Part shown: one piece after another, positions 1 through 64,000 of the stretch | Layout: every line of letters begins with the position of its first letter | Numbering within the stretch: the first letter of the stretch is position 1 | Assembly: GCF_008629695.1 (NCBI RefSeq) | Contig: NZ_VWSH01000002.1 | Span: 93,410 to 157,409 of the forward strand | Reading direction: 5' to 3' | DNA from: Taibaiella lutea | GTDB taxonomy: Bacteria; Bacteroidota; Bacteroidia; Chitinophagales; Chitinophagaceae | DNA length: 64,000 bases | Made by a program: the position numbers and the translations under genes | The notes under the pieces: generated by a model | What the model was told of the DNA's origin: nothing | Database searches by the model: none | The model's input: the letters and a program-made list of their open reading frames with translations, nothing else

Positions 1-659
1 TTAACATCATGGAAATATTAACATCAAAATTTTTTGTTAATAAAGCAGAATATGACAGTAACAAAACTGTTTAGTTTAATGAAAAAGTGCCGTTAACAAT
101 TCAATATGATTTAGTGCGCCTTTCTATTAATCTTTTATAATCCGTAGATAATGAGAATTGCTTTTGTAAAATTCTTTCCTCCTTATTCATCCCTTTCTTT
201 TTAAAAGATCAGCAAACAGTATGGTTCTGTTACTAATCCTTTAACAGTGTTATAAGTTTTTGTGGATTAATTAGTTAAAACCTTCACAATGCCATTTCAT
301 GTAGTCGGCAGCAGAATTTCATTCTATCAAAACAATATTAATCCATTACAAATAATACAATTTAGTTTATTTTCTAAATAGAAAAATAGACGTTTTGAAA
401 TGCTATGAATACTTGAAATGCTTGTCTACTTTTATAATCTATTTGAATGTTTAAATATTGATATATAATTCAAGTTATTTCTTTCTTTTTGTTGTGGCAT
501 TATATTAAGCATTTCTCTTCATCAGGCACACGGATTACAGTATAGGTTTTGGTACAGCTTTTGGTATCAGGGTTTTAAGGCAGTTTTAATATGCTTGTGC
601 AGACGGCATGATTTACCAACGTTTTCATTATTTCCTAACAATTATAAAACAACACCCTT
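1..659. other. AT-rich non-coding leader region
   Basis: No convincing gene on either strand. The stretch is strongly AT-rich with scattered homopolymer runs. It presumably holds the promoter of the surface-protein gene starting at 660, but I could not pick a clean TAnnTTTG element with a good upstream partner. The direct repeat TTTTGG near 547 and 559 is the only local structure noticed. Confidence 0.5.
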
Positions 660-2282
660 ATGAAACACACATTGATGCTACCGTTTAAACCACTAAACCG
701 TATAGCCTTTGCTATACTTTCTTTCTGTTTCCTGCTGATTGGCGCAGCGACATCAAACGCCCAGTCCATTGTTGCGCCTACTTATACCGAAGCATTGTAT
801 GCCACAACGCCCACACAGATCTATACGCTTAATGTCGATATGCTGGAAGTACATCCCGCCAAACAACTGGAGGCTATGTGCTGGGACCTTTACGGACCTA
901 CATCCGGCGTTACCATTCAGGCAAGAGATTATACCGGAGCTGTTGCAACGGCTTTTCTCCCTACTGTTTCAGAATCGCAGCCCGATATCGTGCTGGCCAG
1001 CGATATGAGCAACCCGAGCCAATACCGTCTGGGTGTTGTTTACCTGAACAGCGCCTTCAGGGCAACCTTCGACACTTATCTTGTGCTTGGCACAGGAAGC
1101 GGTACACTTACGCTTAAGCATATAAGCTCGCAGGTCGTTTCTACGGATACGGCACGCTTTCCGCATATAGATATGTTCACCGATTTCGGTACCATGATAG
1201 GTGGTTATCCTTCTATGCACAAGTTTGTTATCTCTTACGCACAAAAAAACAGCCCCGCCCTGGATGTTTTTGAAAGAAACGGAGATATTATGGCCCCTAC
1301 CTCTTTTTCTCCGCCTTATCCTATTACAAGCGGTGAATTCTGTCCTTATGGCGGTGATGTTTCGGCGGTGTTCGATCCTGCCAGCGGCAAACAATATGCT
1401 TATTTTGCTATAGCCAACGGCAGCAACCTGGAACAAAAGCAGATATTCCTGAATGTACTGCCTGCTGTCGCACCTCCTATAGGAGCAACACCTATTACCA
1501 CGCTTTATGCAGGAGGGGTAAGTTCGGGACCGTTATTGCCAAGAATAGAATCGATGGGCTATAATGCTATAGGTTCGGGTATTGTGCAATGGGTTATCGG
1601 TTCTATCATTTCGAACCCCATTACTTTCAAGAATGAAATATGGGAATATAATCCGAATATGATGGGCGGGTTCAACTGTTCTTCACCTGCGTTTTCAACC
1701 GAGGAAAACCTGTGTGTATCTGTTTGTGCAGGTTCGGGCAAACCGAGCGGCAACATCTGCAATAAAAATTATAACATCGGATGGTACAACCAAAAGGTGG
1801 GTTTCATGACTCAGGCGATTGACGCTTCTACTGGCGCCATCAGCACAAGCTTCCCTGATTATTATAAAGCCAATGCAATACCCTGGGGATTTGTATGGAG
1901 CAAAGTTCCGATTGCAATAACCAGCTGCAGCAATTCGGGCAATGATCTTTTCACGGGCTGGTGGAATGAAGCCAATAAAATCTTCTTTAAACTGAAACCC
2001 GGCATCAGTGTTTACAGACCTGCGCCACCTACAGGCATTGCCAATATCATGAATGGCAAAGAGTTCTCTGTTTATCCTAATCCTGCAACCTACAGGCTGA
2101 CAGTTAGAGGGATTACAAAAGCTGATTACAGGATTGTAAATATTCTGGGTCAGGTAGTAGGCAGCGGTATCATTAATAGAGATGAATATCCGGTAGATTT
2201 ATCCGGTCTTTCATCGGGCACTTATTCGTTGACCTTGTTTAACGAAGGAGAAAGCCAAAGCGTTCAGTTTATTAAACAATAG
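660..2282 (+). CDS. T9SS type A sorting domain surface protein
   Basis: A 540-residue secreted protein. Residues 1-34 form a signal peptide: a basic start, a hydrophobic core, then SNA before Q35. The last 72 residues (about 469-540) are a typical T9SS type A sorting domain, with SVYPNPATYRLTV, an ILGQVVG turn and a closing SGTYSLTL strand. This domain directs outer-membrane export through the Por/type IX system. The roughly 430-residue body is beta-rich with several cysteines and matches no family I recognise. The ATG at 660 is chosen because the signal peptide begins there. The gene stands alone between an AT-rich leader and a terminator hairpin at about 2311. Location at the surface or secreted is well supported; function is unknown. 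Confidence 0.85.
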   Translation: MKHTLMLPFKPLNRIAFAILSFCFLLIGAATSNAQSIVAPTYTEALYATTPTQIYTLNVDMLEVHPAKQLEAMCWDLYGPTSGVTIQARDYTGAVATAFLPTVSESQPDIVLASDMSNPSQYRLGVVYLNSAFRATFDTYLVLGTGSGTLTLKHISSQVVSTDTARFPHIDMFTDFGTMIGGYPSMHKFVISYAQKNSPALDVFERNGDIMAPTSFSPPYPITSGEFCPYGGDVSAVFDPASGKQYAYFAIANGSNLEQKQIFLNVLPAVAPPIGATPITTLYAGGVSSGPLLPRIESMGYNAIGSGIVQWVIGSIISNPITFKNEIWEYNPNMMGGFNCSSPAFSTEENLCVSVCAGSGKPSGNICNKNYNIGWYNQKVGFMTQAIDASTGAISTSFPDYYKANAIPWGFVWSKVPIAITSCSNSGNDLFTGWWNEANKIFFKLKPGISVYRPAPPTGIANIMNGKEFSVYPNPATYRLTVRGITKADYRIVNILGQVVGSGIINRDEYPVDLSGLSSGTYSLTLFNEGESQSVQFIKQ

Positions 2283-2305
2283 AAGCCCCTCCCCCCCATT
2301 AATAC

Positions 2306-2341
2306 AAAAAACAGTCCGGCAATTTACCGGGCTGTTTTTAT
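2306..2341 (+). terminator. Rho-independent terminator after the T9SS protein gene
   Basis: A 9-bp stem pairs 2311-2319 with 2327-2335, with one G-T pair and a 7-nt loop. An A-run precedes it and a T-run follows. It begins 28 bases after the stop codon at 2282. Confidence 0.8.
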
Positions 2342-2623
2342 TTTCTATAATGCACTGATAGCGCTATGCCCATCTTTTATTTCCCCATAACTTTTTAAGA
2401 CGAAGCTTGTTTATACTTTTACAGTTATAACAGTATGGGACAGAAATGCAGAAAATACAGTAAGGCCAGAAAGAACAGGTTAATAAGCGCTCCGCAAAAG
2501 CAGGAGGGCAATGGTAAGAACAAACATGCCTTTAAGCGGAAATGCAGGAAGGGTTGATGTACATGCCAAAACAGCAAACCCGGTGTATGAAGGATTTGCT
2601 GTTTATTATGAAAGTAATGAACC

Positions 2624-2818
2624 TTATGTCGGCCTGTCTTTCGTGCTTCTGATAAGGCCTATGCCGGCAAAGAAGAATATAGCTCCCAATAATCCGTAGA
2701 GTACAATTTCTTTTACATTATAATTGCCACCGCCTCCGTGCAGGAACCTGACGCCGGCCATAATAAGGCCTATTACGCCCAGTAAGGATAATACGATGCC
2801 TAATACGCGCTTTTCCAT
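2624..2818 (-). CDS. Small two-helix membrane protein
   Basis: A 64-residue protein with two hydrophobic segments, about residues 5-25 and 36-57. A short glycine-rich linker (HGGGGNYN) separates them, and the tail is charged (RSTKDRPT). The overall form is a small inner-membrane helical hairpin. Small proteins of this form are common and uncharacterised in Bacteroidota. The basic start MEKR, two clean membrane helices and start placement support a real gene over the opposite-strand frame that overlaps it. No function is assigned. It is monocistronic, between a terminator on one side and a repeat field upstream. Confidence 0.6.
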   Translation of the reverse strand: MEKRVLGIVLSLLGVIGLIMAGVRFLHGGGGNYNVKEIVLYGLLGAIFFFAGIGLIRSTKDRPT

Positions 2819-3248
2819 ATGAATATTTTAGAGGATAACAAAAAAGTGCGGATGTAGTTTAATGGATCTTAAATTTCCGTTACAGTTAATATCCGAAAGA
2901 CAGACAGCGTTTGTGCGGTCGCGCAAAAGGAGCGGCTTTGTGTGCTGTGGAGAAAAGACAGGGTTAGCACTTTATCCTGTTTTTGTTGGAGAGCAGACAG
3001 GGTTAGCACCCTGTCCTGTTTTATGTCACCCTTTCAGGGCTTGGGTATTTACTGTATGGATTTTAAAAGACGGACAAAAGAAAGGCAGGGTTTGTGCCCT
3101 GCCTTGTTGTAAGAGAGACAGGGTTTGCACCCTGTCTCTTTGTATGTCGCCCTTGCAGGGCTTGCGGTATTTTATACCGGATGATGTTGTCTGTAGGCAA
3201 AAGCCTTTCGTTAGCTTAAGCCCACGGAATGCGCATCATGCATCGTTT
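2819..3248. repeat. Intergenic hairpin-repeat field (GACAGGGTT family)
   Basis: Four copies of a short hairpin built on GACAGGGTTnGCACCCTGTC occur at about 2957-2980 (arm degraded), 2996-3018, 3083-3103 and 3117-3136. The third copy has changed A-T to G-C on both sides of the stem (GGCAGGG with CCCTGCC), so pairing is preserved. A second element, ATGTCnCCCTTnCAGGGCTTG, occurs at about 3024-3044 and 3144-3164. An open frame runs through the plus strand here but is repeat sequence rather than a gene. Confidence 0.7.
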
Positions 3249-3938
3249 CTATTTTGCAGTGCCGGATGTGCCATCATTTTTGGGCTTCCTGCTGCTGCTT
3301 GTGTTGATAACGATGCGGGCGTTCCTGAATGCGCTTACAAATTCGGGCGATCTCTTATTGAAGTTGCCTGCCAGGTTATCCATCTGTTTAAGCTGCGCCG
3401 TGCCTTCCTGTATCTTTTCAGAAAGGTTGACGGTGGCTTGCTTTACTTCGCCCTTTACCAATCTGGGCGCAGGATTCATGCTTTTGTAATTTATTATAGA
3501 TGCCTGTAGTTCCTCCATTTCGTTATTGCCTACACCATAATCGCCCAATACCTCTAAAAGCGCAGTTGCTTTGTCGTATATAGCGTCTGCCACAACGGGT
3601 ATCGCATTATCCCTCAGCTTATCAAAATAAGACGGCGTAAATTCAAATTGTTTTTCGAGGCCAAAATCTTTAATATTTATGGCATACGATTTGATGTTGA
3701 GCGCCATTTGCTTGCATAGCTCTGTAAGATTGCTCCGTTCTACAGTCTTGGCATAGGTAATGCCGGTATTGTCCTGGTGCTGCGTATTCGCTTCAGGGTT
3801 TACTTCTATCCTGATTCTCCGGAATTGTGCCGCCGCATCTGCAAATGCGGGAATACTTTGCCATAGACCTTCGTGCTTCAATAGCACTGCTTCTGTTGCG
3901 GACCACATTGTTAGCTGGTCCTCTTGTTTTTTAGTCAT
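3249..3938 (-). CDS. Conserved hypothetical protein, helical
   Basis: A 229-residue cytoplasmic-looking protein with no signal peptide or membrane span. It appears mostly alpha-helical, with heptad-like stretches about residues 110-200. The C-terminus is Ser/Lys/Gly-rich (SSSRKPKNDGTSGTAK) and probably disordered. The spacing of leucines and charged residues suggests a four-helix or coiled-coil fold. I do not recognise a named domain. Start is the ATG at 3938, the first in frame. It stands alone, flanked by repeat fields on both sides. Codon use and composition look native. What it binds or does cannot be told from sequence. Confidence 0.65.
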   Translation of the reverse strand: MTKKQEDQLTMWSATEAVLLKHEGLWQSIPAFADAAAQFRRIRIEVNPEANTQHQDNTGITYAKTVERSNLTELCKQMALNIKSYAINIKDFGLEKQFEFTPSYFDKLRDNAIPVVADAIYDKATALLEVLGDYGVGNNEMEELQASIINYKSMNPAPRLVKGEVKQATVNLSEKIQEGTAQLKQMDNLAGNFNKRSPEFVSAFRNARIVINTSSSRKPKNDGTSGTAK

Positions 3939-4659
3939 CTTCTGAAAGATTTTTTAAATTAACCAATACATTTTTCATCTTTTCCTAATGCAGTTCGTTT
4001 GGCTTAATCTTCATTTTATCATATTGTCGCGGCGATGATAATTTATTCTTCTAAAACGCATGTTTTAATATATTATTATGGCGTTTGAAAAAAATATAAT
4101 AAAAATTTCCGCGCGCTCAGAGGTGTTCGCATTTGCGCATGAGGTGTTTGCAGCAGCGACAGTGGTTATAGATTTTGTGTCAGACCTTATTTCTTCTCAG
4201 TAAGCGGTGTCCGCACCCTTGCAGCGGCTATTTCTTCGCTGCAAGAGGTCTTCGCATTTGTGTCGCTGTTCATTTCTTCTACGTCAGCGGTCATTTCTTT
4301 TGTGTATGAGGTCATTTCCTGAGCGTCAGCGGCAATTTCTTCTGATTATATTAAAACCGATTATATGCATGAGGCCTTCGCACGCATGTAAGAGGCCTTC
4401 GCAAAGATGTAAGAGTGGCTCGCCGGAAATTTCAGGAGGGTTGCGCGTTTGTAAATGGCTGATTATTAGGCACTACAGTGCTTCGCTTTGAGAACGGAGT
4501 GGTTTGAACGTGGGAATGAGAAGTTTGCAGCTGTTTTTAGGAGGCTTGAAAATGGGTAAGAGGAGAGGGAATTGGTGTGTATTAGTATGGCTTTGTGTAC
4601 TGCGTTGGTTGCATATTTTACCATTCTCTCCATGTTTCGGTAATTAGATGTTTTGTGGC
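3939..4659. repeat. Non-coding stretch with a degenerate 20-25 bp repeat array
   Basis: Between about 4118 and 4440 there are many imperfect copies of a unit resembling AGAGGYSTTCGCAnnnATGTA, for example near 4121, 4246, 4370 and 4391. Related units (GTCATTTCnnnnGCGTCAGC) lie between. Spacing is irregular and units are diverged, unlike CRISPR. Open frames across it are low-complexity by-products. The first 170 bases are AT-rich leader of the gene at 3938. Confidence 0.6.
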
Positions 4660-6981
4660 TCAATCTTTAACTATCGCTTTCATCAATTGTGACAATGTAA
4701 CAGAAAAAGGCATTCCAGACCCTCTTCCTGTTTGATAATTCTTAAGCTTTGTTATATCCCATATTTTATCTTTAAATTCTTCTTCAACTTCATTTTCTAT
4801 TTTATAAACTAAGTAGAACTCTCCGCGAGGATTGGGATAGTTTTTAAGTACCATGTCTTGTTTTGAAAAAATTCGTGGCCCCTTATCATTTAGCTTTATT
4901 AAGCGAGCAGTTTTTGTTTCATTATTCCCGTGAAGCAAAAGATATCTGACACTGGTTACACCGCAGTCTAAATTTAATGATCCTCTATTTGATCCGGTTC
5001 TCAAATTATACAATCCATTTTCTTCAATCCATTTTAATTGTTCTTCACTTTTGTAAAATGCCACTAACACAAACGTTTCATCAGGCATCAATGATCGATT
5101 GTTGCCATAAGCTTCCGGAATGGGTTCATGAACTTCATCACTTAAACTATCTTTATGGATATCATAAGTCCGGTAAGCTGCTTTTTCTCTTTGCGATGCT
5201 CTATTCAAAAAATGCCTGACAACTTCATTTAAAAACTGCTTGACTTCCAGAGAGCCATCATTTGCTTTATCCGGACGAATCGCAAAAGCACCTAAACCAG
5301 GTAAAATTTCATGAAATCCTTTCTTCGAATAAGGTTCATTACTCTTTCCGGGATATAAAACGTAAACTCCACCTGTTCTTCTTATAGCATCCTTATAAGC
5401 GTGCATTTTCAATAAGTCTACCCTTTTGAAATTTCCTTTTGCTTCCTCTTCCTTTTCTTTGTTCAAAGAATTTTGAATATTTTCTTCATTCGCATCATTT
5501 TCCGGATCATCACCAAAGAGTTCTTTTAAATTTTCGACTTTATATTTTGCATCGAAGTGAATATGCACAATCAGTTCTTCTCTTTCAGCTTCTTCCTGAG
5601 AAATTGCTTCCGGCCATATGGATAATGTATAATCAGGTCGCATGTCTTTTGTCCAGCTACCGCCGGACGGATATTCCTTTTTACCTGAAAAGGACCTGTT
5701 AAAGCTAAATTCAATTTTTAGGTTCCTTATTTCATTTTTATATGTTCCTTCAATCGCTATGCGCTTTCCTCCTTTTAAATTCAGGCCCAAAGTTCCGCCA
5801 ATTACGTTTTTATTGATCGGTGTTATTAGTTGATCCAATCCTTTAGGCTTTATATTAAATATTTCGTTGACGATATCTAACAGCTTAAAGAATAACCAAT
5901 ATTCATAGAGCTTTGCCACATCGCGCTTACCAGCAGAATATACATCATCTCCGCCATGCCAAACTAATTTAGCTGCCAGTTCAAACATAAGCCAAGCCCG
6001 AAATACTTCTCTATAGCCTTCCTTCCGTTGAAGCACAGGACTATTAAGAGGTAATGTATTCAGCCTTGATACTTCCTTGAATACTGAATGATTTAAAAAT
6101 TGTTCTAACTGATCTTCTAATATCGCAGCTTCGCTGTGTAATCTTGTTTTGGTATCAACAATTATCTTTATTTTGCCTACTAAGTCCAAAAAACTCTCTA
6201 AGGCATACTTTACAAATTTATTTTCAGGTGTGTCTATAGATTCCTTTTTACTATAACTATTAATTTTTTGCGGAAGAGTTCTTAGAATTCCTTTTTGATT
6301 TAGGGTATGAAATTCAGGTATATTGATTCTATTTGAGGAGCCGGAGATTTGCCGCATAACATTGCTGTCAAATCTTTTCAGATTTCTAATATCTCTTTCC
6401 GCTTCTACTGTCATCCATTTCGTAACAGGATTAATCACAATTTTATGAATCGCATCTTTGAACTCTTCGGAATCCAAAACGGATTTAATAAAGGCAAAGC
6501 GCTGATATAATGTTGAAGGATCCTGTTCAAAATCTGTTTCAAGTAATTGTGTAACAGGCGAGGAGTGTTGCAGAATAAGGTCGGTGCATTTTTCTGTAAT
6601 ATCTTCCAACATCATCCTGTAATCACCTCTGTAATCGGTTTTCACCGATCTTACTTCAAGCTTTAATACACCACATTTTTGTCGTTCCTCATTCAAAATG
6701 TCGAAAGAGATGGTTCCTACATAAATGTTTGGAACTATTCTTCCTGAGTTTGAATTAGATCTTGAAGTTTTTATTAGTTCGTGACTATCGAATGAATAGC
6801 CGGATTCGAGTTGATATTCATAACTCAATCCTTCTTTAATCTGAATTTCAGCTTCCCCGTTTTCGAATGCTTCCGCCGCGTCTATTTTTAGAATTGAATT
6901 TTCATCGGACTGCTCTCCCCATAAAGTGATTTTTATGGAAGATTTATTATTCAGCAATATTTCAAATGTGGAAGATGTCAT
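4660..6981 (-). CDS. DUF2357 / McrC-like PD-(D/E)XK restriction subunit
   Basis: A 773-residue protein of the DUF2357 kind, the nuclease partner of McrB-like motor ATPases. The N-terminal half is helical and probably contacts DNA or the ATPase. The nuclease core shows RPDYTL at about residue 448 and, after a short insertion, FDAKYK at about 478. Together these give the D...D-x-K pattern of PD-(D/E)XK enzymes. The ATG at 6981 follows directly on the TAA of the McrB-like gene, so the two are translated as a pair. By analogy with LlaJI and McrBC the complex should cut DNA after nucleotide-driven translocation. It is the last gene of the operon. The sequence is more AT-rich than the flanks, which fits horizontal transfer. 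Nuclease assignment is firm; exact specificity is unknown. Confidence 0.8.
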   Translation of the reverse strand: MTSSTFEILLNNKSSIKITLWGEQSDENSILKIDAAEAFENGEAEIQIKEGLSYEYQLESGYSFDSHELIKTSRSNSNSGRIVPNIYVGTISFDILNEERQKCGVLKLEVRSVKTDYRGDYRMMLEDITEKCTDLILQHSSPVTQLLETDFEQDPSTLYQRFAFIKSVLDSEEFKDAIHKIVINPVTKWMTVEAERDIRNLKRFDSNVMRQISGSSNRINIPEFHTLNQKGILRTLPQKINSYSKKESIDTPENKFVKYALESFLDLVGKIKIIVDTKTRLHSEAAILEDQLEQFLNHSVFKEVSRLNTLPLNSPVLQRKEGYREVFRAWLMFELAAKLVWHGGDDVYSAGKRDVAKLYEYWLFFKLLDIVNEIFNIKPKGLDQLITPINKNVIGGTLGLNLKGGKRIAIEGTYKNEIRNLKIEFSFNRSFSGKKEYPSGGSWTKDMRPDYTLSIWPEAISQEEAEREELIVHIHFDAKYKVENLKELFGDDPENDANEENIQNSLNKEKEEEAKGNFKRVDLLKMHAYKDAIRRTGGVYVLYPGKSNEPYSKKGFHEILPGLGAFAIRPDKANDGSLEVKQFLNEVVRHFLNRASQREKAAYRTYDIHKDSLSDEVHEPIPEAYGNNRSLMPDETFVLVAFYKSEEQLKWIEENGLYNLRTGSNRGSLNLDCGVTSVRYLLLHGNNETKTARLIKLNDKGPRIFSKQDMVLKNYPNPRGEFYLVYKIENEVEEEFKDKIWDITKLKNYQTGRGSGMPFSVTLSQLMKAIVKD

Positions 6982-9120
6982 TTATGCTTCTGCGTAACTT
7001 GTAAATCCATTATCCAAAAGATTATGATACATTCTTGTAATCTTTTCTAAAGATGTAGGGTATTTGGCTATTTCCGCATGGTTCGGTGTTTCCTTTTTAT
7101 CAAAAACGTCCTTTATAGCTTGACCCTCTTTTAAGCATAACGATCCTAGTTGTTCTAAAACAGGTGCCAATTTTTTACGTGAACCATGTACCTTGGGCAA
7201 TAGTTTTTGCATAATGGCAGCATCTGTTATCATATCAATAGTCCACTCGGAATTCAATTTCTTAACTACGGCTGCAAACCTTAAAATTTCCGAAGCGCTT
7301 CTATATCCAAATTCAGATCCCGTTTTCTTAAGCTCTAAGAAGAATTCTAATAATGACTTATTCAAAGTCGTTATATCTTCTGCTTGTAGTGTTAGAGATT
7401 TTTCACTTGCCAGCGTTATAAAGTCTTGTCCCATTCCAGCTCCTTGATTCTTGATAGACTCCATATTTACTTCGGTTGCAGTATCAAGATAAGCCTTCAT
7501 TTCGCCTTCTGATACTCTGAACTCAATAACACTTGCGCGATCTAAAACCTTTGGACTAAACATGTAGGTTGTTTCATCAATATTAACTGTTCCGATAATA
7601 AACAGGTTGGAAGGAAGATTAATTTTCGAAGGGATTTTGTTCTTTTCTTCTTTAATACTGTGAAGTTCAATATCGGATTTCGATTCCATGGCACTTAAGA
7701 AATCAGCAAAATATCTTTCTACATGGCTCAGATTCATTTCGTCCAGAATCAGAAAATAAGGTTTGTTCTTATTCTCTTCTTTTTTTGATTCAATAATCAA
7801 TTTCAATGCGCCATTTTGAGGCATTATGTATTCATCAGGAATTAAAGCATTAGGAAAGCCAAGTAATGGTTCTCTGTTCGTCCAATCTGCTCCTACAGGA
7901 ACAATGCAATATTGAGAATCATCTTCACATATCCAGCTTGAAAAAGCTTGTGCAAGCTTGGTTTTACCTGAGCCGGAAAGACCTGTAAGTATTACAAATG
8001 GTTTGGTAAGTAATGCGCCTGTAAAACGAAGAATCAAATCATTTGATAATTGGAGATTGGATTTAGTTATCGAAGCTGCAATTGTTTTCGAATCAATATC
8101 GCTGAAGGTTTCAGATCTAAATCTTCCATTCACACTCTTTAGGAAATATTCTTGTCCTACTTCTGCAATATAAAATTCAGGATAATCAAATTCAAGTAGT
8201 TTTTTAAATGATTGTAAATCTAAACGACTTCCTGTGCCATTTGTCCATTGATTGGATAAGTAAAGGAATTGATTTTGATTATTATAGAGTATTGGTTCCG
8301 TAAAAGATCTTGCAATACCACCTTGACTTAAATCAGATTGATTAAGAAGCACCGGAGATGTTCTAAAGATGGAAGTAAGTTTGATGTCATCAAGCTCTAA
8401 AGATAAGTTTCCTGGTGCTTGATTTGGACGTATATATTTAAAAATAAGGTTATTCTCGTCATATTGTAATAAAAAATAAATTACTGCTCTGATAAATTTT
8501 CCAATCTCTTTGTGCTTCGTAATATATGGTAACTGACCTAAAAATCGTCTTTCCAAATAATTATATAGACTTTTGTTCTGAGTTAGTTTAAAAATGAATT
8601 TTCCAACAATAGCAGAACTTGCGTCAGGTATATTTATAACCTTTAGAAGAATAGAAGTGAAAAAATCTGAAGTTCCTCGAATCTTATAAGAACCTTCACT
8701 GCCGTTAACAATGGATTTTGCATCTAAACTATAGTCTTTTGTATTAAATGGTTTTAGGGCAATTGATTCGCTGTACTTATCGGAAGTAATATCAGAAAGA
8801 ACGAAATTTTCATTTAGCAAAAATCGGCCAATATCTTCTTGGCTTTTATTGATTTTGAATAAATCAAATACATCCATGTGGTCTTTGAGAGCGAGTGCTA
8901 ATTCTTTAATACAAACTGCATATAGAACATATTGACTTGGTAAAATGCAATGATTGTTATCAATTTTCATTTGTAAAGAATGAGAATCAACACTTGAGAC
9001 TTGATCAACCTCCATCAATCGTTGTTTATCTTCATCATTGAATATAAGCTCTGGCCAAATATCAATGGACCTGAATTTATTTTTCAGTTCACCAGCTAAT
9101 TCTCTATAATCTCTTAACAT
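6982..9120 (-). CDS. McrB-like AAA+ restriction ATPase/GTPase
   Basis: Motor subunit of the restriction complex. It has Walker A GLSGSGKT (about residues 380-387, lysine about 386), Walker B FLILDEMN (about 453-460), and the McrB-family signature NLFIIGTVNIDETT (about 510). This signature distinguishes McrB-type AAA+ GTPases from other AAA+ proteins. The roughly 370-residue N-terminal part is unlike E. coli McrB and presumably reads the DNA target. I place the start at the ATG at 9120 (712 aa). The longer frame begins with TTG at 9153 inside the methyltransferase gene, whereas 9120 lies one base after its TGA. The stop touches the ATG of the downstream DUF2357 nuclease. Nucleotide preference (GTP or ATP) cannot be read from sequence. 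Confidence 0.82.
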   Translation of the reverse strand: MLRDYRELAGELKNKFRSIDIWPELIFNDEDKQRLMEVDQVSSVDSHSLQMKIDNNHCILPSQYVLYAVCIKELALALKDHMDVFDLFKINKSQEDIGRFLLNENFVLSDITSDKYSESIALKPFNTKDYSLDAKSIVNGSEGSYKIRGTSDFFTSILLKVINIPDASSAIVGKFIFKLTQNKSLYNYLERRFLGQLPYITKHKEIGKFIRAVIYFLLQYDENNLIFKYIRPNQAPGNLSLELDDIKLTSIFRTSPVLLNQSDLSQGGIARSFTEPILYNNQNQFLYLSNQWTNGTGSRLDLQSFKKLLEFDYPEFYIAEVGQEYFLKSVNGRFRSETFSDIDSKTIAASITKSNLQLSNDLILRFTGALLTKPFVILTGLSGSGKTKLAQAFSSWICEDDSQYCIVPVGADWTNREPLLGFPNALIPDEYIMPQNGALKLIIESKKEENKNKPYFLILDEMNLSHVERYFADFLSAMESKSDIELHSIKEEKNKIPSKINLPSNLFIIGTVNIDETTYMFSPKVLDRASVIEFRVSEGEMKAYLDTATEVNMESIKNQGAGMGQDFITLASEKSLTLQAEDITTLNKSLLEFFLELKKTGSEFGYRSASEILRFAAVVKKLNSEWTIDMITDAAIMQKLLPKVHGSRKKLAPVLEQLGSLCLKEGQAIKDVFDKKETPNHAEIAKYPTSLEKITRMYHNLLDNGFTSYAEA

Positions 9121-9121
9121 A

Positions 9122-10147
9122 TCAGAGTAGTTGTTTTTTAATTTGTTTTGCAATAGCTGTTACAACGGGAACAGATACACTATTGCCAAATTGTTTATAG
9201 GCTTGTACATCAGATACTACAATTGAATATCCTTTACCAATAGAATAACCTTGCAACAATCCTGCCTCTTTTGGCGATAATTTTCTTGGATTCTTACCTT
9301 TTTGCTCTATCAATATTTCACTTCCATCTTTGTAATATCTGGCCGAAATCGTACTTGTATATGGACTGTTTTTATTGAAAAGCGAAAAGCCAAAACCGTT
9401 TCCCTTTTCCTTATGTTCACTTAATCTTCTTAGATGTCCTGCATGTAACCTATCAGAAATTGTATATTTTTCGTCTACTTTCGATTCTAAGATATCTCCA
9501 ACTTTAACAGGTTTCACTTTTTCCTCCAAATCCTCCTTATCCATGATTGGCATATTATTTATATCTAATCCAAATGGGAAAGAAAAACTTTCAGGTGAAT
9601 TTTCTCCTTTAAGCCAGGCTACTATAAAAATTCGCTGACGATTTTGAGGCACTCCAAAGTTTTTGGAACTTAATACTTCATGATTGACTTTATACCCAAG
9701 CCCATCTAAAACTTCAAGAATTTTTTTAAACGTTTTACCTTTATCATGGCTTTTCAGACCTTTTACATTTTCCAGTAACAAAACTTTTGGAGGAAAACCT
9801 TTATCTATCTTATGCTTTACAATATCAGCAATATTGAAAAACAAAGTTCCTCTTGTGTCATCAAACCCTTTTTTTAATCCTGCGTTAGAAAAAGCCTGAC
9901 AAGGAAATCCACCACACAATACATCAAAGTCCGGTATTTTATCTACATCTGCATCATTAATATCTGCATTAAAATTTCCCGAAGAAAACAGCTTAGGAGA
10001 AATATTCTTAAAATTATGCTCGTAAGTTATTCGTGCAAACTTGTCCCATTCACTTGCAAAAACACATTCTCCTCCTACGCTATGCATTGCTATATGAAAT
10101 CCACCTATCCCTGCAAAAAGATCAATAAACTTAAATTTTCCTTTCAT
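9122..10147 (-). CDS. DNA (cytosine-5) methyltransferase
   Basis: A complete 341-residue C5 methyltransferase. Motif I is FIDLFAGIGGF (residues 7-17). The catalytic loop is GGFPCQAFS with nucleophile Cys83. The ENV motif is LLLENVKGL (about 125), motif VIII is QNRQRIFIVAW (about 167), and the C-terminal motif is QFGNSVSVPV. The target-recognition region (about 200-270) is short, as in single-specificity enzymes. It would methylate the host target and protect it from the adjoining McrB-like/DUF2357 pair. Its ATG overlaps the stop of the HTH gene by one base (10147). The next gene starts one base after its TGA. The upstream vsr gene fits, since 5-methylcytosine deaminates to T:G mismatches. The recognition sequence is not predictable here. 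Confidence 0.93.
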   Translation of the reverse strand: MKGKFKFIDLFAGIGGFHIAMHSVGGECVFASEWDKFARITYEHNFKNISPKLFSSGNFNADINDADVDKIPDFDVLCGGFPCQAFSNAGLKKGFDDTRGTLFFNIADIVKHKIDKGFPPKVLLLENVKGLKSHDKGKTFKKILEVLDGLGYKVNHEVLSSKNFGVPQNRQRIFIVAWLKGENSPESFSFPFGLDINNMPIMDKEDLEEKVKPVKVGDILESKVDEKYTISDRLHAGHLRRLSEHKEKGNGFGFSLFNKNSPYTSTISARYYKDGSEILIEQKGKNPRKLSPKEAGLLQGYSIGKGYSIVVSDVQAYKQFGNSVSVPVVTAIAKQIKKQLL

Positions 10148-10389
10148 TATTTCCTTAACCTCCCTTTTGATTTAAAAGATTCATGGTTAAAAAAATCCTG
10201 AAATGTTATCTCAAGGCCATAGCAAATGATTTTTTCAAGCGTACGCATGGAAATGTTTCTTTTTCCGTTTTCAACATGATTCATAAATGATCTATCAACC
10301 TCTGCTTTATAAGCAACCGCTTCTTGTGTGAGATTTAAAGAGGTCCGTATCTCTTTAATACGTTCACCTATTTTACTCTGAATGTCCAT
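10147..10389 (-). CDS. XRE-family HTH regulator (candidate controller protein)
   Basis: An 80-residue protein consisting almost wholly of one Cro/CI-type helix-turn-helix: IREIRTSLNLTQ-type helix 1, then TQEAVAYKAEVD and RSFMNHVENGKRN as the recognition helices. Size and position match C (controller) proteins of restriction-modification systems, which time expression of methyltransferase and nuclease. It overlaps the methyltransferase start by one base, so the two are translationally coupled. Immediately upstream, 6 bases from its ATG, begins a perfect 23-bp inverted repeat (10396-10450). That repeat is the natural candidate for its own operator. HTH fold is certain; the controller role is inferred from context. 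Confidence 0.85.
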   Translation of the reverse strand: MDIQSKIGERIKEIRTSLNLTQEAVAYKAEVDRSFMNHVENGKRNISMRTLEKIICYGLEITFQDFFNHESFKSKGRLRK

Positions 10390-10395
10390 TCTGCA

Positions 10396-10450
10396 AAAAT
10401 GGCAAACGTGACTTATAGTACATTGGCCTATAAGTCACGTTTGCCATTTT
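10396..10450. promoter_or_regulatory. Perfect 23-bp inverted repeat upstream of the HTH gene
   Basis: Arms 10396-10418 and 10428-10450 are exact reverse complements around a 9-base spacer (10419-10427). The element fills the gap between the vsr stop (10463) and the HTH start (10389). It may be a two-site operator for the HTH protein, with each arm containing CACGTTTGCC on one strand. It may instead be an RNA hairpin that insulates vsr from the downstream genes. No T-run follows on the minus strand, which argues against a simple terminator. Confidence 0.7.
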
Positions 10451-10462
10451 GTGGGTAAGTAT

Positions 10463-10885
10463 TTACTGTCCTTTTTGAATTTTTACTAAAAGTGCTTTTA
10501 AAGAATCTTCAATTGTACTCTTTTTCAATTCACACCCCCAAATTATAATTACTTTCCAACCTTTCTCTGTTAAGGCTGCAATAGCTTTTTCATCATTCAG
10601 TATGTTCTTTCCGATCTTATCCAGCCACCATTCGGTACGGGTTTTAGGCACTACGTAATATTTGCAGCCTTCGTGCCCGTGCCAGAAGCAGCCATGAATA
10701 AAAATGACGGTTTTATATTTGGCTAACACAATATCAGGCTTACCGGGCAACTTTTTATCGTGCAGGCGATAACGGAATCCTTTGGAGAAAAGGAATTTAC
10801 GTACCAGCATTTCGGGTTTGGTATCTTTCCCTTTAATGCGGCTCATGTTATAACTACGGGTGGCTTTGTCGTGTACGTCGGTCAT
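10463..10885 (-). CDS. vsr: Very-short-patch mismatch repair endonuclease Vsr
   Basis: A 140-residue Vsr enzyme, full length for the family. It nicks 5' of the T in T:G mismatches produced by deamination of 5-methylcytosine and so starts repair to C:G. Key residues are present at the same numbers as in E. coli Vsr: Glu25 (TKPEM), Asp51 (GKPDIV), and the HGCFWHGH segment with Cys66, Trp68 and His69. The N-terminal SRIKGKDTKPE segment is also typical. It is the first gene of the minus-strand operon. The partner C5 methyltransferase lies two genes downstream. This fits protection of the methylated target site from mutation. Identification is secure. Confidence 0.95.
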   Translation of the reverse strand: MTDVHDKATRSYNMSRIKGKDTKPEMLVRKFLFSKGFRYRLHDKKLPGKPDIVLAKYKTVIFIHGCFWHGHEGCKYYVVPKTRTEWWLDKIGKNILNDEKAIAALTEKGWKVIIIWGCELKKSTIEDSLKALLVKIQKGQ

Positions 10886-11230
10886 TGGTAAATCAGTATC
10901 TATACAATACAGATTGCAGATTGTTTTACAAAGGTATCGAATAGTAACCCTTTACGTTTCGCAGCATCCCTTTTGGGAGACGCTGCGGGGACAAAAATCT
11001 ACTATTTTATACATAAAAACCCGGCAGCCATTTATTTGAAATGACTGCCGTGTTTATTTGAACAGGCCGCAGGCCTGCACCAGCATACGTAAATTTTATT
11101 CTTTTGATACGTCTGTAAAAATGGAACTGTCATATATGTTAGAACAGGCCACAGACCTGCACCAGCATAGACGGTCGGTGAGACACTAACCGCCGCGGGC
11201 TAGGACATTAAAATACAAAACCTTTCAACC
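10886..11230. repeat. Intergenic hairpin repeats between vsr and radC
   Basis: No gene. Three repeat types are present. Type A at 10955-10995 (GCAGC...GCTGCG stem closing on CCC/GGG) recurs at 12034 and three times at 14237-14510. Type C, GAACAGGCCnCAGnCCTGCA, occurs at 11060-11087 and 11142-11169 with two mismatches in 28. Type B, GGTnGGTGAGACACnAACC, is at 11173-11196 with further copies near 11928-12025 and 14291-14576. Confidence 0.7.
11014..11057 (-). terminator. Terminator-like hairpin downstream of radC
   Basis: The stem CGGCAGnCATTT pairs with AAATGnCTGCCG around a short AT loop. On the minus strand it is followed by a T-run, as expected for factor-independent termination of radC transcripts. 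It lies about 175 bases after the radC stop. Confidence 0.6.
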
Positions 11231-11860
11231 TTACTCCACCTTCAACCTTCCGATAACAGCTTTACTTAAACCTGTTATCCTCATGATAGCTTCTATCTCG
11301 TAACCTTCTTTTTTCATCTGTTTGGCAACTTCTTTTTTGCCCTCATTATTTCCCTGTTTCTTACCAATTTCAATAGCCGCTTTTTCGTAGCGTCTTTTAA
11401 TTTCGTAAGCGGGTACGTATTTAAGGCTCTGCTCCAGTTCTTTCAGCAGGCCGCTGTCCATAAAGCTGTAATAATCTTTCTCGCTGATGATGAGGTGATC
11501 CATCAGCGGCACATGCATTATCCGGCCCACTTGTATCAGCTGGTCGGTAACGTCTTTGTCGCGTTCGCTGGGGGTAAGTTCGCCGCTGGGGTGGTTATGT
11601 ACCAAAATGACTTTAACCGCTCTTTTCTGCAAGGGAATGCTAAACACTTCCATCGGTTCGATGAGGGTCTTGTTGATGGTACCCAGGCTTACGAGTTCGA
11701 TGTTCAGTATGCGGTAAGCGTTATCGAGACTTACGGTCCACAAGTGTTCGCGGTTGCGGTCTATCCTGCTTTCGCGCACCAGTACACGTTGCATAATGCC
11801 GTACAGATCGTCGGCACACAAAACTTTTACTTTCTCCTCTTTTTTTAAACGTATGTTCAT
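11231..11860 (-). CDS. RadC-family JAB/MPN domain protein
   Basis: A JAB1/MPN-fold protein of the RadC/YeeS family. The metal-binding signature is HNHPSG followed by S...D in SERDKD, then MDHLIISEKDYYSF. RadC was historically linked to DNA repair, but its reaction is not established. I set the start at the ATG at 11860 (209 aa). The open frame continues 39 codons upstream, but those codons run through two copies of the type B hairpin repeat and lack family similarity. The C-terminal 45 residues (GKKEVAKQMKKEGYEIEAI then ITGLSKAVIGRL) resemble the helical tails of Rpn/PD-(D/E)XK transposase-like proteins. The gene is alone between repeat fields beside the restriction operon, a setting common for mobile or accessory RadC copies. 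Confidence 0.85.
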   Translation of the reverse strand: MNIRLKKEEKVKVLCADDLYGIMQRVLVRESRIDRNREHLWTVSLDNAYRILNIELVSLGTINKTLIEPMEVFSIPLQKRAVKVILVHNHPSGELTPSERDKDVTDQLIQVGRIMHVPLMDHLIISEKDYYSFMDSGLLKELEQSLKYVPAYEIKRRYEKAAIEIGKKQGNNEGKKEVAKQMKKEGYEIEAIMRITGLSKAVIGRLKVE

Positions 11861-11927
11861 GGCACATTCACTATATACGGCATAAATGTAAGGTTTTCCG
11901 TTCATTCTTGTTTTAGGTTTTGGTGCG

Positions 11928-12072
11928 CGGTCGGTAAAAACACTAACAGCGGCAGGTGTCGGTGGGACACTAATCATGGCGGTTATGCATAGGGAATGTT
12001 GTTGGTGAAAACACCAACAACGGCGTTGGCTACATACGCAGCGTCCCCTTCGGTAGACTATGCGGGGATAAA
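11928..12072. repeat. Type B and type A hairpin repeats upstream of radC
   Basis: Type B copies lie at about 11928-11954, 11955-11982 and 11997-12025 (TTGTTGGTG pairing with CACCAACAA). One type A copy (GCAGCGTCCCCTTCGG start) is at about 12034-12072. The two leftmost copies are what extends the radC frame upstream. Confidence 0.65.
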
Positions 12073-12093
12073 GTCACTTCGGGAGATGCTACG

Positions 12094-12128
12094 ACGAAAA
12101 AAAGGTCTGAGCAATAAATGCTCAGACC
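12094..12128 (-). terminator. Terminator of the riboswitch-controlled gene
   Basis: A perfect 10-bp stem, 12104-12113 with 12119-12128, has a 5-nt loop. On the minus strand it is followed by seven T. It lies about 50 bases after the stop at 12181. Confidence 0.8.
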
Positions 12129-12180
12129 AACGGTGGCGGGTTAATGCCATCCTTTTGTTTATCTCTTGCTGTATCGCAAC

Positions 12181-13938
12181 TTATCTCTTTATAAACTTTT
12201 GTGTGTATTTACGGTTAGTTTGAGCGTCGGCAATGGTAATGAGGTAAATACCGGAAGACATATTTGTCAGGTCGATCGTATGCCTCTCTTCTTTTACATC
12301 GCTTTTATAGAATACCTGACCCAATGCATTTGTAACAATGCAGTTATATCCTTTCTTGTTTGCAGTTGCAAGATTGCTTCTTATAGTGATAAAGCCGTTA
12401 GTCGGATTGGGGTATAGCTGAAATACCTGCTGCGCCGACAGTTCGTCGATTCCTGTTGTACAATTCACTTTCAGTTGTTGGGTCTGGATGGTGGTATTTC
12501 CGTGCCCGTCGTCATAATGCCATTGAACAGTGTAATTGCCCGCAACGGTAAAATGTAAGGAATCGGTAGTGCCCATCAGGAGGCCTGCGCAATTATCTGT
12601 TGCCGTCGGCGCCGTCAGTGTATAAGGACAGTTTACGTTTAAGGCTTCCAGATTATTGTCGGCAACGGGCGCTATTGTATCATCAATAATTACAGTTTGT
12701 GTAGCGGTAGATGAAAGGTAACCGTTGGTAAAGGTCCATGTAATGGTATGGCTGCCCTGATTATGAAGGTTGAGGGAATCGTTTGTGGTGCCTGCTATCG
12801 GTAAACTTCCTGCCGTAGCAACAGGAGCGGTAATTGTGGTGTCGCACTGTGCAAAAACAGTTTGTAATGCTGCGGTATCAATGACAGGTGCAATGTAAGT
12901 ATGCAGTTCCAGTTCGTTGCCAATCCTTCCGGCAACGCTGCCGGTATCTATCTGCGTAAAAGTGGTTCCATCAACAATTTCATACTTCGTGGGCTCGGCA
13001 TAGTTGCCTGCGGTTGCAACTGCAAAATCTCCGGTATAGGGATCTACGTCAAATGATTTTCCGTAAGCGAATGAAAAGCTGTTGCCGGGTAATGTACTTG
13101 TATATATTAACGGAACGGGAACAACAGGACTGGCGATGTTGTAAGCATATACATTCTTGCCGGACAGGAAATACAGCTTATTGACAGCTAACCTGAGCTG
13201 TGCCGCATTGCTGATGCCGGTTAAGCTGACAGGGGCGTTCAGCAGATCGTTATTGGATGGCTCAAGCTTAACCAATGCCGAAATGCCTGATACTTTGCCC
13301 AGCAACCAGATGCAGTTATTGGCCGCGTCGTATTGCATGCCTGCTATAGAACCGATGCCCGGTAGGATGCTTGCTACCGCCTTGTTTGCGGCAGTATCTA
13401 TCTTGACAATTTTACTGCCTATGGCAACATACATAAAGCCGTTTGCGGCTGCCATATAGCTTGCATAGGAACTTATCATATTAGCGGTATCGGTAACAGG
13501 GGTCATCGTATTATTGACAAGGTCGATTAGCTGAATGATGTTGCCGGTTGCCTGACTTACATAGCCTTTTGTATTGCTTGCTTTGCCAAGACATTGATAA
13601 CCTGCGCCGCCTGTAAAGGTCTTGATGGTGTCGAAAGAAGGATAGGCTACTATGGATAACTTGTAAGGGGAGGAGGCACCGCCTTTTCCGCATAACACAG
13701 CCCTGTTGCCAAAGGTGCCGTAATCCTGCAATACGTCGATACCGAGCGAGCTGTTGGCCGTCTGAAAAAGCCCTGCGCTGAATACATGTGTTGAGCCGCC
13801 GGTGCGGGAAGCTTTGAATACATCACCGTTTGGTGATCCGAAATTACCTTCTGCAACCACATAAAGGTCGTAAGGTTTTTGCGCCATGGTAACATGCGCG
13901 GCAAGGAGGACTGAGAAGCCCAGTAAAAGTTTTTTCAT
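12181..13938 (-). CDS. Cobalamin-regulated T9SS-sorted propeller protein (BtuG-like candidate)
   Basis: A 585-residue secreted protein. Residues 1-19 are a signal peptide ending TMA before Q20. Residues about 22-350 start with YDLYVVAEGNFGS and repeat propeller-like strands (VLYVA, IVKIDTA, NCIWLLG). This pattern is typical of DUF5074/YncE-like surface propellers, the group that includes the Bacteroides B12-binding protein BtuG. Residues about 360-490 form two HYR/Ig-like beta domains. The last about 75 residues are a T9SS type A sorting domain (FQLYPNPTNGFITI). A cobalamin riboswitch lies 110 bases upstream on the same strand, so expression should fall when B12 is plentiful. No btuB is next to it. 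B12 capture is inferred from riboswitch plus fold. BtuG itself is a lipoprotein, so T9SS anchoring is a difference. Confidence 0.78.
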   Translation of the reverse strand: MKKLLLGFSVLLAAHVTMAQKPYDLYVVAEGNFGSPNGDVFKASRTGGSTHVFSAGLFQTANSSLGIDVLQDYGTFGNRAVLCGKGGASSPYKLSIVAYPSFDTIKTFTGGAGYQCLGKASNTKGYVSQATGNIIQLIDLVNNTMTPVTDTANMISSYASYMAAANGFMYVAIGSKIVKIDTAANKAVASILPGIGSIAGMQYDAANNCIWLLGKVSGISALVKLEPSNNDLLNAPVSLTGISNAAQLRLAVNKLYFLSGKNVYAYNIASPVVPVPLIYTSTLPGNSFSFAYGKSFDVDPYTGDFAVATAGNYAEPTKYEIVDGTTFTQIDTGSVAGRIGNELELHTYIAPVIDTAALQTVFAQCDTTITAPVATAGSLPIAGTTNDSLNLHNQGSHTITWTFTNGYLSSTATQTVIIDDTIAPVADNNLEALNVNCPYTLTAPTATDNCAGLLMGTTDSLHFTVAGNYTVQWHYDDGHGNTTIQTQQLKVNCTTGIDELSAQQVFQLYPNPTNGFITIRSNLATANKKGYNCIVTNALGQVFYKSDVKEERHTIDLTNMSSGIYLITIADAQTNRKYTQKFIKR

Positions 13939-14049
13939 TTCCTTTTGAGGAATTTAAAAATGATAAAAAAGGACGAAAAATTAAGTGCAGGTATGCAATG
14001 GAAAGGCTTAACTGCATTTATGTTTTTTCTCCGAAAACAAAATACTAAT
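13939..14049 (-). promoter_or_regulatory. Possible expression platform of the cobalamin riboswitch
   Basis: Directly after the aptamer, 14007-14018 can pair with 14047-14057 (11 bp, one bulge), tying up the 3' edge of the aptamer. No T-run follows on the minus strand, so control of translation or transcript stability is more likely than termination. The remainder is an AT-rich leader. Confidence 0.4.
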
Positions 14050-14210
14050 GCGTTAAGGCAGGTCTCCTGGCTTGGTCCGGTATATTTCGCCTTCCCATCA
14101 AAAGATGACAGTGGCGTGTTGAAATATACTTATAGAACCTTACAGTTGCGGGAACAGCTCCCGATTTAAACGGGATTCCCTTTTAATCCTCCCGAGGGAG
14201 GAACCATAAG
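14050..14210 (-). ncRNA. Cobalamin (B12) riboswitch aptamer
   Basis: Read on the minus strand, the conserved elements occur in the right order: a GGGAA block with a CCCG/CGGG stem, CCGCAACTGTAAG, GCCACTG, GGGAAGGCG, and the closing B12 box AGCCAGGAGACCTGCC (14057-14072). These are the diagnostic blocks of the adenosylcobalamin riboswitch. It stands 110 bases upstream of the propeller gene starting at 13938 and has no other gene to control on that strand. Confidence 0.95.
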
Positions 14211-14236
14211 CGGCGCAAAGATAAGGGGAAATACTT

Positions 14237-14580
14237 AAGCGCTTCGCAACGTCCCCTACGGGAGACGATGCGGGGGCAGAAACGATATTGTGGTTGGTGA
14301 GACACCAACCACGGCGAAATGAGGTAGGTTAGTTAAGCGTTTCGCAGGTCCCCTGCGGGAGACGATGCGGGGATAAATGTTGTTGGTGAAAACACCAACA
14401 ACGGCGGATAGGTGCTATTACGGTTGCTGAGACCCTGACCACGGCGGGATGAGGCAGGTTAGTTAAGCGTTTCGCAAGGTCCCTGCGGGAGATGATGCAG
14501 GGACAGATGTTGTTGGTGAAAGTACTAACAACGGCGGAAAGGTGCTATTACGGTCGCGGAGATACTGACCACGTCGAATG
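14237..14580. repeat. 130-bp tandem duplication of type A + type B hairpins
   Basis: Two direct copies of a 130-bp unit (about 14317-14446 and 14447-14576) share about 86% identity by eye. Each contains one type A hairpin and two type B hairpins. A further type A (14237-14277) and type B (14291-14314) pair precedes them. Several differences preserve stem pairing, for example CACCAA to TACTAA opposite TTGGTG through G-T pairs, and GGTT to GGTC opposite GACC. Confidence 0.75.
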
Positions 14581-14625
14581 GAAACTACAGCCGAAGCTCT
14601 GCACAGTCAAGGTTTTAACTATCTC

Positions 14626-14657
14626 CAAAAATAATACAGAATTGATCTCTTAATTTG
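14626..14657 (+). promoter_or_regulatory. Regulon motif site 1, before the response regulator
   Basis: Two 11-bp tandem half-sites, CAAAAATAATA and CAGAATTGATC (14626-14647), are followed by a Bacteroidota-like -7 element ending TTTG (14654-14657). GAAT and TTTG are separated by 11 bases. The arrangement suits an OmpR/PhoB-type activator and suggests autoregulation. Confidence 0.55.
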
Positions 14658-14672
14658 CAGTTTTATTTTGAT

Positions 14673-15347
14673 ATGAAAGTTCTGATAATCGAAGATGAAA
14701 GGGAACTTGCAGATAGTATTATAACGTATCTGAGTTCCGAACAGTTTATCTGCGAGCCTGCAAAAGATTTTAATGCAGCAATGGAGAAGATTCACTTAAA
14801 TGACTATTCCTGCATCGTTCTTGACCTGACGTTGCCCAATGGCAGCGGGCTTGATATTTTAAGAGAACTGAAAAAGCAACAAAAAGAAGACGGGGTATTG
14901 ATTATAAGTGCGAGAAATTCCATTGATGATAAAATTGAAGGGCTCAACCTGGGGGCGGATGATTACCTGGCCAAGCCTTTTCATCTTGCAGAGCTGGGTG
15001 CAAGGGTGGCGGCCATTATCAGAAGAAAGTCTTTTGGCGGGCAAAATATAATCGCTATTGATCATCTTACGCTTGACCTGAGTGACAAGACATTAAAGCA
15101 TGACGGCCAGCCTGTAAGCCTGACCCGAAAGGAGTATGAATTGCTGCTCTATTTTATCAGCAACAAAAACAGGGTGGTTACCAAGGAGTCTATTGTGGAG
15201 CATCTCTGGGGAGATGATATTGATATGGCAGACAGTTACGACTTCATATATTCGCATATAAAGAACCTGCGGAAAAAACTGATACAGGCGGGCTGTCCCG
15301 ACTACATCAAGGCCGTTTACGGTATGGGTTACAAATTCAGTATTTAA
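14673..15347 (+). CDS. OmpR-family response regulator
   Basis: A 224-residue two-component regulator. The receiver domain starts MKVLIIEDE with acidic pocket residues, the phospho-acceptor Asp in CIVLDLTLPNGSG, and the conserved Lys in LAKPFH. The C-terminal winged helix contains LTRKEYELLLYF and VVTKESIVEHLWG and ends in VYGMGYKFSI, typical of OmpR/PhoB DNA-binding domains. The ATG at 14673 is preferred. An upstream in-frame TTG at 14655 lies inside the TTTG promoter core and would be upstream of the transcript start. The kinase gene follows after 10 bases. A tandem 11-bp half-site precedes this gene and recurs before four other genes in the next 12 kb, making this protein the likely binder. 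Confidence 0.93.
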   Translation: MKVLIIEDERELADSIITYLSSEQFICEPAKDFNAAMEKIHLNDYSCIVLDLTLPNGSGLDILRELKKQQKEDGVLIISARNSIDDKIEGLNLGADDYLAKPFHLAELGARVAAIIRRKSFGGQNIIAIDHLTLDLSDKTLKHDGQPVSLTRKEYELLLYFISNKNRVVTKESIVEHLWGDDIDMADSYDFIYSHIKNLRKKLIQAGCPDYIKAVYGMGYKFSI

Positions 15348-15357
15348 CCTTGCAATC

Positions 15358-16626
15358 ATGAAGCTATTAAGTAAATACAACCGGATAAATATTATTTTGA
15401 TGTCGCTGTTGTTTCTCTGCTCTGGAGCTGCTACGTTTATCATGGTCAGGGGCTTGCTCATTCATGAATTGGATGAGGTGCTGGTGGATTACAAAGACCG
15501 GATAGAGCGGTATATAGATTTGAAGGGGACACTTCCTGAAAGCGATGCAATAGATGAAACGATTATTCATTATGATATAACAGCGCATAAGGTAAAGGAC
15601 AAGTTTTCGTTTACGGAGTTGCGCGAGCCGGATGAAGATAAGATGCACACTTTTCGCCAGCTTGTGTTTACGAAGCGAAACGGGGATGTAATTTATAAGT
15701 TTACAATTGCAAAGCCGCTGGAGGGCACGAGAATGCTCACGAGGATTATAGCCGCCACAACAGTCGTGCTTTTATTATTTGTTATTTTGAGTTCGGTATT
15801 GCTTAACAGGATAGTCCTGAGAAAAATCTGGGCGCCGTTTTATGAAACCATCCATAAACTAAAGGGCATTAAAATAAGCAAGGGAGACAGGCTGACTTTA
15901 TCTGAGACCAATATTGATGAATTCCGTTTTTTAAACAACACGCTTGAACAGACTATAAATTTTGCAGAGCAGGAATACAGGATTCTTAAAGAGTTCACAG
16001 AGAATGCCTCTCATGAAATGCAGACGCCGCTTGCGATTGTAAGATCGAAATTAGATCTGGTTATACAACAGGAGGGGCTTTCTGATACACAGGCGGATGC
16101 GATTAAAAGTGCATACTCGGGAATTACGCGTCTGGATAAATTGAACCGTTCTCTTTTATTGCTTGCAAAGATTGAGAACAAGCAATTTCAGGAAACGTCC
16201 ATGCTGAATCTGAAAACCAAGGTTGATGAAAAGCTGGAGCAGCTTAAGGAGATAATGCAGGAATCTTCTGTAAAAGTAAAGAGCGAGCTTACAGACGCGG
16301 TCATTTCCTGTAATGAAATGTTACTGGAAATTCTGCTGAACAACCTTGTCAGCAATGCGGTGCGACATAATGCAAGGGACGGGGAGATCAATATTTCCCT
16401 TAAGCCCGGTGTATTCCGGATTTCAAACACCGGAAGCCCGGTGAGCCTGGATAAAGAAAGAATATTCCGTCGTTTTTATAAAGATGAACAGCATTCCACG
16501 CAGCATGGGCTGGGGCTGGCTATTATCAAACAGATTGCGGAACAATCGGGTATTCAGGTTTCTTACGATTGGGAAAACCATCAGCATGTTTTTACATTGG
16601 AATGGGAAACGCCTTTACTAACGTAG
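15358..16626 (+). CDS. Membrane sensor histidine kinase
   Basis: A 422-residue kinase paired with the upstream OmpR regulator. A first membrane helix (about 10-32) and a second (about 128-150) flank a roughly 95-residue periplasmic sensing region rich in charged residues. A short linker or degenerate HAMP follows. The HisKA domain has phospho-acceptor His219 in ASHEMQTPLAIV. The ATPase domain has N box LLNNLVSNAVRHN and G box HGLGLAIIKQ. The periplasmic domain has no ligand motif I recognise. The start at 15358 gives a clean positively charged N-terminus. Signal sensed is unknown. Co-location with efflux and PAP2 genes hints at envelope or membrane stress. Confidence 0.92.
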   Translation: MKLLSKYNRINIILMSLLFLCSGAATFIMVRGLLIHELDEVLVDYKDRIERYIDLKGTLPESDAIDETIIHYDITAHKVKDKFSFTELREPDEDKMHTFRQLVFTKRNGDVIYKFTIAKPLEGTRMLTRIIAATTVVLLLFVILSSVLLNRIVLRKIWAPFYETIHKLKGIKISKGDRLTLSETNIDEFRFLNNTLEQTINFAEQEYRILKEFTENASHEMQTPLAIVRSKLDLVIQQEGLSDTQADAIKSAYSGITRLDKLNRSLLLLAKIENKQFQETSMLNLKTKVDEKLEQLKEIMQESSVKVKSELTDAVISCNEMLLEILLNNLVSNAVRHNARDGEINISLKPGVFRISNTGSPVSLDKERIFRRFYKDEQHSTQHGLGLAIIKQIAEQSGIQVSYDWENHQHVFTLEWETPLLT

Positions 16627-16629
16627 CTA

Positions 16630-16661
16630 CAGAAATTATCCAGAATTGAGCAATAGGTTTG
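16630..16661 (+). promoter_or_regulatory. Regulon motif site 2, before the PAP2 gene
   Basis: Half-sites CAGAAATTATC and CAGAATTGAGC lie in direct 11-bp register (16630-16651). They are followed by a perfect TAnnTTTG element, TAGGTTTG (16654-16661), 17 bases before the ATG at 16678. GAAT-N11-TTTG spacing is exact. Confidence 0.65.
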
Positions 16662-16677
16662 TTGTTTAATACGACCG

Positions 16678-17412
16678 ATGAAGTATCTTCTTTGTTTCCT
16701 CTTTTCCTTTACCGCCACTGTTTCTGATGCGCAATCTGCTTTGAACAATACAGATAGCCTTGGCAACGCTGATAAAAGTGCGCTTAAGGTAGATTCGTTA
16801 TTTAAGCCGCTCATGACGCCGTTTTACCTGAAACAGGTATATGTGCCTGCTGCCCTGATGACAACGGGCATTGTTTCCACAACAATATTTACGGCATCAA
16901 TAAAATTCAGGATAGCAGAAGAGCGTAACGAGCATTTTTCAAATTTCCATACGAGTATTGATAATTACTTACAGTACGCGCCCATTCCTATTGCTTACGG
17001 ACTGGATGCTTTTGGCTTTAAATCCAAAAATGATATTCTTAACAGGAGCCTGATACTTTTAAAGGGCGAGGCGCTGATGTTTGTGACGGTAAACATTCTG
17101 AAGTACACAACCAATGAACTTAGGCCCGATGCGGCAAATATACATTCGTTCCCTTCAGGTCATACGGCACAGGCATTTGCCGCCGCTACTTTTCTAAGTG
17201 AAGAATACAAGGATAAATACCCCTGGATTTCATATATGGCTTACGGAATGGCCGGTACTACAGGACTGCTGAGAATAGCAAATAACAAGCATTTTGTCGG
17301 AGATGTATTAATGGGCGCAGGCATGGGTATACTCTCCATGAAATTGTCTTACTGGACGCATCAATACCGGTGGGGAAAAAGGCATCATAAGAGCGGAATT
17401 AAATCTTCGTAA
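16678..17412 (+). CDS. PAP2-family phosphatase, periplasmic
   Basis: A 244-residue protein with a signal peptide (residues 1-19, ending SDA before Q). The PAP2 superfamily catalytic motifs are complete: KYTTNELRP (K-x6-RP), PSGHT with His162, and a third motif ending NKHFVGD with His205 and Asp209. Such enzymes remove phosphate from membrane lipids or isoprenoid phosphates, for example lipid A or undecaprenyl pyrophosphate. Hydrophobic segments after residue 50 indicate membrane embedding. It has its own promoter with the same regulator half-sites as the two-component genes, so it is a probable target of that system. This fits remodelling of envelope lipids. Substrate cannot be told. Confidence 0.9.
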   Translation: MKYLLCFLFSFTATVSDAQSALNNTDSLGNADKSALKVDSLFKPLMTPFYLKQVYVPAALMTTGIVSTTIFTASIKFRIAEERNEHFSNFHTSIDNYLQYAPIPIAYGLDAFGFKSKNDILNRSLILLKGEALMFVTVNILKYTTNELRPDAANIHSFPSGHTAQAFAAATFLSEEYKDKYPWISYMAYGMAGTTGLLRIANNKHFVGDVLMGAGMGILSMKLSYWTHQYRWGKRHHKSGIKSS

Positions 17413-17436
17413 ATTTAACTGCTAATCTATTGGTCT

Positions 17437-17850
17437 ATGTGGAAATACTATGCATTACTATCCGCTTTATTTGCAGCCCTGACTGCCATACTTGCGAAAA
17501 TGGGTGTTAAGGGAATCAATGGGAATGTTGCCACGGCCATCCGTACTGTTGTAATACTGTTTGTGGCCTGGGGCCTGGTTATTTTCAGCGGTGAGTTTAA
17601 AGAAATCAAGACACTCAGCAGAAGCAATATTGTTTTCCTGGTCTTGTCGGGTATTGCAACGGGCCTGTCATGGATATTTTATTTCAAGGCACTGGAAACA
17701 GGCAGCGTATCCAAAGTTGCGCCCATCGATAAACTCAGCGTAGCAATTGCAATGGGTCTCGCTTTTCTTATATTGAAAGAGCCTTTAGAGCTTAAAACCA
17801 TTATAGGCGGAGTATTAATTATAGCCGGCTCGATTGTCATAATTCTTTAA
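17437..17850 (+). CDS. EamA-type small transporter, half-size
   Basis: A 137-residue integral membrane protein with about five helices and one EamA domain. GLSWIFYFKALETG, then KVAPIDKLSV and a final helix pattern GGVLIIAGSIVIIL are characteristic. Full-length drug/metabolite exporters have two EamA repeats, so this is a half-size form that would need to dimerise. This size class is well known in bacteria. It follows the PAP2 gene after 24 bases and has no motif-bearing promoter of its own, so it is likely co-transcribed. Substrate unknown. Confidence 0.85.
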   Translation: MWKYYALLSALFAALTAILAKMGVKGINGNVATAIRTVVILFVAWGLVIFSGEFKEIKTLSRSNIVFLVLSGIATGLSWIFYFKALETGSVSKVAPIDKLSVAIAMGLAFLILKEPLELKTIIGGVLIIAGSIVIIL

Positions 17851-17880
17851 CCAATCATTTAATTCCACACTTCATCTCTC

Positions 17881-17912
17881 CAAAAAATATTCAGAATGTG
17901 GCAATAGGTTTG
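17881..17912 (+). promoter_or_regulatory. Regulon motif site 3, before the TonB receptor-like gene
   Basis: CAAAAAATATT and CAGAATGTGGC in tandem (17881-17902), then TAGGTTTG (17905-17912). The core AATAGGTTTG is identical to site 2. Only 10 bases separate it from the ATG at 17923; a second ATG at 17935 gives a more usual leader. Confidence 0.65.
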
Positions 17913-17922
17913 CAGCTTAATT

Positions 17923-20385
17923 ATGTCAAACCAGATGAAACCGCTGTCTATTGTAGCTCTGCTTCTTTTTGCCACCTTTATTTGCAATGCCCAGTTTCGT
18001 ATTTCAGGGAAAGTGCTTGATTTAAACACAGGAAAGCCCGTTGATTACGCTACTATTTCTATTTCAGAACAAGTTACAAACAAAATTATAGACGGTACTA
18101 CTACTGATTCTTCGGGATTGTTTACAATAACCGGTCTTCCGAAAGGCGTTTTCAAAATAGCTGCGTCTTTTCTGGGATACAATACCACTCAACTGGACAG
18201 TGTTTTTTTGCCGGACGGCAACAAGACTAATATTACGCTGCCTGTAATTTATTTAAAAAGCAATAGCCGCGAATTGACGGAAGTCACCATTACCGGAGCC
18301 GCACCTGTAGTGGAAAACAGGATTGATAAAATTGTTTACAATACTGCCAATGACGTAACTGCGCAGGGCGGTGTGGCGCTTGATGTGCTGAAGAAAGTGC
18401 CTCAGGTGTCGGTAGATGCAGATGGAAATGTTGAGCTGCAGGGAAGCTCGGGTATAAGGTTTCTCATAAACGGCAAACCTTCAAGCATTTTTGGTAACAG
18501 CCTCGCTGATGCCTTGTCGTCCATACCTGCAAGCCAGATTAAGAGCATTGAAGCCATTACAAGCCCGGGCGCAAAGTATGATGCGCAGGGTACGGGAGGT
18601 ATAATCAATATCATACTCAAGGATAATAAAGCAAAAGGGGTAAATGGCAATGTCAACCTGTCTGCCGGAACGAGAACGGAAAATGCATCCGTAAACCTGA
18701 ATATGCGTTCGGGCAATTTTGGTATGAATGCCTTTTTCAGTGGTAATGCCACACTGAAGTCCAAATCACCGGGATTGCAGGATCGTAAATCCTATAATCC
18801 TTCCGACGGGACAACCACAAGATTGATTCAGGATAATTACAATGACATAAAGAGAAATGGTTATCAATCCGGTTTTGGCTTCGACTGGAATGTATCAAAA
18901 GCCGACATCGTAACGGGATCATTTGAATACAGCAATTTCAGCAATAACCGCAGCGGTCTGACGCAGCAACAGGAAACTGTAACAGATAACCTGAGTAATA
19001 CGGTGTCAGATGTGCAAAGCCTGCGCAATTCCGGCAGCAGCATGTCCAGCCATTCTCTGGACTGGAGCCTTGATTACAAACATAAGTTCAGGAGGGAAGG
19101 GGAAGAGATTGATTTTAATTACAATTCCAGTTTCGGGCGGCCTGTTCTCCAATATAGCCAGGACCAGACAATGGAAGGCGCTTTAAACCCGTTTACAGGT
19201 ACTTCGAGTTATAATACCGGTACCGATAACCAGACGAATATATCAGCAGATTATGTTCGTCCGATTGGTAAAAAAGCAACATTTGAAGCAGGTGTAAAAA
19301 GCAATTTCCAGCATATCAACAGCCTTTCAAATGTCAGCGTGCTGTCACCCTCCAATGGTGAATATGTTGATGATTACCTTCAGTCGTACGGGCTGGATTA
19401 TAAAATGAATGTTTATGCCGGGTATGTTGCCGCATCCTTTTCGATGTTTGACTTTATGGATATAAAAGCAGGTATGCGGATAGAACATACGGATGTCATG
19501 CTTGACTACAACAACACACATATACCTTCTTACAACACTTACTTCCCGTCTGTTTTATTGTCGCATAATATTAATGATAAGCAATCTGTAAAGTTCGCAT
19601 ACGCACACCGCATAGAGCGTCCTGAATATGATGAATTAAATCCCTTCCTTAACCTGAGTGACCCTTACAACATTACAACGGGTAATCCGTTGCTTAAGCC
19701 CGAGATTGGCGATAATATGGAACTGGGTTACAGCCGTTCCTTTGATAATGGCGCTAACTTTTATCTTGCTTTGTCGGAAAGGATAAACAGCAATGACATA
19801 AAGCCTTACACTGCATTTTATCCTGACTTTGAAGTGGGCGACTCCGTATATCAGAATGTTTCTATTACAAACAAAAGAAACATTGGCACAGAATATAATT
19901 CAGGACTCATTCTGAGCGGCAGCACGCCTGTTGTGAAGGGCCTGAACTTACGCGGAAACCTGATGCTTTTTCACCGGCATATAGTCAATACGCTTGATGA
20001 AAGCATCACCAATTCACTAAGCCTGCGTCTGAACATGAATGTAAGCTATGAGATAACGGATGGCTTTATAGCTGAAGCATTCGGAAATTATCGTTCTCCT
20101 TTCAACAGCGTTCAGGGCAAAAGTCCTCAGATGCTCACTTACACATTCGCTGTACGGAAACAGTTATGGCATAAAAACGCCAGTTTAGGCATTACGGCTA
20201 CAAACATATTCAGTAACTATATCAACCAAGTCACAACTGTTACAACTGATACTTATGACTCTTACAGCCTCAGGCAGATTCCCATGCGTTCTGTCGGCCT
20301 GACATTCACTTATAAGTTCGGCAAGCTGGAATTTAATAAGGATAAACATAAAGACGGATACCCCGATATGCCTTCTGACAACTAA
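17923..20385 (+). CDS. TonB receptor-like outer-membrane barrel protein
   Basis: An 820-residue outer-membrane protein. A signal peptide comes first, with the alternative start M5 (ATG 17935) giving a more typical one. A CarboxypepD_reg-like beta domain follows (about 24-110, RISGKVLDLNTGKPVDYATI). A plug domain is next (about 130-230, TAQGGVALDVLKKVPQVSVDADG then GTGGIINIILK). The long barrel of the OMP_b-brl_3 type contains the family signature YAHRIERPEYDELNPF. These proteins resemble TonB-dependent receptors but many lack a known ligand. Its promoter shares the two-component half-sites, placing it in the same regulon as PAP2. The closing strand is followed by a hydrophilic tail (NKDKHKDGYPDMPSDN), so the protein does not end in the usual aromatic residue. 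Confidence 0.87.
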   Translation: MSNQMKPLSIVALLLFATFICNAQFRISGKVLDLNTGKPVDYATISISEQVTNKIIDGTTTDSSGLFTITGLPKGVFKIAASFLGYNTTQLDSVFLPDGNKTNITLPVIYLKSNSRELTEVTITGAAPVVENRIDKIVYNTANDVTAQGGVALDVLKKVPQVSVDADGNVELQGSSGIRFLINGKPSSIFGNSLADALSSIPASQIKSIEAITSPGAKYDAQGTGGIINIILKDNKAKGVNGNVNLSAGTRTENASVNLNMRSGNFGMNAFFSGNATLKSKSPGLQDRKSYNPSDGTTTRLIQDNYNDIKRNGYQSGFGFDWNVSKADIVTGSFEYSNFSNNRSGLTQQQETVTDNLSNTVSDVQSLRNSGSSMSSHSLDWSLDYKHKFRREGEEIDFNYNSSFGRPVLQYSQDQTMEGALNPFTGTSSYNTGTDNQTNISADYVRPIGKKATFEAGVKSNFQHINSLSNVSVLSPSNGEYVDDYLQSYGLDYKMNVYAGYVAASFSMFDFMDIKAGMRIEHTDVMLDYNNTHIPSYNTYFPSVLLSHNINDKQSVKFAYAHRIERPEYDELNPFLNLSDPYNITTGNPLLKPEIGDNMELGYSRSFDNGANFYLALSERINSNDIKPYTAFYPDFEVGDSVYQNVSITNKRNIGTEYNSGLILSGSTPVVKGLNLRGNLMLFHRHIVNTLDESITNSLSLRLNMNVSYEITDGFIAEAFGNYRSPFNSVQGKSPQMLTYTFAVRKQLWHKNASLGITATNIFSNYINQVTTVTTDTYDSYSLRQIPMRSVGLTFTYKFGKLEFNKDKHKDGYPDMPSDN

Positions 20386-20424
20386 AAATATTTTACATTT
20401 TAAATAGATCGGTTCTTAAGAAAG

Positions 20425-21021
20425 ATGGATAACGAGCAAGTAAGGGTGTTGTTAGCGGATGTAGAACAGACGGTTTCTATAATGTTTGAACAATATGCAC
20501 CTGACTATCTGATATATCATAACATAGATCATACCCGTGGTGTGGTAGCGCATGCAAAAGAAATTGCAGCTAATTATGATCTGAGTTTGGAGGAATTTTT
20601 CACATTAGTAGCTGCTGCATGGTTTCATGATACGGGACAAATATTCTCGGCCCCGCAACGACATGAAGAAGAAAGCATAAAGATTGCCAATCTTTATTTT
20701 TCCGGACAAAAATCTATTCCTGTTAATCTGATAACGGCAATTGATCATTGCATCCTTGCAACCAGGATGCCTCAGCGCCCTCATACGCTTATAGAAGAAA
20801 TACTTTGTGATGCAGACTTGTATCATCTCGGAACAGCATCATTCTTTGCTGTTGACAAAGCTGTAAAGGAAGAAGCTATGCTGCGTGGCTTAGACGTAAG
20901 TAACTGGGAACAGGGCACATTGAAGTTAATGCAGTCGCATCATTTCCACACTGCTTACTGCCAGGATAAGCTAAATGCGGGTAAGCAAAACAACCTTTTA
21001 ATGTTACTGAAGCGGCAGTAA
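20425..21021 (+). CDS. HD-domain phosphohydrolase
   Basis: A 198-residue soluble protein with the HD metal-binding set: His36 in YHNIDHTRGV, His68-Asp69 in AAWFHDTG, a further His in APQRHEEES, and a late Asp in LCDADLYHLG. HD enzymes hydrolyse nucleotides or cyclic nucleotides, and some act as (p)ppGpp hydrolases. The compact size and the H..HD..D order fit small stand-alone HD phosphohydrolases. It follows the TonB receptor gene by 39 bases without a recognisable promoter motif, so probably shares that transcript. Substrate is not predictable. Confidence 0.83.
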   Translation: MDNEQVRVLLADVEQTVSIMFEQYAPDYLIYHNIDHTRGVVAHAKEIAANYDLSLEEFFTLVAAAWFHDTGQIFSAPQRHEEESIKIANLYFSGQKSIPVNLITAIDHCILATRMPQRPHTLIEEILCDADLYHLGTASFFAVDKAVKEEAMLRGLDVSNWEQGTLKLMQSHHFHTAYCQDKLNAGKQNNLLMLLKRQ

Positions 21022-21060
21022 TAATTATTGTTTTTATTAACAATAAACTGCTTTATAATC

Positions 21061-21092
21061 CAAAGAATATTCAGAATCAGGGAGCAGCTTTG
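21061..21092 (+). promoter_or_regulatory. Regulon motif site 4, before the PepSY-like gene
   Basis: CAAAGAATATT and CAGAATCAGGG (21061-21082) closely match site 3, followed by CAGCTTTG with TTTG at 21089-21092. GAAT-N11-TTTG is kept although the -7 element is less perfect. The gene starts at 21125. Confidence 0.6.
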
Positions 21093-21124
21093 CCTTATTA
21101 TTTCACGCTACAAAAATAAAAGAA

Positions 21125-21562
21125 ATGAAAAAGATTATCGGAATGCTTGGCATCACCCTAAGCCTGACATTGGTTATCCATGCCCAGGAAAAGAAACATG
21201 CTCAGGTAAAACCTACGCAAGAAGCAAAGGCCGGATTTGAAAGTAAATTTCCCGGCGCTACAAATGTAAAATGGGAGAAAGAGGACGACATGCTTGAAGT
21301 GAATTTTAAACAAGGTGGCAAGGAAATGTCTGCACTGTTTGAAACTAACGGTACCTTAACAGAAACGGAAACAGAGATTGCCGTTACAGCTTTACCGGCA
21401 AGTGCTTCAGCTTATATGAAGCAACATTATGCAGGCAAAAAAGTTAAAGAAGCAGCAAAGATTGTAAAAGCGGACGGCAGCGTGAACTACGAAGCTGAGG
21501 TTGAGAAGAAGGATGTTTTATTTGATGCAGATGGCAAATTCATTAAAGAAGCTAAGGATTAA
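21125..21562 (+). CDS. PepSY-like (BLIP-fold) periplasmic protein
   Basis: A 145-residue exported protein. Its signal peptide is residues 1-20 (LTLVIHA before Q). Two PepSY-like repeats follow: FESKFPGATNVKWEKEDD with its continuation to about residue 80, and a second copy from about 95 (YMKQHYAGKKVKEAAKI then YEAEVEKKDVLFDADGKF). This two-repeat form is the DUF2874/PepSY-like family common in Bacteroidota. Related PepSY domains have been linked to protease inhibition or metal/haem handling. Its own promoter carries the regulator half-sites. A terminator hairpin follows at 21572, before the RND efflux operon. Role is unknown; a periplasmic chaperone or sensor partner for the two-component system is a reasonable guess only. 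Confidence 0.8.
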   Translation: MKKIIGMLGITLSLTLVIHAQEKKHAQVKPTQEAKAGFESKFPGATNVKWEKEDDMLEVNFKQGGKEMSALFETNGTLTETETEIAVTALPASASAYMKQHYAGKKVKEAAKIVKADGSVNYEAEVEKKDVLFDADGKFIKEAKD

Positions 21563-21571
21563 TATAACCAT

Positions 21572-21601
21572 GCCAAAGGCTGTAATGTTGCAGCCTTTGG
21601 C
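21572..21601 (+). terminator. Hairpin between PepSY-like gene and efflux operon
   Basis: A perfect 11-bp stem, 21572-21582 with 21591-21601, with an 8-nt loop and a short T-rich tail. It starts 9 bases after the stop and ends 24 bases before the TolC-like start, so it may attenuate rather than fully stop transcription into the efflux genes. Confidence 0.6.
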
Positions 21602-21625
21602 TATTTCAGATTCAATCTTATAAAA

Positions 21626-22858
21626 ATGAAATGGCTGCTGATCTCCTGTTGTGTGTTGACTGTTTTTACGGCTACGGCTCAGGATAATAATCTTCAATTT
21701 TACCTTGATTCCGGTTTAGAGGCAAGTCCGTTGCTTAAAGATTACCAGAATCAGATAAGCGCAAATGCAATTGACAGCGCCAAGATAAGAGCCGGATATA
21801 AACCGCAGGTTATTGCCAGCAGCACGAACTCATATGCACCGGTTATTAAAGGCTGGGGATACGATGAGGCTATTACCAACGGAAGAAATATCAATGCCGT
21901 AGTCGGGGTGAATAAAGTTTTTGCCGGACGTAAAAATTTAGAAAGCCAGTTTGAAAGCATCAGTCTTTTGAATCAGGGAATTGAGAATAACAAAAAGATG
22001 ACGGAGCAGGAGCTGAAGCGTACAATAACGGCACAATATATTACCGTCTATGGGGACAAGCAACAGTGCGATTTCCTTAATGAGAGCTTCCTGTTATTGA
22101 AAGATGAAGACGAAGTACTGAAGAAGCTTACTCAAAACAATGTTTACCGGCAAACAGACTATCTCACGTTTCTGGTTACCTTACAGCAACAGGATATAGC
22201 CAGAAGCCAGTCTGCTATTCAATTGCAGAACGACCTGGCTACACTGAATTATCTTTGCGGTATTGTTGATACTGCGCAGGTTAATCTTATAGAACCTGAT
22301 ATTTCCTTAACGCAATATCCTGCACGGGAACAATCTGTTTTCTTCAGGCAATACCGGATTGACAGCCTTTCGCTGATTAATAAGAGATTGCTTATTGACT
22401 TTAATTACAAGCCGAAACTCAGTGCATTTGCAGATGCCGGATATAATTCTTCGCTTGCCATAACGCCATACAAGAATTTCGGCTACAATTTCGGATTTAC
22501 CTTAAGTATACCTATCTATGACGGACATCAGCGGAAAATGGAATACAGGAAACTGGATCTGGCAGAACAGACAAGAAGCAATTATCTTGACTTTTTCAGC
22601 CGCCAATATAATCAGCAGATGATCCAATACAGGCAACAACTTCGTTCGACGGAAGAGTTAATATTTCAGATGAGTGATCAGATAAAATATTCCGAAGCAT
22701 TAATAAAAGCGCACACAAAATTGCTGTCAACCGGAGACGTGAAAATTGCTGATCTGGTTATCGCTATTAATAATTACCTGACTATCAGAAATCAACTTAC
22801 GCAATATAAAATAGCAAGGTGGCAGATTATCAATCAAATCAATTATTGGAACAGGTAA
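21626..22858 (+). CDS. TolC-family outer-membrane efflux protein
   Basis: A 410-residue outer-membrane channel subunit. A signal peptide (1-19, TATA before Q) precedes two helical-hairpin repeats typical of TolC/OEP. The barrel strand segment (KPKLSAFADAGYNSSLAI, then GFTLSIPIYDGHQRKMEYRK) carries the OEP-family IPIYDG motif. It is shorter than E. coli TolC but normal for Bacteroidota efflux operons. The adaptor gene follows after 9 bases and the pump after another 14, so all three are one operon. It forms the exit duct for the RND pump. Substrate unknown. Confidence 0.87.
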   Translation: MKWLLISCCVLTVFTATAQDNNLQFYLDSGLEASPLLKDYQNQISANAIDSAKIRAGYKPQVIASSTNSYAPVIKGWGYDEAITNGRNINAVVGVNKVFAGRKNLESQFESISLLNQGIENNKKMTEQELKRTITAQYITVYGDKQQCDFLNESFLLLKDEDEVLKKLTQNNVYRQTDYLTFLVTLQQQDIARSQSAIQLQNDLATLNYLCGIVDTAQVNLIEPDISLTQYPAREQSVFFRQYRIDSLSLINKRLLIDFNYKPKLSAFADAGYNSSLAITPYKNFGYNFGFTLSIPIYDGHQRKMEYRKLDLAEQTRSNYLDFFSRQYNQQMIQYRQQLRSTEELIFQMSDQIKYSEALIKAHTKLLSTGDVKIADLVIAINNYLTIRNQLTQYKIARWQIINQINYWNR

Positions 22859-22867
22859 CACGATTTT

Positions 22868-23800
22868 ATGTTTAAAAGACAAACTCAATTACTGCTTACA
22901 TTGATAATTTGCGCATGGCTCACTTCCTGTGCCGGCAAAGCTGAAGAAGACAATGCTGCTGTCGGCCAGGTGGAAACACCTGTCACTGTAGCGCACATCA
23001 GCCGTGATAGTATGAGCGAATATATTGAGATCAATGCAACATCTGTATTTCTATTAAAGAATTTTGTAAAAGCCAATGCAAACGGATACCTGCGTTCCTC
23101 CAATATTCGTTTGGGGCAACACGTGGGCAATGGTCAGGTGCTCTTTACGGTTACTACCAAAGAAGCACAGAGCCTCGGCAATACACTTAATAAGATTGAT
23201 TCTTCGTTCAGGTTCAACGGCACAAATAGCATAAGAGCAGGCGGGAACGGCTACGTTACGCAACTGGATCATCAAACAGGCGATTATGTACAGGACGGAG
23301 AGCAGCTTGCTGTTATCAGTAATCAGAACAGTTTTGCTTTTGTGATGAATGCACCTTACGAATTGCATACATTGATTTCACGACAAAAAGAAGTAAGCGT
23401 TGTTTTGCCGGATGGTGAATCTATACAAGGGAAAATAACTTCTGCTATGCCGCAAATGGATTCCGCTTCGCAAACGGAGCGTCTTGTAATAAAAGTGTCT
23501 GCCGATCATTCCATTCCTGAAAATCTTATCGCCAAAGTGCGCCTACTTAAAAACGGCAAGCCAAATGCGGTTAGTGTTCCCAAGGCCGCAGTACTTACAG
23601 ATGAAACACAAAGCGAATTCTGGATTATGAAGCTATCAGATGATCATACGGCTGTAAAAATTCCGGTTACAAAAGGCATGGAAACAGCCGATAAAGTTGA
23701 AATACTGACACCTGCACTTACGGAAAGGGAACGGGTACTTATCAGCGGCAATTACGGACTGGAAGATACGGCAAGAGTAAAAATCATTCATCAGAACTGA
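22868..23800 (+). CDS. RND efflux periplasmic adaptor, short-hairpin lipoprotein
   Basis: A 310-residue membrane fusion protein. The lipobox LTSC (Cys about 21) makes it a lipoprotein anchored in the inner membrane. The lipoyl half-motifs are NANGYLRSSNIRLGQHV (about 75) and GGNGYVTQLDHQTGDYV (about 125). Only about 20-25 residues separate the halves, so the usual long alpha-helical hairpin that reaches TolC is essentially missing. Beta-barrel and membrane-proximal domains follow (KVRLLKNGKPNAVSVPKAAV). It sits between the TolC and pump genes. The family is clear. The missing hairpin is the oddity and implies contact with the outer-membrane channel through the lipoyl domains or the pump. Confidence 0.87.
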   Translation: MFKRQTQLLLTLIICAWLTSCAGKAEEDNAAVGQVETPVTVAHISRDSMSEYIEINATSVFLLKNFVKANANGYLRSSNIRLGQHVGNGQVLFTVTTKEAQSLGNTLNKIDSSFRFNGTNSIRAGGNGYVTQLDHQTGDYVQDGEQLAVISNQNSFAFVMNAPYELHTLISRQKEVSVVLPDGESIQGKITSAMPQMDSASQTERLVIKVSADHSIPENLIAKVRLLKNGKPNAVSVPKAAVLTDETQSEFWIMKLSDDHTAVKIPVTKGMETADKVEILTPALTERERVLISGNYGLEDTARVKIIHQN

Positions 23801-23814
23801 AAACGCGCGATATC

Positions 23815-26800
23815 GTGAAGAACTTTTTTGTGTCTTATAAAAGCCCATTGTCAGTGGTACTGGCGCTTATTATTGCGGGTGGCATGTTTGCTTACAGCAA
23901 ATTGCAGACGGCTTTATTTCCGGAAATTACATTCCCTAAAATAAAAATCATCGCCGATGCCGGACTGCAGCCGGTCGATAAAATGATGGTGACGGTAACA
24001 AAGCCTCTGGAGAATGCGATAAAGCAGATTCCCGACCTGCAACTAATCAGAAGTACAACCAGCAAAGGTAGCTGCGAGATATCAGCCTATATAGATTGGA
24101 ATGCAAATATTGATCTCAGCCTTCAGCGAATACAGGCAAAGATTGCGGATGTCAAAAACCAGTTGCCACCGGAAGCGCAGATTACGGTTGAGAAGATGAA
24201 CCCTTCGATACTTCCGGTAATGGGCTATACGGTTGAAAGCCATAATAAATCGCCTATCGAGATGAAAATGCTTGCTGACTATACCATCAAGCCATTTCTG
24301 TCGCAGGTTGCAGGCGTATCGGAAGTAAGGGTGAGCGGAGGACGTACCAAAGAGTACTGGCTGGAATTGAATGTACAAAAGATGAGCACATTGGGCATTA
24401 CGCCGGAAATGGTAAGCAATGCGCTTGCACAAGCCAATTTCATAAAATCCAACGGTTATCTCTCAGAATATAAATACATGTATCTTACCGTTACGGACGC
24501 AACTGTAAAGACACTTGATGACCTGAAGCAGGTTGTTATCAGGAACGATGGCAAACGCATTGTTACAGCACAGGATATAGCTGAAGTACGTGTAAATGAA
24601 AACCTTGAATTTACCAAGATCAATGCTAATGGTAAAGATGCTTTGCTGATTGCCATTATTAAACAACCCAATGCCAATCTCGTACAGCTTTCTTCCGACA
24701 TGGAACTGAAAGTAGCAGCACTAAGACAAACTTTGCCTAAAGGCGTAACAATCCAACCCTATTATATTCAGGCCGATTTTGTCAATGATTCTGTCAGAAG
24801 CGTATCCGACAGCTTATGGATAGGACTGGCATTAGCCATTATTGTTGCGGTTATCTTCCTTCGCTCCTTAAAGGCAAGCGCCACTATCCTGATAACCATT
24901 CCGGTTACACTTACGCTTACGCTGATTGTATTATACATCCTCGGATATACTTTAAATATCATGACTCTGGGTGCACTCGCCGCAGCGATTGGTCTTATCA
25001 TTGATGACGCCATTGTGGTAGTGGAACAGATTCACAGGACGCATGAGGAACATCCCGAAGAGCCCACCACAAGTCTTATTCAGAAGGCAATTAAATATCT
25101 GTTTCCGGCTATGGTAGGCTCGTCTGTCAGCACTATTGTTATATTTATTCCCTTTATACTGATGAGCGGGGTAGCCGGAGCCTACTTTAAAGTGATGACC
25201 AGTACGATGATCATTACGCTCTTATGTTCGTTCTTTGTTACCTGGATAGGATTGCCGGTAATTTATCTTTTGCTTACCGGCAAATCGGATAAGCGCTTCC
25301 ATGCTAAGTCGCATGAAGTGAAAAAGCAAAAATGGGTTTCTTTTTTTCTGATGCGTCCGGTAATCAGCCTTGCTTTTGTATTGGTACTGATTTTTTCTGT
25401 TGTGTTTATCCTGCCCAGACTTCAGACGGGCTTCCTGCCTGAAATGGATGAAGGCAGCATTGTGCTGGATTATACATCGCCTCCCGGCACCTCACTTCAG
25501 GAAACAGACAGGATGCTGCGTGAAGTTGAAAAGATTATTCAAAAAATACCGGAAGTGGCTGCTTACTCCAGACGTACCGGCACGCAGATGGGCTTTTTTA
25601 TAACGGAACCTAATAGGGGGGATTATCTTATCCAACTTAAGAAATCGCGCAACAGATCAACAGATGAGGTTACGAGTGATATACGGCAGAGGATCGAATC
25701 GACACAGCCGGCCTTGCGTGTTGACTTTGGTCAGGTGATAGGTGATATGCTGGGAGACCTTATGACATCGGTACAGCCTGTTGAGGTGAAGATATTCGGG
25801 GCAGACAGGCAAAAGTTGCAGGAATTATCCCGGCAGGTAGCACAGGTGATTTCGGATGTAAAGGGTACGGCAGATGTATTTGACGGTATCGTTATTGCAG
25901 GCCCGTCGATAAGTATAGCTCCGGATTACAGCAAACTGGCACAATTCGGTATTACTCCTGCAAATCTTCAAGCGCAAATCCAGACTTCATTAGAAGGGAA
26001 TGTGGCAGGCAGCATTCTGGAAAAAGAACAATTATCTGTCGTGAGAATGGTTTATCCCAATAACCGAAAAACAAGCGTAAAAGATTTGTCGAACCTGCAG
26101 GTATTCTTACCTGATGGAAGACTATATCCTATGTCGGCTCTGGCGAAAATAACTATCAAAAGCGGGGATGCAGAAATAGAACGCGAAGACCTTCAATCTA
26201 TGGGTGTTGTTACTGCGAGGTTGGATAATGCCGATCTTGGAACTGTAATCAAACAGATTCAACAACAGATCGATGAGAAGATAGCATTGCCGGTTGGCTA
26301 CCATATAGCATACGGAGGTGCGTATGCCGAACAACAGCAATCTTTCCATGAATTACTGATTATCCTGCTTTCTTCCTGTCTGCTTGTATTCGGGGTAATC
26401 CTTTTTCTGTTCCGTGATGTGAAAGTCGCGCTCACCATTCTGCTGATATCGGTTCTGGGAATTGCAGGAAGCTATATAGCATTGTTTTTTACAAATACTG
26501 CGCTTAATGTAGGCAGTTATACCGGGCTTATCATGATTGTAGGGATAATAGGGGAGAACGCCATTTTTACTTTTCTGCAATTCAAAGAAGCGATGCTTAC
26601 GCAATCGGTTGACGATGCAGTAGTATATGCTGTTTCCACACGGTTGAGGCCAAAACTTATGACTGCGTTTGGTGCGATTATTGCGCTTCTTCCTTTGGCA
26701 ATGGGAATAGGGGCGGGGGCGCAATTGCATCAACCATTGGCAATAGCTGTAATCGGCGGTTTTATCATAGCCCTACCGCTATTGCTTATTGTGCTGCCTT

Positions 26801-26862
26801 CTGCCCTGAGATTAATCTACAGAAATTCAGGGCCCGGAAAACCGGTACCTGAACAATCATAA
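23815..26862 (+). CDS. RND efflux pump permease
   Basis: A 1015-residue proton-driven RND pump, full length for the AcrB-type fold. Two halves each have one plus five membrane helices and large periplasmic loops. The proton relay pair Asp397-Asp398 lies in GLIIDDAIVVVEQ, as in drug-type (HAE) pumps rather than CusA-type metal pumps. The second half has GLIMIVGIIGENAIFTF and ends in a helix plus a short cytoplasmic tail. The start is the GTG at 23815, because a stop and the end of the adaptor gene lie just upstream and no ATG is available. It forms a tripartite pump with the two preceding genes. Substrates are probably hydrophobic or amphipathic compounds, an inference from family only. Confidence 0.92.
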   Translation: MKNFFVSYKSPLSVVLALIIAGGMFAYSKLQTALFPEITFPKIKIIADAGLQPVDKMMVTVTKPLENAIKQIPDLQLIRSTTSKGSCEISAYIDWNANIDLSLQRIQAKIADVKNQLPPEAQITVEKMNPSILPVMGYTVESHNKSPIEMKMLADYTIKPFLSQVAGVSEVRVSGGRTKEYWLELNVQKMSTLGITPEMVSNALAQANFIKSNGYLSEYKYMYLTVTDATVKTLDDLKQVVIRNDGKRIVTAQDIAEVRVNENLEFTKINANGKDALLIAIIKQPNANLVQLSSDMELKVAALRQTLPKGVTIQPYYIQADFVNDSVRSVSDSLWIGLALAIIVAVIFLRSLKASATILITIPVTLTLTLIVLYILGYTLNIMTLGALAAAIGLIIDDAIVVVEQIHRTHEEHPEEPTTSLIQKAIKYLFPAMVGSSVSTIVIFIPFILMSGVAGAYFKVMTSTMIITLLCSFFVTWIGLPVIYLLLTGKSDKRFHAKSHEVKKQKWVSFFLMRPVISLAFVLVLIFSVVFILPRLQTGFLPEMDEGSIVLDYTSPPGTSLQETDRMLREVEKIIQKIPEVAAYSRRTGTQMGFFITEPNRGDYLIQLKKSRNRSTDEVTSDIRQRIESTQPALRVDFGQVIGDMLGDLMTSVQPVEVKIFGADRQKLQELSRQVAQVISDVKGTADVFDGIVIAGPSISIAPDYSKLAQFGITPANLQAQIQTSLEGNVAGSILEKEQLSVVRMVYPNNRKTSVKDLSNLQVFLPDGRLYPMSALAKITIKSGDAEIEREDLQSMGVVTARLDNADLGTVIKQIQQQIDEKIALPVGYHIAYGGAYAEQQQSFHELLIILLSSCLLVFGVILFLFRDVKVALTILLISVLGIAGSYIALFFTNTALNVGSYTGLIMIVGIIGENAIFTFLQFKEAMLTQSVDDAVVYAVSTRLRPKLMTAFGAIIALLPLAMGIGAGAQLHQPLAIAVIGGFIIALPLLLIVLPSALRLIYRNSGPGKPVPEQS

Positions 26863-26913
26863 TTTCAAATAAACCGGCCGTTTCATTAAATAATTCCGTC
26901 TCTGTATGTCTGA

Positions 26914-26945
26914 TAACAATACATAAGAATTAAAGAATAAGTTTG
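26914..26945 (+). promoter_or_regulatory. Regulon motif site 5 (weak), before the CPA2 antiporter
   Basis: GAAT (26927-26930) and TTTG (26942-26945) are again 11 bases apart, with the AATAAGTTTGCAG core resembling sites 2 and 3. The upstream half-site TAACAATACAT is a poor match. It starts 22 bases before the ATG at 26968. Confidence 0.4.
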
Positions 26946-26967
26946 CAGTTCTTTTTATTCAAAATGT

Positions 26968-28365
26968 ATGACCAGATTCCGTAACCTTATTTTTTATTTA
27001 TCCACTTTTATCATCTTCTCTTTACTGATATACTTTATAGTAATGAAGGGGCAGTCTCTGGAAGATGCAGGGCTTGTTAAAAATGTATCTCCTGTGATTG
27101 CCGCACCGGATTCATTGCTGAGCAACCTGAAGGTAAATGCGGTGCATCCTTTGGCTATATTGTTATTACAGATAATAGTAATTATAGGCCTTGCCAGATT
27201 TTTTGGTTTTCTCTTTAAAAAAATACATCAGCCTTCTGTTATAGGTGAAATCATTGCCGGTATTTTATTAGGGCCTTCTTTTCTCGGGCATTGGTTTCCT
27301 CAGGTAACTTCTTTTATATTTCCGTTACCGTCATTGGGGAACCTGCAATTCCTGAGTCAGATAGGGTTGATACTTTTTATGTTTGTAGTAGGCATGGAAC
27401 TTCAACCCGGGGGCTTAAAGAACAAAATGAAAGATGCCATCGTAATAAGCCATGCCAGCATTATCTTTCCCTTTGCTTCAGGTATCCTGCTGGCATTGTT
27501 TATTTATAAAGAATTTGCACCTGCAGATACCAGGTTCTTCCCGTTTGCACTTTTTATCGGCATTGCTATGAGCATCACGGCATTTCCCGTACTGGCAAGA
27601 ATTATACAGGAACGCGGACTGTCTCAGACAAAACTGGGCAACATTGCCATAACCTGCGCTGCTGCTGATGATATAACTGCCTGGTGCATTCTGGCTGCAG
27701 TTATTGCCATTGTAAAAGCAGGTTCAGTTGTGAATGCGGTTTATGTCCTCTTGCTGACTATAGCTTATATGTTGCTGATGCTGAAAGTTGTTCGGCCTTT
27801 TTTAAATAAATTGGTGAAAAGATACAGTGATAAATCAATACTGAACAGGCAGATAATAGCAGTATTTTTCATAACACTGATTGTATCTGCTTATTTAACG
27901 GAGGCAATTGGCATTCATGCCCTTTTCGGCGCGTTTATGGCCGGTGTAATTATGCCTGAAAAAGAAAACATCCGGAAAGTTCTTATTGATAAGGTAGAGG
28001 ATGTAGCACTGGTGTTACTTTTGCCCCTTTTCTTTGTATTTACAGGATTGAGAACAGAAATAGGTCTATTGAATACACCCCATTTATGGGTGATTTGTGC
28101 GCTTGTAATTGCATTGGCGGTGGCAGGTAAGTTTGGAGGAAGTGCTGTTGCAGCACGATTTACAGGCCAGAGCTGGAAAGAGAGCCTATCTATTGGTGCA
28201 TTGATGAACACAAGGGGACTAATGGAACTGGTTGTGCTTAATATCGGTTATGACTTGGGCATTTTACCTCCGCAGATATTTACCATTATGGTGATAATGG
28301 CGCTGGCAACGACATTGATGACCGGACCGGCTTTGAATATCATCAACCGGTTATTTACTAAATAA
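26968..28365 (+). CDS. CPA2-family cation:proton antiporter
   Basis: A 465-residue membrane protein of the KefB/CPA2 antiporter type. An N-terminal helix and a short extracytoplasmic stretch (about 30-60) precede 12-13 membrane helices. FKKIHQPSVIGEIIAGILLGPS is the typical first-core-helix pattern (about residue 90). AADDITAWCILA (about 230) supplies the two transport aspartates. MNTRGLMELVVLNIGYDLGI (about 412) is the conserved late motif. There is no RCK/TrkA domain, so it is not a KefC-type potassium channel. The likely role is Na+ or K+ exchange for H+ and pH or ion balance. It stands behind a weak copy of the regulator motif and is separate from the RND operon. Confidence 0.9.
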   Translation: MTRFRNLIFYLSTFIIFSLLIYFIVMKGQSLEDAGLVKNVSPVIAAPDSLLSNLKVNAVHPLAILLLQIIVIIGLARFFGFLFKKIHQPSVIGEIIAGILLGPSFLGHWFPQVTSFIFPLPSLGNLQFLSQIGLILFMFVVGMELQPGGLKNKMKDAIVISHASIIFPFASGILLALFIYKEFAPADTRFFPFALFIGIAMSITAFPVLARIIQERGLSQTKLGNIAITCAAADDITAWCILAAVIAIVKAGSVVNAVYVLLLTIAYMLLMLKVVRPFLNKLVKRYSDKSILNRQIIAVFFITLIVSAYLTEAIGIHALFGAFMAGVIMPEKENIRKVLIDKVEDVALVLLLPLFFVFTGLRTEIGLLNTPHLWVICALVIALAVAGKFGGSAVAARFTGQSWKESLSIGALMNTRGLMELVVLNIGYDLGILPPQIFTIMVIMALATTLMTGPALNIINRLFTK

Positions 28366-28557
28366 AAACAAGCACCTGCTCGTTGGTTATCTTTATCCGG
28401 CTATCATAGATGCTGCAGGTTTAGTTTTCAGATAGTATGAGTATTTGTCTTGCTACAGTGTAAAATTGATCCCGGTTCCAAATCAGGTATTTATACGGAG
28501 CAGCATACAGATGTTTCGCTTTATTTTTGATCTGAATCAAACCAATATCAAAATTCA

Positions 28558-29541
28558 ATGGCCATTATCAATTTCTTCGCCAATCCCGGCAGTTATACGC
28601 CGGGATATTATCCTACTGTGTTAGACGCAGCAACTGCAATAGCTGCACCATTCCTTGTACAGCAGCAAAATCAGGTAATTCCCGGTGCGACTATATCAGG
28701 CAAACAAGTTTCTTATAACGGGAATGTTTTTACCGTAAGCACCAATTACATCAACCCCGGTAACGGATATTATATCCCTACACCGGAAGCCTTTTCCGAT
28801 GTATGGCCTACAGAGCGTTTCCCTAATGCCGCTTATGACGGAGTAGCAGCCGTTTTTAATGCCACTATAGATTGCGTAGGCTTTGGATCCAGAGTGCTGA
28901 TTGCTACTGGAGGTGATGATCCTTCACAAAACGCTTTTTGTCTTTTTCAGAGTCAGGTGAATGCCGATGCTGCGCATTTTTCTGCTCCCGGTTGGGTGCC
29001 TTCGGCATTTGAGTTTGCAGTAGCATTGCCGGTGCTTCGTCCGGGTCGCTGGAGCTATGTCTGTGGTAGCGTATATGCTCCGGGCATACAGCAACAGGAA
29101 TCAGGTAAAAATTATACCGGCATTGCTAAAGGCGGTTTCTCCAATGCTCAGGCAGGTGACATTATATGCCTTGCTTATGAGGACGGGGAATCCAATGGTC
29201 ACTTTATGGTGCTTACCGGGGCGCCGCAAAAAGTATCTATGACTGAGTTTAATAACTTACCGGGTTATGTCAGCAATGCTTATTGTATCTCCGTTTACGA
29301 CAGCACTGCATCCGGCGGTTCTTTACATTTCAACGATTCCCGCGCTAATGATAATGATACCGATTCAGGTGTAGGCTATGGCCAGCTTTATATGTTTACC
29401 AATAGTAATGACGAACCGGTAGGATTTATTTTCGGTCCCTGGAACGGCGGCATGGAAGCACCGCATTTTCTGTATAATCCTGATGTAGCACAAACGTCTA
29501 CACTGGAAGTGGTTGCGATATCGCTCGGACGCTTTCAATAA
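28558..29541 (+). CDS. Leaderless protein with papain/NlpC-like catalytic pattern
   Basis: A 327-residue protein with no signal peptide and no membrane helices. Three residues stand in the order and spacing of a papain-fold (NlpC/P60 or CHAP-like) triad: Cys106 in TIDCVGFGS, His215 in SNGHFMVLTG, and Asp248 in SVYDST. GDIICLAYEDG just before the His resembles the strand leading to the active-site His in such enzymes. The family itself is not one I recognise. The gene is monocistronic and faces a perfect terminator shared with the convergent propeller gene. Hydrolase activity on peptide or amide bonds is an inference. Whether it acts in the cell or is exported by a leaderless route is unknown. 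Confidence 0.6.
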   Translation: MAIINFFANPGSYTPGYYPTVLDAATAIAAPFLVQQQNQVIPGATISGKQVSYNGNVFTVSTNYINPGNGYYIPTPEAFSDVWPTERFPNAAYDGVAAVFNATIDCVGFGSRVLIATGGDDPSQNAFCLFQSQVNADAAHFSAPGWVPSAFEFAVALPVLRPGRWSYVCGSVYAPGIQQQESGKNYTGIAKGGFSNAQAGDIICLAYEDGESNGHFMVLTGAPQKVSMTEFNNLPGYVSNAYCISVYDSTASGGSLHFNDSRANDNDTDSGVGYGQLYMFTNSNDEPVGFIFGPWNGGMEAPHFLYNPDVAQTSTLEVVAISLGRFQ

Positions 29542-29612
29542 CATTATTATTCCCGCTAAAGCAAAAATATTTTTGTCTCCGCGCCGCCTCTCATTGAGAA
29601 CACCACAGAATC

Positions 29613-29646
29613 AAAAGAGGCCATATCATACGATATGGCCTCTTTT
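29613..29646. terminator. Perfect bidirectional terminator
   Basis: 15-bp perfect arms, 29613-29627 and 29632-29646, around a 4-nt loop, with A-run before and T-run after. It serves the plus-strand gene ending at 29541 and the minus-strand gene ending at 29670. Confidence 0.9.
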
Positions 29647-29669
29647 ATTATCGGTCAGTAGTTATTATT

Positions 29670-31181
29670 TTATTGAAAGTATTTATCCAGAGCACCTTTC
29701 AAGCTTAGTTCCCAATCCTCAGAAAGAAACATGAATGTTTTTTTCACTGTAGTATCTTTATTTGTATCATAAAGATAGAACCATAAAGAGTTTAATGCGT
29801 TACTATTAAATTTCATTTTTAGTGTTTGTCCGTCATATGCAAAACCAAGAAAATTCTGCATAAATTTAATTAAATCAATTCCTTCAGGTTTGATTAAATT
29901 GCAAAGTTGACCATGTAAACTGCCGCTTTTATTTGGTGCCTGGAAATAAATCGGATCGGCTGACTTACCATTAATCATAGCCTGTCCCTGGTATCCGTCA
30001 TTAGGATATTCTTTATTGTACATTTCTTCTGTATTTCTGTTGCCGGGAAAAATAAAAATAGTACCGGGTTGTAATGCAGGATCGGTTGCCGTTTCGCAAG
30101 CCTGCCAATTAACAATTCCGGTCAAGCCCCAGCCATTTTCGACTTTAGATGGGTAATGTTCCCAATTATAATCTGCATCAGGCGACGTGTGGAAGAAATC
30201 TTCTTGAAATGGATCAGGAAGCTGGCTCTTGGCTTTTATTACTATACCACTCTCTTCCAGTTTCCTTCTTATTTCATTTCGTAAAGTAGATTTGGCTGCA
30301 GGTAGTGTTATGGTAGCGTAATCAGAAATATAAGCCCATGTTGCCCAGGTACTGCCATCTTCTGAGGACGTAATACAAAGACGGGCTGTATTCATTTCCT
30401 GATATACAATTTCTAAAGTACCATTGTAAACAGCAATCGAAGCAGCACATCCCCCCATATTAGGTACAATAGGCGCTGTGCTGTGCTGCCAGTTGATACC
30501 ATTGCCATAAGAGGCTACATATAATTGCCCTACAACTTTCTGATTCCACGGCTGATAAGCTACATATAACTTTCCTTCAAATGAAGTGATGGATGGATTA
30601 CATGCCTGCATACCACTAAAAAGAGGAGATGGCGTTGTCCAGTTCAAACAATCTTCCGTAGTAGTAATAACGAGTTGCAGGCTGTCCGGGGTCTGGTAAA
30701 CAAGATAGAGTACTCCGTCCATAACAGTAACGGAAGGATTGGTCTTGGTTATATAATTACTGATGTATGCCGGTGCAGACCATTCAATGCCATCGTTTGA
30801 ATAGATGATACAAAGACGTCCGGTATTTATTTCCTGATAGATATTATATAATGCATCCCTGAATTCTGTCATAGTGCTGGCGAAACCACCGATATTAGTA
30901 GCAACCGGGTTACTGTTAGTTGTCCATGTGGTTCCATCTTCAGAGGCTGCAACGTAAAGCTGCCCTACAACTTTACCACTCCAGGGCTGATATGCAACAT
31001 AGAAGATTCCTTCGTAAGTGGCTATTGCCGGGTTACATGCCTGCAGTCCACTAATAAGAGGAGCTTCGGCTGACCATTCTTCTTCGTCATTGTTATACGA
31101 AGAAACCATAAGCTGATTACTGCCATCTGTTGTTTGAAATACGACCAGAAGATCAGTCGAGTCAATAATTGAAGTGCTCAT
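29670..31181 (-). CDS. Six-blade propeller protein with unknown C-terminal domain, leaderless
   Basis: A 503-residue protein without a signal peptide. Residues about 9-300 are six blades of about 47 residues, arranged as two nearly parallel three-blade units. The sequences LQACNPAIATYEG, FYVAYQPWSGKVVGQLYVA and YQEINTGRLCI recur as MQACNPSITSFEG, LYVAYQPWNQKVVGQLYVA and YQEMNTARLCI. The S-x-DG-x-W turns resemble Asp-box/sialidase-type blades and lectin propellers. Residues about 310-503 are a separate alpha/beta domain I do not recognise (FFHTSPDADYNWEHYPSK, later YQGQAMINGKSADPIYFQAP). The leader AAAAAAATAATTATG is typical of well-expressed Bacteroidota genes. Function unknown; sugar binding is possible. 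Confidence 0.65.
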   Translation of the reverse strand: MSTSIIDSTDLLVVFQTTDGSNQLMVSSYNNDEEEWSAEAPLISGLQACNPAIATYEGIFYVAYQPWSGKVVGQLYVAASEDGTTWTTNSNPVATNIGGFASTMTEFRDALYNIYQEINTGRLCIIYSNDGIEWSAPAYISNYITKTNPSVTVMDGVLYLVYQTPDSLQLVITTTEDCLNWTTPSPLFSGMQACNPSITSFEGKLYVAYQPWNQKVVGQLYVASYGNGINWQHSTAPIVPNMGGCAASIAVYNGTLEIVYQEMNTARLCITSSEDGSTWATWAYISDYATITLPAAKSTLRNEIRRKLEESGIVIKAKSQLPDPFQEDFFHTSPDADYNWEHYPSKVENGWGLTGIVNWQACETATDPALQPGTIFIFPGNRNTEEMYNKEYPNDGYQGQAMINGKSADPIYFQAPNKSGSLHGQLCNLIKPEGIDLIKFMQNFLGFAYDGQTLKMKFNSNALNSLWFYLYDTNKDTTVKKTFMFLSEDWELSLKGALDKYFQ

Positions 31182-31624
31182 AATTATTTTTTTATTTATC
31201 TCTACTCATAAGGCTTTTCGAGTTGCTGCCGCCACGTTTAAATCCCTTTATGGCCAGGTTTTAATTGTTAAATCAATCATTCAAATAATAGAGTAAAGTG
31301 AATGTATTATCATGTGTTATCGTAGCGCAGAAAGACCCGTTTCGAAAAACGGGTCTTTCTGCTTAGTCTTTCTGCGCCTTCCTCAAAAAGTCATCAACGT
31401 GAAAATCGTTGCTATTATTAGTATTTCGTGTAAGCGGCAATTGAAATGTTTATACATTTTATTCACAAAGCATATCCAACCTTTTATATAAACGGTTGTT
31501 GTAAAATGCAATACTGCTCCGTACAATGAATTACACGGCCTTTGCGCTCCCGTGGATTTGTTACAAAGAACAGTTAACATTTATATTTTAAACACCCTTA
31601 AACATTTAAACAACAAAAACAATT
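31182..31624. other. Divergent intergenic region
   Basis: It separates the minus-strand propeller gene from the plus-strand OmpA gene. It is AT-rich and contains the double hairpin at 31325-31377 described separately. No gene was found; a short minus-strand frame at 31383-31580 has no family features. Confidence 0.5.
31325..31377. promoter_or_regulatory. Two overlapping, mutually exclusive hairpins
   Basis: A perfect 16-bp stem pairs 31327-31342 with 31347-31362 (4-nt loop). The left arm can instead pair with a second copy of its right arm: 31325-31336 with 31366-31377 (12 bp). The hairpin lies between divergent starts, where a terminator serves neither neighbour. It may stop a transcript of unknown origin or be an attenuator or antisense element. 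Confidence 0.55.
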
Positions 31625-32263
31625 ATGGCACATTTAGAAGTAACACCCAAGAAAAGCAGTCCTGTATGGCTATGGATTTTGCTCGCTCTGGTTGCATTGG
31701 CAATCATCTATTTTTTGGTTATGAGATCAGATAATAAAACAGAGCCTGTTGCCACTACCGATACGACCACTGCAGCTCCGCCTGCAAATAAAGAGGTTTT
31801 GGCAGCAACAGAACCCGATTGGGATAGAGTAGATTTCAATTCTGCAAATTCAACTGATCCTGATATTACGGATAAGGATATCACAGTAAGCGGCAATGAT
31901 GATTACACTATTTATTCCCTTGGCGAAAACATTCTTTTTGCAACTGATCAGAGTGCCGTTCAAGGTAATGCCGAAGCTAAACTTAAACAGATTTCAGCAT
32001 CTTTGGATAAGAAATATAAAGGCGCTTACATAGGTGTGTATGGTAATACGGATGCCGTGGGAACAGCGGCCGATAATAAACAACTTGGGGCGGAACGCGC
32101 TGCTGCTGTAAAGGATTGGCTTGTAAATTCCGGTGGGGTAGAGAACAGTAAAGTTTCTGTACATTCCTTAGGTGAAAAAGAGCCGGTAGCTACCAATGCG
32201 ACTGCAAGCGGAAGACAACAGAACCGCAATGTAAAAATCGTTGCTTTCAGAATTAAACAATAA
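31625..32263 (+). CDS. OmpA-family protein with N-terminal membrane anchor
   Basis: A 212-residue protein. A single membrane helix (about 15-35, VWLWILLALVALAIIYFLVM) follows a short cytoplasmic N-terminus. A Thr/Ala-rich linker comes next. An OmpA C-terminal peptidoglycan-binding domain occupies about residues 95-212 (ILFATDQSAVQGNAEAKL, then VYGNTDAVGTAADNKQLGAERA and GRQQNRNVKI). This is an uncleaved anchor rather than an outer-membrane barrel, so it tethers the inner membrane to the cell wall. The PRC-barrel gene follows after 29 bases; the pair are co-transcribed and often stress-related in Bacteroidota. Confidence 0.87.
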   Translation: MAHLEVTPKKSSPVWLWILLALVALAIIYFLVMRSDNKTEPVATTDTTTAAPPANKEVLAATEPDWDRVDFNSANSTDPDITDKDITVSGNDDYTIYSLGENILFATDQSAVQGNAEAKLKQISASLDKKYKGAYIGVYGNTDAVGTAADNKQLGAERAAAVKDWLVNSGGVENSKVSVHSLGEKEPVATNATASGRQQNRNVKIVAFRIKQ

Positions 32264-32292
32264 TTATTAGCATAACCTAAAAAAAATACATC

Positions 32293-32886
32293 ATGTCAGT
32301 AGAAAATAGATACGACCACCTTGTTGAATTAGGTGGCAGTGATTACAAGATTGTGGACGGCGAACCCAATATAAAAGGATGGACCGTAAAAACGAATACA
32401 GGCAGGAAAATAGGCACTGTAGATGAATTACTTTTTGAACCGGCAACCCGTAAGGTGCGTTATCTGGTCGTAGATCTGGATGACAATAAAATGGGCGTTA
32501 CCGAAGACAAAAAAGTACTGATACCGATTGGCCTGGTAAATTTATACGACGACGGAGAAAAGCAGGCTGACATTAATGATGCCAGAGATCCGAATGCGGA
32601 TAGTGTGGTTATCGCTAATGATCCTGATATGAATGCTGCCGGATATAATCCTTACAACGACGGCGAAGTAGTGACGGTGCCTGCAACGGCAGAACAGCTT
32701 AACTGGTTACCTGCTTATGAAAAAAGCAATGTAACTCCGGCATCGGAAACTCATATAAGACGTGTATTTGAAGGAACGGGCGGAGAAGTGTTAAATATAT
32801 CTGATCCTGCTTACAACAAGGATGATTTCTATATACATGTACACTTCAATGATGGCCGGTTCAATAACAGGAATAAGCCACTATAA
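32293..32886 (+). CDS. PRC-barrel domain protein
   Basis: A 197-residue soluble protein. The PRC-barrel domain is at about residues 12-85: YKIVDGEPNIKGWTV, then GRKIGTVDELLFEP and VRYLVVDLDDNKMG. It ends before a flexible acidic middle. A second conserved segment near the C-terminus (ETHIRRVFEGTGGEV) is also found in stress-related PRC proteins of Bacteroidota. It follows the OmpA-type gene in one transcript and is closed by a hairpin at 32906. A general stress or envelope adaptation role is plausible; the binding partner is unknown. Confidence 0.85.
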   Translation: MSVENRYDHLVELGGSDYKIVDGEPNIKGWTVKTNTGRKIGTVDELLFEPATRKVRYLVVDLDDNKMGVTEDKKVLIPIGLVNLYDDGEKQADINDARDPNADSVVIANDPDMNAAGYNPYNDGEVVTVPATAEQLNWLPAYEKSNVTPASETHIRRVFEGTGGEVLNISDPAYNKDDFYIHVHFNDGRFNNRNKPL

Positions 32887-32905
32887 ATAAATAAACAGTA
32901 TAAAT

Positions 32906-32939
32906 AACATGCGACGGTCAGCAATGACTGTCGCATGTT
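32906..32939 (+). terminator. Terminator after the PRC-barrel gene
   Basis: A 15-bp stem, 32906-32920 with 32925-32939, has one G-T pair, a GCAA tetraloop and a T-rich tail. It starts 19 bases after the stop codon. Confidence 0.85.
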
Positions 32940-33132
32940 TATATTTGTTATCTCCGACCTTTTAAAATACGTTCTTCTGTGTAAGATGCTTCATTGCGAT
33001 CGCTGATTCCATCCTGTAAGTTCATCCGAACATTTGTCTGTTTCTATAAATTTTAATGGACCTTTTTAATACCTTTAAGAACTATTCCCATCGGAGCTAT
33101 AGAAAATAAACCATCAACAAATTAATCGGAAG

Positions 33133-33891
33133 ATGAATGCTGCATGTGTCGTTGCGGTGCTTGATACGGGTATCAATACGGATAATATAACAGGGGGGAA
33201 CTATCTTCCGGAAATATCCTTTAATCCTGAAACAGATATACCTGTTACATTAAAAGCACATGGTACGGATGTTTGCAATACCATATTGAAAATAGCCCCG
33301 GAGGCAATTTTATTACCGGTTCAGATAACCAATGAATTCGGGCAACTGAATACTCCTTTGCTTGAAGCCGCTTTGGATTGGATATTACAGAAGCATCAGC
33401 AGATGAACATTAAAGTTGTCTGTGCTGCCTTTGCGGATTATACACATCATTTAACTGATAAAGATTTTGCAGATAGTAAGGTGCGGCACCAGATTATCTT
33501 ATTAAAAGAGCAAGGTGTAATAGTGGTTGCTGCAGCGGGAAACCACCAGTTGTCTTTTAATGATAAGGCGATTCAGGGCATGGCATGGCCTGCTATTATA
33601 AGGGAAGTCGTCAGTGTGGGCGCACTTAACCGCGAAGGGCAAATAGCAACTTACAGCCAACGGCTGAATAAAGGCATGAAAACGGATTGCGCTACTACGG
33701 TTTTTACAATGCCTGATGCGCCGGGAGATACGAGCGGAGCAACAGCCGTAATGGCGGGTGTGATAGCTAAGTTATATACACAGCATCCGGGTTTAACAAC
33801 AACACAACTTACAGCACAATTAAAATCGGACATGCAGATTGCAAAGGACGAGGAAGAAAACTTATGGCCCGTATTTTTTTACAGGCCATAA
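33133..33891 (+). CDS. Compact leaderless subtilase (S8 family)
   Basis: A 252-residue serine protease with the full S8 set: Asp11 in AVLDTGIN, His43 in KAHGTDV, the oxyanion Asn137 in AAAGNHQ, and Ser201 in GDTSGATAVMAG. It is only slightly shorter than a subtilisin catalytic domain and has neither signal peptide nor propeptide. The protein is therefore either active in the cytoplasm or released by a non-classical route. It is convergent with the 1188-residue gene, whose stop codon is only 11 bases away. Short pro-less subtilases sometimes mature a neighbouring effector, but no evidence beyond position supports that here. Confidence 0.88.
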   Translation: MNAACVVAVLDTGINTDNITGGNYLPEISFNPETDIPVTLKAHGTDVCNTILKIAPEAILLPVQITNEFGQLNTPLLEAALDWILQKHQQMNIKVVCAAFADYTHHLTDKDFADSKVRHQIILLKEQGVIVVAAAGNHQLSFNDKAIQGMAWPAIIREVVSVGALNREGQIATYSQRLNKGMKTDCATTVFTMPDAPGDTSGATAVMAGVIAKLYTQHPGLTTTQLTAQLKSDMQIAKDEEENLWPVFFYRP

Positions 33892-33902
33892 GTTGCAGTT
33901 GT

Positions 33903-36900
33903 CTAATCTTTTATCATGAATGCAGCCAATCCGGTGCCGATAGATAAATAGCTGAAACCAAAGTTACCAATAACCAACAAGGCTTTGGACTGCGGCTCCT
34001 CTACCGGGATAGCAGCACAGGCACATACTTTTCCTGCATCTTTCATCAGGCCGGTACTCAATTCAAATACCTGTTTCAATCCTTTCTTTTCTTTAAGGAT
34101 AAATATGGGAATACGCAGGAATGCCCTGATGCCATAGGTTACGGCTTCAAAGGTCTTCAGCCCTTTTTTCTGCACGCCATCTCCTAACCAGAACAAGCCG
34201 GAGAAAATAACACCAAAACCCCCGAAAGCAGCAGCGCCTACTTCCAGCGCTACCAACACAGGTGAGCCCGTCATGGAAATTTCGCTGGCTTCTGCATACA
34301 CCGAATAAGCGCCGGCCAGCAAGGCCAGGCCGGAGAAGAAGCCAAAGACTTTTGGTGCGGCTTGTTTGCCTTCCAGGTAAGCACCGCCAACAGACCATAC
34401 ATCCAGAAAGGATGTAACGGCAGGAATAAATATGGCTGCAAATTTGCCTACCTGTGTAACGGTATCAATCTCTTTGGCAAAATATTTTTTGAAGAGCGAT
34501 ATTTTTTCAGGTATTGCAATGTCAGATTGTATAACCGGCCTGCCTGCTTCTTTGTCTATTGCATCAACTTTAAGAATTTTCATGGCAATCGTTGCCGGCA
34601 CTGCAACCAACATAGAAATGACATCGGCTACCGTGAAAGAAGTATCCAGTTCTTTGGATGTAATTAATTTGTAAAGATCTTCGATGAAAGGGAAGCGGAT
34701 AGTACCGAACATCAGTTTGCGGAACAGCGAAAAAGCTTTTTCCATAAGTGTGAAAAGGCCATCCACAATCTTTCTTATAATATTTATAAGTGCGGTTACT
34801 ACATCGAAACCTACAATTAATACAATTTGCTTTATCTTCTCAAAAGAAAGATCAGAGATGCTGAAATTATCTCCCAACACGCTTCCTACATTTCGTTTGA
34901 TGTTATTGAAGGTTGTGGAAAGTTCCTGGAACAGACCACTCAATGTTCCGCTGATAAAACCCGTAAGGCTATCAAAAAATGCTTCCAGTTCTTTATCGAT
35001 ATCCATAGAGATAAGATAATTGAAAGCATCTTTTATTTTTTGCATGATCCATTGAAAGATACTGTTGCCGGTAATCTTATCGGAATCAGCTTTCGATTCG
35101 GCAGGTGTATTATCTGCTGCAACCTTGGCTATCCTGTCATCCTTTCCAAGATTAGGCACGTTTAACTGCTCGCGCAGGGTATCGAGATTGGCAAGCAATG
35201 TATCAATGCCACTCAGCGTTTTTTGCTTTAGCTTAGGAATATAGCCGCTCACTGTATTTACGCTGTTGGAAAGGTATTCTTTAATGGTATCTTTTACCAA
35301 TAGAATATCCTGCCAGTTGAACAGGAATTTGACATAGTCCCACACCTTTTCTACGCCTACTTTTATCTTATCCCAAAGCCATGTAAAGAAACCGCCGATT
35401 TCTTCGAGCGTGCTAACGATAAACTTTTTAATGCTTTGGCCTACTTTACATACAAATTCATATACACTTTCTGCTGCCTCTGTTACTTTTCTTACAAGGA
35501 AGGTAAAACCTTCAGTTACTTTGTGTGCCAACCCTGTAAAGAAGTCTGCTATGGAATCACCCAGCCCTGCAATAAACTTTCCGGCGTCGTTGGCTATCCG
35601 GGCAAAGTCTATGCCTGTATCCTGTCTTAAGGCAATCGTTCCGTTTGCATTAACCTGCAAGCCTAACTGAAAATCAGAAGAGGTGCCAACAGCTGCCAAA
35701 CGCGAGCTGAAAAAATCGCCGGCCGAAACTTTTTGAATGCCTGATACTGTGCCGGGGCCTGTGCTGATTTTAGATAACTGATTTAAGGTTTGTGTAACCG
35801 CCGTTAGTTCTTCATTATTACCATTGCGGTATTCATCAGGTAACAGATAAGAAGGGGTACCGGTATCCGATTGAACCGTTGCCTTTTGTAATTCAGATGC
35901 ACTGATGTTTTTGAAAGTATCAAAGATGCCATTAGCGGGATTTACATCAATTGCTTCTTCAATACCATCTATTTTAAAGCGATAAGTTGCAGGCGTGAAA
36001 GATTTTGCCTTATCATAAATGGTTATAGATGCCATTTCATTAGTACTTATTTCATAGTCGGGTATGCCGGGCCCAAGGTAAACGGTTTCCTGATTGATGA
36101 TAACGGCAGAAAGCACGGACGCTGATATTTTCACTTTATGTCCTGCCAACGGTGCATCCGCATCATCAAACAGACGGAAACAAGTGGAATAGCAAGTTAC
36201 TTTCGTTACTTTATCACTGTCTTTTATGGTAAGCGCTGCTTCGCTCCAATTGCCGTAAGCCTCATCACGCATCAGGAAAAAGCATTGATGCCTGCGATTG
36301 ATAACAAGCATAGATGCCGACACATTCTCATCACCATGCGCTAAAGCGATTTCTGCAATGTCCTTACGCAATAATAAGCTGCTCCAATGTTTCTCACCAG
36401 GATTGTAAGTAAACTGTTGCAGCTTACCTTCAAGATTTAAAGAACACAAAACTGTTTTATCGCCGTTTTCGGCTACCAATATTTCATTGATATTGGTAGC
36501 TTCGCTGGCGGGGGCAATTTCCTGTAGTACAGCATCTTCCATATCCATTAGTGTTTTAGCCGGAAGTACGTAAATGCCTGTCCCTCCGATGTAGAGACTG
36601 CTGCCATCTTCTGTTACCATGCCGGTTTCAATCACCATTGCATTTTCTGGGCAGGGTAGTTGAACACCGGGAGGGTTGGAGCCGGCTTTGCCTGCTGCCG
36701 TGATTTTTGGGAAAGCACGGAATACCAATCGCTGTGTGCCTTTACTTTTTCCCAGCACAAATAAACCTGCCCCGGTGTAAGATAAAACACCGGCCTTAAA
36801 ACTGGTTACCTCATCAAAGTCTGTAACTGCATCGAAGACAATACATTTACTGAATAATTTTTCCTGCAGTTTATCACTGATCAGATAAAACTGCTCTTTC

Positions 36901-37469
36901 TGGTTTTCGTTACCTACCAAAACAGTGGTAACTGATTTCCCATGATGAACCATACGGATACCGGTAACATCCACGTTTCCACGTGTGCCGTAATCTGTCC
37001 ATTTAATGTCATTCCAGTCTGCAGTTGCACTTTTGATATTATAAGCTATAAAAATACGGCTGCGCTGTGGCCCGCTTGTGTCAGCGCTGTCAGCAACGGC
37101 AACAGCAATGGAGATATTATCCTTCTCCGTATAATCAGCACCGACCGCCGTGATTCTCGCATCTTTTCCGAAAGCTACGCCGAGGTTATATTGTGTCCAG
37201 CCATTAGCGCTCCCGTCATGGATTACAAGAAACAATTCATGCTGTGTACCTATGCTGAGGAACATAGGTGTCACTACTGCATTTTTCTTATTGGGTATGG
37301 ATATAAGCCTTTGCTGGTAAAGCGTACGTGGATTAGCACTGATGCTTTCTTTGCCAAATAGACGGGCGGCTTCCATATAATCCACCACATCAGTACCTAT
37401 AGTAAGGTTTAATTTCTTCTCGGTGTCTTTTCCGATAGATATTCTTGAAACATTTGGTTGTTTTTCCAT
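33903..37469 (-). CDS. 1188-residue propeller plus hydrophobic-helix protein of unknown family
   Basis: A very large protein with no signal peptide. Residues about 60-420 are repeated beta strands resembling propeller blades (HELFLVIHDGSANGWTQYNL, later QHELFL- and QCFFLMRDEAYGNW-like turns). About 430-520 is another beta domain. From about 610 to 790 are amphipathic helices rich in aromatic and lysine residues (ITEEAAESVYEF-type, GGFFTWLWDKIKVGVEKVW). From about 890 to 1188 are several long hydrophobic helices, including FGFFSGLALLAGAYSVYAEA and GAAAFGGFGVIFSGLFWLGDG, that could enter a membrane. The upstream gene (possible P47/TULIP-like) ends 34 bases before its start, so they form an operon. 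No matching family is known to me. A pore-forming or membrane-translocated toxin is a hypothesis only. Confidence 0.5.
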   Translation of the reverse strand: MEKQPNVSRISIGKDTEKKLNLTIGTDVVDYMEAARLFGKESISANPRTLYQQRLISIPNKKNAVVTPMFLSIGTQHELFLVIHDGSANGWTQYNLGVAFGKDARITAVGADYTEKDNISIAVAVADSADTSGPQRSRIFIAYNIKSATADWNDIKWTDYGTRGNVDVTGIRMVHHGKSVTTVLVGNENQKEQFYLISDKLQEKLFSKCIVFDAVTDFDEVTSFKAGVLSYTGAGLFVLGKSKGTQRLVFRAFPKITAAGKAGSNPPGVQLPCPENAMVIETGMVTEDGSSLYIGGTGIYVLPAKTLMDMEDAVLQEIAPASEATNINEILVAENGDKTVLCSLNLEGKLQQFTYNPGEKHWSSLLLRKDIAEIALAHGDENVSASMLVINRRHQCFFLMRDEAYGNWSEAALTIKDSDKVTKVTCYSTCFRLFDDADAPLAGHKVKISASVLSAVIINQETVYLGPGIPDYEISTNEMASITIYDKAKSFTPATYRFKIDGIEEAIDVNPANGIFDTFKNISASELQKATVQSDTGTPSYLLPDEYRNGNNEELTAVTQTLNQLSKISTGPGTVSGIQKVSAGDFFSSRLAAVGTSSDFQLGLQVNANGTIALRQDTGIDFARIANDAGKFIAGLGDSIADFFTGLAHKVTEGFTFLVRKVTEAAESVYEFVCKVGQSIKKFIVSTLEEIGGFFTWLWDKIKVGVEKVWDYVKFLFNWQDILLVKDTIKEYLSNSVNTVSGYIPKLKQKTLSGIDTLLANLDTLREQLNVPNLGKDDRIAKVAADNTPAESKADSDKITGNSIFQWIMQKIKDAFNYLISMDIDKELEAFFDSLTGFISGTLSGLFQELSTTFNNIKRNVGSVLGDNFSISDLSFEKIKQIVLIVGFDVVTALINIIRKIVDGLFTLMEKAFSLFRKLMFGTIRFPFIEDLYKLITSKELDTSFTVADVISMLVAVPATIAMKILKVDAIDKEAGRPVIQSDIAIPEKISLFKKYFAKEIDTVTQVGKFAAIFIPAVTSFLDVWSVGGAYLEGKQAAPKVFGFFSGLALLAGAYSVYAEASEISMTGSPVLVALEVGAAAFGGFGVIFSGLFWLGDGVQKKGLKTFEAVTYGIRAFLRIPIFILKEKKGLKQVFELSTGLMKDAGKVCACAAIPVEEPQSKALLVIGNFGFSYLSIGTGLAAFMIKD

Positions 37470-37503
37470 TATTATGATTTCAAAAGGTTAACAGGAAGGT
37501 GTT

Positions 37504-39087
37504 TTAAGCGGAATGATAAATAGCATCGATATATAAGTTCCCGGTGCTGGAGAAATGAGGGTTCTGATAAGAGAATACACCGCCTCCGGGTGGAATGAAG
37601 GCATGGTTATTCATTTCTATTTTCAGGTTGTTAAGCTTTGCTTCCAGAGTGTCTGAAATAAGTTTCACCATATCGGCTTGTCCCTTCCTTATCCGCTCTA
37701 CGCTGGTTTCTCCGATAATATTCAAAGTTTTTAAAACAGATTCAAATGCCTGGGAAAACTCAATAAGCCCGCTGACATTATCTTCCTTCATTTCCACTCC
37801 TTTGAAATTGATATCAGCATCTAATTGAATATTGAATTTTTCGGGTTCCGGTTGCCGTTGTCCGTTCACTGGTGTATCCCCTTTTATTGTAATTGATCCG
37901 GAAAGGCTATTATGGCCTTTGAGGTGCAGGTGTCCAATATCCTGTGAGAGTGTCGTCAGGTCAAGGTACAATTTGGTATCAATAAAGCCTTCGATTTTAA
38001 TTCTGTTTGTACCCGGCACTATTTCCATGTTGACTTCCCATTTGTTCTCATTGTCATAGCTTGCGAAATAAAGTCCCAGATCCTGCTTGCCTGTATTACG
38101 TTTCGAATCGCTGAATTTATAGCGAAGGTTTTCATAAGATATATTATCTGCACCCAATACCTTCAGGATATATGGGATGAGGTAAAAATCAAAGTAGCTT
38201 TTCTTACTGATGATCATAGCTCCATTCAGCAGTTGGGTTTCACCGTTCATCAGTTCCGGTTGTATCCAGGGGGACGTGATCAAAGAGCGGGCTGCGTTTA
38301 TATCATTTGGCAATGGATTGTCAGATAACATTCCCAAATAGTCGAGTGTTGAAACAGCAGGATGCGTATGTACATGGAAGATAAAATCCGTCAGGGCGAA
38401 TGTAGGTGTTGATTTACGGCTTGTGCGCCTTACCACCGTTCCTAATATGAACTGATCATTCATTTCGCCTTTCAGTAAATTGCCAATGGCACGTTTGGCA
38501 ACAATCACGGCGTCCTCATTCGCGTTCTTAGGAATGGAAGAGCTCCTATTGTCAATAAGCATAGTATCCACATTAGTGAACTTCATAAACAGGTATTCAA
38601 TAGAGAATACGGAATCACTCAGGTCTTTCTTACTTTCTTTCGCACTGTCGATTAGTTCATTAGCTTCCTGAAAAGCGCTGGGATCTATCTTCTTAAGCGC
38701 CTCCATATCAACAGGCTTCTTATCCAGATCGGCTATAAAGCTAAAGTTCCAGTCTTCTATAGTCTCTTCTTCAATACCATCATCGCCACGATAGAAAACA
38801 GTACCCTCATCTAAAGTGAGCGTTACCAATACCTGACCAAATTTTCCATTTGGTACATTCAGGCTGATTTTAAGCGGAGCAATGGTACTTTTAATACCTT
38901 CTCTTGAAGGTGTCTGCACACCTGTTTTTTTGTCCACTTTAGTAAGGAACAGCGAAATTTTGTTATCCCATTTTTTACGGGCTTTCCAGGAAGCCCAGGC
39001 TGTTTCCAATTGTGTGTTAATCGCATCTTCAGACAAACACATACAGAGATCGAATTGTACCAGCGAATTGTGTGAATCAGAGTTCAT
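37504..39087 (-). CDS. Possible P47/TULIP-like lipid-binding-fold protein
   Basis: A 527-residue leaderless protein, mostly beta with long amphipathic strands. Its N-terminus (FDLCMCLSEDAINTQLETAW) and the following order of elements suggest the TULIP-fold P47/OrfX group. Those elements are a Trp-rich short helix, then P-x-I-x-L strand PLKISLNVP, a GT-containing strand LTLDEGTVFY, and WNFSFIADLDKKPV. P47/OrfX proteins are known from botulinum-neurotoxin and insecticidal clusters. The C-terminal third alternates strands and helices and ends GGVFSYQNPHFSSTG. The call rests on pattern memory, not alignment. An alternative is an unrelated large beta protein. It is the first gene of the operon with the 1188-residue protein. 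Confidence 0.35.
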   Translation of the reverse strand: MNSDSHNSLVQFDLCMCLSEDAINTQLETAWASWKARKKWDNKISLFLTKVDKKTGVQTPSREGIKSTIAPLKISLNVPNGKFGQVLVTLTLDEGTVFYRGDDGIEEETIEDWNFSFIADLDKKPVDMEALKKIDPSAFQEANELIDSAKESKKDLSDSVFSIEYLFMKFTNVDTMLIDNRSSSIPKNANEDAVIVAKRAIGNLLKGEMNDQFILGTVVRRTSRKSTPTFALTDFIFHVHTHPAVSTLDYLGMLSDNPLPNDINAARSLITSPWIQPELMNGETQLLNGAMIISKKSYFDFYLIPYILKVLGADNISYENLRYKFSDSKRNTGKQDLGLYFASYDNENKWEVNMEIVPGTNRIKIEGFIDTKLYLDLTTLSQDIGHLHLKGHNSLSGSITIKGDTPVNGQRQPEPEKFNIQLDADINFKGVEMKEDNVSGLIEFSQAFESVLKTLNIIGETSVERIRKGQADMVKLISDTLEAKLNNLKIEMNNHAFIPPGGGVFSYQNPHFSSTGNLYIDAIYHSA

Positions 39088-40111
39088 TTATAATATCAAG
39101 TTAAGGGGTGACGAAAAGAGTTTTCTTTTAGAAAAGATTGTGTTAGTCCTGAATATTCAGCACGAGATGTATAACATAGCTTTGTTTAGCCGCAATTTAT
39201 AGAGTTGAAATGCCCGGACTGGCGAGTAGTTGCTGTATAGGCAGAAAGGTGATTATTCTTCCGCATCGTAAAAAGAATTTTTTCTTGGGTTCGGTTTAAA
39301 TGGTTGGTGTACTGATATTTACAGAGTAAACTGGATACCAAAGTAAAAATAATCTTATAATAAACCTTATTAGTGTACTCATTATTTATTACAATCTTAA
39401 GAAGGAGATATTCAATGTTTATTTCCAATAATGAAAACATCTGAAGCTATTTACATCCTAAATAACCTATAACCTCCTTTTGGTATTACTTAATCGTTAA
39501 TTGTTTTAACTTTTAGTCGCCATTTACATGTAGGTGCAATCTTGATTTTGACAACGCATTGATTCATGTGTTCTCTTTAAGTATTAGTACTAATGATAAA
39601 TTGATATCGGGAGCGATTGCTGAAACGTTTGTTTAAACTAAAGACTGAATGATAAATTGTTAATTAATTAACTTGTAATTAATTTTAAGACAGAGTCATA
39701 ATTGATTTTGTGATGCTAACGAAATAAAACCCTTCCATAAATAGATTCCTTTTTATAATAATTATTTCAGCATCTGATATTTTCTGAATCGGAAAAGCAT
39801 TTATACTGATATTCCAATTACAACCGCATCAGTGTGCAGTTCTTTACATAAGCATAGATTTGAATTGCATATTTGTAATAGTGCGTTGACCAATCGTAAT
39901 ACAATAACCAAGTTTTTCAGTTTTATTTTTTTGAATCGGATTTAAGCTTCCGGGTTTGCCCGTTTTAAATTCTTTTACTGCCATTTAAAGATGTTCTCAT
40001 CATCCGGCAGATTGATTATAATGTTTTAATATTCAACCGATAAACATTTGCTATAAACCCTATCGCGATGCTATTCTTGTTGAGTGTTCATCTTTTTAAC
40101 CATTTTTTCGA
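39088..40111. other. 1-kb AT-rich non-coding region before the giant adhesin
   Basis: No supported gene on either strand. A minus-strand frame at 39186-39440 has no family features. A 14-bp perfect palindrome GTTAATTAATTAAC is at 39659-39672. The promoters of the minus-strand operon and the plus-strand adhesin must lie here, but no clear TAnnTTTG pair could be fixed. Confidence 0.5.
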
Positions 40112-43100
40112 ATGAAGAATTATTACCAAAAGCAAAAAAACTATTGGCGAAAGCTGATTCCTTTGATTGCACTGCCCGTGGCAACAATCTTCTCTGCACT
40201 CTCTGCAAAGGCCCAGACTTATTGTAATCCGACTTATCCCAGCGGATGTGGTAGTTGGGGCGTGTATGGAACAAATTCAGTGATTATCGGATCTTTTATG
40301 GCCAGCCCAGCCTCGTGTAGCAATGGCAGCGTCAGTACAACAGTCAGTTTGAATGCCGGTGTAAGCACCTCTGTTTCCATAATAACACATGGATGGATGA
40401 GTATCGGGATTGCCGCAGATTTCAATAATGACGGCGACTTTCTGGATGCAGGTGAGCTGCTGGCTTTGCCGGATTATGCTGCAAGTGATCCGCATACCTA
40501 TCCTTTTACTATAACTGTCCCGCCGGATATCATCACCGGTAATTACCGGTTAAGGATCTGGAGCCGTTCGGCAAATGGCGGCGGCGCAGGTAATGGTGAA
40601 GTTCCCTGCGGTGCTTTTGGTTATGGTAATTATCTGGATTATACTTTAGCCGTAACCAATACTGCTACTTGTCTTCCTCCTTCTTCTGCTATTACCATTG
40701 TACCCGCTTCAGTAACAGCTGCTTTAAGCTGGACTGCAGCAACAACCAGTCCGCAAAGTTATGACTGGAAAATTGTGGCCAATGGCGGTAACCCTATTAC
40801 AGATCCGGGCGTAACATCCGGTAACGTAACAGGAACAACAGCCTCTGCTTCGGGGTTAACATCGTCAACTACTTATCAATTATATGTACGTTCCAAATGT
40901 ACCAGTGCGACAGATACCAGCGCATGGACTTTAGGGACTACTTTCAATACTCTTTGTGCCGGAACTCCTACCGGAGGAACAGCAGCAACAACAGTAACGC
41001 CGGTATGCCCTACCACTTCTTTTACATTGAGCTTAACCGGTAATACTACAGGGCCCGGCATCAGTTATCAATGGCAAAGCTCACCTGCCGGAGCCGGAAC
41101 TTTCACTAACATTTCCGGGGCTACGACTTCTTCTTATACGGGTACACAATCTTCCGCTAAAGATTACAGATGTTATCTGGTTTGTGCAGGATCAGGACTC
41201 AGCGATACATCCGCTCTGATTAATGTCGGACAAAGTCCTGCTACATCTTGTTATTGTGTTCCTACCGTTACCTCATCAACTTCATATTACATAACCAGTT
41301 TCTCAACTACAAATGGCGCTACCAATATAACCAATAACGGTACAGCCGCCAGCGGTGCTTATATCAATTATTCAGCAACTATGTCTGCCAGTGCCATACA
41401 AGGCAATGTGGTGAATTTTTCTCTTACCGGAAGTTCTGCTTCAGAAACAAGAGGTATATATATTGACTGGAACCAGGATGGAGATTTTGATGATGCCGGA
41501 GAAAATGTTTATTCAAGTGCATCAACCTCTTCCGCTACTGTAACAGGATCGTTTACAGTGCCTTTTTCTGCTGTAACCGGCAATACAAGGATGCGTGTCC
41601 GTACCAGCTATTATTCTTATGTGATGGCTCCTTGCGGCGCTATCTATTATGGAGAAACAGAAGATTATGCCTTTAACGTTATTGGTGTATCGGGTGTCTG
41701 TGTATTCCCAGTTAATTTTAGTGTAACAGGTTTAAGCAATACAACTGCTACTGCTCATTTCAGTCCTCCGCCCGCAGGTAATACACCAACAAATTATATT
41801 TATGAATTGCGCACAGATGGTACTGCTGCAGGCTCCGGATTAACCGGGTTATTTAGTGGTGGTACTTCTACAGACACAACATTGTATTTTACCAGTCTTT
41901 CTCAGGGTACAAGCTATACATTGTATGCACGTACTTTCTGTAGTGCCGGCGATACCAGTTCATGGGTTTCCTATTCTTTTGCAACTACATACGATACGCT
42001 TACTTCTGTGAGCTTTGCAGGGTTTAATGCCGATGTTATAGCTAATGGCATTGGCGCGGCTTCTACCTCTACAACCAATGATGTGGACGGTGCAAGCTGG
42101 GCATTGGTGGCAAATAGCTTTAAGGCTATATCTACAAATGCCGCCCCGGCCAACTCTGTTCCTAATAACAGGATTGTTAAAAATGGCCTTAGGAAATATA
42201 TTCTCAATTTTTATGATAACAATAATTCCATAAGAATGCCTAACGGCAGTTCCGGCACAGCCCGGTTCCTTGCTTCCAAACGGGCAAACAAAGTTAACAT
42301 CATGGGTGTCAGTGGTTCAGGTGCATCTACCACCACCACTACAATTTATTTCCATGATGGTACTACTCAGGTAGCAACGATTGGCTTCCCTGACTGGTAT
42401 GGATCCGGCAATAATGTTGCATCTGCCGTTGGTCGTGTGAACAGGACCAATAACAGTCTGGAAACAGGGCCTTATCTTCATGATACAGCAATCAGTATTC
42501 AGACTGCCAAGCGTTTAATTCCTATTGACAGTATCAAATTCAGTAATGCAGGACAAACTATGAACGTATTGGCTATCGGTATTGTGCCGAATACCAATCA
42601 GCCTTGTCCTTTGCCTGCTGCTGTTGGCGATACTTCCAATGTTACAGCTTCCGCAGCCACTATATCATGGACAGGCAACGGAACAAATACCAACTATCAG
42701 GTTAGCTATGGCGCGCTTGGAACTTATGCAGATAATGGTACCATTGTAAGCATAAACGGAAATACCGGAGCAAATACCTACACTATTAACTCAGGCTTAT
42801 CTGCTGCTACAAAATATCAGGCATTTATAAGGACAGATTGCGGTAGCGGCTCTTATTCTGATTGGGTTGGTCCTATCAACTTCTTAACATTAGCTAATAA
42901 CTGCAGCGGAACTCCTGCAACAGCGGCCCTGACAGCCACTGCGACAAGTGTATGCCCTAACGTCGCTTATACTTTGAACGTTTCAGGCATAAGCTCCAAT
43001 AATGGTATCTTGTTGAAATGGCAGTCATCACCCGCAGGACAAAATACATGGACTACATTAAGCACTGTTACGCCAACTATCGGTGTGAGCAATTATTCTT

Positions 43101-46100
43101 ATGGTGTTGCTACACAAACAGCTGGCCAGGATTATCGTTGCATAGTTAATTGTACATTGACAGGTGACTCTTCTGTTTCCAATGTTTATACGGTTAGTCA
43201 GAATCCGCCTACACAATGCTATTGTACAAATACTTATACTAATACTACAAGCGGTTATATAACCAACTTTACGACAACCGGAGGTATAACTAACATTTCA
43301 AATTCAAGTACAAATGTACCCGGCGGATATAATGATTTTACAGCTATGCAGGTTTCTGCGGTAGCTAATACTTCATTCTCATTCTCGGCTACAGCTTTCA
43401 GTACGGATCACATGGGTATCTTTGTTGACTGGAATCAGGATGGAGATTTATCGGATCCGGGTGAATTTGTGTATACGCAAAATACAACTTATGCTTCATC
43501 GTTCAGCGGAACTATTGCTATCCCTTCAAACGCAGTTCCCGGGCCTACCCGTATGCGTGTGAGATTGGCGTGGTCCGGTAATGTTACAGATCCATGCGCC
43601 GTAATGACATATAGTGAAACGGAAGATTATACAGTTAATGTTATTGCCCAAACTGCATGTGCAGGCGCTCCGGCACCGGGTAATACAATTTCTTCCGCTT
43701 CCAGCTTATGCGTCAGCGGAACAACCAATCTTTCATTAACTAATAATTATATCACTTATTCAGGCATCACTTATCAATGGCAATCCTCGACAAATGGTAC
43801 AACCTGGGATAATATGAACGCTGCTACCGGCATTACTACAACATCTCCGACAATTACGCAAACCACCAGTTTCCGTTGTCGTTTGATTTGCAGTGCAGGT
43901 CCTGATACCGCTTATTCTACACCGGCTCAGGTGGTGGTTAATGCGCTGCCAACCGTTGCCATTTCTCCGGCTCAGGGTGCGTTTTGTACCAGTGGTAGTG
44001 CTACTTTAACAGCCTCCGGTGCAAATACTTATGCCTGGACTCCGACAGCATCTTTAAGTGCCGCAACCGGTACTTCTGTTGTGGCAACACCTACTGCGAT
44101 CACTACTTATACCGTAACCGGTACTGATGTAAATGGTTGTATTAATACAGGAACTGCAACTGTAGGGCCGATAGCTGCCTTTACTCCTACTGCTGTTGCA
44201 GCAAATACATGTGGCGCTAATATACCTGTTACAATTAATGTTACACCTATTGCAACAACTGACGGCACTATGGAATACTCGCTTACAGATACGGTCGGAA
44301 CAATAATTGGTAACTGGCAGGCCGGCACATCCTTTACTGTTACACCTACTGTAGGCGGTGGTTATAAATACTACGTATTCGCAAGAAGTACAAACTGTAC
44401 AAGCAGTGTTTCTGATACTGGAACCGTAACGTTCTATGCCGGATTTGTTGCGAATGTTACTACAACAAATGCTTCTTGTGCCAATGGTGACGGAAGTTTC
44501 GTAGTTGGAAATGTTCAGGGGCCCGGTTCAGGAAACTCCGCGGCTGTATGGTATAGCAATGACTTTAGTTCGTCTACTTTAAATACGACATATGCTGAAT
44601 TAAAAGGAGGTGCCAGCATTACCGGTAACCGCCTTCTTTTAACACCGAATACCACAAGCCAAAACGGAGGTTTTGTAATCAAAAACCCAACAAGTATCAA
44701 TGGTCATCTGGATAGTGTAAAGTTCATTTTGACTGTTCCTACAAGCGGAGCTGACGGACTTTCCTGGAGCTTTGGAGATAACCTTGTATATAGCACTACC
44801 GCCGGCCTTGAACAAGGTATCGGTGATAAATTGATTATCTCCTTTGATGCTTACGGTACCTCCGGTACAAGCATAGCAGGTATATATCTTACCTATGGGC
44901 AGAACAATGCTACACTTGGTGGTATCAGTACAACTACGAGTTCAACCATGTTAGGTTATTCCAACAATACAAGCTGGAGAGCTGCATCCAATAAACAAGT
45001 AGTTGTTTCTATTTCTGCGAGCAACAAGCTGACGCTTACCGTAGGCGGTACTGTTATCTTTAATGCCGTACAGTTACCTGCAGCTTATACAAATGCAGAC
45101 AAGTCAAGCTGGACACAGATTATAGCTGCACGTACGGGTGGTGTTGCAGAAGAGCATACCATTGATAATCTGGGTATTTATTATAATGGACTGAGCTATA
45201 CTTATGGTTCATCTCCTGCTAATTCAGGAACAGTGCCTTCTACATGGCAGCCTTCTCCTGTATTCTCAGGTTTAAGCGGCGGTGACAGCCTGGATATATG
45301 GGTTGCCAATCCTGCAAGCCCTGCAACCTGTAATAAATTCCTGGGAACTTATGGCATTACATCACCTGTTATGGCATCCATGCTTGACTCTGCCGACCCA
45401 CTATGTGTCGGTTCTGAAGATGGCTATGTTTTATTGAAAGTGAATGCCGCAGGAACCTATAATGTTTCTTACAAGAAAAATGGCGGCGCCACCATCACTC
45501 AAAATGCATTGGTTTCCTCAAATGACGGCACAAATGAATATGTTGCAGTTATCCTCGGACAAGGTGCTTATACCAACTTCAAAGTGGTAAACACGGTAGG
45601 TTCATGCGTTTCAAACACTATTGCAGGCACTACGACATTGACGGCACCGGCCGCTACAGCAGTACCTGTATCAAGTACAACCTCGGGTGCAATGAACCAA
45701 CCGGGAGCAGGTACCCAATATTATACTGATGCTTCCTGTGATTTGATTGCTGCTGTTACCAGTGCAAACAACCTTGGAACCGTTACTGCAAACGTAACAG
45801 TAGGTACACCTGCTGCAACTCCGGGTGGTGAGCCATTCGTAGGAAGGTATGTTGATGTAGTTCCAAGCCAGAATGCGAATCTGCCTGCAACATTGAAATT
45901 ATATTTCACCACCGCAGATTTCACAGCTTATAACAACGCTGCATCCGTTGGTACGACTTCTTATCCTGCTATCCTGCCGGATAATTCAAACCTTCGTATC
46001 AGGGCATTCCACGGCCTTCCTTCATCAGGCACAACAGGGCCTAACGGCACTTATGATGCAACGAACTCAGACATATTGCTTCCGACAAGCGTTGTATGGA

Positions 46101-46717
46101 ATACCAATGGATTCTGGGAAGTAACAGTTTATTCTCCAAACGGTTTCTCCGGTTTCTTTGCCAACACCACTATCGGTTCACCGTTGAATATCACAATCGG
46201 CAAAATAGCTGCACATAATGAAGGTGCGGTGAATATTGTAAACTGGGATACGAAAACCGAATCTGCAAATGACCGTTTCATTATTGAAAGGAGCAGCGAT
46301 GCCAGGACATTTACAGCAATAGGTACAATGGAAGGCAAAGGCAATGCGCCAAGCGATTACAGTTTCACAGATACCAAACCATTCAACAGCATCAATTACT
46401 ACAGGTTGATACTGATGAATGCCGACGGTTCCAGACAATACAGCAATGTTGTTTCTGCAGAAGTTAAGAACGGCAATACTTTCAGGTTGAATGTATTCCC
46501 TAACCCTGCTTCCACAGAGGTTTCCGTAAGTGTTTCGGATGTTATCGGCAAAGGTCAGGTAGAACTTACGGACATTACCGGAAGAGTGCTTGTATCGCAG
46601 TCAATAAGCAATAGTACTACAATTTCATTGTCCCTGAATGGCCTGGCAGACGGCATCTATCTTGTGAAATACCATGATGATGCAAATGTTCAAACCGTTA
46701 AGATCAACAAGAAATAA
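40112..46717 (+). CDS. Giant GEVED/FN3 adhesin with T9SS type A sorting domain
   Basis: A 2201-residue surface protein. A signal peptide (1-34, ending SAKA before Q) precedes alternating modules. Three GEVED-type modules carry the calcium-like loop motif DWNQDGDFDDAGE, with clear copies near residues 105, 450 and 1103. FN3-like modules recur near 190, 530 and 830 (TTYQLYVRSKC, SYTLYARTFC, KYQAFIRTDC). Ig-like repeats (YQWQSSPAG) lie near 315, 960 and 1230. A legume-lectin-like sandwich occupies about 1490-1710 (DGLSWSFGDNLVYS). The end, about 2120-2201, is a T9SS type A domain (FRLNVFPNPASTEVSVSV). Such proteins mediate attachment. A perfect terminator follows at 46746. The gene is alone, with a 1-kb leader region. 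Confidence 0.88.
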   Translation: MKNYYQKQKNYWRKLIPLIALPVATIFSALSAKAQTYCNPTYPSGCGSWGVYGTNSVIIGSFMASPASCSNGSVSTTVSLNAGVSTSVSIITHGWMSIGIAADFNNDGDFLDAGELLALPDYAASDPHTYPFTITVPPDIITGNYRLRIWSRSANGGGAGNGEVPCGAFGYGNYLDYTLAVTNTATCLPPSSAITIVPASVTAALSWTAATTSPQSYDWKIVANGGNPITDPGVTSGNVTGTTASASGLTSSTTYQLYVRSKCTSATDTSAWTLGTTFNTLCAGTPTGGTAATTVTPVCPTTSFTLSLTGNTTGPGISYQWQSSPAGAGTFTNISGATTSSYTGTQSSAKDYRCYLVCAGSGLSDTSALINVGQSPATSCYCVPTVTSSTSYYITSFSTTNGATNITNNGTAASGAYINYSATMSASAIQGNVVNFSLTGSSASETRGIYIDWNQDGDFDDAGENVYSSASTSSATVTGSFTVPFSAVTGNTRMRVRTSYYSYVMAPCGAIYYGETEDYAFNVIGVSGVCVFPVNFSVTGLSNTTATAHFSPPPAGNTPTNYIYELRTDGTAAGSGLTGLFSGGTSTDTTLYFTSLSQGTSYTLYARTFCSAGDTSSWVSYSFATTYDTLTSVSFAGFNADVIANGIGAASTSTTNDVDGASWALVANSFKAISTNAAPANSVPNNRIVKNGLRKYILNFYDNNNSIRMPNGSSGTARFLASKRANKVNIMGVSGSGASTTTTTIYFHDGTTQVATIGFPDWYGSGNNVASAVGRVNRTNNSLETGPYLHDTAISIQTAKRLIPIDSIKFSNAGQTMNVLAIGIVPNTNQPCPLPAAVGDTSNVTASAATISWTGNGTNTNYQVSYGALGTYADNGTIVSINGNTGANTYTINSGLSAATKYQAFIRTDCGSGSYSDWVGPINFLTLANNCSGTPATAALTATATSVCPNVAYTLNVSGISSNNGILLKWQSSPAGQNTWTTLSTVTPTIGVSNYSYGVATQTAGQDYRCIVNCTLTGDSSVSNVYTVSQNPPTQCYCTNTYTNTTSGYITNFTTTGGITNISNSSTNVPGGYNDFTAMQVSAVANTSFSFSATAFSTDHMGIFVDWNQDGDLSDPGEFVYTQNTTYASSFSGTIAIPSNAVPGPTRMRVRLAWSGNVTDPCAVMTYSETEDYTVNVIAQTACAGAPAPGNTISSASSLCVSGTTNLSLTNNYITYSGITYQWQSSTNGTTWDNMNAATGITTTSPTITQTTSFRCRLICSAGPDTAYSTPAQVVVNALPTVAISPAQGAFCTSGSATLTASGANTYAWTPTASLSAATGTSVVATPTAITTYTVTGTDVNGCINTGTATVGPIAAFTPTAVAANTCGANIPVTINVTPIATTDGTMEYSLTDTVGTIIGNWQAGTSFTVTPTVGGGYKYYVFARSTNCTSSVSDTGTVTFYAGFVANVTTTNASCANGDGSFVVGNVQGPGSGNSAAVWYSNDFSSSTLNTTYAELKGGASITGNRLLLTPNTTSQNGGFVIKNPTSINGHLDSVKFILTVPTSGADGLSWSFGDNLVYSTTAGLEQGIGDKLIISFDAYGTSGTSIAGIYLTYGQNNATLGGISTTTSSTMLGYSNNTSWRAASNKQVVVSISASNKLTLTVGGTVIFNAVQLPAAYTNADKSSWTQIIAARTGGVAEEHTIDNLGIYYNGLSYTYGSSPANSGTVPSTWQPSPVFSGLSGGDSLDIWVANPASPATCNKFLGTYGITSPVMASMLDSADPLCVGSEDGYVLLKVNAAGTYNVSYKKNGGATITQNALVSSNDGTNEYVAVILGQGAYTNFKVVNTVGSCVSNTIAGTTTLTAPAATAVPVSSTTSGAMNQPGAGTQYYTDASCDLIAAVTSANNLGTVTANVTVGTPAATPGGEPFVGRYVDVVPSQNANLPATLKLYFTTADFTAYNNAASVGTTSYPAILPDNSNLRIRAFHGLPSSGTTGPNGTYDATNSDILLPTSVVWNTNGFWEVTVYSPNGFSGFFANTTIGSPLNITIGKIAAHNEGAVNIVNWDTKTESANDRFIIERSSDARTFTAIGTMEGKGNAPSDYSFTDTKPFNSINYYRLILMNADGSRQYSNVVSAEVKNGNTFRLNVFPNPASTEVSVSVSDVIGKGQVELTDITGRVLVSQSISNSTTISLSLNGLADGIYLVKYHDDANVQTVKINKK

Positions 46718-46745
46718 AATTTAGTATTCTTAGTCTTTGTAGTGG

Positions 46746-46778
46746 AGAAAGCCAAACTCAATACGAGTTTGGCTTTCT
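46746..46778. terminator. Bidirectional terminator
   Basis: A 14-bp perfect stem, 46746-46759 with 46765-46778, has a 5-nt loop and T-rich tail. It is placed between the adhesin stop (46717) and the convergent nucleoside transporter stop (46801). Confidence 0.85.
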
Positions 46779-46800
46779 TATTTAGATGTCTTGCTAAATA

Positions 46801-48201
46801 TCACATCAGTATTCCGACTATGCTTGCTGATAAATAGGATGCCAATGTACCGCAAAGCAAGGCTTTTAAACCTAAGCGGGCAAGGTCTGCACGTCTTTCG
46901 GGTGCTAATGCGCCGATGCCTCCTATTTGCATCCCGACACTGCTGAAATTGGCAAAGCCACAAATGGCAGTAGTTATTATAGCCAGGCCTTTCGGAGTTT
47001 TAATAAACCCGGGAATGGAAGTGAGATTCTTAAAAGCAAGGAATTCATTTACTGTCAGCTTCTGGCCAAGCAATGTAGCCGCATTATTAATATCGCCATC
47101 GGGAATGCCCATCGCCCATGCTAACGGATAAAACAGCTTTGCAAATATCCAATCCAGGCTTAAGTTGAAAGCCGGATTGAAAATATGTCCGACATGCAAT
47201 AAACACCAATCTACTAATGCTATCAAAGCCATAAATCCAATAAGCATTGCAATTACATTCATTGCAATTTTAAAACCATCAATCGCGCCATGCGAAATGG
47301 CATCAATCAGATTCGTGTATTCATTTTTAAGTTCAAGTTTGATTTTGCCTCTGGTCTGTGATTCTTCTGTTTCGGGAAATACAATTTTTGAAATTACCAA
47401 TGCGCCGGGAGCGGCCATGAGACTGGCCATTATTAAAGTGGGGGCAATATCCATTCCTGCTTCGGCTCCCATATTGGAATATACAACAAGGATACCGCCT
47501 GCAATACATGCGAGACTGCCGCTCATAGAAGAAAGGAGTTCACTTTTCGTCATTCCTTTAAGATAGGGACGTATCATAATCTGTGCTTCTATCTGACCAA
47601 CGAATGCACTTGCTACATTGCTTAATGCCTCTGCACCACTTACCTGCATGATATAGTTCATACCCTTTGCAATAACGGCAACGATAGCCTGCATCAAACC
47701 GATATAATAAAGAACGGCGACCAGGATACATACCAGAATTATAATAGCTGTAATATTAAAAGCAAAAACAAATCCGTTACGTGAATAGTTATTATGCACA
47801 ACATATTCGCCGTTTGCGTTGATGACAGGTGTGGCAATGCTTTCCGTCATTCCGCTTCCGCCTCTTTTTAAGAAATAATGTATTTCCCGTAAACCATCTT
47901 TATTAATAACAGTATCGATACGGATTTGGGATGCAGGATATGTGCCATTGTCTACTACAACACCTCCATATACAAAATCAGTTCCTCTTTTTGCAAATTG
48001 CTCTATCTTCTGCATGCCTTTACCCAAAGTGGAAAATGTATGCCTGACCGGCTGTACCTGAAGAATCAGCACTGCAATAAATAACTGTAAGGCAAGCCCG
48101 CTGAACACCAGGCGTAAGTTTATTCTTCTTTTGTTGTTGGAAAACAGGAAAGCAATTCCGAGTATGAGTACAATACCTATCAGGCCTGTAAAACGTTCCA
48201 T
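46801..48201 (-). CDS. Concentrative nucleoside transporter (NupC/CNT family)
   Basis: A 466-residue membrane protein of the CNT family, which imports nucleosides with Na+ or H+. Landmark segments are FVGQIEAQIMIRPYLKGMTKSE (about 215), with the glutamine and glutamate of the nucleoside pocket, and later CGFANFSSVGMQIGG (about 425), the conserved SFANFSSIG region. A long extracytoplasmic loop (about 60-130, RGTDFVYGGVVVDNG) is an insertion typical of Bacteroidota members. I prefer the ATG at 48201; the frame upstream begins with TTG at 48210. The gene is convergent to the adhesin. It may feed on nucleosides released by secreted nucleases. Confidence 0.92.
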   Translation of the reverse strand: MERFTGLIGIVLILGIAFLFSNNKRRINLRLVFSGLALQLFIAVLILQVQPVRHTFSTLGKGMQKIEQFAKRGTDFVYGGVVVDNGTYPASQIRIDTVINKDGLREIHYFLKRGGSGMTESIATPVINANGEYVVHNNYSRNGFVFAFNITAIIILVCILVAVLYYIGLMQAIVAVIAKGMNYIMQVSGAEALSNVASAFVGQIEAQIMIRPYLKGMTKSELLSSMSGSLACIAGGILVVYSNMGAEAGMDIAPTLIMASLMAAPGALVISKIVFPETEESQTRGKIKLELKNEYTNLIDAISHGAIDGFKIAMNVIAMLIGFMALIALVDWCLLHVGHIFNPAFNLSLDWIFAKLFYPLAWAMGIPDGDINNAATLLGQKLTVNEFLAFKNLTSIPGFIKTPKGLAIITTAICGFANFSSVGMQIGGIGALAPERRADLARLGLKALLCGTLASYLSASIVGILM

Positions 48202-48352
48202 TAATACCAATATAAATTTATGAGGCCGCCAAAATAGGCATATTGTGCGCGTGGTAATAATATCTTAATGTGAAGTTTTTGTAACCCTGACGGTTTAGCT
48301 GCAGAGAATAACACTCTTTAAAAACTTAACATTGAAACAGCTTAAGCTATAT

Positions 48353-48360
48353 TATCTTTG
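48353..48360 (+). promoter_or_regulatory. TAnnTTTG promoter element
   Basis: TATCTTTG is a perfect Bacteroidota -7 element, 24 bases before the ATG at 48384. An in-frame GTG at 48360 overlaps its last base and therefore cannot be the start. Confidence 0.6.
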
Positions 48361-48383
48361 TGTTAAGTTTAATAAAAACCAAT

Positions 48384-48746
48384 ATGCAAAAAAACGCCAA
48401 AAACGCTCCTGACAAAAAGGTTCTAAGTCTTGAAATCAAAAATCAACTGAACCAATCACTGGGTCATCTGAAAGAACTCTGGGGAGAAAAGAAGTTCAAT
48501 AATAAAATTGATGAAGCAGTAAAGCTTTTTACTAAAGGGTTTAAAAAACCTGAACAACCCAAAAAAGAATCTGTTAAAAAAGAAAAGAAAGTGACTGTTA
48601 AGCCAATGATGGTCACAGAAAAGAAAACAGTTAAGAAAGATGAAGTAACGAAGGAAAAAGAGGCTGTTGCTGAAGCCATTCCGGCACCAAAGAAGCAATC
48701 TCCTCAGAAAACTGTTAAGAAGAGTGCCGTCAAAAGTGCAAAATAA
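48384..48746 (+). CDS. Lysine-rich histone H1-like protein
   Basis: A 120-residue very basic protein. A short N-terminal region (about 15-55, IKNQLNQSLGHLKELWGEKKFNNKIDE) could form two helices. From about 60 it is almost wholly Lys/Val/Thr/Pro/Ala, with blocks KKESVKKEKKVTVKP and QSPQKTVKKSAVKSAK. This resembles histone H1 C-terminal tails and the bacterial Hc1-like proteins that bind and compact DNA. The ATG at 48384 is set by the promoter element at 48353. The convergent CHU_C gene follows a hairpin at 48774. DNA binding is inferred from charge and composition only. Confidence 0.75.
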   Translation: MQKNAKNAPDKKVLSLEIKNQLNQSLGHLKELWGEKKFNNKIDEAVKLFTKGFKKPEQPKKESVKKEKKVTVKPMMVTEKKTVKKDEVTKEKEAVAEAIPAPKKQSPQKTVKKSAVKSAK

Positions 48747-48773
48747 CAGCCTTTTATATTTCATATAACTTAA

Positions 48774-48805
48774 CGGCACAGACTCAAAATATTGAATCTG
48801 TGCCG
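48774..48805. terminator. Hairpin between convergent genes
   Basis: A 14-bp stem, 48774-48787 with 48792-48805, has one G-T pair and a 4-nt loop. The T-run is weak, so termination efficiency is uncertain. Confidence 0.55.
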
Positions 48806-48854
48806 CATTACAGGTGTTCGTAATTTTTAGGATACTATATATCCGGTTCTGCCG

Positions 48855-51800
48855 TTACCTGACTAATGTAATTCCTCCTTTCAGGTTTACCGGTTCTCCA
48901 TTGGTACATTTGCCGGAAATGAAGTAGTGATATGTTGATATCGCTGCAGGTTTGCCATTAATAGTTCCATCCCATCCCTTTTCTATATCAAAGGAAGTAA
49001 AGATATTCTGTCCCCATCTGTCAAAAATGTGCATCACATATTCTTTTGGATGTCCTTTGGTTTTCGGTATAAATTCATCATTCAGGCCATCTCCGTTCGG
49101 ACTAAATGCATTAGGTAACCAGATGTCGCAGCAATGTTGCGCGTCAATCACAATTGAAGCCGTGTCCCTGCAACCTTTCGCGTCTATCCCTTCTATTGCA
49201 ATGGTATTTTTAGGATCAATCAGCAATGCGTGCAATGCATTATTATCCTGCTCTCCAAAGCCCGTTACCAGGTTAAATGCAGACGCGCCTGATTCCAGCA
49301 ATAATACAGAATCGCCGATACAATGATTGAGCACTTCTGCTTCGGTTAACTGCACATTTGGTAAAGGATTTACTTTAAGCATTATATTAATAAGTGAATC
49401 ACACCCTGCTTTATTCTTAAATGTAAAAGCATAAGTACCGGTTGTAGTATAATGCTGCCCATCAAAATGGAATGTATCCCCTTCGCATATTTCTCTGTCA
49501 AGATTATAAGTTCCACTGGTTCCTATTATGATATTTATATTCCGGACAAGACTATCACAGCCCAATGTGTTTCTTAAAGTATCTGTGAATGATGTGCTTG
49601 TGGTATAAACTGTGCCTTCAAACACAAGACTATTGCAACCCATTGTATCAATAGTCTGAACCAGAGGCGTATTATTATTGATAACAATATTTACAATTCT
49701 GTAAAGGCTGTCGCAACCCAGTGAAGTGTGGAACGTATCTGTCAATGTAGTAGTTGAAGTATAAAGCGTGCCTTCAAAAAACAAGGAACCACAAGAAGCC
49801 GTATCTATTATAGTTGTCGGCGGTTGCGGACTTACATATAAGTTAAGATGAACCGTACTGTCACAACCATCTGCAGAGGTAAATATTTCAGTGTAATTTC
49901 CCGTTGTTGTCAAGGCCTGGCTTCCTAAAGTATAAGTTTGGCCATAACATATAGCATTACTTATGTTTGTAACAACCTGAGGACTTACTGTGAGATATAG
50001 TGTTAGTATGCTATCGCAGCCGGTAGCAGCAGTAAACGTTGCATTATAAGTTCCGGAGGCATTCAGTACTTGTGTTCCAAGTGTATAGGTAGTTCCATAA
50101 CAAATCGTATCGTTTATCGTATTGCTTATCAGAGGGCTGACTGTAAGATTTAATGTAACAATACTATCACAGGAAGTTGATGCAGTAAAGGTTTGATTAT
50201 AAGAACCGCTTGCCGTATAAACCTGTGCTCCCCAATTATAGGAAGCACCATAACATATTGTATCAGATATGGTATTTGTGATTACCGGAGTCACATTCAA
50301 TATCAATGTCACATTGCTGTCGCAACCGTTCATGGCCTGAAAAGCGTGATTATATGTGCCGGCCACACTTATTACTTGCGTGCCAAACAGATAAGTACTG
50401 CCATTACAAATAGTTGCATTAACCGTATTGGAAATAAGCGGATACACGTACAGATGAAGCGTAACAACACTATCACAATTAGTATAAGAAATAAAAGTAT
50501 GGTTGTATGTCCCTGTAGTCGTAAAAGATTGCCCGGCCCAGTTATAAGTTGCCAATGCGCAAATGGTGTCTGCAAAAGTTTTTGTAATTGCAGGACGCAC
50601 AAAAAGATGTAACGTTACTGTACTGTCGCAACTGGTATAGGAAGTAAATGTGTGATTGTAAGTTCCTGTCGTCGTAAACGATTGTCCTGCCCAGCTATAC
50701 GTTGCAGATGCGCAAATCGTATCTGCAAATGTTTTTGTAATTGCAGGTCTTACGAAGAGGTGTAACGTAACTGTACTGTCACAATTTGTATAAGAAGTAA
50801 AAGTGTGGTTATATATTCCTGTCGTTGTAAATGATTGACCTGCCCAGTTATAGGTTGCCAGTGCACAAATGGTATCGGCAAAAGTTTTTGTAATTGCAGG
50901 GCGAACAAAAAGATGTAACGTTACTGTACTGTCACAACTGGTGTATGAAGTAAAAGTATGATTGTAAGTACCTGTAGTTGTAAAAGATTGTCCTGCCCAA
51001 GTATAAGTTGCCAATGCGCAAATGGTATCAGCAAAAGTTTTTGTAATTGCAGGACGCACAAAAAGATGCAACGTTACCGTACTGTCGCAACTGGTATAGG
51101 AAGTAAAAGTATGATTGTAAGTACCTGTAGTTGTAAAAGATTGTCCTGCCCAGTTATACGTTGCCAATGCGCAAATGGTATCAGCAAAAGTTTTTGTAAT
51201 TGCAGGACGTACAAAAAGATGTAACGTTACCGTACTGTCACAATTGGTATAAGAAGTAAATGTGTGATTGTAAGTACCTGTAGTTGTAAAAGATTGCCCA
51301 GCCCAGTTATAAGTTGCCAATGCGCAAATGGTATCTGCAAAAGTTTTTGTGATTGCAGGCCTTACAAAAAGATTTAAGGTCACCACGCTGTCACAACTGG
51401 TATAGGAAGTAAAGGTATGATTGTAAGTACCTGTAGTTGTAAATGATTGCCCGGCCCAAGTATAAGTTGCCAATGCGCAAATGGTGTCTGCAAAGGTTTT
51501 TGTAATTGCAGGACGCACAAAAAGATGTAATGTAACATTACTGTCGCAACCTGTATAAGAAGGGAATGTCTGTGAATAAACGCCTGTTGCAGTCAGGGCC
51601 AGGGACTGCCAGTTATAAGTTGCTCCGTAACAGGCGGTATCTGCAAATACATGTGTTATTTCAGGACGTACAAAAAGATGGAAAGTTACAATACTGTCGC
51701 AACCTGTATAAGAAGGAAATGTTTGAAAATAAGTACCCGTTGTATTCAATGTTTGGGATGCCCATGTATAGCTATCTCCGAAACAAGCTGTATCAGCAAA

Positions 51801-52835
51801 TGCATGCGTAATTTCAGGCCGTACAAAAAGATTCATCGTTACAGTGCTGTCGCAACCTTGTGCAGAAGTAAATACCTGCGAATAAGTACCTGTTGCATTA
51901 AGCGTTTGTGTACCCCATGCAAGGCTTTCACCATAGCATATAGTATCTGCAACATTTGATGTGATAGCGGGGATGATAAGTACGCTGACAGCGTTACTGG
52001 AAACGGCCGCCGTTGACGCACAAGGTGCATTGCTGTTCATTTCGCAAGTAATAACATCAGAGCCTGTCAGTGTATTATCAGAATAGATATTGCTATTAGC
52101 TCCTACAGTTGATCCATTTTTTTTCCACGTATAAGTCGGTGCAGTGCCCGGATTTACAGGCGCAGCTGTGAAAGTTATATTTGTTCCTGCACACAGCGGT
52201 GGCACGGACGTGCTTGATGAAATAGTCAACGAAGGGACAGGTAATGGTGTTACAGTTCCATTCACAACCAGGTTTGCAGTCTGACAGGTTCCTGTCGAGG
52301 CTCCTGCAGCAAAGTAGTAAATCCGCACTTTCAACATTCCGGAGCAAACATACAGCGGTGTGCTTAATGTCCAGCTACCTGAACTGAAGCTACCACAGCT
52401 ATTATTATTTGGAGCATAATCCGTTCCGTTATTAAACCATGTAGTACCACCGTCAATACTGTATGCCAACCTTGCTTTTGTCGGCCCTGTGCCACTTCTG
52501 CGCATACTTACAGACATTGAAGTAACTTTTATCATGTACCCGGTATTAGGTGTGATATTTACGTTCAAAGCCGGACTGCTGGCATTGGCAGGATTAAATG
52601 TAGCGAAAGAAGGATTGACAGTAATACCGCTGATGCCTCCTCCATTGCTACATGGAGTATTGGATCCCCAGGAACCAACCGTTGCCAGAGTTGATGCAGT
52701 AAGGTTCGCAGCAAGCGATGCGTAAGCACCATTTGTGGCATTGGAATAAGTATAAATAGATTGTGCTTTTGCGGGTATAATTACCGTAAGTAAAAGGCAC
52801 AGCAGACAGACGAGCTGTAAAAATTTCTTTTTCAT
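48855..52835 (-). CDS. CHU_C gliding-type surface protein with 51-residue repeats
   Basis: A secreted protein of 1326 residues from the ATG at 52835. The frame extends 22 codons further, but the signal peptide starts MKKKFLQLVCLLCLL. After an Ig-like N-terminal region comes an array of 51-residue units of the form TICxxxTYxWxxQ...GTYxxTF...GCDSTVTLxLFVRP. About 14 regular units are present, seven of them nearly identical (DTICALATYNWAGQSF type), followed by three diverged ones. Each unit has two cysteines, probably forming a disulphide. The C-terminus (LPNAFSPNGDGLNDEFIP, then DRWGQNIFTS and WDGTINGKPA) is the gliding motility-associated CHU_C domain, a T9SS type B signal. It resembles SprB-like adhesins. 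The next CHU_C gene lies 52 bases upstream. Confidence 0.87.
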   Translation of the reverse strand: MKKKFLQLVCLLCLLLTVIIPAKAQSIYTYSNATNGAYASLAANLTASTLATVGSWGSNTPCSNGGGISGITVNPSFATFNPANASSPALNVNITPNTGYMIKVTSMSVSMRRSGTGPTKARLAYSIDGGTTWFNNGTDYAPNNNSCGSFSSGSWTLSTPLYVCSGMLKVRIYYFAAGASTGTCQTANLVVNGTVTPLPVPSLTISSSTSVPPLCAGTNITFTAAPVNPGTAPTYTWKKNGSTVGANSNIYSDNTLTGSDVITCEMNSNAPCASTAAVSSNAVSVLIIPAITSNVADTICYGESLAWGTQTLNATGTYSQVFTSAQGCDSTVTMNLFVRPEITHAFADTACFGDSYTWASQTLNTTGTYFQTFPSYTGCDSIVTFHLFVRPEITHVFADTACYGATYNWQSLALTATGVYSQTFPSYTGCDSNVTLHLFVRPAITKTFADTICALATYTWAGQSFTTTGTYNHTFTSYTSCDSVVTLNLFVRPAITKTFADTICALATYNWAGQSFTTTGTYNHTFTSYTNCDSTVTLHLFVRPAITKTFADTICALATYNWAGQSFTTTGTYNHTFTSYTSCDSTVTLHLFVRPAITKTFADTICALATYTWAGQSFTTTGTYNHTFTSYTSCDSTVTLHLFVRPAITKTFADTICALATYNWAGQSFTTTGIYNHTFTSYTNCDSTVTLHLFVRPAITKTFADTICASATYSWAGQSFTTTGTYNHTFTSYTSCDSTVTLHLFVRPAITKTFADTICALATYNWAGQSFTTTGTYNHTFISYTNCDSVVTLHLYVYPLISNTVNATICNGSTYLFGTQVISVAGTYNHAFQAMNGCDSNVTLILNVTPVITNTISDTICYGASYNWGAQVYTASGSYNQTFTASTSCDSIVTLNLTVSPLISNTINDTICYGTTYTLGTQVLNASGTYNATFTAATGCDSILTLYLTVSPQVVTNISNAICYGQTYTLGSQALTTTGNYTEIFTSADGCDSTVHLNLYVSPQPPTTIIDTASCGSLFFEGTLYTSTTTLTDTFHTSLGCDSLYRIVNIVINNNTPLVQTIDTMGCNSLVFEGTVYTTSTSFTDTLRNTLGCDSLVRNINIIIGTSGTYNLDREICEGDTFHFDGQHYTTTGTYAFTFKNKAGCDSLINIMLKVNPLPNVQLTEAEVLNHCIGDSVLLLESGASAFNLVTGFGEQDNNALHALLIDPKNTIAIEGIDAKGCRDTASIVIDAQHCCDIWLPNAFSPNGDGLNDEFIPKTKGHPKEYVMHIFDRWGQNIFTSFDIEKGWDGTINGKPAAISTYHYFISGKCTNGEPVNLKGGITLVR
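50430..51510 (-). repeat. 153-bp direct repeats inside the CHU_C gene
   Basis: Seven tandem units of 153 bp encode the near-identical 51-residue repeats. The string GTTTTTGTAATTGCAGG recurs with a period of 153 bases. Differences between units are mostly silent. The length may change by recombination or slippage. Confidence 0.85.
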
Positions 52836-52887
52836 AATAAAAAATGAAAGACACTCCCGGTTTTGAAGCTTTTTAATATAAGAGGGT

Positions 52888-55056
52888 TTATCGAACAACA
52901 AGGACTTCTCCTTTCTTATTCATGACTGTTCCGTCTTTGCATGTATAGGATATGTTGTAATAATAATTGCCCATATCAACGTTCACTCCGTTGAATGTGC
53001 CGTCCCAGGGTTTGTTACTATTTTGGTGATATACAAGCTGGCCCCAACGGTTAAATATTTCAACATTCATGATCCTGCTTTCTGCCTTCAACGAAATTTC
53101 AAATAAATCATTTTTGCCATCGCTGTTAGGTGTAAATACAGAAGGAATGAATATGAAGTCATCGCAACAGCGTTCTACAATTATGGTCAGTTTAGTCCTC
53201 TCGCTTTCACAGGCACCATAAGACTGAGAGACATAATAATCTTCATTACTTTCTCTTGATGTATTAACATCCGGCTCTGCTATTGGCTGGCCTCCCACTG
53301 CATCCTTATACCATTTAAGGTCATTACCTGTAACATCAATAGGTTTCATTTTGCTGTTAAGACATATTCTTAGTGGAGAAGTTACTTGCGGAGGCAATGG
53401 AAACTGAACGATATTAATATAAACGGAATCTTTTACAGAACCGCAAATTCCGCCGTCTACGGTAAAAGTATAAGTACCCGATTGAGGTATGACAGGATCC
53501 GGAAGAGATAACTCTCTGTTTGTTGTACTAAATCCTTGCGGACCATTCCATAGATAAGTAAAATCAGTATTATCGGGAACTATAGCCGGATTAATCAGTA
53601 TGGGGGAGTGTTCACAAACATTAATGTCGCTTCCTGCATCTGTAGACCATGGTGTAACCAGTACATTAATAGTAACATCACCTGTAAGTGTGTCACAACC
53701 ACTATCAGGAATATATGCACGCATAATGTAAGTCGTATTTTCTTCAGGATCTGCGATAGGATTTTTAATGTTTTCATTATTTAACCCCTGAGAAGGCGTC
53801 CATTTATAAGTAAGGTTATCGTCGCCGTCAACCTGCATTTGAAATGTTGCACCCTGACAAATTGTTGTATCCTGAGAAAGCAGAATAGCATGTGGCGCAT
53901 CAAAAATCTGCATTTCAACAGAATCAATTATTTCAGTCATGCCATTGCAGCTATAAGGAGCATTCAGGTAAAGCTTAAGCGTTTTCATTCCTGAAGGCGG
54001 CGTTATGAGTCCGCTTATCGAAAGTGCCGCCTGTGTTGCATTTGCAGGAATTGTTATAGTATTTGTAATAGCTGAAAAATCTATTCCGTTGACTGCCGTA
54101 CCGGAGATCTGATAAGAAAGCACTTGTGGTGTCGGTTTTGCAACGGAGCGACTGAATGTAATGCTGCCTGATGAACAACCTTTGTAGATAGATGGTATGC
54201 CTGCAACATTTACAGCACCTGCAATATCAAGACCAAAACTGGCTGACTGCAAGCTTCCTGCTTTAATGAAAACCCCTGAATCGTACAAGCCGTTCAATGC
54301 ATCTGCAATGGTAAGTTTCAAATGATAAGTATCACATGGGTTAACGGCATGAGAAGCCACCAGGACATTTGTCAGCCCGCGATAAGCTACCGTAGCGCCA
54401 TTCTGATTGTTGTTGTAATAAGTTGTGAATGGCGCTCCCGGTCCCATGGAGGTACAATTGACAATATTGCCATATAGCCCGGGAGTGCCGCTGTTAATGG
54501 AATTGACCGCAACCGGAATGGTAGTGCCGGGCACTTGTGCCATATTTTGCAAGCCTGATATTCCGGGACCTGAAATGAAAAATGCAAATGCATCATTATA
54601 AGGCCCGCATATAGAGTTGATATACTCTTCAGAACCAAATACATAATCGAACTTAATTGTATCTCCTTTTGGTATCAGATCGAACTGTAGTATACATGCA
54701 TCGCGAGTTGTAGCAGCTCCGGATAGCGCCTGTAACGCAGGATCGCCATTCGTATTGTTATTAGAACTGGTAAGCCCGGGTTCGCTTCCTGCAACAAATA
54801 TGGCCTGACCGGTAGTAAGTAATATACCTGTGTCTATGCCAAGATTGCTGGCCACAGCGGTAAACTGTCCGTTTGCCTGAGCAGCACATGTAAGCGATGC
54901 ATTGATAATTGTAATACCTGAGCCCGCAAGACTTTGTGCCAGCGTATTTGCGCTTTGTGCGGGTGTAATAGTAAGCTGCCCAAAGCTGTGGTTGCAAGCT
55001 AACAGCAAAGTCATGCATGTTGTTACAACCTTTAGTAAATATAGATGTGTTTTCAT
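52888..55056 (-). CDS. Choice-of-anchor L surface protein with CHU_C domain
   Basis: A 722-residue surface protein. Signal peptide 1-26 ends SFG before Q. A choice-of-anchor L domain occupies about 30-265 (ANTLAQSLAGSGITIINASL, then FDYVFGSEEYINSICGPYND and FAFFISGPGI). The motif EEY followed by DAFAFFISGP is the signature of that group. Ig-like or PKD-like modules follow (LSQDTTICQGATFQMQV, near 390-550). The end from about 635 (CCDDFIFIPSVFTPNSDGKND, then FNRWGQLVYHQNSNKPWDG) is a CHU_C/T9SS type B signal. It is the upstream gene of the pair with the repeat protein and is likely co-transcribed with it. Role in adhesion or gliding is inferred from domain class. Confidence 0.85.
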   Translation of the reverse strand: MKTHLYLLKVVTTCMTLLLACNHSFGQLTITPAQSANTLAQSLAGSGITIINASLTCAAQANGQFTAVASNLGIDTGILLTTGQAIFVAGSEPGLTSSNNNTNGDPALQALSGAATTRDACILQFDLIPKGDTIKFDYVFGSEEYINSICGPYNDAFAFFISGPGISGLQNMAQVPGTTIPVAVNSINSGTPGLYGNIVNCTSMGPGAPFTTYYNNNQNGATVAYRGLTNVLVASHAVNPCDTYHLKLTIADALNGLYDSGVFIKAGSLQSASFGLDIAGAVNVAGIPSIYKGCSSGSITFSRSVAKPTPQVLSYQISGTAVNGIDFSAITNTITIPANATQAALSISGLITPPSGMKTLKLYLNAPYSCNGMTEIIDSVEMQIFDAPHAILLSQDTTICQGATFQMQVDGDDNLTYKWTPSQGLNNENIKNPIADPEENTTYIMRAYIPDSGCDTLTGDVTINVLVTPWSTDAGSDINVCEHSPILINPAIVPDNTDFTYLWNGPQGFSTTNRELSLPDPVIPQSGTYTFTVDGGICGSVKDSVYINIVQFPLPPQVTSPLRICLNSKMKPIDVTGNDLKWYKDAVGGQPIAEPDVNTSRESNEDYYVSQSYGACESERTKLTIIVERCCDDFIFIPSVFTPNSDGKNDLFEISLKAESRIMNVEIFNRWGQLVYHQNSNKPWDGTFNGVNVDMGNYYYNISYTCKDGTVMNKKGEVLVVR

Positions 55057-55143
55057 AAGAAATATTGGGAACTGGATGCTGAAAAACCCGGATTGTTATT
55101 TAAAATGCTTATTACTTTAATATTGTGTTTGAACAAAATGATG

Positions 55144-56007
55144 CTATAAATAGGATCTCAATAGATTAAGCCGGTCACTCTTCTTCAGAGCTTCCAAAGC
55201 CTTGTCTTTAATTTGTCTTACGCGTTCTCTTGAAAGATCAAAGCGACATGCTATGTCTTCAAGAGGCATAGGGTTTTCACCTCCTATGCCGAAGTATAAT
55301 ATCAATATATTACGTTGTCTTGCAGGCAATGCATTTAAGGAGCGGATAAGGTCTGTGTTTAATGATTCATCGTGTGTAAGTGCTCTGTCAGTATTGGCTG
55401 CATTGGAATTAATTAATATATCCATTAATGTGCCTTCTTCGTTTTCAATAATAGGCTCATCAATACTTTTGGGCTTAAAAGTTGTACTGAGCAAGTCTTC
55501 CACCACATCTTTCTTTAGTTGCAGATGTTGTGCCAGTTCAGCGACAGAAGGAGTGCGTTCATATTTTTGTTCGAGGACATTGTATTCTCTTGTAAGCTTA
55601 TTTTTAAGAGAAACTTTATTGAGTGGCAGGCGTACCAGACGGCTGTTCTCGGCCAAAGCCTGTAAAATAGATTGTCGAATCCACCATACAGCATAAGAAA
55701 TAAATTTGAATCCCTTTGTTTCATCATACCTTGAGGCGGCAGTTATTAATCCTACATTACCTTCATTGATAAGATCACTTAAACTAAGTCCCTGGTTCTG
55801 ATATTGTTTTGCAACTGATACAACAAATCGAAGATTGGCCATGGTTAACTGTTGCAGCGCTTCCTGATCTCCATTCTTTATTCTCTTTGACACTATTTCT
55901 TCCGCCTCCGGAGTAAGCATCGGCACTTTTGAAATTTCCTGTAAATACTTTTCCAAAGAGTGGCTTTCTCTTATGGTAATAGATTTGGAAATTTTCAATT
56001 GACGCAT
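55144..56007 (-). CDS. Divergent RpoD-like primary-type sigma factor paralogue
   Basis: A 287-residue sigma-70 protein with regions 1.2 to 4.2 in short Bacteroidota form. The start MRQLKISKSITIRES (ATG 56007; another in-frame ATG is at 56013) matches the family start. Region 2 is NLRFVVSVAKQYQNQGLSL with GFKFISYAVWWIRQSILQAL. Region 4 is LSRERVRQIKDKALEAL. Several otherwise invariant positions differ from the usual housekeeping form: NVGLITAASRYDETKG in place of NLGLIKAAKRFDETRG, and NKVSLKNKL in place of NQVGSLNKI, one residue shorter. That suggests a second, alternative group-2 sigma rather than the main RpoD. It is monocistronic. Confidence 0.85.
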   Translation of the reverse strand: MRQLKISKSITIRESHSLEKYLQEISKVPMLTPEAEEIVSKRIKNGDQEALQQLTMANLRFVVSVAKQYQNQGLSLSDLINEGNVGLITAASRYDETKGFKFISYAVWWIRQSILQALAENSRLVRLPLNKVSLKNKLTREYNVLEQKYERTPSVAELAQHLQLKKDVVEDLLSTTFKPKSIDEPIIENEEGTLMDILINSNAANTDRALTHDESLNTDLIRSLNALPARQRNILILYFGIGGENPMPLEDIACRFDLSRERVRQIKDKALEALKKSDRLNLLRSYL

Positions 56008-56013
56008 GGACAT

Positions 56014-56363
56014 AATAATTGTAACTTTTATAATGCTGTATCAGAAGACCGAGGTGTTATTATTTTCGTTTGAGAAAAAACGACTATTAATAATCACATA
56101 ATATCAGCACTCAGATAATGCAATTTCTTTATTTATAAAAGCATGTTTTAACAATGCTCTTTGATGGACAAAATTACTTTGGCTTGTATCCCTGGCATAT
56201 AATCCGTTAGTTATGTAAATATTTTACAAACATGTAGATACGCTGTTAATCAGTTAATTGAATCATTGATTTTTTATTTAGTAACACAACCATAATACTC
56301 AAAAATCTATATGCTTTGAGCTATGATTATTTTTAGATTATCATTTGATATCAATGCTGTTAA
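56014..56363. other. Divergent AT-rich promoter region
   Basis: No gene. It separates the minus-strand sigma gene from the plus-strand histidine kinase gene. Long A/T runs and a few TAnnTTTG near-matches are present, none good enough to assign. Confidence 0.45.
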
Positions 56364-57143
56364 ATGGGTCTTTTAGTGGTTAATTTCGCAGTTGCTACAA
56401 CTATAAATCTGTTCTCTAAATCTTTTAAAAACATAAAAGAAGTGCCGTTCTCAATCAAGTATTTTTTAAATGGAAACTATCATTCCGGTATCAAAAACAA
56501 AGTCGAGAGGCTTCGTCTAAAATCCTTTTTTGAAGGAGAACAGGAAGAACGGGCAAGAGTAGGGCGTGAAATCCATGATGGTATCGGCGCTATGTTATTA
56601 ACCATGACCCGCCAGTTGGAAGATTACAGGTCCAGGCATCTTACGAATGAAAAGGATAAAGAGATTGAACTTATTATTTCAACAATCCGGGCAACTACAA
56701 AAGAACTCCGCAACACTGTTCATAACCTTATACCCGAAGCGATAACCTTGCAGGGACTGGAAGCAACTATAGATAATTTTTGTAAGGAAGTAAGCAAAGG
56801 AAAAGGATTGGAGATTCAGTTGTATATCAATGGTGACTGGGCTACGGTGAATCAAACGATCTCTTTTAATATATTCCGTATTGTTCAGGAATCCGTTCAC
56901 AATATTGTAAAACATTCTGCTGCAACAATTGCGGCTATTAATATTGTGTTATCAGAAGGAGATGTTAAAATAATAATAGAAGATAACGGTAAAGGCATAA
57001 GCAGACAATCAGACCGTAAAGGAAACGGACTCAGGAACATAAGCTGGCGTGTAGAATCATTGAAAGGCATCATGAGCATTGAATCATCAAAAGGTAAAGG
57101 AACTATTATTCATATTGCCATACCATATAAGCCAACATTTTAA
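56364..57143 (+). CDS. NarL-type histidine kinase, cytoplasmic core
   Basis: A 259-residue kinase of the HisKA_3 class. The dimerisation helix is EEQEERARVGREIHDGIGAMLL-like, with phospho-acceptor His in EIHDG (about residue 71). The HATPase domain has N box IVQESVHNIVKHS and G boxes DNGKGI and GNGLRNI. Only a weak hydrophobic stretch (LLVVNFAVATTINLF) precedes the core and no sensor domain is visible. The input is therefore either through that short segment or from a partner. The response regulator follows after about 80 bases and forms the pair. Signal unknown. Confidence 0.87.
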   Translation: MGLLVVNFAVATTINLFSKSFKNIKEVPFSIKYFLNGNYHSGIKNKVERLRLKSFFEGEQEERARVGREIHDGIGAMLLTMTRQLEDYRSRHLTNEKDKEIELIISTIRATTKELRNTVHNLIPEAITLQGLEATIDNFCKEVSKGKGLEIQLYINGDWATVNQTISFNIFRIVQESVHNIVKHSAATIAAINIVLSEGDVKIIIEDNGKGISRQSDRKGNGLRNISWRVESLKGIMSIESSKGKGTIIHIAIPYKPTF

Positions 57144-57225
57144 TGATAATACCTGTCTTTTTGATGGTTTCTTTTTATAGAAGAACATAGTAATCAACAA
57201 ACCCCCGAAAACCAAATTGAATCAA

Positions 57226-57867
57226 ATGAAGATTAATACAGCAATACTGGACGACCATCCGGTGGTAGTAAATGGTATAGTGAAGATGTTTGAAGAGGAT
57301 GAGTTGATTGGCATTACACATACCTGGTCTAATGCTGCTGAATTTTTTGAAGATATCGAAAAAGGAATTCAACCGGAAGTCTTGCTGCTGGATGTTTTAT
57401 TGCCGGATCAAAACGGAGACCTGATAGCACAGCAACTACAAAAAAATCATCCGGAAATAAAGATTCTTGCCATCAGTGTACTCGACAGTGCCATCAGTGC
57501 GAATACAATGTTACGGCTTGGGGCACAGGGCTATATTATGAAACATGCAACTGCAGCAGAATGGAAGAAAGCAATTATAGCAGTCAGCAACAATGAAATC
57601 TACATAGAACCCACATTACAGGAGAAGATGGCAAACCTTGGCGAGGGCCGTACCCGGGAAGCTTCTGTTAAAACAACTTTGAGCCCGAGGGAGAAAGAAG
57701 TACTTCAATTGATTGCATCCGGCAGAAGTAAAAAGGATATTGCCAAAGAGTTGGGTATCAGCACCAATACCGTAAAGCAATATCAATTTAATCTCTCTTT
57801 AAAATTGGAAGTAAATAGTACGGCGGCGCTTGTCGGACATGCTTTGAGAACCGGACTTGCCCAGTAA
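57226..57867 (+). CDS. NarL/LuxR-family response regulator
   Basis: A 213-residue regulator. The receiver domain has acidic residues in AILDDHP, phospho-acceptor Asp in VLLLDVLLPDQNG, and a phospho-switch Lys in IMKHATAAEW. The C-terminal LuxR helix-turn-helix starts LSPREKEVLQLIASG and has AKELGISTNTVKQYQFNL. The ATG at 57226 is chosen over the TTG nine bases upstream. It is the partner of the preceding HisKA_3 kinase. The gene is closed by a perfect terminator at 57893. Targets cannot be read from this window. The adjacent divergent sigma factor could be one. Confidence 0.92.
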   Translation: MKINTAILDDHPVVVNGIVKMFEEDELIGITHTWSNAAEFFEDIEKGIQPEVLLLDVLLPDQNGDLIAQQLQKNHPEIKILAISVLDSAISANTMLRLGAQGYIMKHATAAEWKKAIIAVSNNEIYIEPTLQEKMANLGEGRTREASVKTTLSPREKEVLQLIASGRSKKDIAKELGISTNTVKQYQFNLSLKLEVNSTAALVGHALRTGLAQ

Positions 57868-57892
57868 AATTATTTGTGTTGTGTTAAAGGAC

Positions 57893-57934
57893 ATAATAAA
57901 AAAGCATGGCAATTATGCCATGCTTTTTTATTAT
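57893..57934. terminator. Perfect bidirectional terminator
   Basis: 19-bp perfect arms, 57893-57911 and 57916-57934, around the loop ATTA, with A- and T-runs in the arms. It lies between the convergent regulator and endonuclease-fold genes. Confidence 0.92.
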
Positions 57935-57960
57935 CAATATTCTATTTCAATAAAATAACA

Positions 57961-59043
57961 TCAAGGCTTCTCCATTATTGATTGATTACTATTCGGTTGG
58001 CTTATTTCTTTTATCAGATATACATAGGTTGGAAAGTGATCACTGTAACCGTCAATCCAATTACCATTGGAAAAGGAACGATGCGGATATCCTGCATATT
58101 GGCCTGATTGGGTTTTCATGAAAGGGCGGTTAAATATCTCTGCTATGTAAAACTGCCATGTTTCTTTTTCAGGTTTTATGAAACCATTTGAAAGAATAAT
58201 CTGATCAAAAAGATTCCAGCTATCGTTGTAGCCTAAAGTGCCAATCCCTTTTTTATAATAGGCAATCCATGGATTAAAAAAATGCCCTGATTTCATGGCC
58301 TTATCCTTTTCCTGTGCACCTATTACTTGTGCCACACTTGGGCTGATAGGATCATCATTCAGATCTCCCATGATAATAATTTTGGCTCCGGGTCTTTGTT
58401 TCAGAATAGAGTCTGCTTTGTTCTTGCAAACAGATGCTGCAAGTTTTCGTTTCCACATGCTGGCGCTTTCTCCGCCAAGCCTTGAAGGCCAGTGATTGAC
58501 CATAACATGTACCGTATCGCCATTGAGCAATCCTTCGACATACAGCACGTCTCTGGTAAATTCATTGCTCCCGTTTCTGGATATATCAACCTTAATCGGC
58601 ATAGCATTTAATACCTTGAAAAATTTAGGATTATACAGGAATCCAACGTCAATACCTCTTAGATCAGGCGATTCAAAATGTACGATGCGAAGCTTTCTGT
58701 CTTTCAATTCCGGCTCCTGGATAAGATCCTGCAACACTTTTTCATTTTCTATTTCTGAAACACCAAAGAAGGCAGGTCCATCAGGCACTTTATCGATTGC
58801 TATCTGAGAAAGTACCGTGGCAAGATTATGCAATTTCCTTCTGTAAATCTTTTCGGTATAATGATTGCTGCCGTCAGGTGTAAATTCTTCATCATCCTTG
58901 TTCGGATCATCAGCAGGATCAAACAGGTTTTCCAGGTTATAAAAGGCAACCGCATCTATCTGATAGTTTTTCTTTTGCCCGAAAGCCAGATGTGTTGCTA
59001 AGATGAATGCTATAAAGTATAGTATTGCTGATTTGGAAATCAT
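57961..59043 (-). CDS. Secreted endonuclease/exonuclease/phosphatase-family protein
   Basis: A 360-residue exported EEP-fold enzyme. Signal peptide 1-22 ends LAFG before Q. Catalytic motifs are in order: FYNLENLFD (Asn/Glu), GVSEIEN (metal-binding Glu), VNHWPSR (His), IMGDLNDDP (Asp/Asn), and the closing YSDHFPTYV (Asp-His). The EEP family includes nucleases, sphingomyelinases and inositol phosphatases. Closest in form are the secreted nuclease-like members common in Bacteroidota. It lies between a perfect terminator and the PHP-type gene. Metal-dependent phosphodiester hydrolysis outside the cytoplasm is well supported; substrate is not. Confidence 0.88.
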   Translation of the reverse strand: MISKSAILYFIAFILATHLAFGQKKNYQIDAVAFYNLENLFDPADDPNKDDEEFTPDGSNHYTEKIYRRKLHNLATVLSQIAIDKVPDGPAFFGVSEIENEKVLQDLIQEPELKDRKLRIVHFESPDLRGIDVGFLYNPKFFKVLNAMPIKVDISRNGSNEFTRDVLYVEGLLNGDTVHVMVNHWPSRLGGESASMWKRKLAASVCKNKADSILKQRPGAKIIIMGDLNDDPISPSVAQVIGAQEKDKAMKSGHFFNPWIAYYKKGIGTLGYNDSWNLFDQIILSNGFIKPEKETWQFYIAEIFNRPFMKTQSGQYAGYPHRSFSNGNWIDGYSDHFPTYVYLIKEISQPNSNQSIMEKP

Positions 59044-59127
59044 AATAATAGTTGTAATACTTCGTGTAACGAAGCGGAAATTATTGATTTTTTATAAGAT
59101 GGCAGCTTTGTATAGAAGCTCCGTCAA

Positions 59128-61056
59128 TTAATATTTCACGAACTTTTTGTGATACTCTTTTTTGTCTGAAAGCACGCTTAACACATAGACACCGGCAGGT
59201 AAACCGCTTACATTCAAACTTACAGCTTCATCATTTCCCTTGACAACTGTAGTCAGTATTGTTCTGCCGTATATATCTCTTATCAGAATGGTTTCATTTA
59301 GTCCGTAATTATAGGCAGCTAATTTGAATTGCAGCAACGAACCTCTTACCGGGTTACCATAAATAACTAAAGACAAATCATCTTCAGCAGATATTTTTGG
59401 TATGGATGTAACAGCATTATCATTACGGTGATACCAGATAGGAGAGGATATTGTTCTTTTATTTCCAATGGAAATGTCGGTAAAATAATAAGCCGAAGAG
59501 CCGTCAGCAAGGTTTTCATCTGTGTAACTGAAAGAATTTGAATTACCTGTGGCAATAAGCGATGCTATGTTGCCATCATTCGTACCTTTATAAATCTTTA
59601 TTACCGGTTGCTGGCTTGTTGATGGGTCACTGATGGTAACTACCATAGCCGGAGCATCTGCATGTTCCATTTCACTTCCCATATTCTTTCCAAACAACTG
59701 GAAATCCATTACAGCAGTACAACTATGTGTAGCATAGAAATTTCTGGAACGCATTGCCTTCATAAAATCATCCTTATTCAGGGAAGGGCTTAATACGACT
59801 AACCGTGAACGACTGGTATGGCCGAAAGTAAGATTATGATTATCATGATCTATAGTCGGGCCAATATGATAACCTCTTGCAAGCATGCCTTTATAGTACT
59901 GAAGATAGCTCATTGTTGAAGGATGATCATTATAATTGATTTCATCAGAAAACGCAGGGCCGTTTTCCACAGCAGAACCTACTATAGCACTGTCAGCCAA
60001 TGGTTGATACTGTACAGTTAAGAGGTCTCCGTAATCTGTATCTTCAGGATGTGCAAAGCTGCCGAATGCATTCGTGTTTTTAAATCTGTTGATGGTGTTG
60101 AATAATCCGTTATTGCCTGAATAATCATATTTGCCGACATATATGTTATAATTCGGACTGCCGACTAATGTTTCCCAGCCCAATAAACTATCTATGCCAT
60201 ATACAACCACGTGGCCGCCATTGCTTATGACACCAAACTCCATGCCATATAAAGCAAGGAAATTAGCATTATTATTTGTAAATGTATTAGCCTGTTGCAG
60301 CCCCTTTGCATAATCGGCTACATGCATACCCGGATTATGTGGCGAAGAATAATGATTATGTTCTGCAATGCCCAGAAAATCCATACAAAGCGCTTCTTTT
60401 GCGAAAGCATAATCATCGGAAGGTATAAGACTTGTGTTATCCTGATTACCATCGGAATAACTGCTGTGGCTATGGAGATTGCCAAAATAATGGTTCAGCG
60501 ACGAAGGGTCCGTAGGCTTCATTGAGCCTGAATAAACGGGGACTTCATTATATCTGATACCTTCAACACAATTAGTGTTGGCAGCATAAATATTAATACG
60601 GTAGGTTTTTGAAGATTTTAGATTTAAAGCAACAAATGCAGTAGCTTCATTGCTTGACACAACTGTTCCGGTGCCTAATGCAGTACCGGCTTTGTAATAT
60701 ACACCATCTTTGGGAAGAGTGGGGGACAGATGTTCTTCATCAAAAACGACGAGGTATAGATTTGCATTTTCAACACCTTTAAAGAATCCGTATATCTTAT
60801 CGTTCTGTAAACTGAATTCTGCGTTTACCGCAGCAAGAGATGGCACTGCACATGCTGTTGTCGGAACTGTTTTTGCCGGTACGAAATTTGCCAGCTCTAT
60901 GCTATCTGCTAACAACAATTTATACGATCTTATTGCATTAAGGGAATCATTAAAATCACAATCATCTTTTGAATGTTGGGTCTGTGCATTAAGTTGATTC
61001 TTGGCTGTAAAACTACATAAGCCTAAAAGGGAAAAAAATACTATTCTTATATTCAT
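59128..61056 (-). CDS. T9SS-sorted CehA/McbA-like PHP metallohydrolase
   Basis: A 642-residue secreted protein. Signal peptide 1-24. The PHP domain spans about residues 185-480: HxH in GNLHSHSSYSDG, GIAEHNHYSS, a later His in GSFAHPEDTD, and IGPTIDHDNHN. These supply the metal-binding histidines and aspartates of the CehA/McbA-type family. A beta-sandwich follows (about 480-560). A T9SS type A sorting domain closes the protein (from about 565; VIYGNPVRGSLLQFKL, LPAGVYVLSVLSDKKEYHKKF). The characterised family members hydrolyse aryl esters or phosphoesters. It lies 84 bases upstream of the EEP gene on the same strand, so the two may act together. Confidence 0.85.
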   Translation of the reverse strand: MNIRIVFFSLLGLCSFTAKNQLNAQTQHSKDDCDFNDSLNAIRSYKLLLADSIELANFVPAKTVPTTACAVPSLAAVNAEFSLQNDKIYGFFKGVENANLYLVVFDEEHLSPTLPKDGVYYKAGTALGTGTVVSSNEATAFVALNLKSSKTYRINIYAANTNCVEGIRYNEVPVYSGSMKPTDPSSLNHYFGNLHSHSSYSDGNQDNTSLIPSDDYAFAKEALCMDFLGIAEHNHYSSPHNPGMHVADYAKGLQQANTFTNNNANFLALYGMEFGVISNGGHVVVYGIDSLLGWETLVGSPNYNIYVGKYDYSGNNGLFNTINRFKNTNAFGSFAHPEDTDYGDLLTVQYQPLADSAIVGSAVENGPAFSDEINYNDHPSTMSYLQYYKGMLARGYHIGPTIDHDNHNLTFGHTSRSRLVVLSPSLNKDDFMKAMRSRNFYATHSCTAVMDFQLFGKNMGSEMEHADAPAMVVTISDPSTSQQPVIKIYKGTNDGNIASLIATGNSNSFSYTDENLADGSSAYYFTDISIGNKRTISSPIWYHRNDNAVTSIPKISAEDDLSLVIYGNPVRGSLLQFKLAAYNYGLNETILIRDIYGRTILTTVVKGNDEAVSLNVSGLPAGVYVLSVLSDKKEYHKKFVKY

Positions 61057-61097
61057 GTTTCGTCAATAATTTTTAAACTTCAATGCACAACATTCAT

Positions 61098-63512
61098 TTA
61101 ACGAAGCAATGTCACATTTCCCTGATAAGATTCAGTAGCTCCATTGATGAAAGTCGCTTTGATTAGATATATATACACGCCTCCGGGTTGGTCTGTTCCA
61201 TTAAGCTTTCCGTCCCAGCCTCTGCCATTTATTTGTGTTGTTTCAAATATCTTCTGACCCCAGCGATTTACTAATTGCATGGAGAAATCAACAACTGAGG
61301 AAGACAATAATTCTCTTGGGAAGAAGTAATCATTCTCTCCATCGCCATTTGGTGTAAAAGCGTTTGGAATATCTATGTAGCAATCCTTTGCAATATGAAT
61401 CACGTCTGAATTACTGCAATACGGCGTACTTACAGTTAAAGTTATATCACCATGATGTTTTGCTAATATTTCAGGTGTCGTTTCGCCGGTACTCCATTCA
61501 TACGTTTCGCCGAGACCTTCTCCGTATGTGTTCTTCAACAGAATAGGCGCTCCATGCAGGCAAAGTGATGTATCAGGACCAAGATATACCTTAGGCAATG
61601 CATATACATTTACGGAATCATGACCGTTCTTTGTCTCACACCCCGGAGTTGATGCCGTAGTAGTAAAGAAAAAAGTTCCTGCCTGATCATAAGCATGTCT
61701 GAGCTCGGTTTGTACAATGTTTCCTCTTTCCTGCACATTATCCCTGTCATCCAGCGAAGCACCTACGCCATCTCCGAAATTCCAATTGAACAACCCGAAG
61801 CCTGCCATGTATTTTAAATTGAAAATAACATGCTCACCAGTACAAATGTCCCTTCTGTCCAATGATACCTTAAGGTCCGGCACCGGCGATACCCATATTG
61901 ATTTTACAGCAGTATCTACGCAGCCATCACTATTGGTTATTGCAAGTGTCACATCATAAATTCCGGGTACTGTATATTGGTGTATATGATTCAGGTCAAC
62001 ATAACTAAAGCCGTCACCGAAATTCCAGTGATTGATGTAATTGCTTCCGAGAGAAAGATTATTGGTTGATAAAGAATCGATGATGCAAAGTGTATCGGCA
62101 CTCAATGTAAAATCTGCATGAATGCTGCTTACATTGACTGCAATAAGCGCGCTGTCACTCTCGCATCCGTTCACTGTTTGCGTTATATACCATGTCTCAG
62201 TATGGCCGGTGCTTGTATTAATAACCGGCGCAACAGGAGAACCTGTTGAAGCCAATGGTTGATTATACCACAATAGATTTTGCCCCTGTGCTGTTAAAGT
62301 AATTGCCGGAGCATCCTGACAAATCAATTCCGAAGAAGATGAAACAACAGGTGGCAATGGCTTAGGCTTGATATCAACTTTAATTTCGGCTCTTGGACTT
62401 TCACATCCTAAAACTTGTTGTGAAACATAGTATGTATAATTACCTGCGGCAACCGTTGAAGGAGAAGGAGCAATGCTGCTGCCTGTTCCTCCTGTCGGAA
62501 CATCATACCATAAAAGCGATGTTCCGGTTGCTGCAAGCACAGGTGCAATCGCCTCTTCGCAATAAGAAAGAGGCGAAACAACCGCCGGAGCAGCAGGTAT
62601 AGGATTTACTATCAGGTTTAATGTCACGATAGAATCGCATCCTCCGCCTGAGGTGAATGTATCTGTATAATATCCCGTAACACTATAGCTGGTTCCATTG
62701 AACAGATAGCTTGAACCCTGACAAATCGCAGCATCTGTAGTATCATTATTAGAAGCTCCGCCGCCACCTGATGCATTTAACATGCCATTTATCCATGTTG
62801 CATTCGCAGGTGTATTCGGTGCGCCCGGCGTTTCGTTTGCCGGTACGTTTCCTGCTATCCATGAAGCGCTTATATTATATTGGGCATCATTAAGATAAAA
62901 AACTTTTTGAGAGCCTGAACCACTCATGTGTACAGGAGATGACACACCGCTACCATAACTTACAGCATGATAAGACGCTGTAAGATTTGCAGGATCAACC
63001 GTCTGTACCACATCATTGCTGTTGTTCAAAGCCATGTTTGTCCATGTTGTAGAAGCGCCAAAGCCACTTGAAGGATACGTCATTGACCCGCTGTTTGGCA
63101 ATGAGTTTTGTAACTCAAGTAAAGCAGACGTGATGGGTACTATATAGACGTGATCATTATTGGCATCAGTAGGATCATCTGCAGGTAAGTTTGCATTGAT
63201 GTCTCCGCTATTATAAACTACTATAATCGATCCGTAAGGTACACAGGCCCAGTTGGGATCATTCTTAAATCTGTAACAACCCGGAGAAATGGCAACACTG
63301 CCATACCAACCGTTATTATCATCAAATATCCATCCTCTCAGGTCTGCACAACTATTGGTGCATGTAGGCTGTCCTTTAACAACAAATTCGAGATATTCCT
63401 TATTGCCTGACGCTCCTTGTGAAAATTCATTGACAACAATCTGAGCCTGAGCCCCGCGACTGAAAGCAAGTAAACCAAATAAGACAAAGGCAATAATATA
63501 TTTGCGATACAT
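61098..63512 (-). CDS. Lamin-tail/PKD surface protein with CHU_C domain
   Basis: An 804-residue surface protein. Signal peptide 1-23 ends AQA before Q. A lamin-tail-like domain (about 25-200, IVVNEFSQGASGNKEYLEFV, then CADLRGWIFDDNNGWYGS) is followed by one repeat of the GCDSIVTLNLIVNP type seen in the 48.9-kb protein. Ig-like modules come next (SYCEEAIAPVLAATGTSLLWYD). Two PKD-like units have NHWNFGDGFSYVD and FNWNFGDGVGAS. The C-terminal CHU_C domain starts about 715 (IPNAFTPNGDGENDYFFP, then VNRWGQKIFETTQ). It is a T9SS type B cargo. The plausible neighbour is the truncated TonB receptor gene 12 bases upstream, so the two may be co-transcribed. Confidence 0.85.
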   Translation of the reverse strand: MYRKYIIAFVLFGLLAFSRGAQAQIVVNEFSQGASGNKEYLEFVVKGQPTCTNSCADLRGWIFDDNNGWYGSVAISPGCYRFKNDPNWACVPYGSIIVVYNSGDINANLPADDPTDANNDHVYIVPITSALLELQNSLPNSGSMTYPSSGFGASTTWTNMALNNSNDVVQTVDPANLTASYHAVSYGSGVSSPVHMSGSGSQKVFYLNDAQYNISASWIAGNVPANETPGAPNTPANATWINGMLNASGGGGASNNDTTDAAICQGSSYLFNGTSYSVTGYYTDTFTSGGGCDSIVTLNLIVNPIPAAPAVVSPLSYCEEAIAPVLAATGTSLLWYDVPTGGTGSSIAPSPSTVAAGNYTYYVSQQVLGCESPRAEIKVDIKPKPLPPVVSSSSELICQDAPAITLTAQGQNLLWYNQPLASTGSPVAPVINTSTGHTETWYITQTVNGCESDSALIAVNVSSIHADFTLSADTLCIIDSLSTNNLSLGSNYINHWNFGDGFSYVDLNHIHQYTVPGIYDVTLAITNSDGCVDTAVKSIWVSPVPDLKVSLDRRDICTGEHVIFNLKYMAGFGLFNWNFGDGVGASLDDRDNVQERGNIVQTELRHAYDQAGTFFFTTTASTPGCETKNGHDSVNVYALPKVYLGPDTSLCLHGAPILLKNTYGEGLGETYEWSTGETTPEILAKHHGDITLTVSTPYCSNSDVIHIAKDCYIDIPNAFTPNGDGENDYFFPRELLSSSVVDFSMQLVNRWGQKIFETTQINGRGWDGKLNGTDQPGGVYIYLIKATFINGATESYQGNVTLLR

Positions 63513-63524
63513 TACAAAAGAGAT

Positions 63525-64000
63525 TTAGAATTTGTAGCTGATATTTAAGAAGTAATTAATACCGTAACCATAGAAATATTTATTGGGATAACGATTTGCG
63601 TCCTGAGTAGAATAGTCAAAACGTAATTGCTCGAAACCACCATTAATAGACTGGTTATTCAATATGTTATTTACACCTGCATTGATATAGATAAAGGAAT
63701 TCTTTGAAGCAGCATGAATATATTTATTCACCTTTATAGATATTCCTGCAAAGACGTCCATGGTGAAAATACCCGGAAGTTTTTCCTGCGCCAGAATAGC
63801 AGATTTTTCTACGCCGTCGGCTAATAATCCTACAGCTTCGGCAGTACGTCTGCTTGGGTTAATGTCAATGTAATTCCTGTCCATATAATTGAAGTTCACA
63901 TTGGCATACCAATACTTTGGTGATTTATAATTAAGCCCTAAAGTATAAGCAGATTGCGGCCCTGCAGCAACGTAATAATTCTTGATATAAACTTTGCTTG
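63525..64000 (-). CDS. TonB-dependent receptor, C-terminal end (cut by window)
   Basis: The frame runs to the window edge at 64000, so only the last about 158 residues are present. They read as barrel strands: SAYTLGLNYKSPKYWYANVN, then FNYMDRNYIDINPSRRTAEAV, ending in the aromatic closing strand FLNISYKF. RNYIDINPSRRT is typical of Bacteroidota TonB-dependent receptors with a carboxypeptidase-like N-terminal domain. A GTG at 63899 is internal and not a start. The gene is 12 bases upstream of the lamin-tail protein. Ligand cannot be judged from this end. Confidence 0.82.
   Translation of the reverse strand, partial: SKVYIKNYYVAAGPQSAYTLGLNYKSPKYWYANVNFNYMDRNYIDINPSRRTAEAVGLLADGVEKSAILAQEKLPGIFTMDVFAGISIKVNKYIHAASKNSFIYINAGVNNILNNQSINGGFEQLRFDYSTQDANRYPNKYFYGYGINYFLNISYKF

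Follow-up and report, generated by a model that had tools for sequence, protein, structure and literature searches.

Four copies of a compound element, in which a tandem operator with 11-bp register is joined to a TAnnTTTG promoter, lie in a 12-kb block of the Taibaiella lutea genome. This switch recurs before matching genes in many related Bacteroidota, which makes it very probable that the adjoining signalling pair, a response regulator (RR) and a sensor histidine kinase (HK), acts through it. Judged from sequence, it is likely that RR binds the PmrA-like operator and controls its own gene along with three neighbouring operons, including PepSY-TolC-HlyD-RND. The DNA studied (GCF_008629695.1, contig NZ_VWSH01000002.1, positions 93,410 to 157,409, forward strand) is a stretch of 64,000 nt, here called the window. 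The locus examined spans positions 14,626 to 26,945 of the window, to which all coordinates refer. Its features are:

14623..14656, + strand: site 1, tandem operator and -7 promoter element before RR-HK; matrix score 28.7
14673..15347, + strand: RR, OmpR/PhoB-type response regulator; PF00072 1.3e-24, PF00486 6.7e-22
15358..16626, + strand: HK, sensor histidine kinase of the NCBIfam PorY family; NF052314 428 bits, cut-off 350
16627..16660, + strand: site 2, tandem operator and promoter before PAP2-EamA; matrix score 22.7
16678..17412, + strand: PAP2 phosphatase; PF01569 3.2e-16
17437..17850, + strand: short EamA-family transporter (137 aa), 24 bp 3' of PAP2; PF00892 2.4e-20
17878..17911, + strand: site 3, tandem operator and promoter before OMP-HD; matrix score 19.0
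17923..20385, + strand: OMP, outer-membrane beta-barrel, TonB-receptor-like; PF14905 2.5e-80, PF13620
20425..21021, + strand: HD-domain protein, 39 bp 3' of OMP; PF01966 3.5e-5, 24.5 bits, cut-off 22
21058..21091, + strand: site 4, tandem operator and promoter before PepSY-TolC-HlyD-RND; matrix score 20.3
21125..21562, + strand: PepSY-like protein, signal peptide judged by eye; PF11396 3.6e-7
21572..21601, + strand: 13-bp hairpin in the PepSY-TolC gap, perhaps an attenuator or a processing site
21626..22858, + strand: TolC-like outer-membrane efflux protein; PF02321 1.9e-15
22868..23800, + strand: HlyD-type periplasmic adaptor; TIGR01730 97.1 bits, cut-off 94.9
23815..26862, + strand: RND efflux permease; NF033617 500 bits and CusA/CzcA TIGR00914 471 bits, both below cut-off
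26911..26945, + strand: claimed site 5 before CPA2; matrix score -2.4, rejected and outside the regulon

RR is the first gene of the block, as originally predicted, and is separated from HK by a gap of 10 bp. With its receiver and Trans_reg_C domains, and with direct repeats of about 11 bp before the target promoters, the system has the features of the OmpR/PhoB family. The recognition-helix residues Y193, H195, K197 and N198 are invariant in 83 of 83 regulators. The similarity of the PAP2 protein to LpxE is weak (30.8 bits versus a cut-off of 177).

The scoring matrix was learned de novo from 82 promoter regions of RR orthologues of other species, with the window left out. It converged on CTTCAGAATTn-CTTCAGAATT-n6-TAnnTTT, with a log likelihood of 406 at width 24 as compared to 84-95 in three shuffled sets (block shuffles with 20 starts, versus 40 in the real run). 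The family consensus of the half-site is approximately (C/A)TnCA(G/A)AATTn, with a repeat distance of 11 bp. The direct 11-bp register proposed for the half-sites thus stands, whereas the wording CAAAnAATATT describes a T. lutea variant of the first half and not the family consensus. When the window was scanned on both strands, sites 1-4 took the four top scores of the 64 kb and outranked all other positions, the fifth position reaching 11.9. Twenty first-order Markov resamplings of the window gave best scores between 7.9 and 18.2.

The original prediction had included a fifth site, before CPA2, and had taken GAAT-N11-TTTG as the signature of the regulon. GAAT does occur at 14639, 16643, 17894, 21074 and 26927, each time 11 bases before TTTG. 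As a diagnostic by itself the short pattern was rejected, its frequency being that of chance: the window holds 7 matches versus 5.35 +/- 2.16 expected, and 26 of 100 shuffles of the window reach 7. An early pattern scan of the T. lutea genome with two mismatches allowed proved too loose (28 matches versus 14 for the reversed pattern), and scans for sigma-70 promoters and terminators gave results at chance level. The claimed site before CPA2 lacks the half-sites, and a five-site regulon is ruled out by its score. Of the membrane genes supposed to be linked in one regulon, the PAP2, receptor and PepSY operons are retained, while CPA2 is dropped. No CPA2 gene was labelled in 80 loci of relatives, which is weak evidence because these loci reach 10 kb from RR and the CPA2 gene of the window lies 12 kb away.

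A profile built without the window sites was run against the 4.27-Mb T. lutea genome, with 150 of 4185 candidates scored. Site 2 ranked first (24.3 bits), followed by site 1 (rank 2, 24.1 bits) and site 3 (rank 3, 20.0 bits), and site 4 was found at rank 8 (15.1 bits). This ranking and the Markov resamplings of the window place the four sites above chance frequency. Four positions outside the cluster outrank site 4, an observation that counts against the model. Among the candidates scored, at least 23 places had E <= 10, four of them being the known sites. Ten of the 19 further places were inspected: four lie inside long same-strand open frames, two inside an opposite-strand open frame and one just before an apparent tRNA gene, while three precede open frames. 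None of the 19 was added to the regulon, and a wider regulon across the T. lutea genome was not adopted.

The matrix also finds the site at the orthologous promoters of relatives. In gene classes outside the training set, it precedes 18 of 24 OMP orthologues, 18 of 23 PepSY orthologues at a score of at least 15 (22 of 23 at 11 or more) and 6 of 19 PAP2 orthologues, and lies directly before 11 of 26 TolC orthologues; training and test loci share genomes, and loci of related species are not independent. The same matrix found no site before HK (0/82), HlyD (0/24) or RND genes (0/27), and 100 column-permuted matrices yielded at most one match per gene class. In 1.34 Mb of relatives' loci there were 142 matches at a score of at least 18, compared with 2 in a Markov control. 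The regions upstream of the orthologues also gave matches of 15 or more on the opposite strand, for RR (11/83), PepSY (2/23), TolC (1/26), PAP2 (1/19), EamA (2/5) and HD (1/5). We take these, having looked at three overlaps only, as sites of divergent neighbours. Two observations count against the model: 13 of the 19 PAP2 orthologues are without a site, and 35 of 83 RR genes have none of score 15 or more within 200 bp upstream, of which just 10 have a same-strand site further upstream, at up to 1.6 kb.

Across 147 genomes the motif was present in 69 of 87 with RR and in 5 of 60 without it, a contrast that is partly built in because training genomes of the profile partly recur in this set, one part of which was run with stricter filters and another with at most 20 candidates scored per genome. 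Among the target genes of relatives there are ones for a Do/DegP-type protease, for RND efflux, for PepSY-like proteins and for outer-membrane receptors. For unlabelled targets, the downstream gene was the longest open frame beginning 20-330 bp after the site start, and all except ten were named by eye.

Taken as a working model, HK would phosphorylate RR upon an envelope signal, for which envelope damage, a cationic peptide or a metal are candidates. An RR dimer would then bind the tandem half-sites, two head-to-tail copies of CTTCAGAATTn with a period of 11 bp. They are predicted to lie at about -39 to -18 from the transcription start and to cover the -33 region of sigma-A promoters, with TAnnTTTG as the putative -7 box. 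RR would most likely activate in the manner of PhoB and PmrA, and the putative regulon would comprise four operons: RR-HK by autoregulation, PAP2-EamA, OMP-HD and PepSY-TolC-HlyD-RND. The RND operon, suggested earlier to join through read-through, probably belongs to it, because relatives have the site directly before TolC or before a PepSY gene and TolC follows PepSY by 63 bp in the window. The hairpin between the two genes has a folding energy of -23.2 kcal/mol (z -4.88), and none of 200 shuffles folds as well. Of four relatives that share this gene order, three also have a strong stem, which in two cases carries a T-rich tail, although these stems had no shuffle control. The hairpin may limit read-through from PepSY into TolC and so hold the efflux genes below the PepSY level.

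In principle, the operator could be real and yet be bound by another OmpR-type regulator or by several paralogues, with the neighbouring RR as just one target. Regulators 50-51% identical to RR in other Taibaiella genomes do have the same kind of site upstream, so that the operator belongs to a wider regulator group. The four other RR matches in the T. lutea genome (E <= 1e-25), on the other hand, are just 32-34% identical, the motif tracks the RR group over the 147 genomes and the sites cluster around the RR gene, and we regard control by another regulator as improbable. That the pattern is a mere extended sigma-A promoter or an AT-rich chance similarity would fit the chance frequency of GAAT-N11-TTTG alone, but is hardly credible given that the tandem part holds most of the matrix information, that HK, HlyD and RND genes lack sites and that neither Markov nor column-permuted controls reproduce the pattern.

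Somewhat less remote, though still unlikely, is a repressor function, in which the operator over the -33 region would block RNA polymerase until the signal arrives. The operator does overlap the promoter: placing the TAnnTTTG box at -12 to -5, as PMC9723704 does, puts the operator at about -39 to -18. The binding mode of PmrA, described in PMC3973317 and PMC4660055, argues for activation instead. So does the single spacing between operator and -7 box throughout, an outcome that an ungapped matrix favours. Activators such as PhoB use a similar position and tandem form.

The T. lutea locus could also be seen in a broader setting. It is possible, and we put it forward tentatively, that Bacteroidota (Chitinophagales, Cytophagales, Sphingobacteriales) share a core envelope-defence circuit, a counterpart of PmrAB, Cpx and Bae, built on a group of regulators whose operator, CTTCAG-N5-CTTCAG, is fused to TAnnTTTG promoters. 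Under the control of this circuit would stand PepSY proteins, an RND pump and lipid-acting enzymes, as well as a Do/DegP-type protease, ECF sigma factors and receptors, and the PepSY protein might in turn feed back on the kinase. To our knowledge, few two-component regulons have been mapped in environmental Bacteroidota. In this case a single regulator, a single operator and a conserved set of targets can be read from sequence over three orders, which brings poorly characterised families (PepSY-like proteins, PF14905 barrels, YncE-like propellers) under common control, makes the signal testable with a handful of reporter strains and illustrates the fitting of an OmpR-type operator to the Bacteroidota promoter. 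Among the literature matches listed, none described this operator or regulon, most subscription journals lying outside the search. The available portions of PMC10197871 and PMC10434189 deal with other subject matter, the latter reporting iron-responsive PepSY-like genes of Bacteroides.

Among known systems, PorXY of type IX secretion is similar in its kinase, HK belonging to the PorY family, and differs in that the adjoining partner of HK is a DNA-binding regulator of the OmpR type. PorX has an output domain of the PglZ type; this domain is absent from RR, which matches Response_reg and Trans_reg_C only. In the pho box of PhoB, as in OmpR/PhoB-family operators, tandem 11-bp repeats replace the upstream promoter element. 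The operator described here shares this architecture; its sequence is unrelated and its promoter is of the Bacteroidota TAnnTTTG type.

The PmrA/BasR box of enterobacteria has the same head-to-tail half-sites and 11-bp period, with CTTAAG/CTTAAT (PMC3973317) in place of CTTCAG, the fourth base being A there and C here. The BasR/PmrA structures 8jo2 and 4s04 are, with DrrD (1kgs), among the closest solved relatives of RR. The base-contacting residues of PmrA named in PMC4660055 are Asn188, Val192, His195, Asn196 and Arg210. Asn196 is kept in RR as N198, while the other four align with D190, S194, K197 and Y216 and are not kept. These four residues and the different half-site, along with a score below the cut-off of the NCBIfam PmrA model (PRK10643; 178.2 bits versus 330, hence no equivalog-level match), led us to reject identity with PmrA/PmrB. 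RR also scores below the cut-off for BaeR (129.8 bits versus 380). The regulons of Cpx and Bae resemble such an envelope target set, and it is in the protease, RND efflux, PepSY-like and outer-membrane receptor targets of relatives that the present system is like CpxAR and BaeSR.

The genome region under study contains an operator and a regulon that are real, conserved and of a known kind, comprising four sites and not five. We gathered 80 relatives with the response regulator (RR) protein, each with up to 10 kb on either side, and labelled the genes in their loci by BLAST against the proteins of the window. A motif search in 170 bases of each of 82 RR promoters, from which the window was left out, yielded CTTCAGAATTn-CTTCAGAATT-n6-TAnnTTT, an 11-bp direct repeat preceding the Bacteroidota -7 box (TAnnTTTG; PMC9723704). 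With the -7 box taken to occupy -12 to -5, the operator would cover the -33 element and reach from about -39 to -18. The relevant sites are:

14623..14656, plus strand: site 1, before the RR gene
16627..16660, plus strand: site 2, before PAP2
17878..17911, plus strand: site 3, before the gene for a TonB-receptor-like beta-barrel (OMP)
21058..21091, plus strand: site 4, before PepSY
26911..26945: site 5, before CPA2

The original prediction had placed five GAAT-N11-TTTG sites at coordinates that proved exact. This short pattern carries no weight on its own, because seven matches occur in the window versus 5.35 expected by chance. The matrix, in contrast, gave its four best scores in the 64 kb, which were not used in its training, to sites 1-4, while site 5 scored -2.4 and is thereby ruled out as an operator of the regulon. 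Just 5' of site 1, at 14251-14545, a hairpin-rich intergenic repeat stands in two tandem copies of 130 bp with 85% identity. Parts of a query of 191 bases drawn from this stretch match 22 places in the genome, itself counted, and the repeat is a REP-like family. Further upstream, a cobalamin riboswitch (RF00174, 121 bits, 14040-14223, minus strand) precedes a minus-strand gene (12181-13938) whose product, as judged by eye, is of propeller type and has a T9SS-type C-terminal tail.

The proposed test for conservation before orthologous genes bore the regulon out. At a matrix threshold of 15, sites preceded 18/24 OMP, 18/23 PepSY, 11/26 TolC and 6/19 PAP2 orthologues (18, 22, 11 and 6 at threshold 11), and none was found before the histidine kinase (HK, 0/82), HlyD (0/24) or RND (0/27) genes. 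Column-permuted matrices (100) gave at most one site in every gene class, and 3/53 test sites overlapped training regions, on the opposite strand. For EamA and the HD-domain gene (1/5 each; reverse strand 2/5 and 1/5) numbers are too small for judgement. Reverse-strand sites at threshold 15 (RR 11/83, PepSY 2/23, TolC 1/26, PAP2 1/19; OMP 0/24; HK, HlyD and RND 0) likely arise because divergent neighbours have their own sites. Sites preceded 48/83 RR genes, the window counted; ten of the remaining 35 have a same-strand site further upstream, such as one that precedes an EamA gene (L072) or a PepSY gene (L100, L101) lying ahead of RR, and 25 have none there either. Among the named loci are Chitinophagales, Cytophagales (Dyadobacter) and Sphingobacteriales (Pedobacter).

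Scores of at least 18 were reached at 142 positions in the 80 loci versus two in a Markov control (1,340,852 bases). Labelled targets account for 100 of these (RR 47, OMP 18, PepSY 16, TolC 11, PAP2 6, EamA 1, HD 1); 34 of the other 42 have an open frame nearby and eight do not. Targets among the 42, named by eye save for ten compared with Pfam, eight of those also with NCBIfam, include YncE/DUF5074-type propellers (ten loci), TonB receptors (four), fatty-acid-hydroxylase-type enzymes (three), and Do/DegP-type proteases, a sulfatase-type membrane enzyme and ECF sigma factors (two each). A strong site together with a propeller gene lies near RR in L107, L111, L113, L121, L128, L129, L133, L138, L069 and L096. 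Since the Do/DegP match (404.7 bits, cut-off 416.2) and, by far, the NCBIfam YncE matches fall below their cut-offs, these names hold at family level. The propeller is likely a regulon member that is missing from the window's cluster of labelled genes. Judged from sequence, the target set points to a role in the envelope.

Gene gaps suggest four putative operons with one site each: RR-HK, PAP2-EamA, OMP-HD and PepSY-TolC-HlyD-RND. The last contains one further element:

21572-21601: 13-bp hairpin between PepSY and TolC (-23.2 kcal/mol, z -4.88)

Read-through to the pump is thus plausible but probably reduced. Of four relatives that share this gene order, three have a strong stem in the gap (L099, L108 and L134, two of them with a T-rich tail) and one a weak stem (L132), suggesting a conserved attenuator. 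The hairpin sequence differs in the three with a strong stem although its position recurs.

When the 4.27 Mb genome was searched with a profile built from 68 sites of relatives, sites 2, 1 and 3 took the first three ranks, and site 4 came eighth of 23 places. The remaining RR matches in this genome (E <= 1e-25) number four, with 32-34% identity. Profile matches (E <= 0.01) occurred in 69/87 family genomes with RR (E <= 1e-70) versus 5/60 without (n=147; Fisher p = 1e-18), a contrast that is partly built in, as the training genomes recur in part among the 147. RR identity is only 50-60% in many of the 87. Because some such RRs carry a site directly upstream (G001, another Taibaiella genome, C28:367010-367046, RR at 367052), the operator marks a regulator group, not a single orthologue. 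Like G001, L177 and L185 from other Taibaiella genomes have paralogous RRs whose own genes are preceded by this type of operator (50-51% identity for L177 and G001). Paralogous RRs may have targets in common.

The predicted assignment of the operator to RR is strong. Helix residues Y193, H195, K197 and N198 are invariant in 83/83 members of the RR group. RR resembles DrrD, a Thermotoga protein, and enterobacterial BasR/PmrA. It is nevertheless not PmrA: the group's half-site is one base off the PmrA half-site CTTAAG (PMC3973317), and PmrA's contact residues (PMC4660055) are mostly replaced. RR probably works like PmrA.
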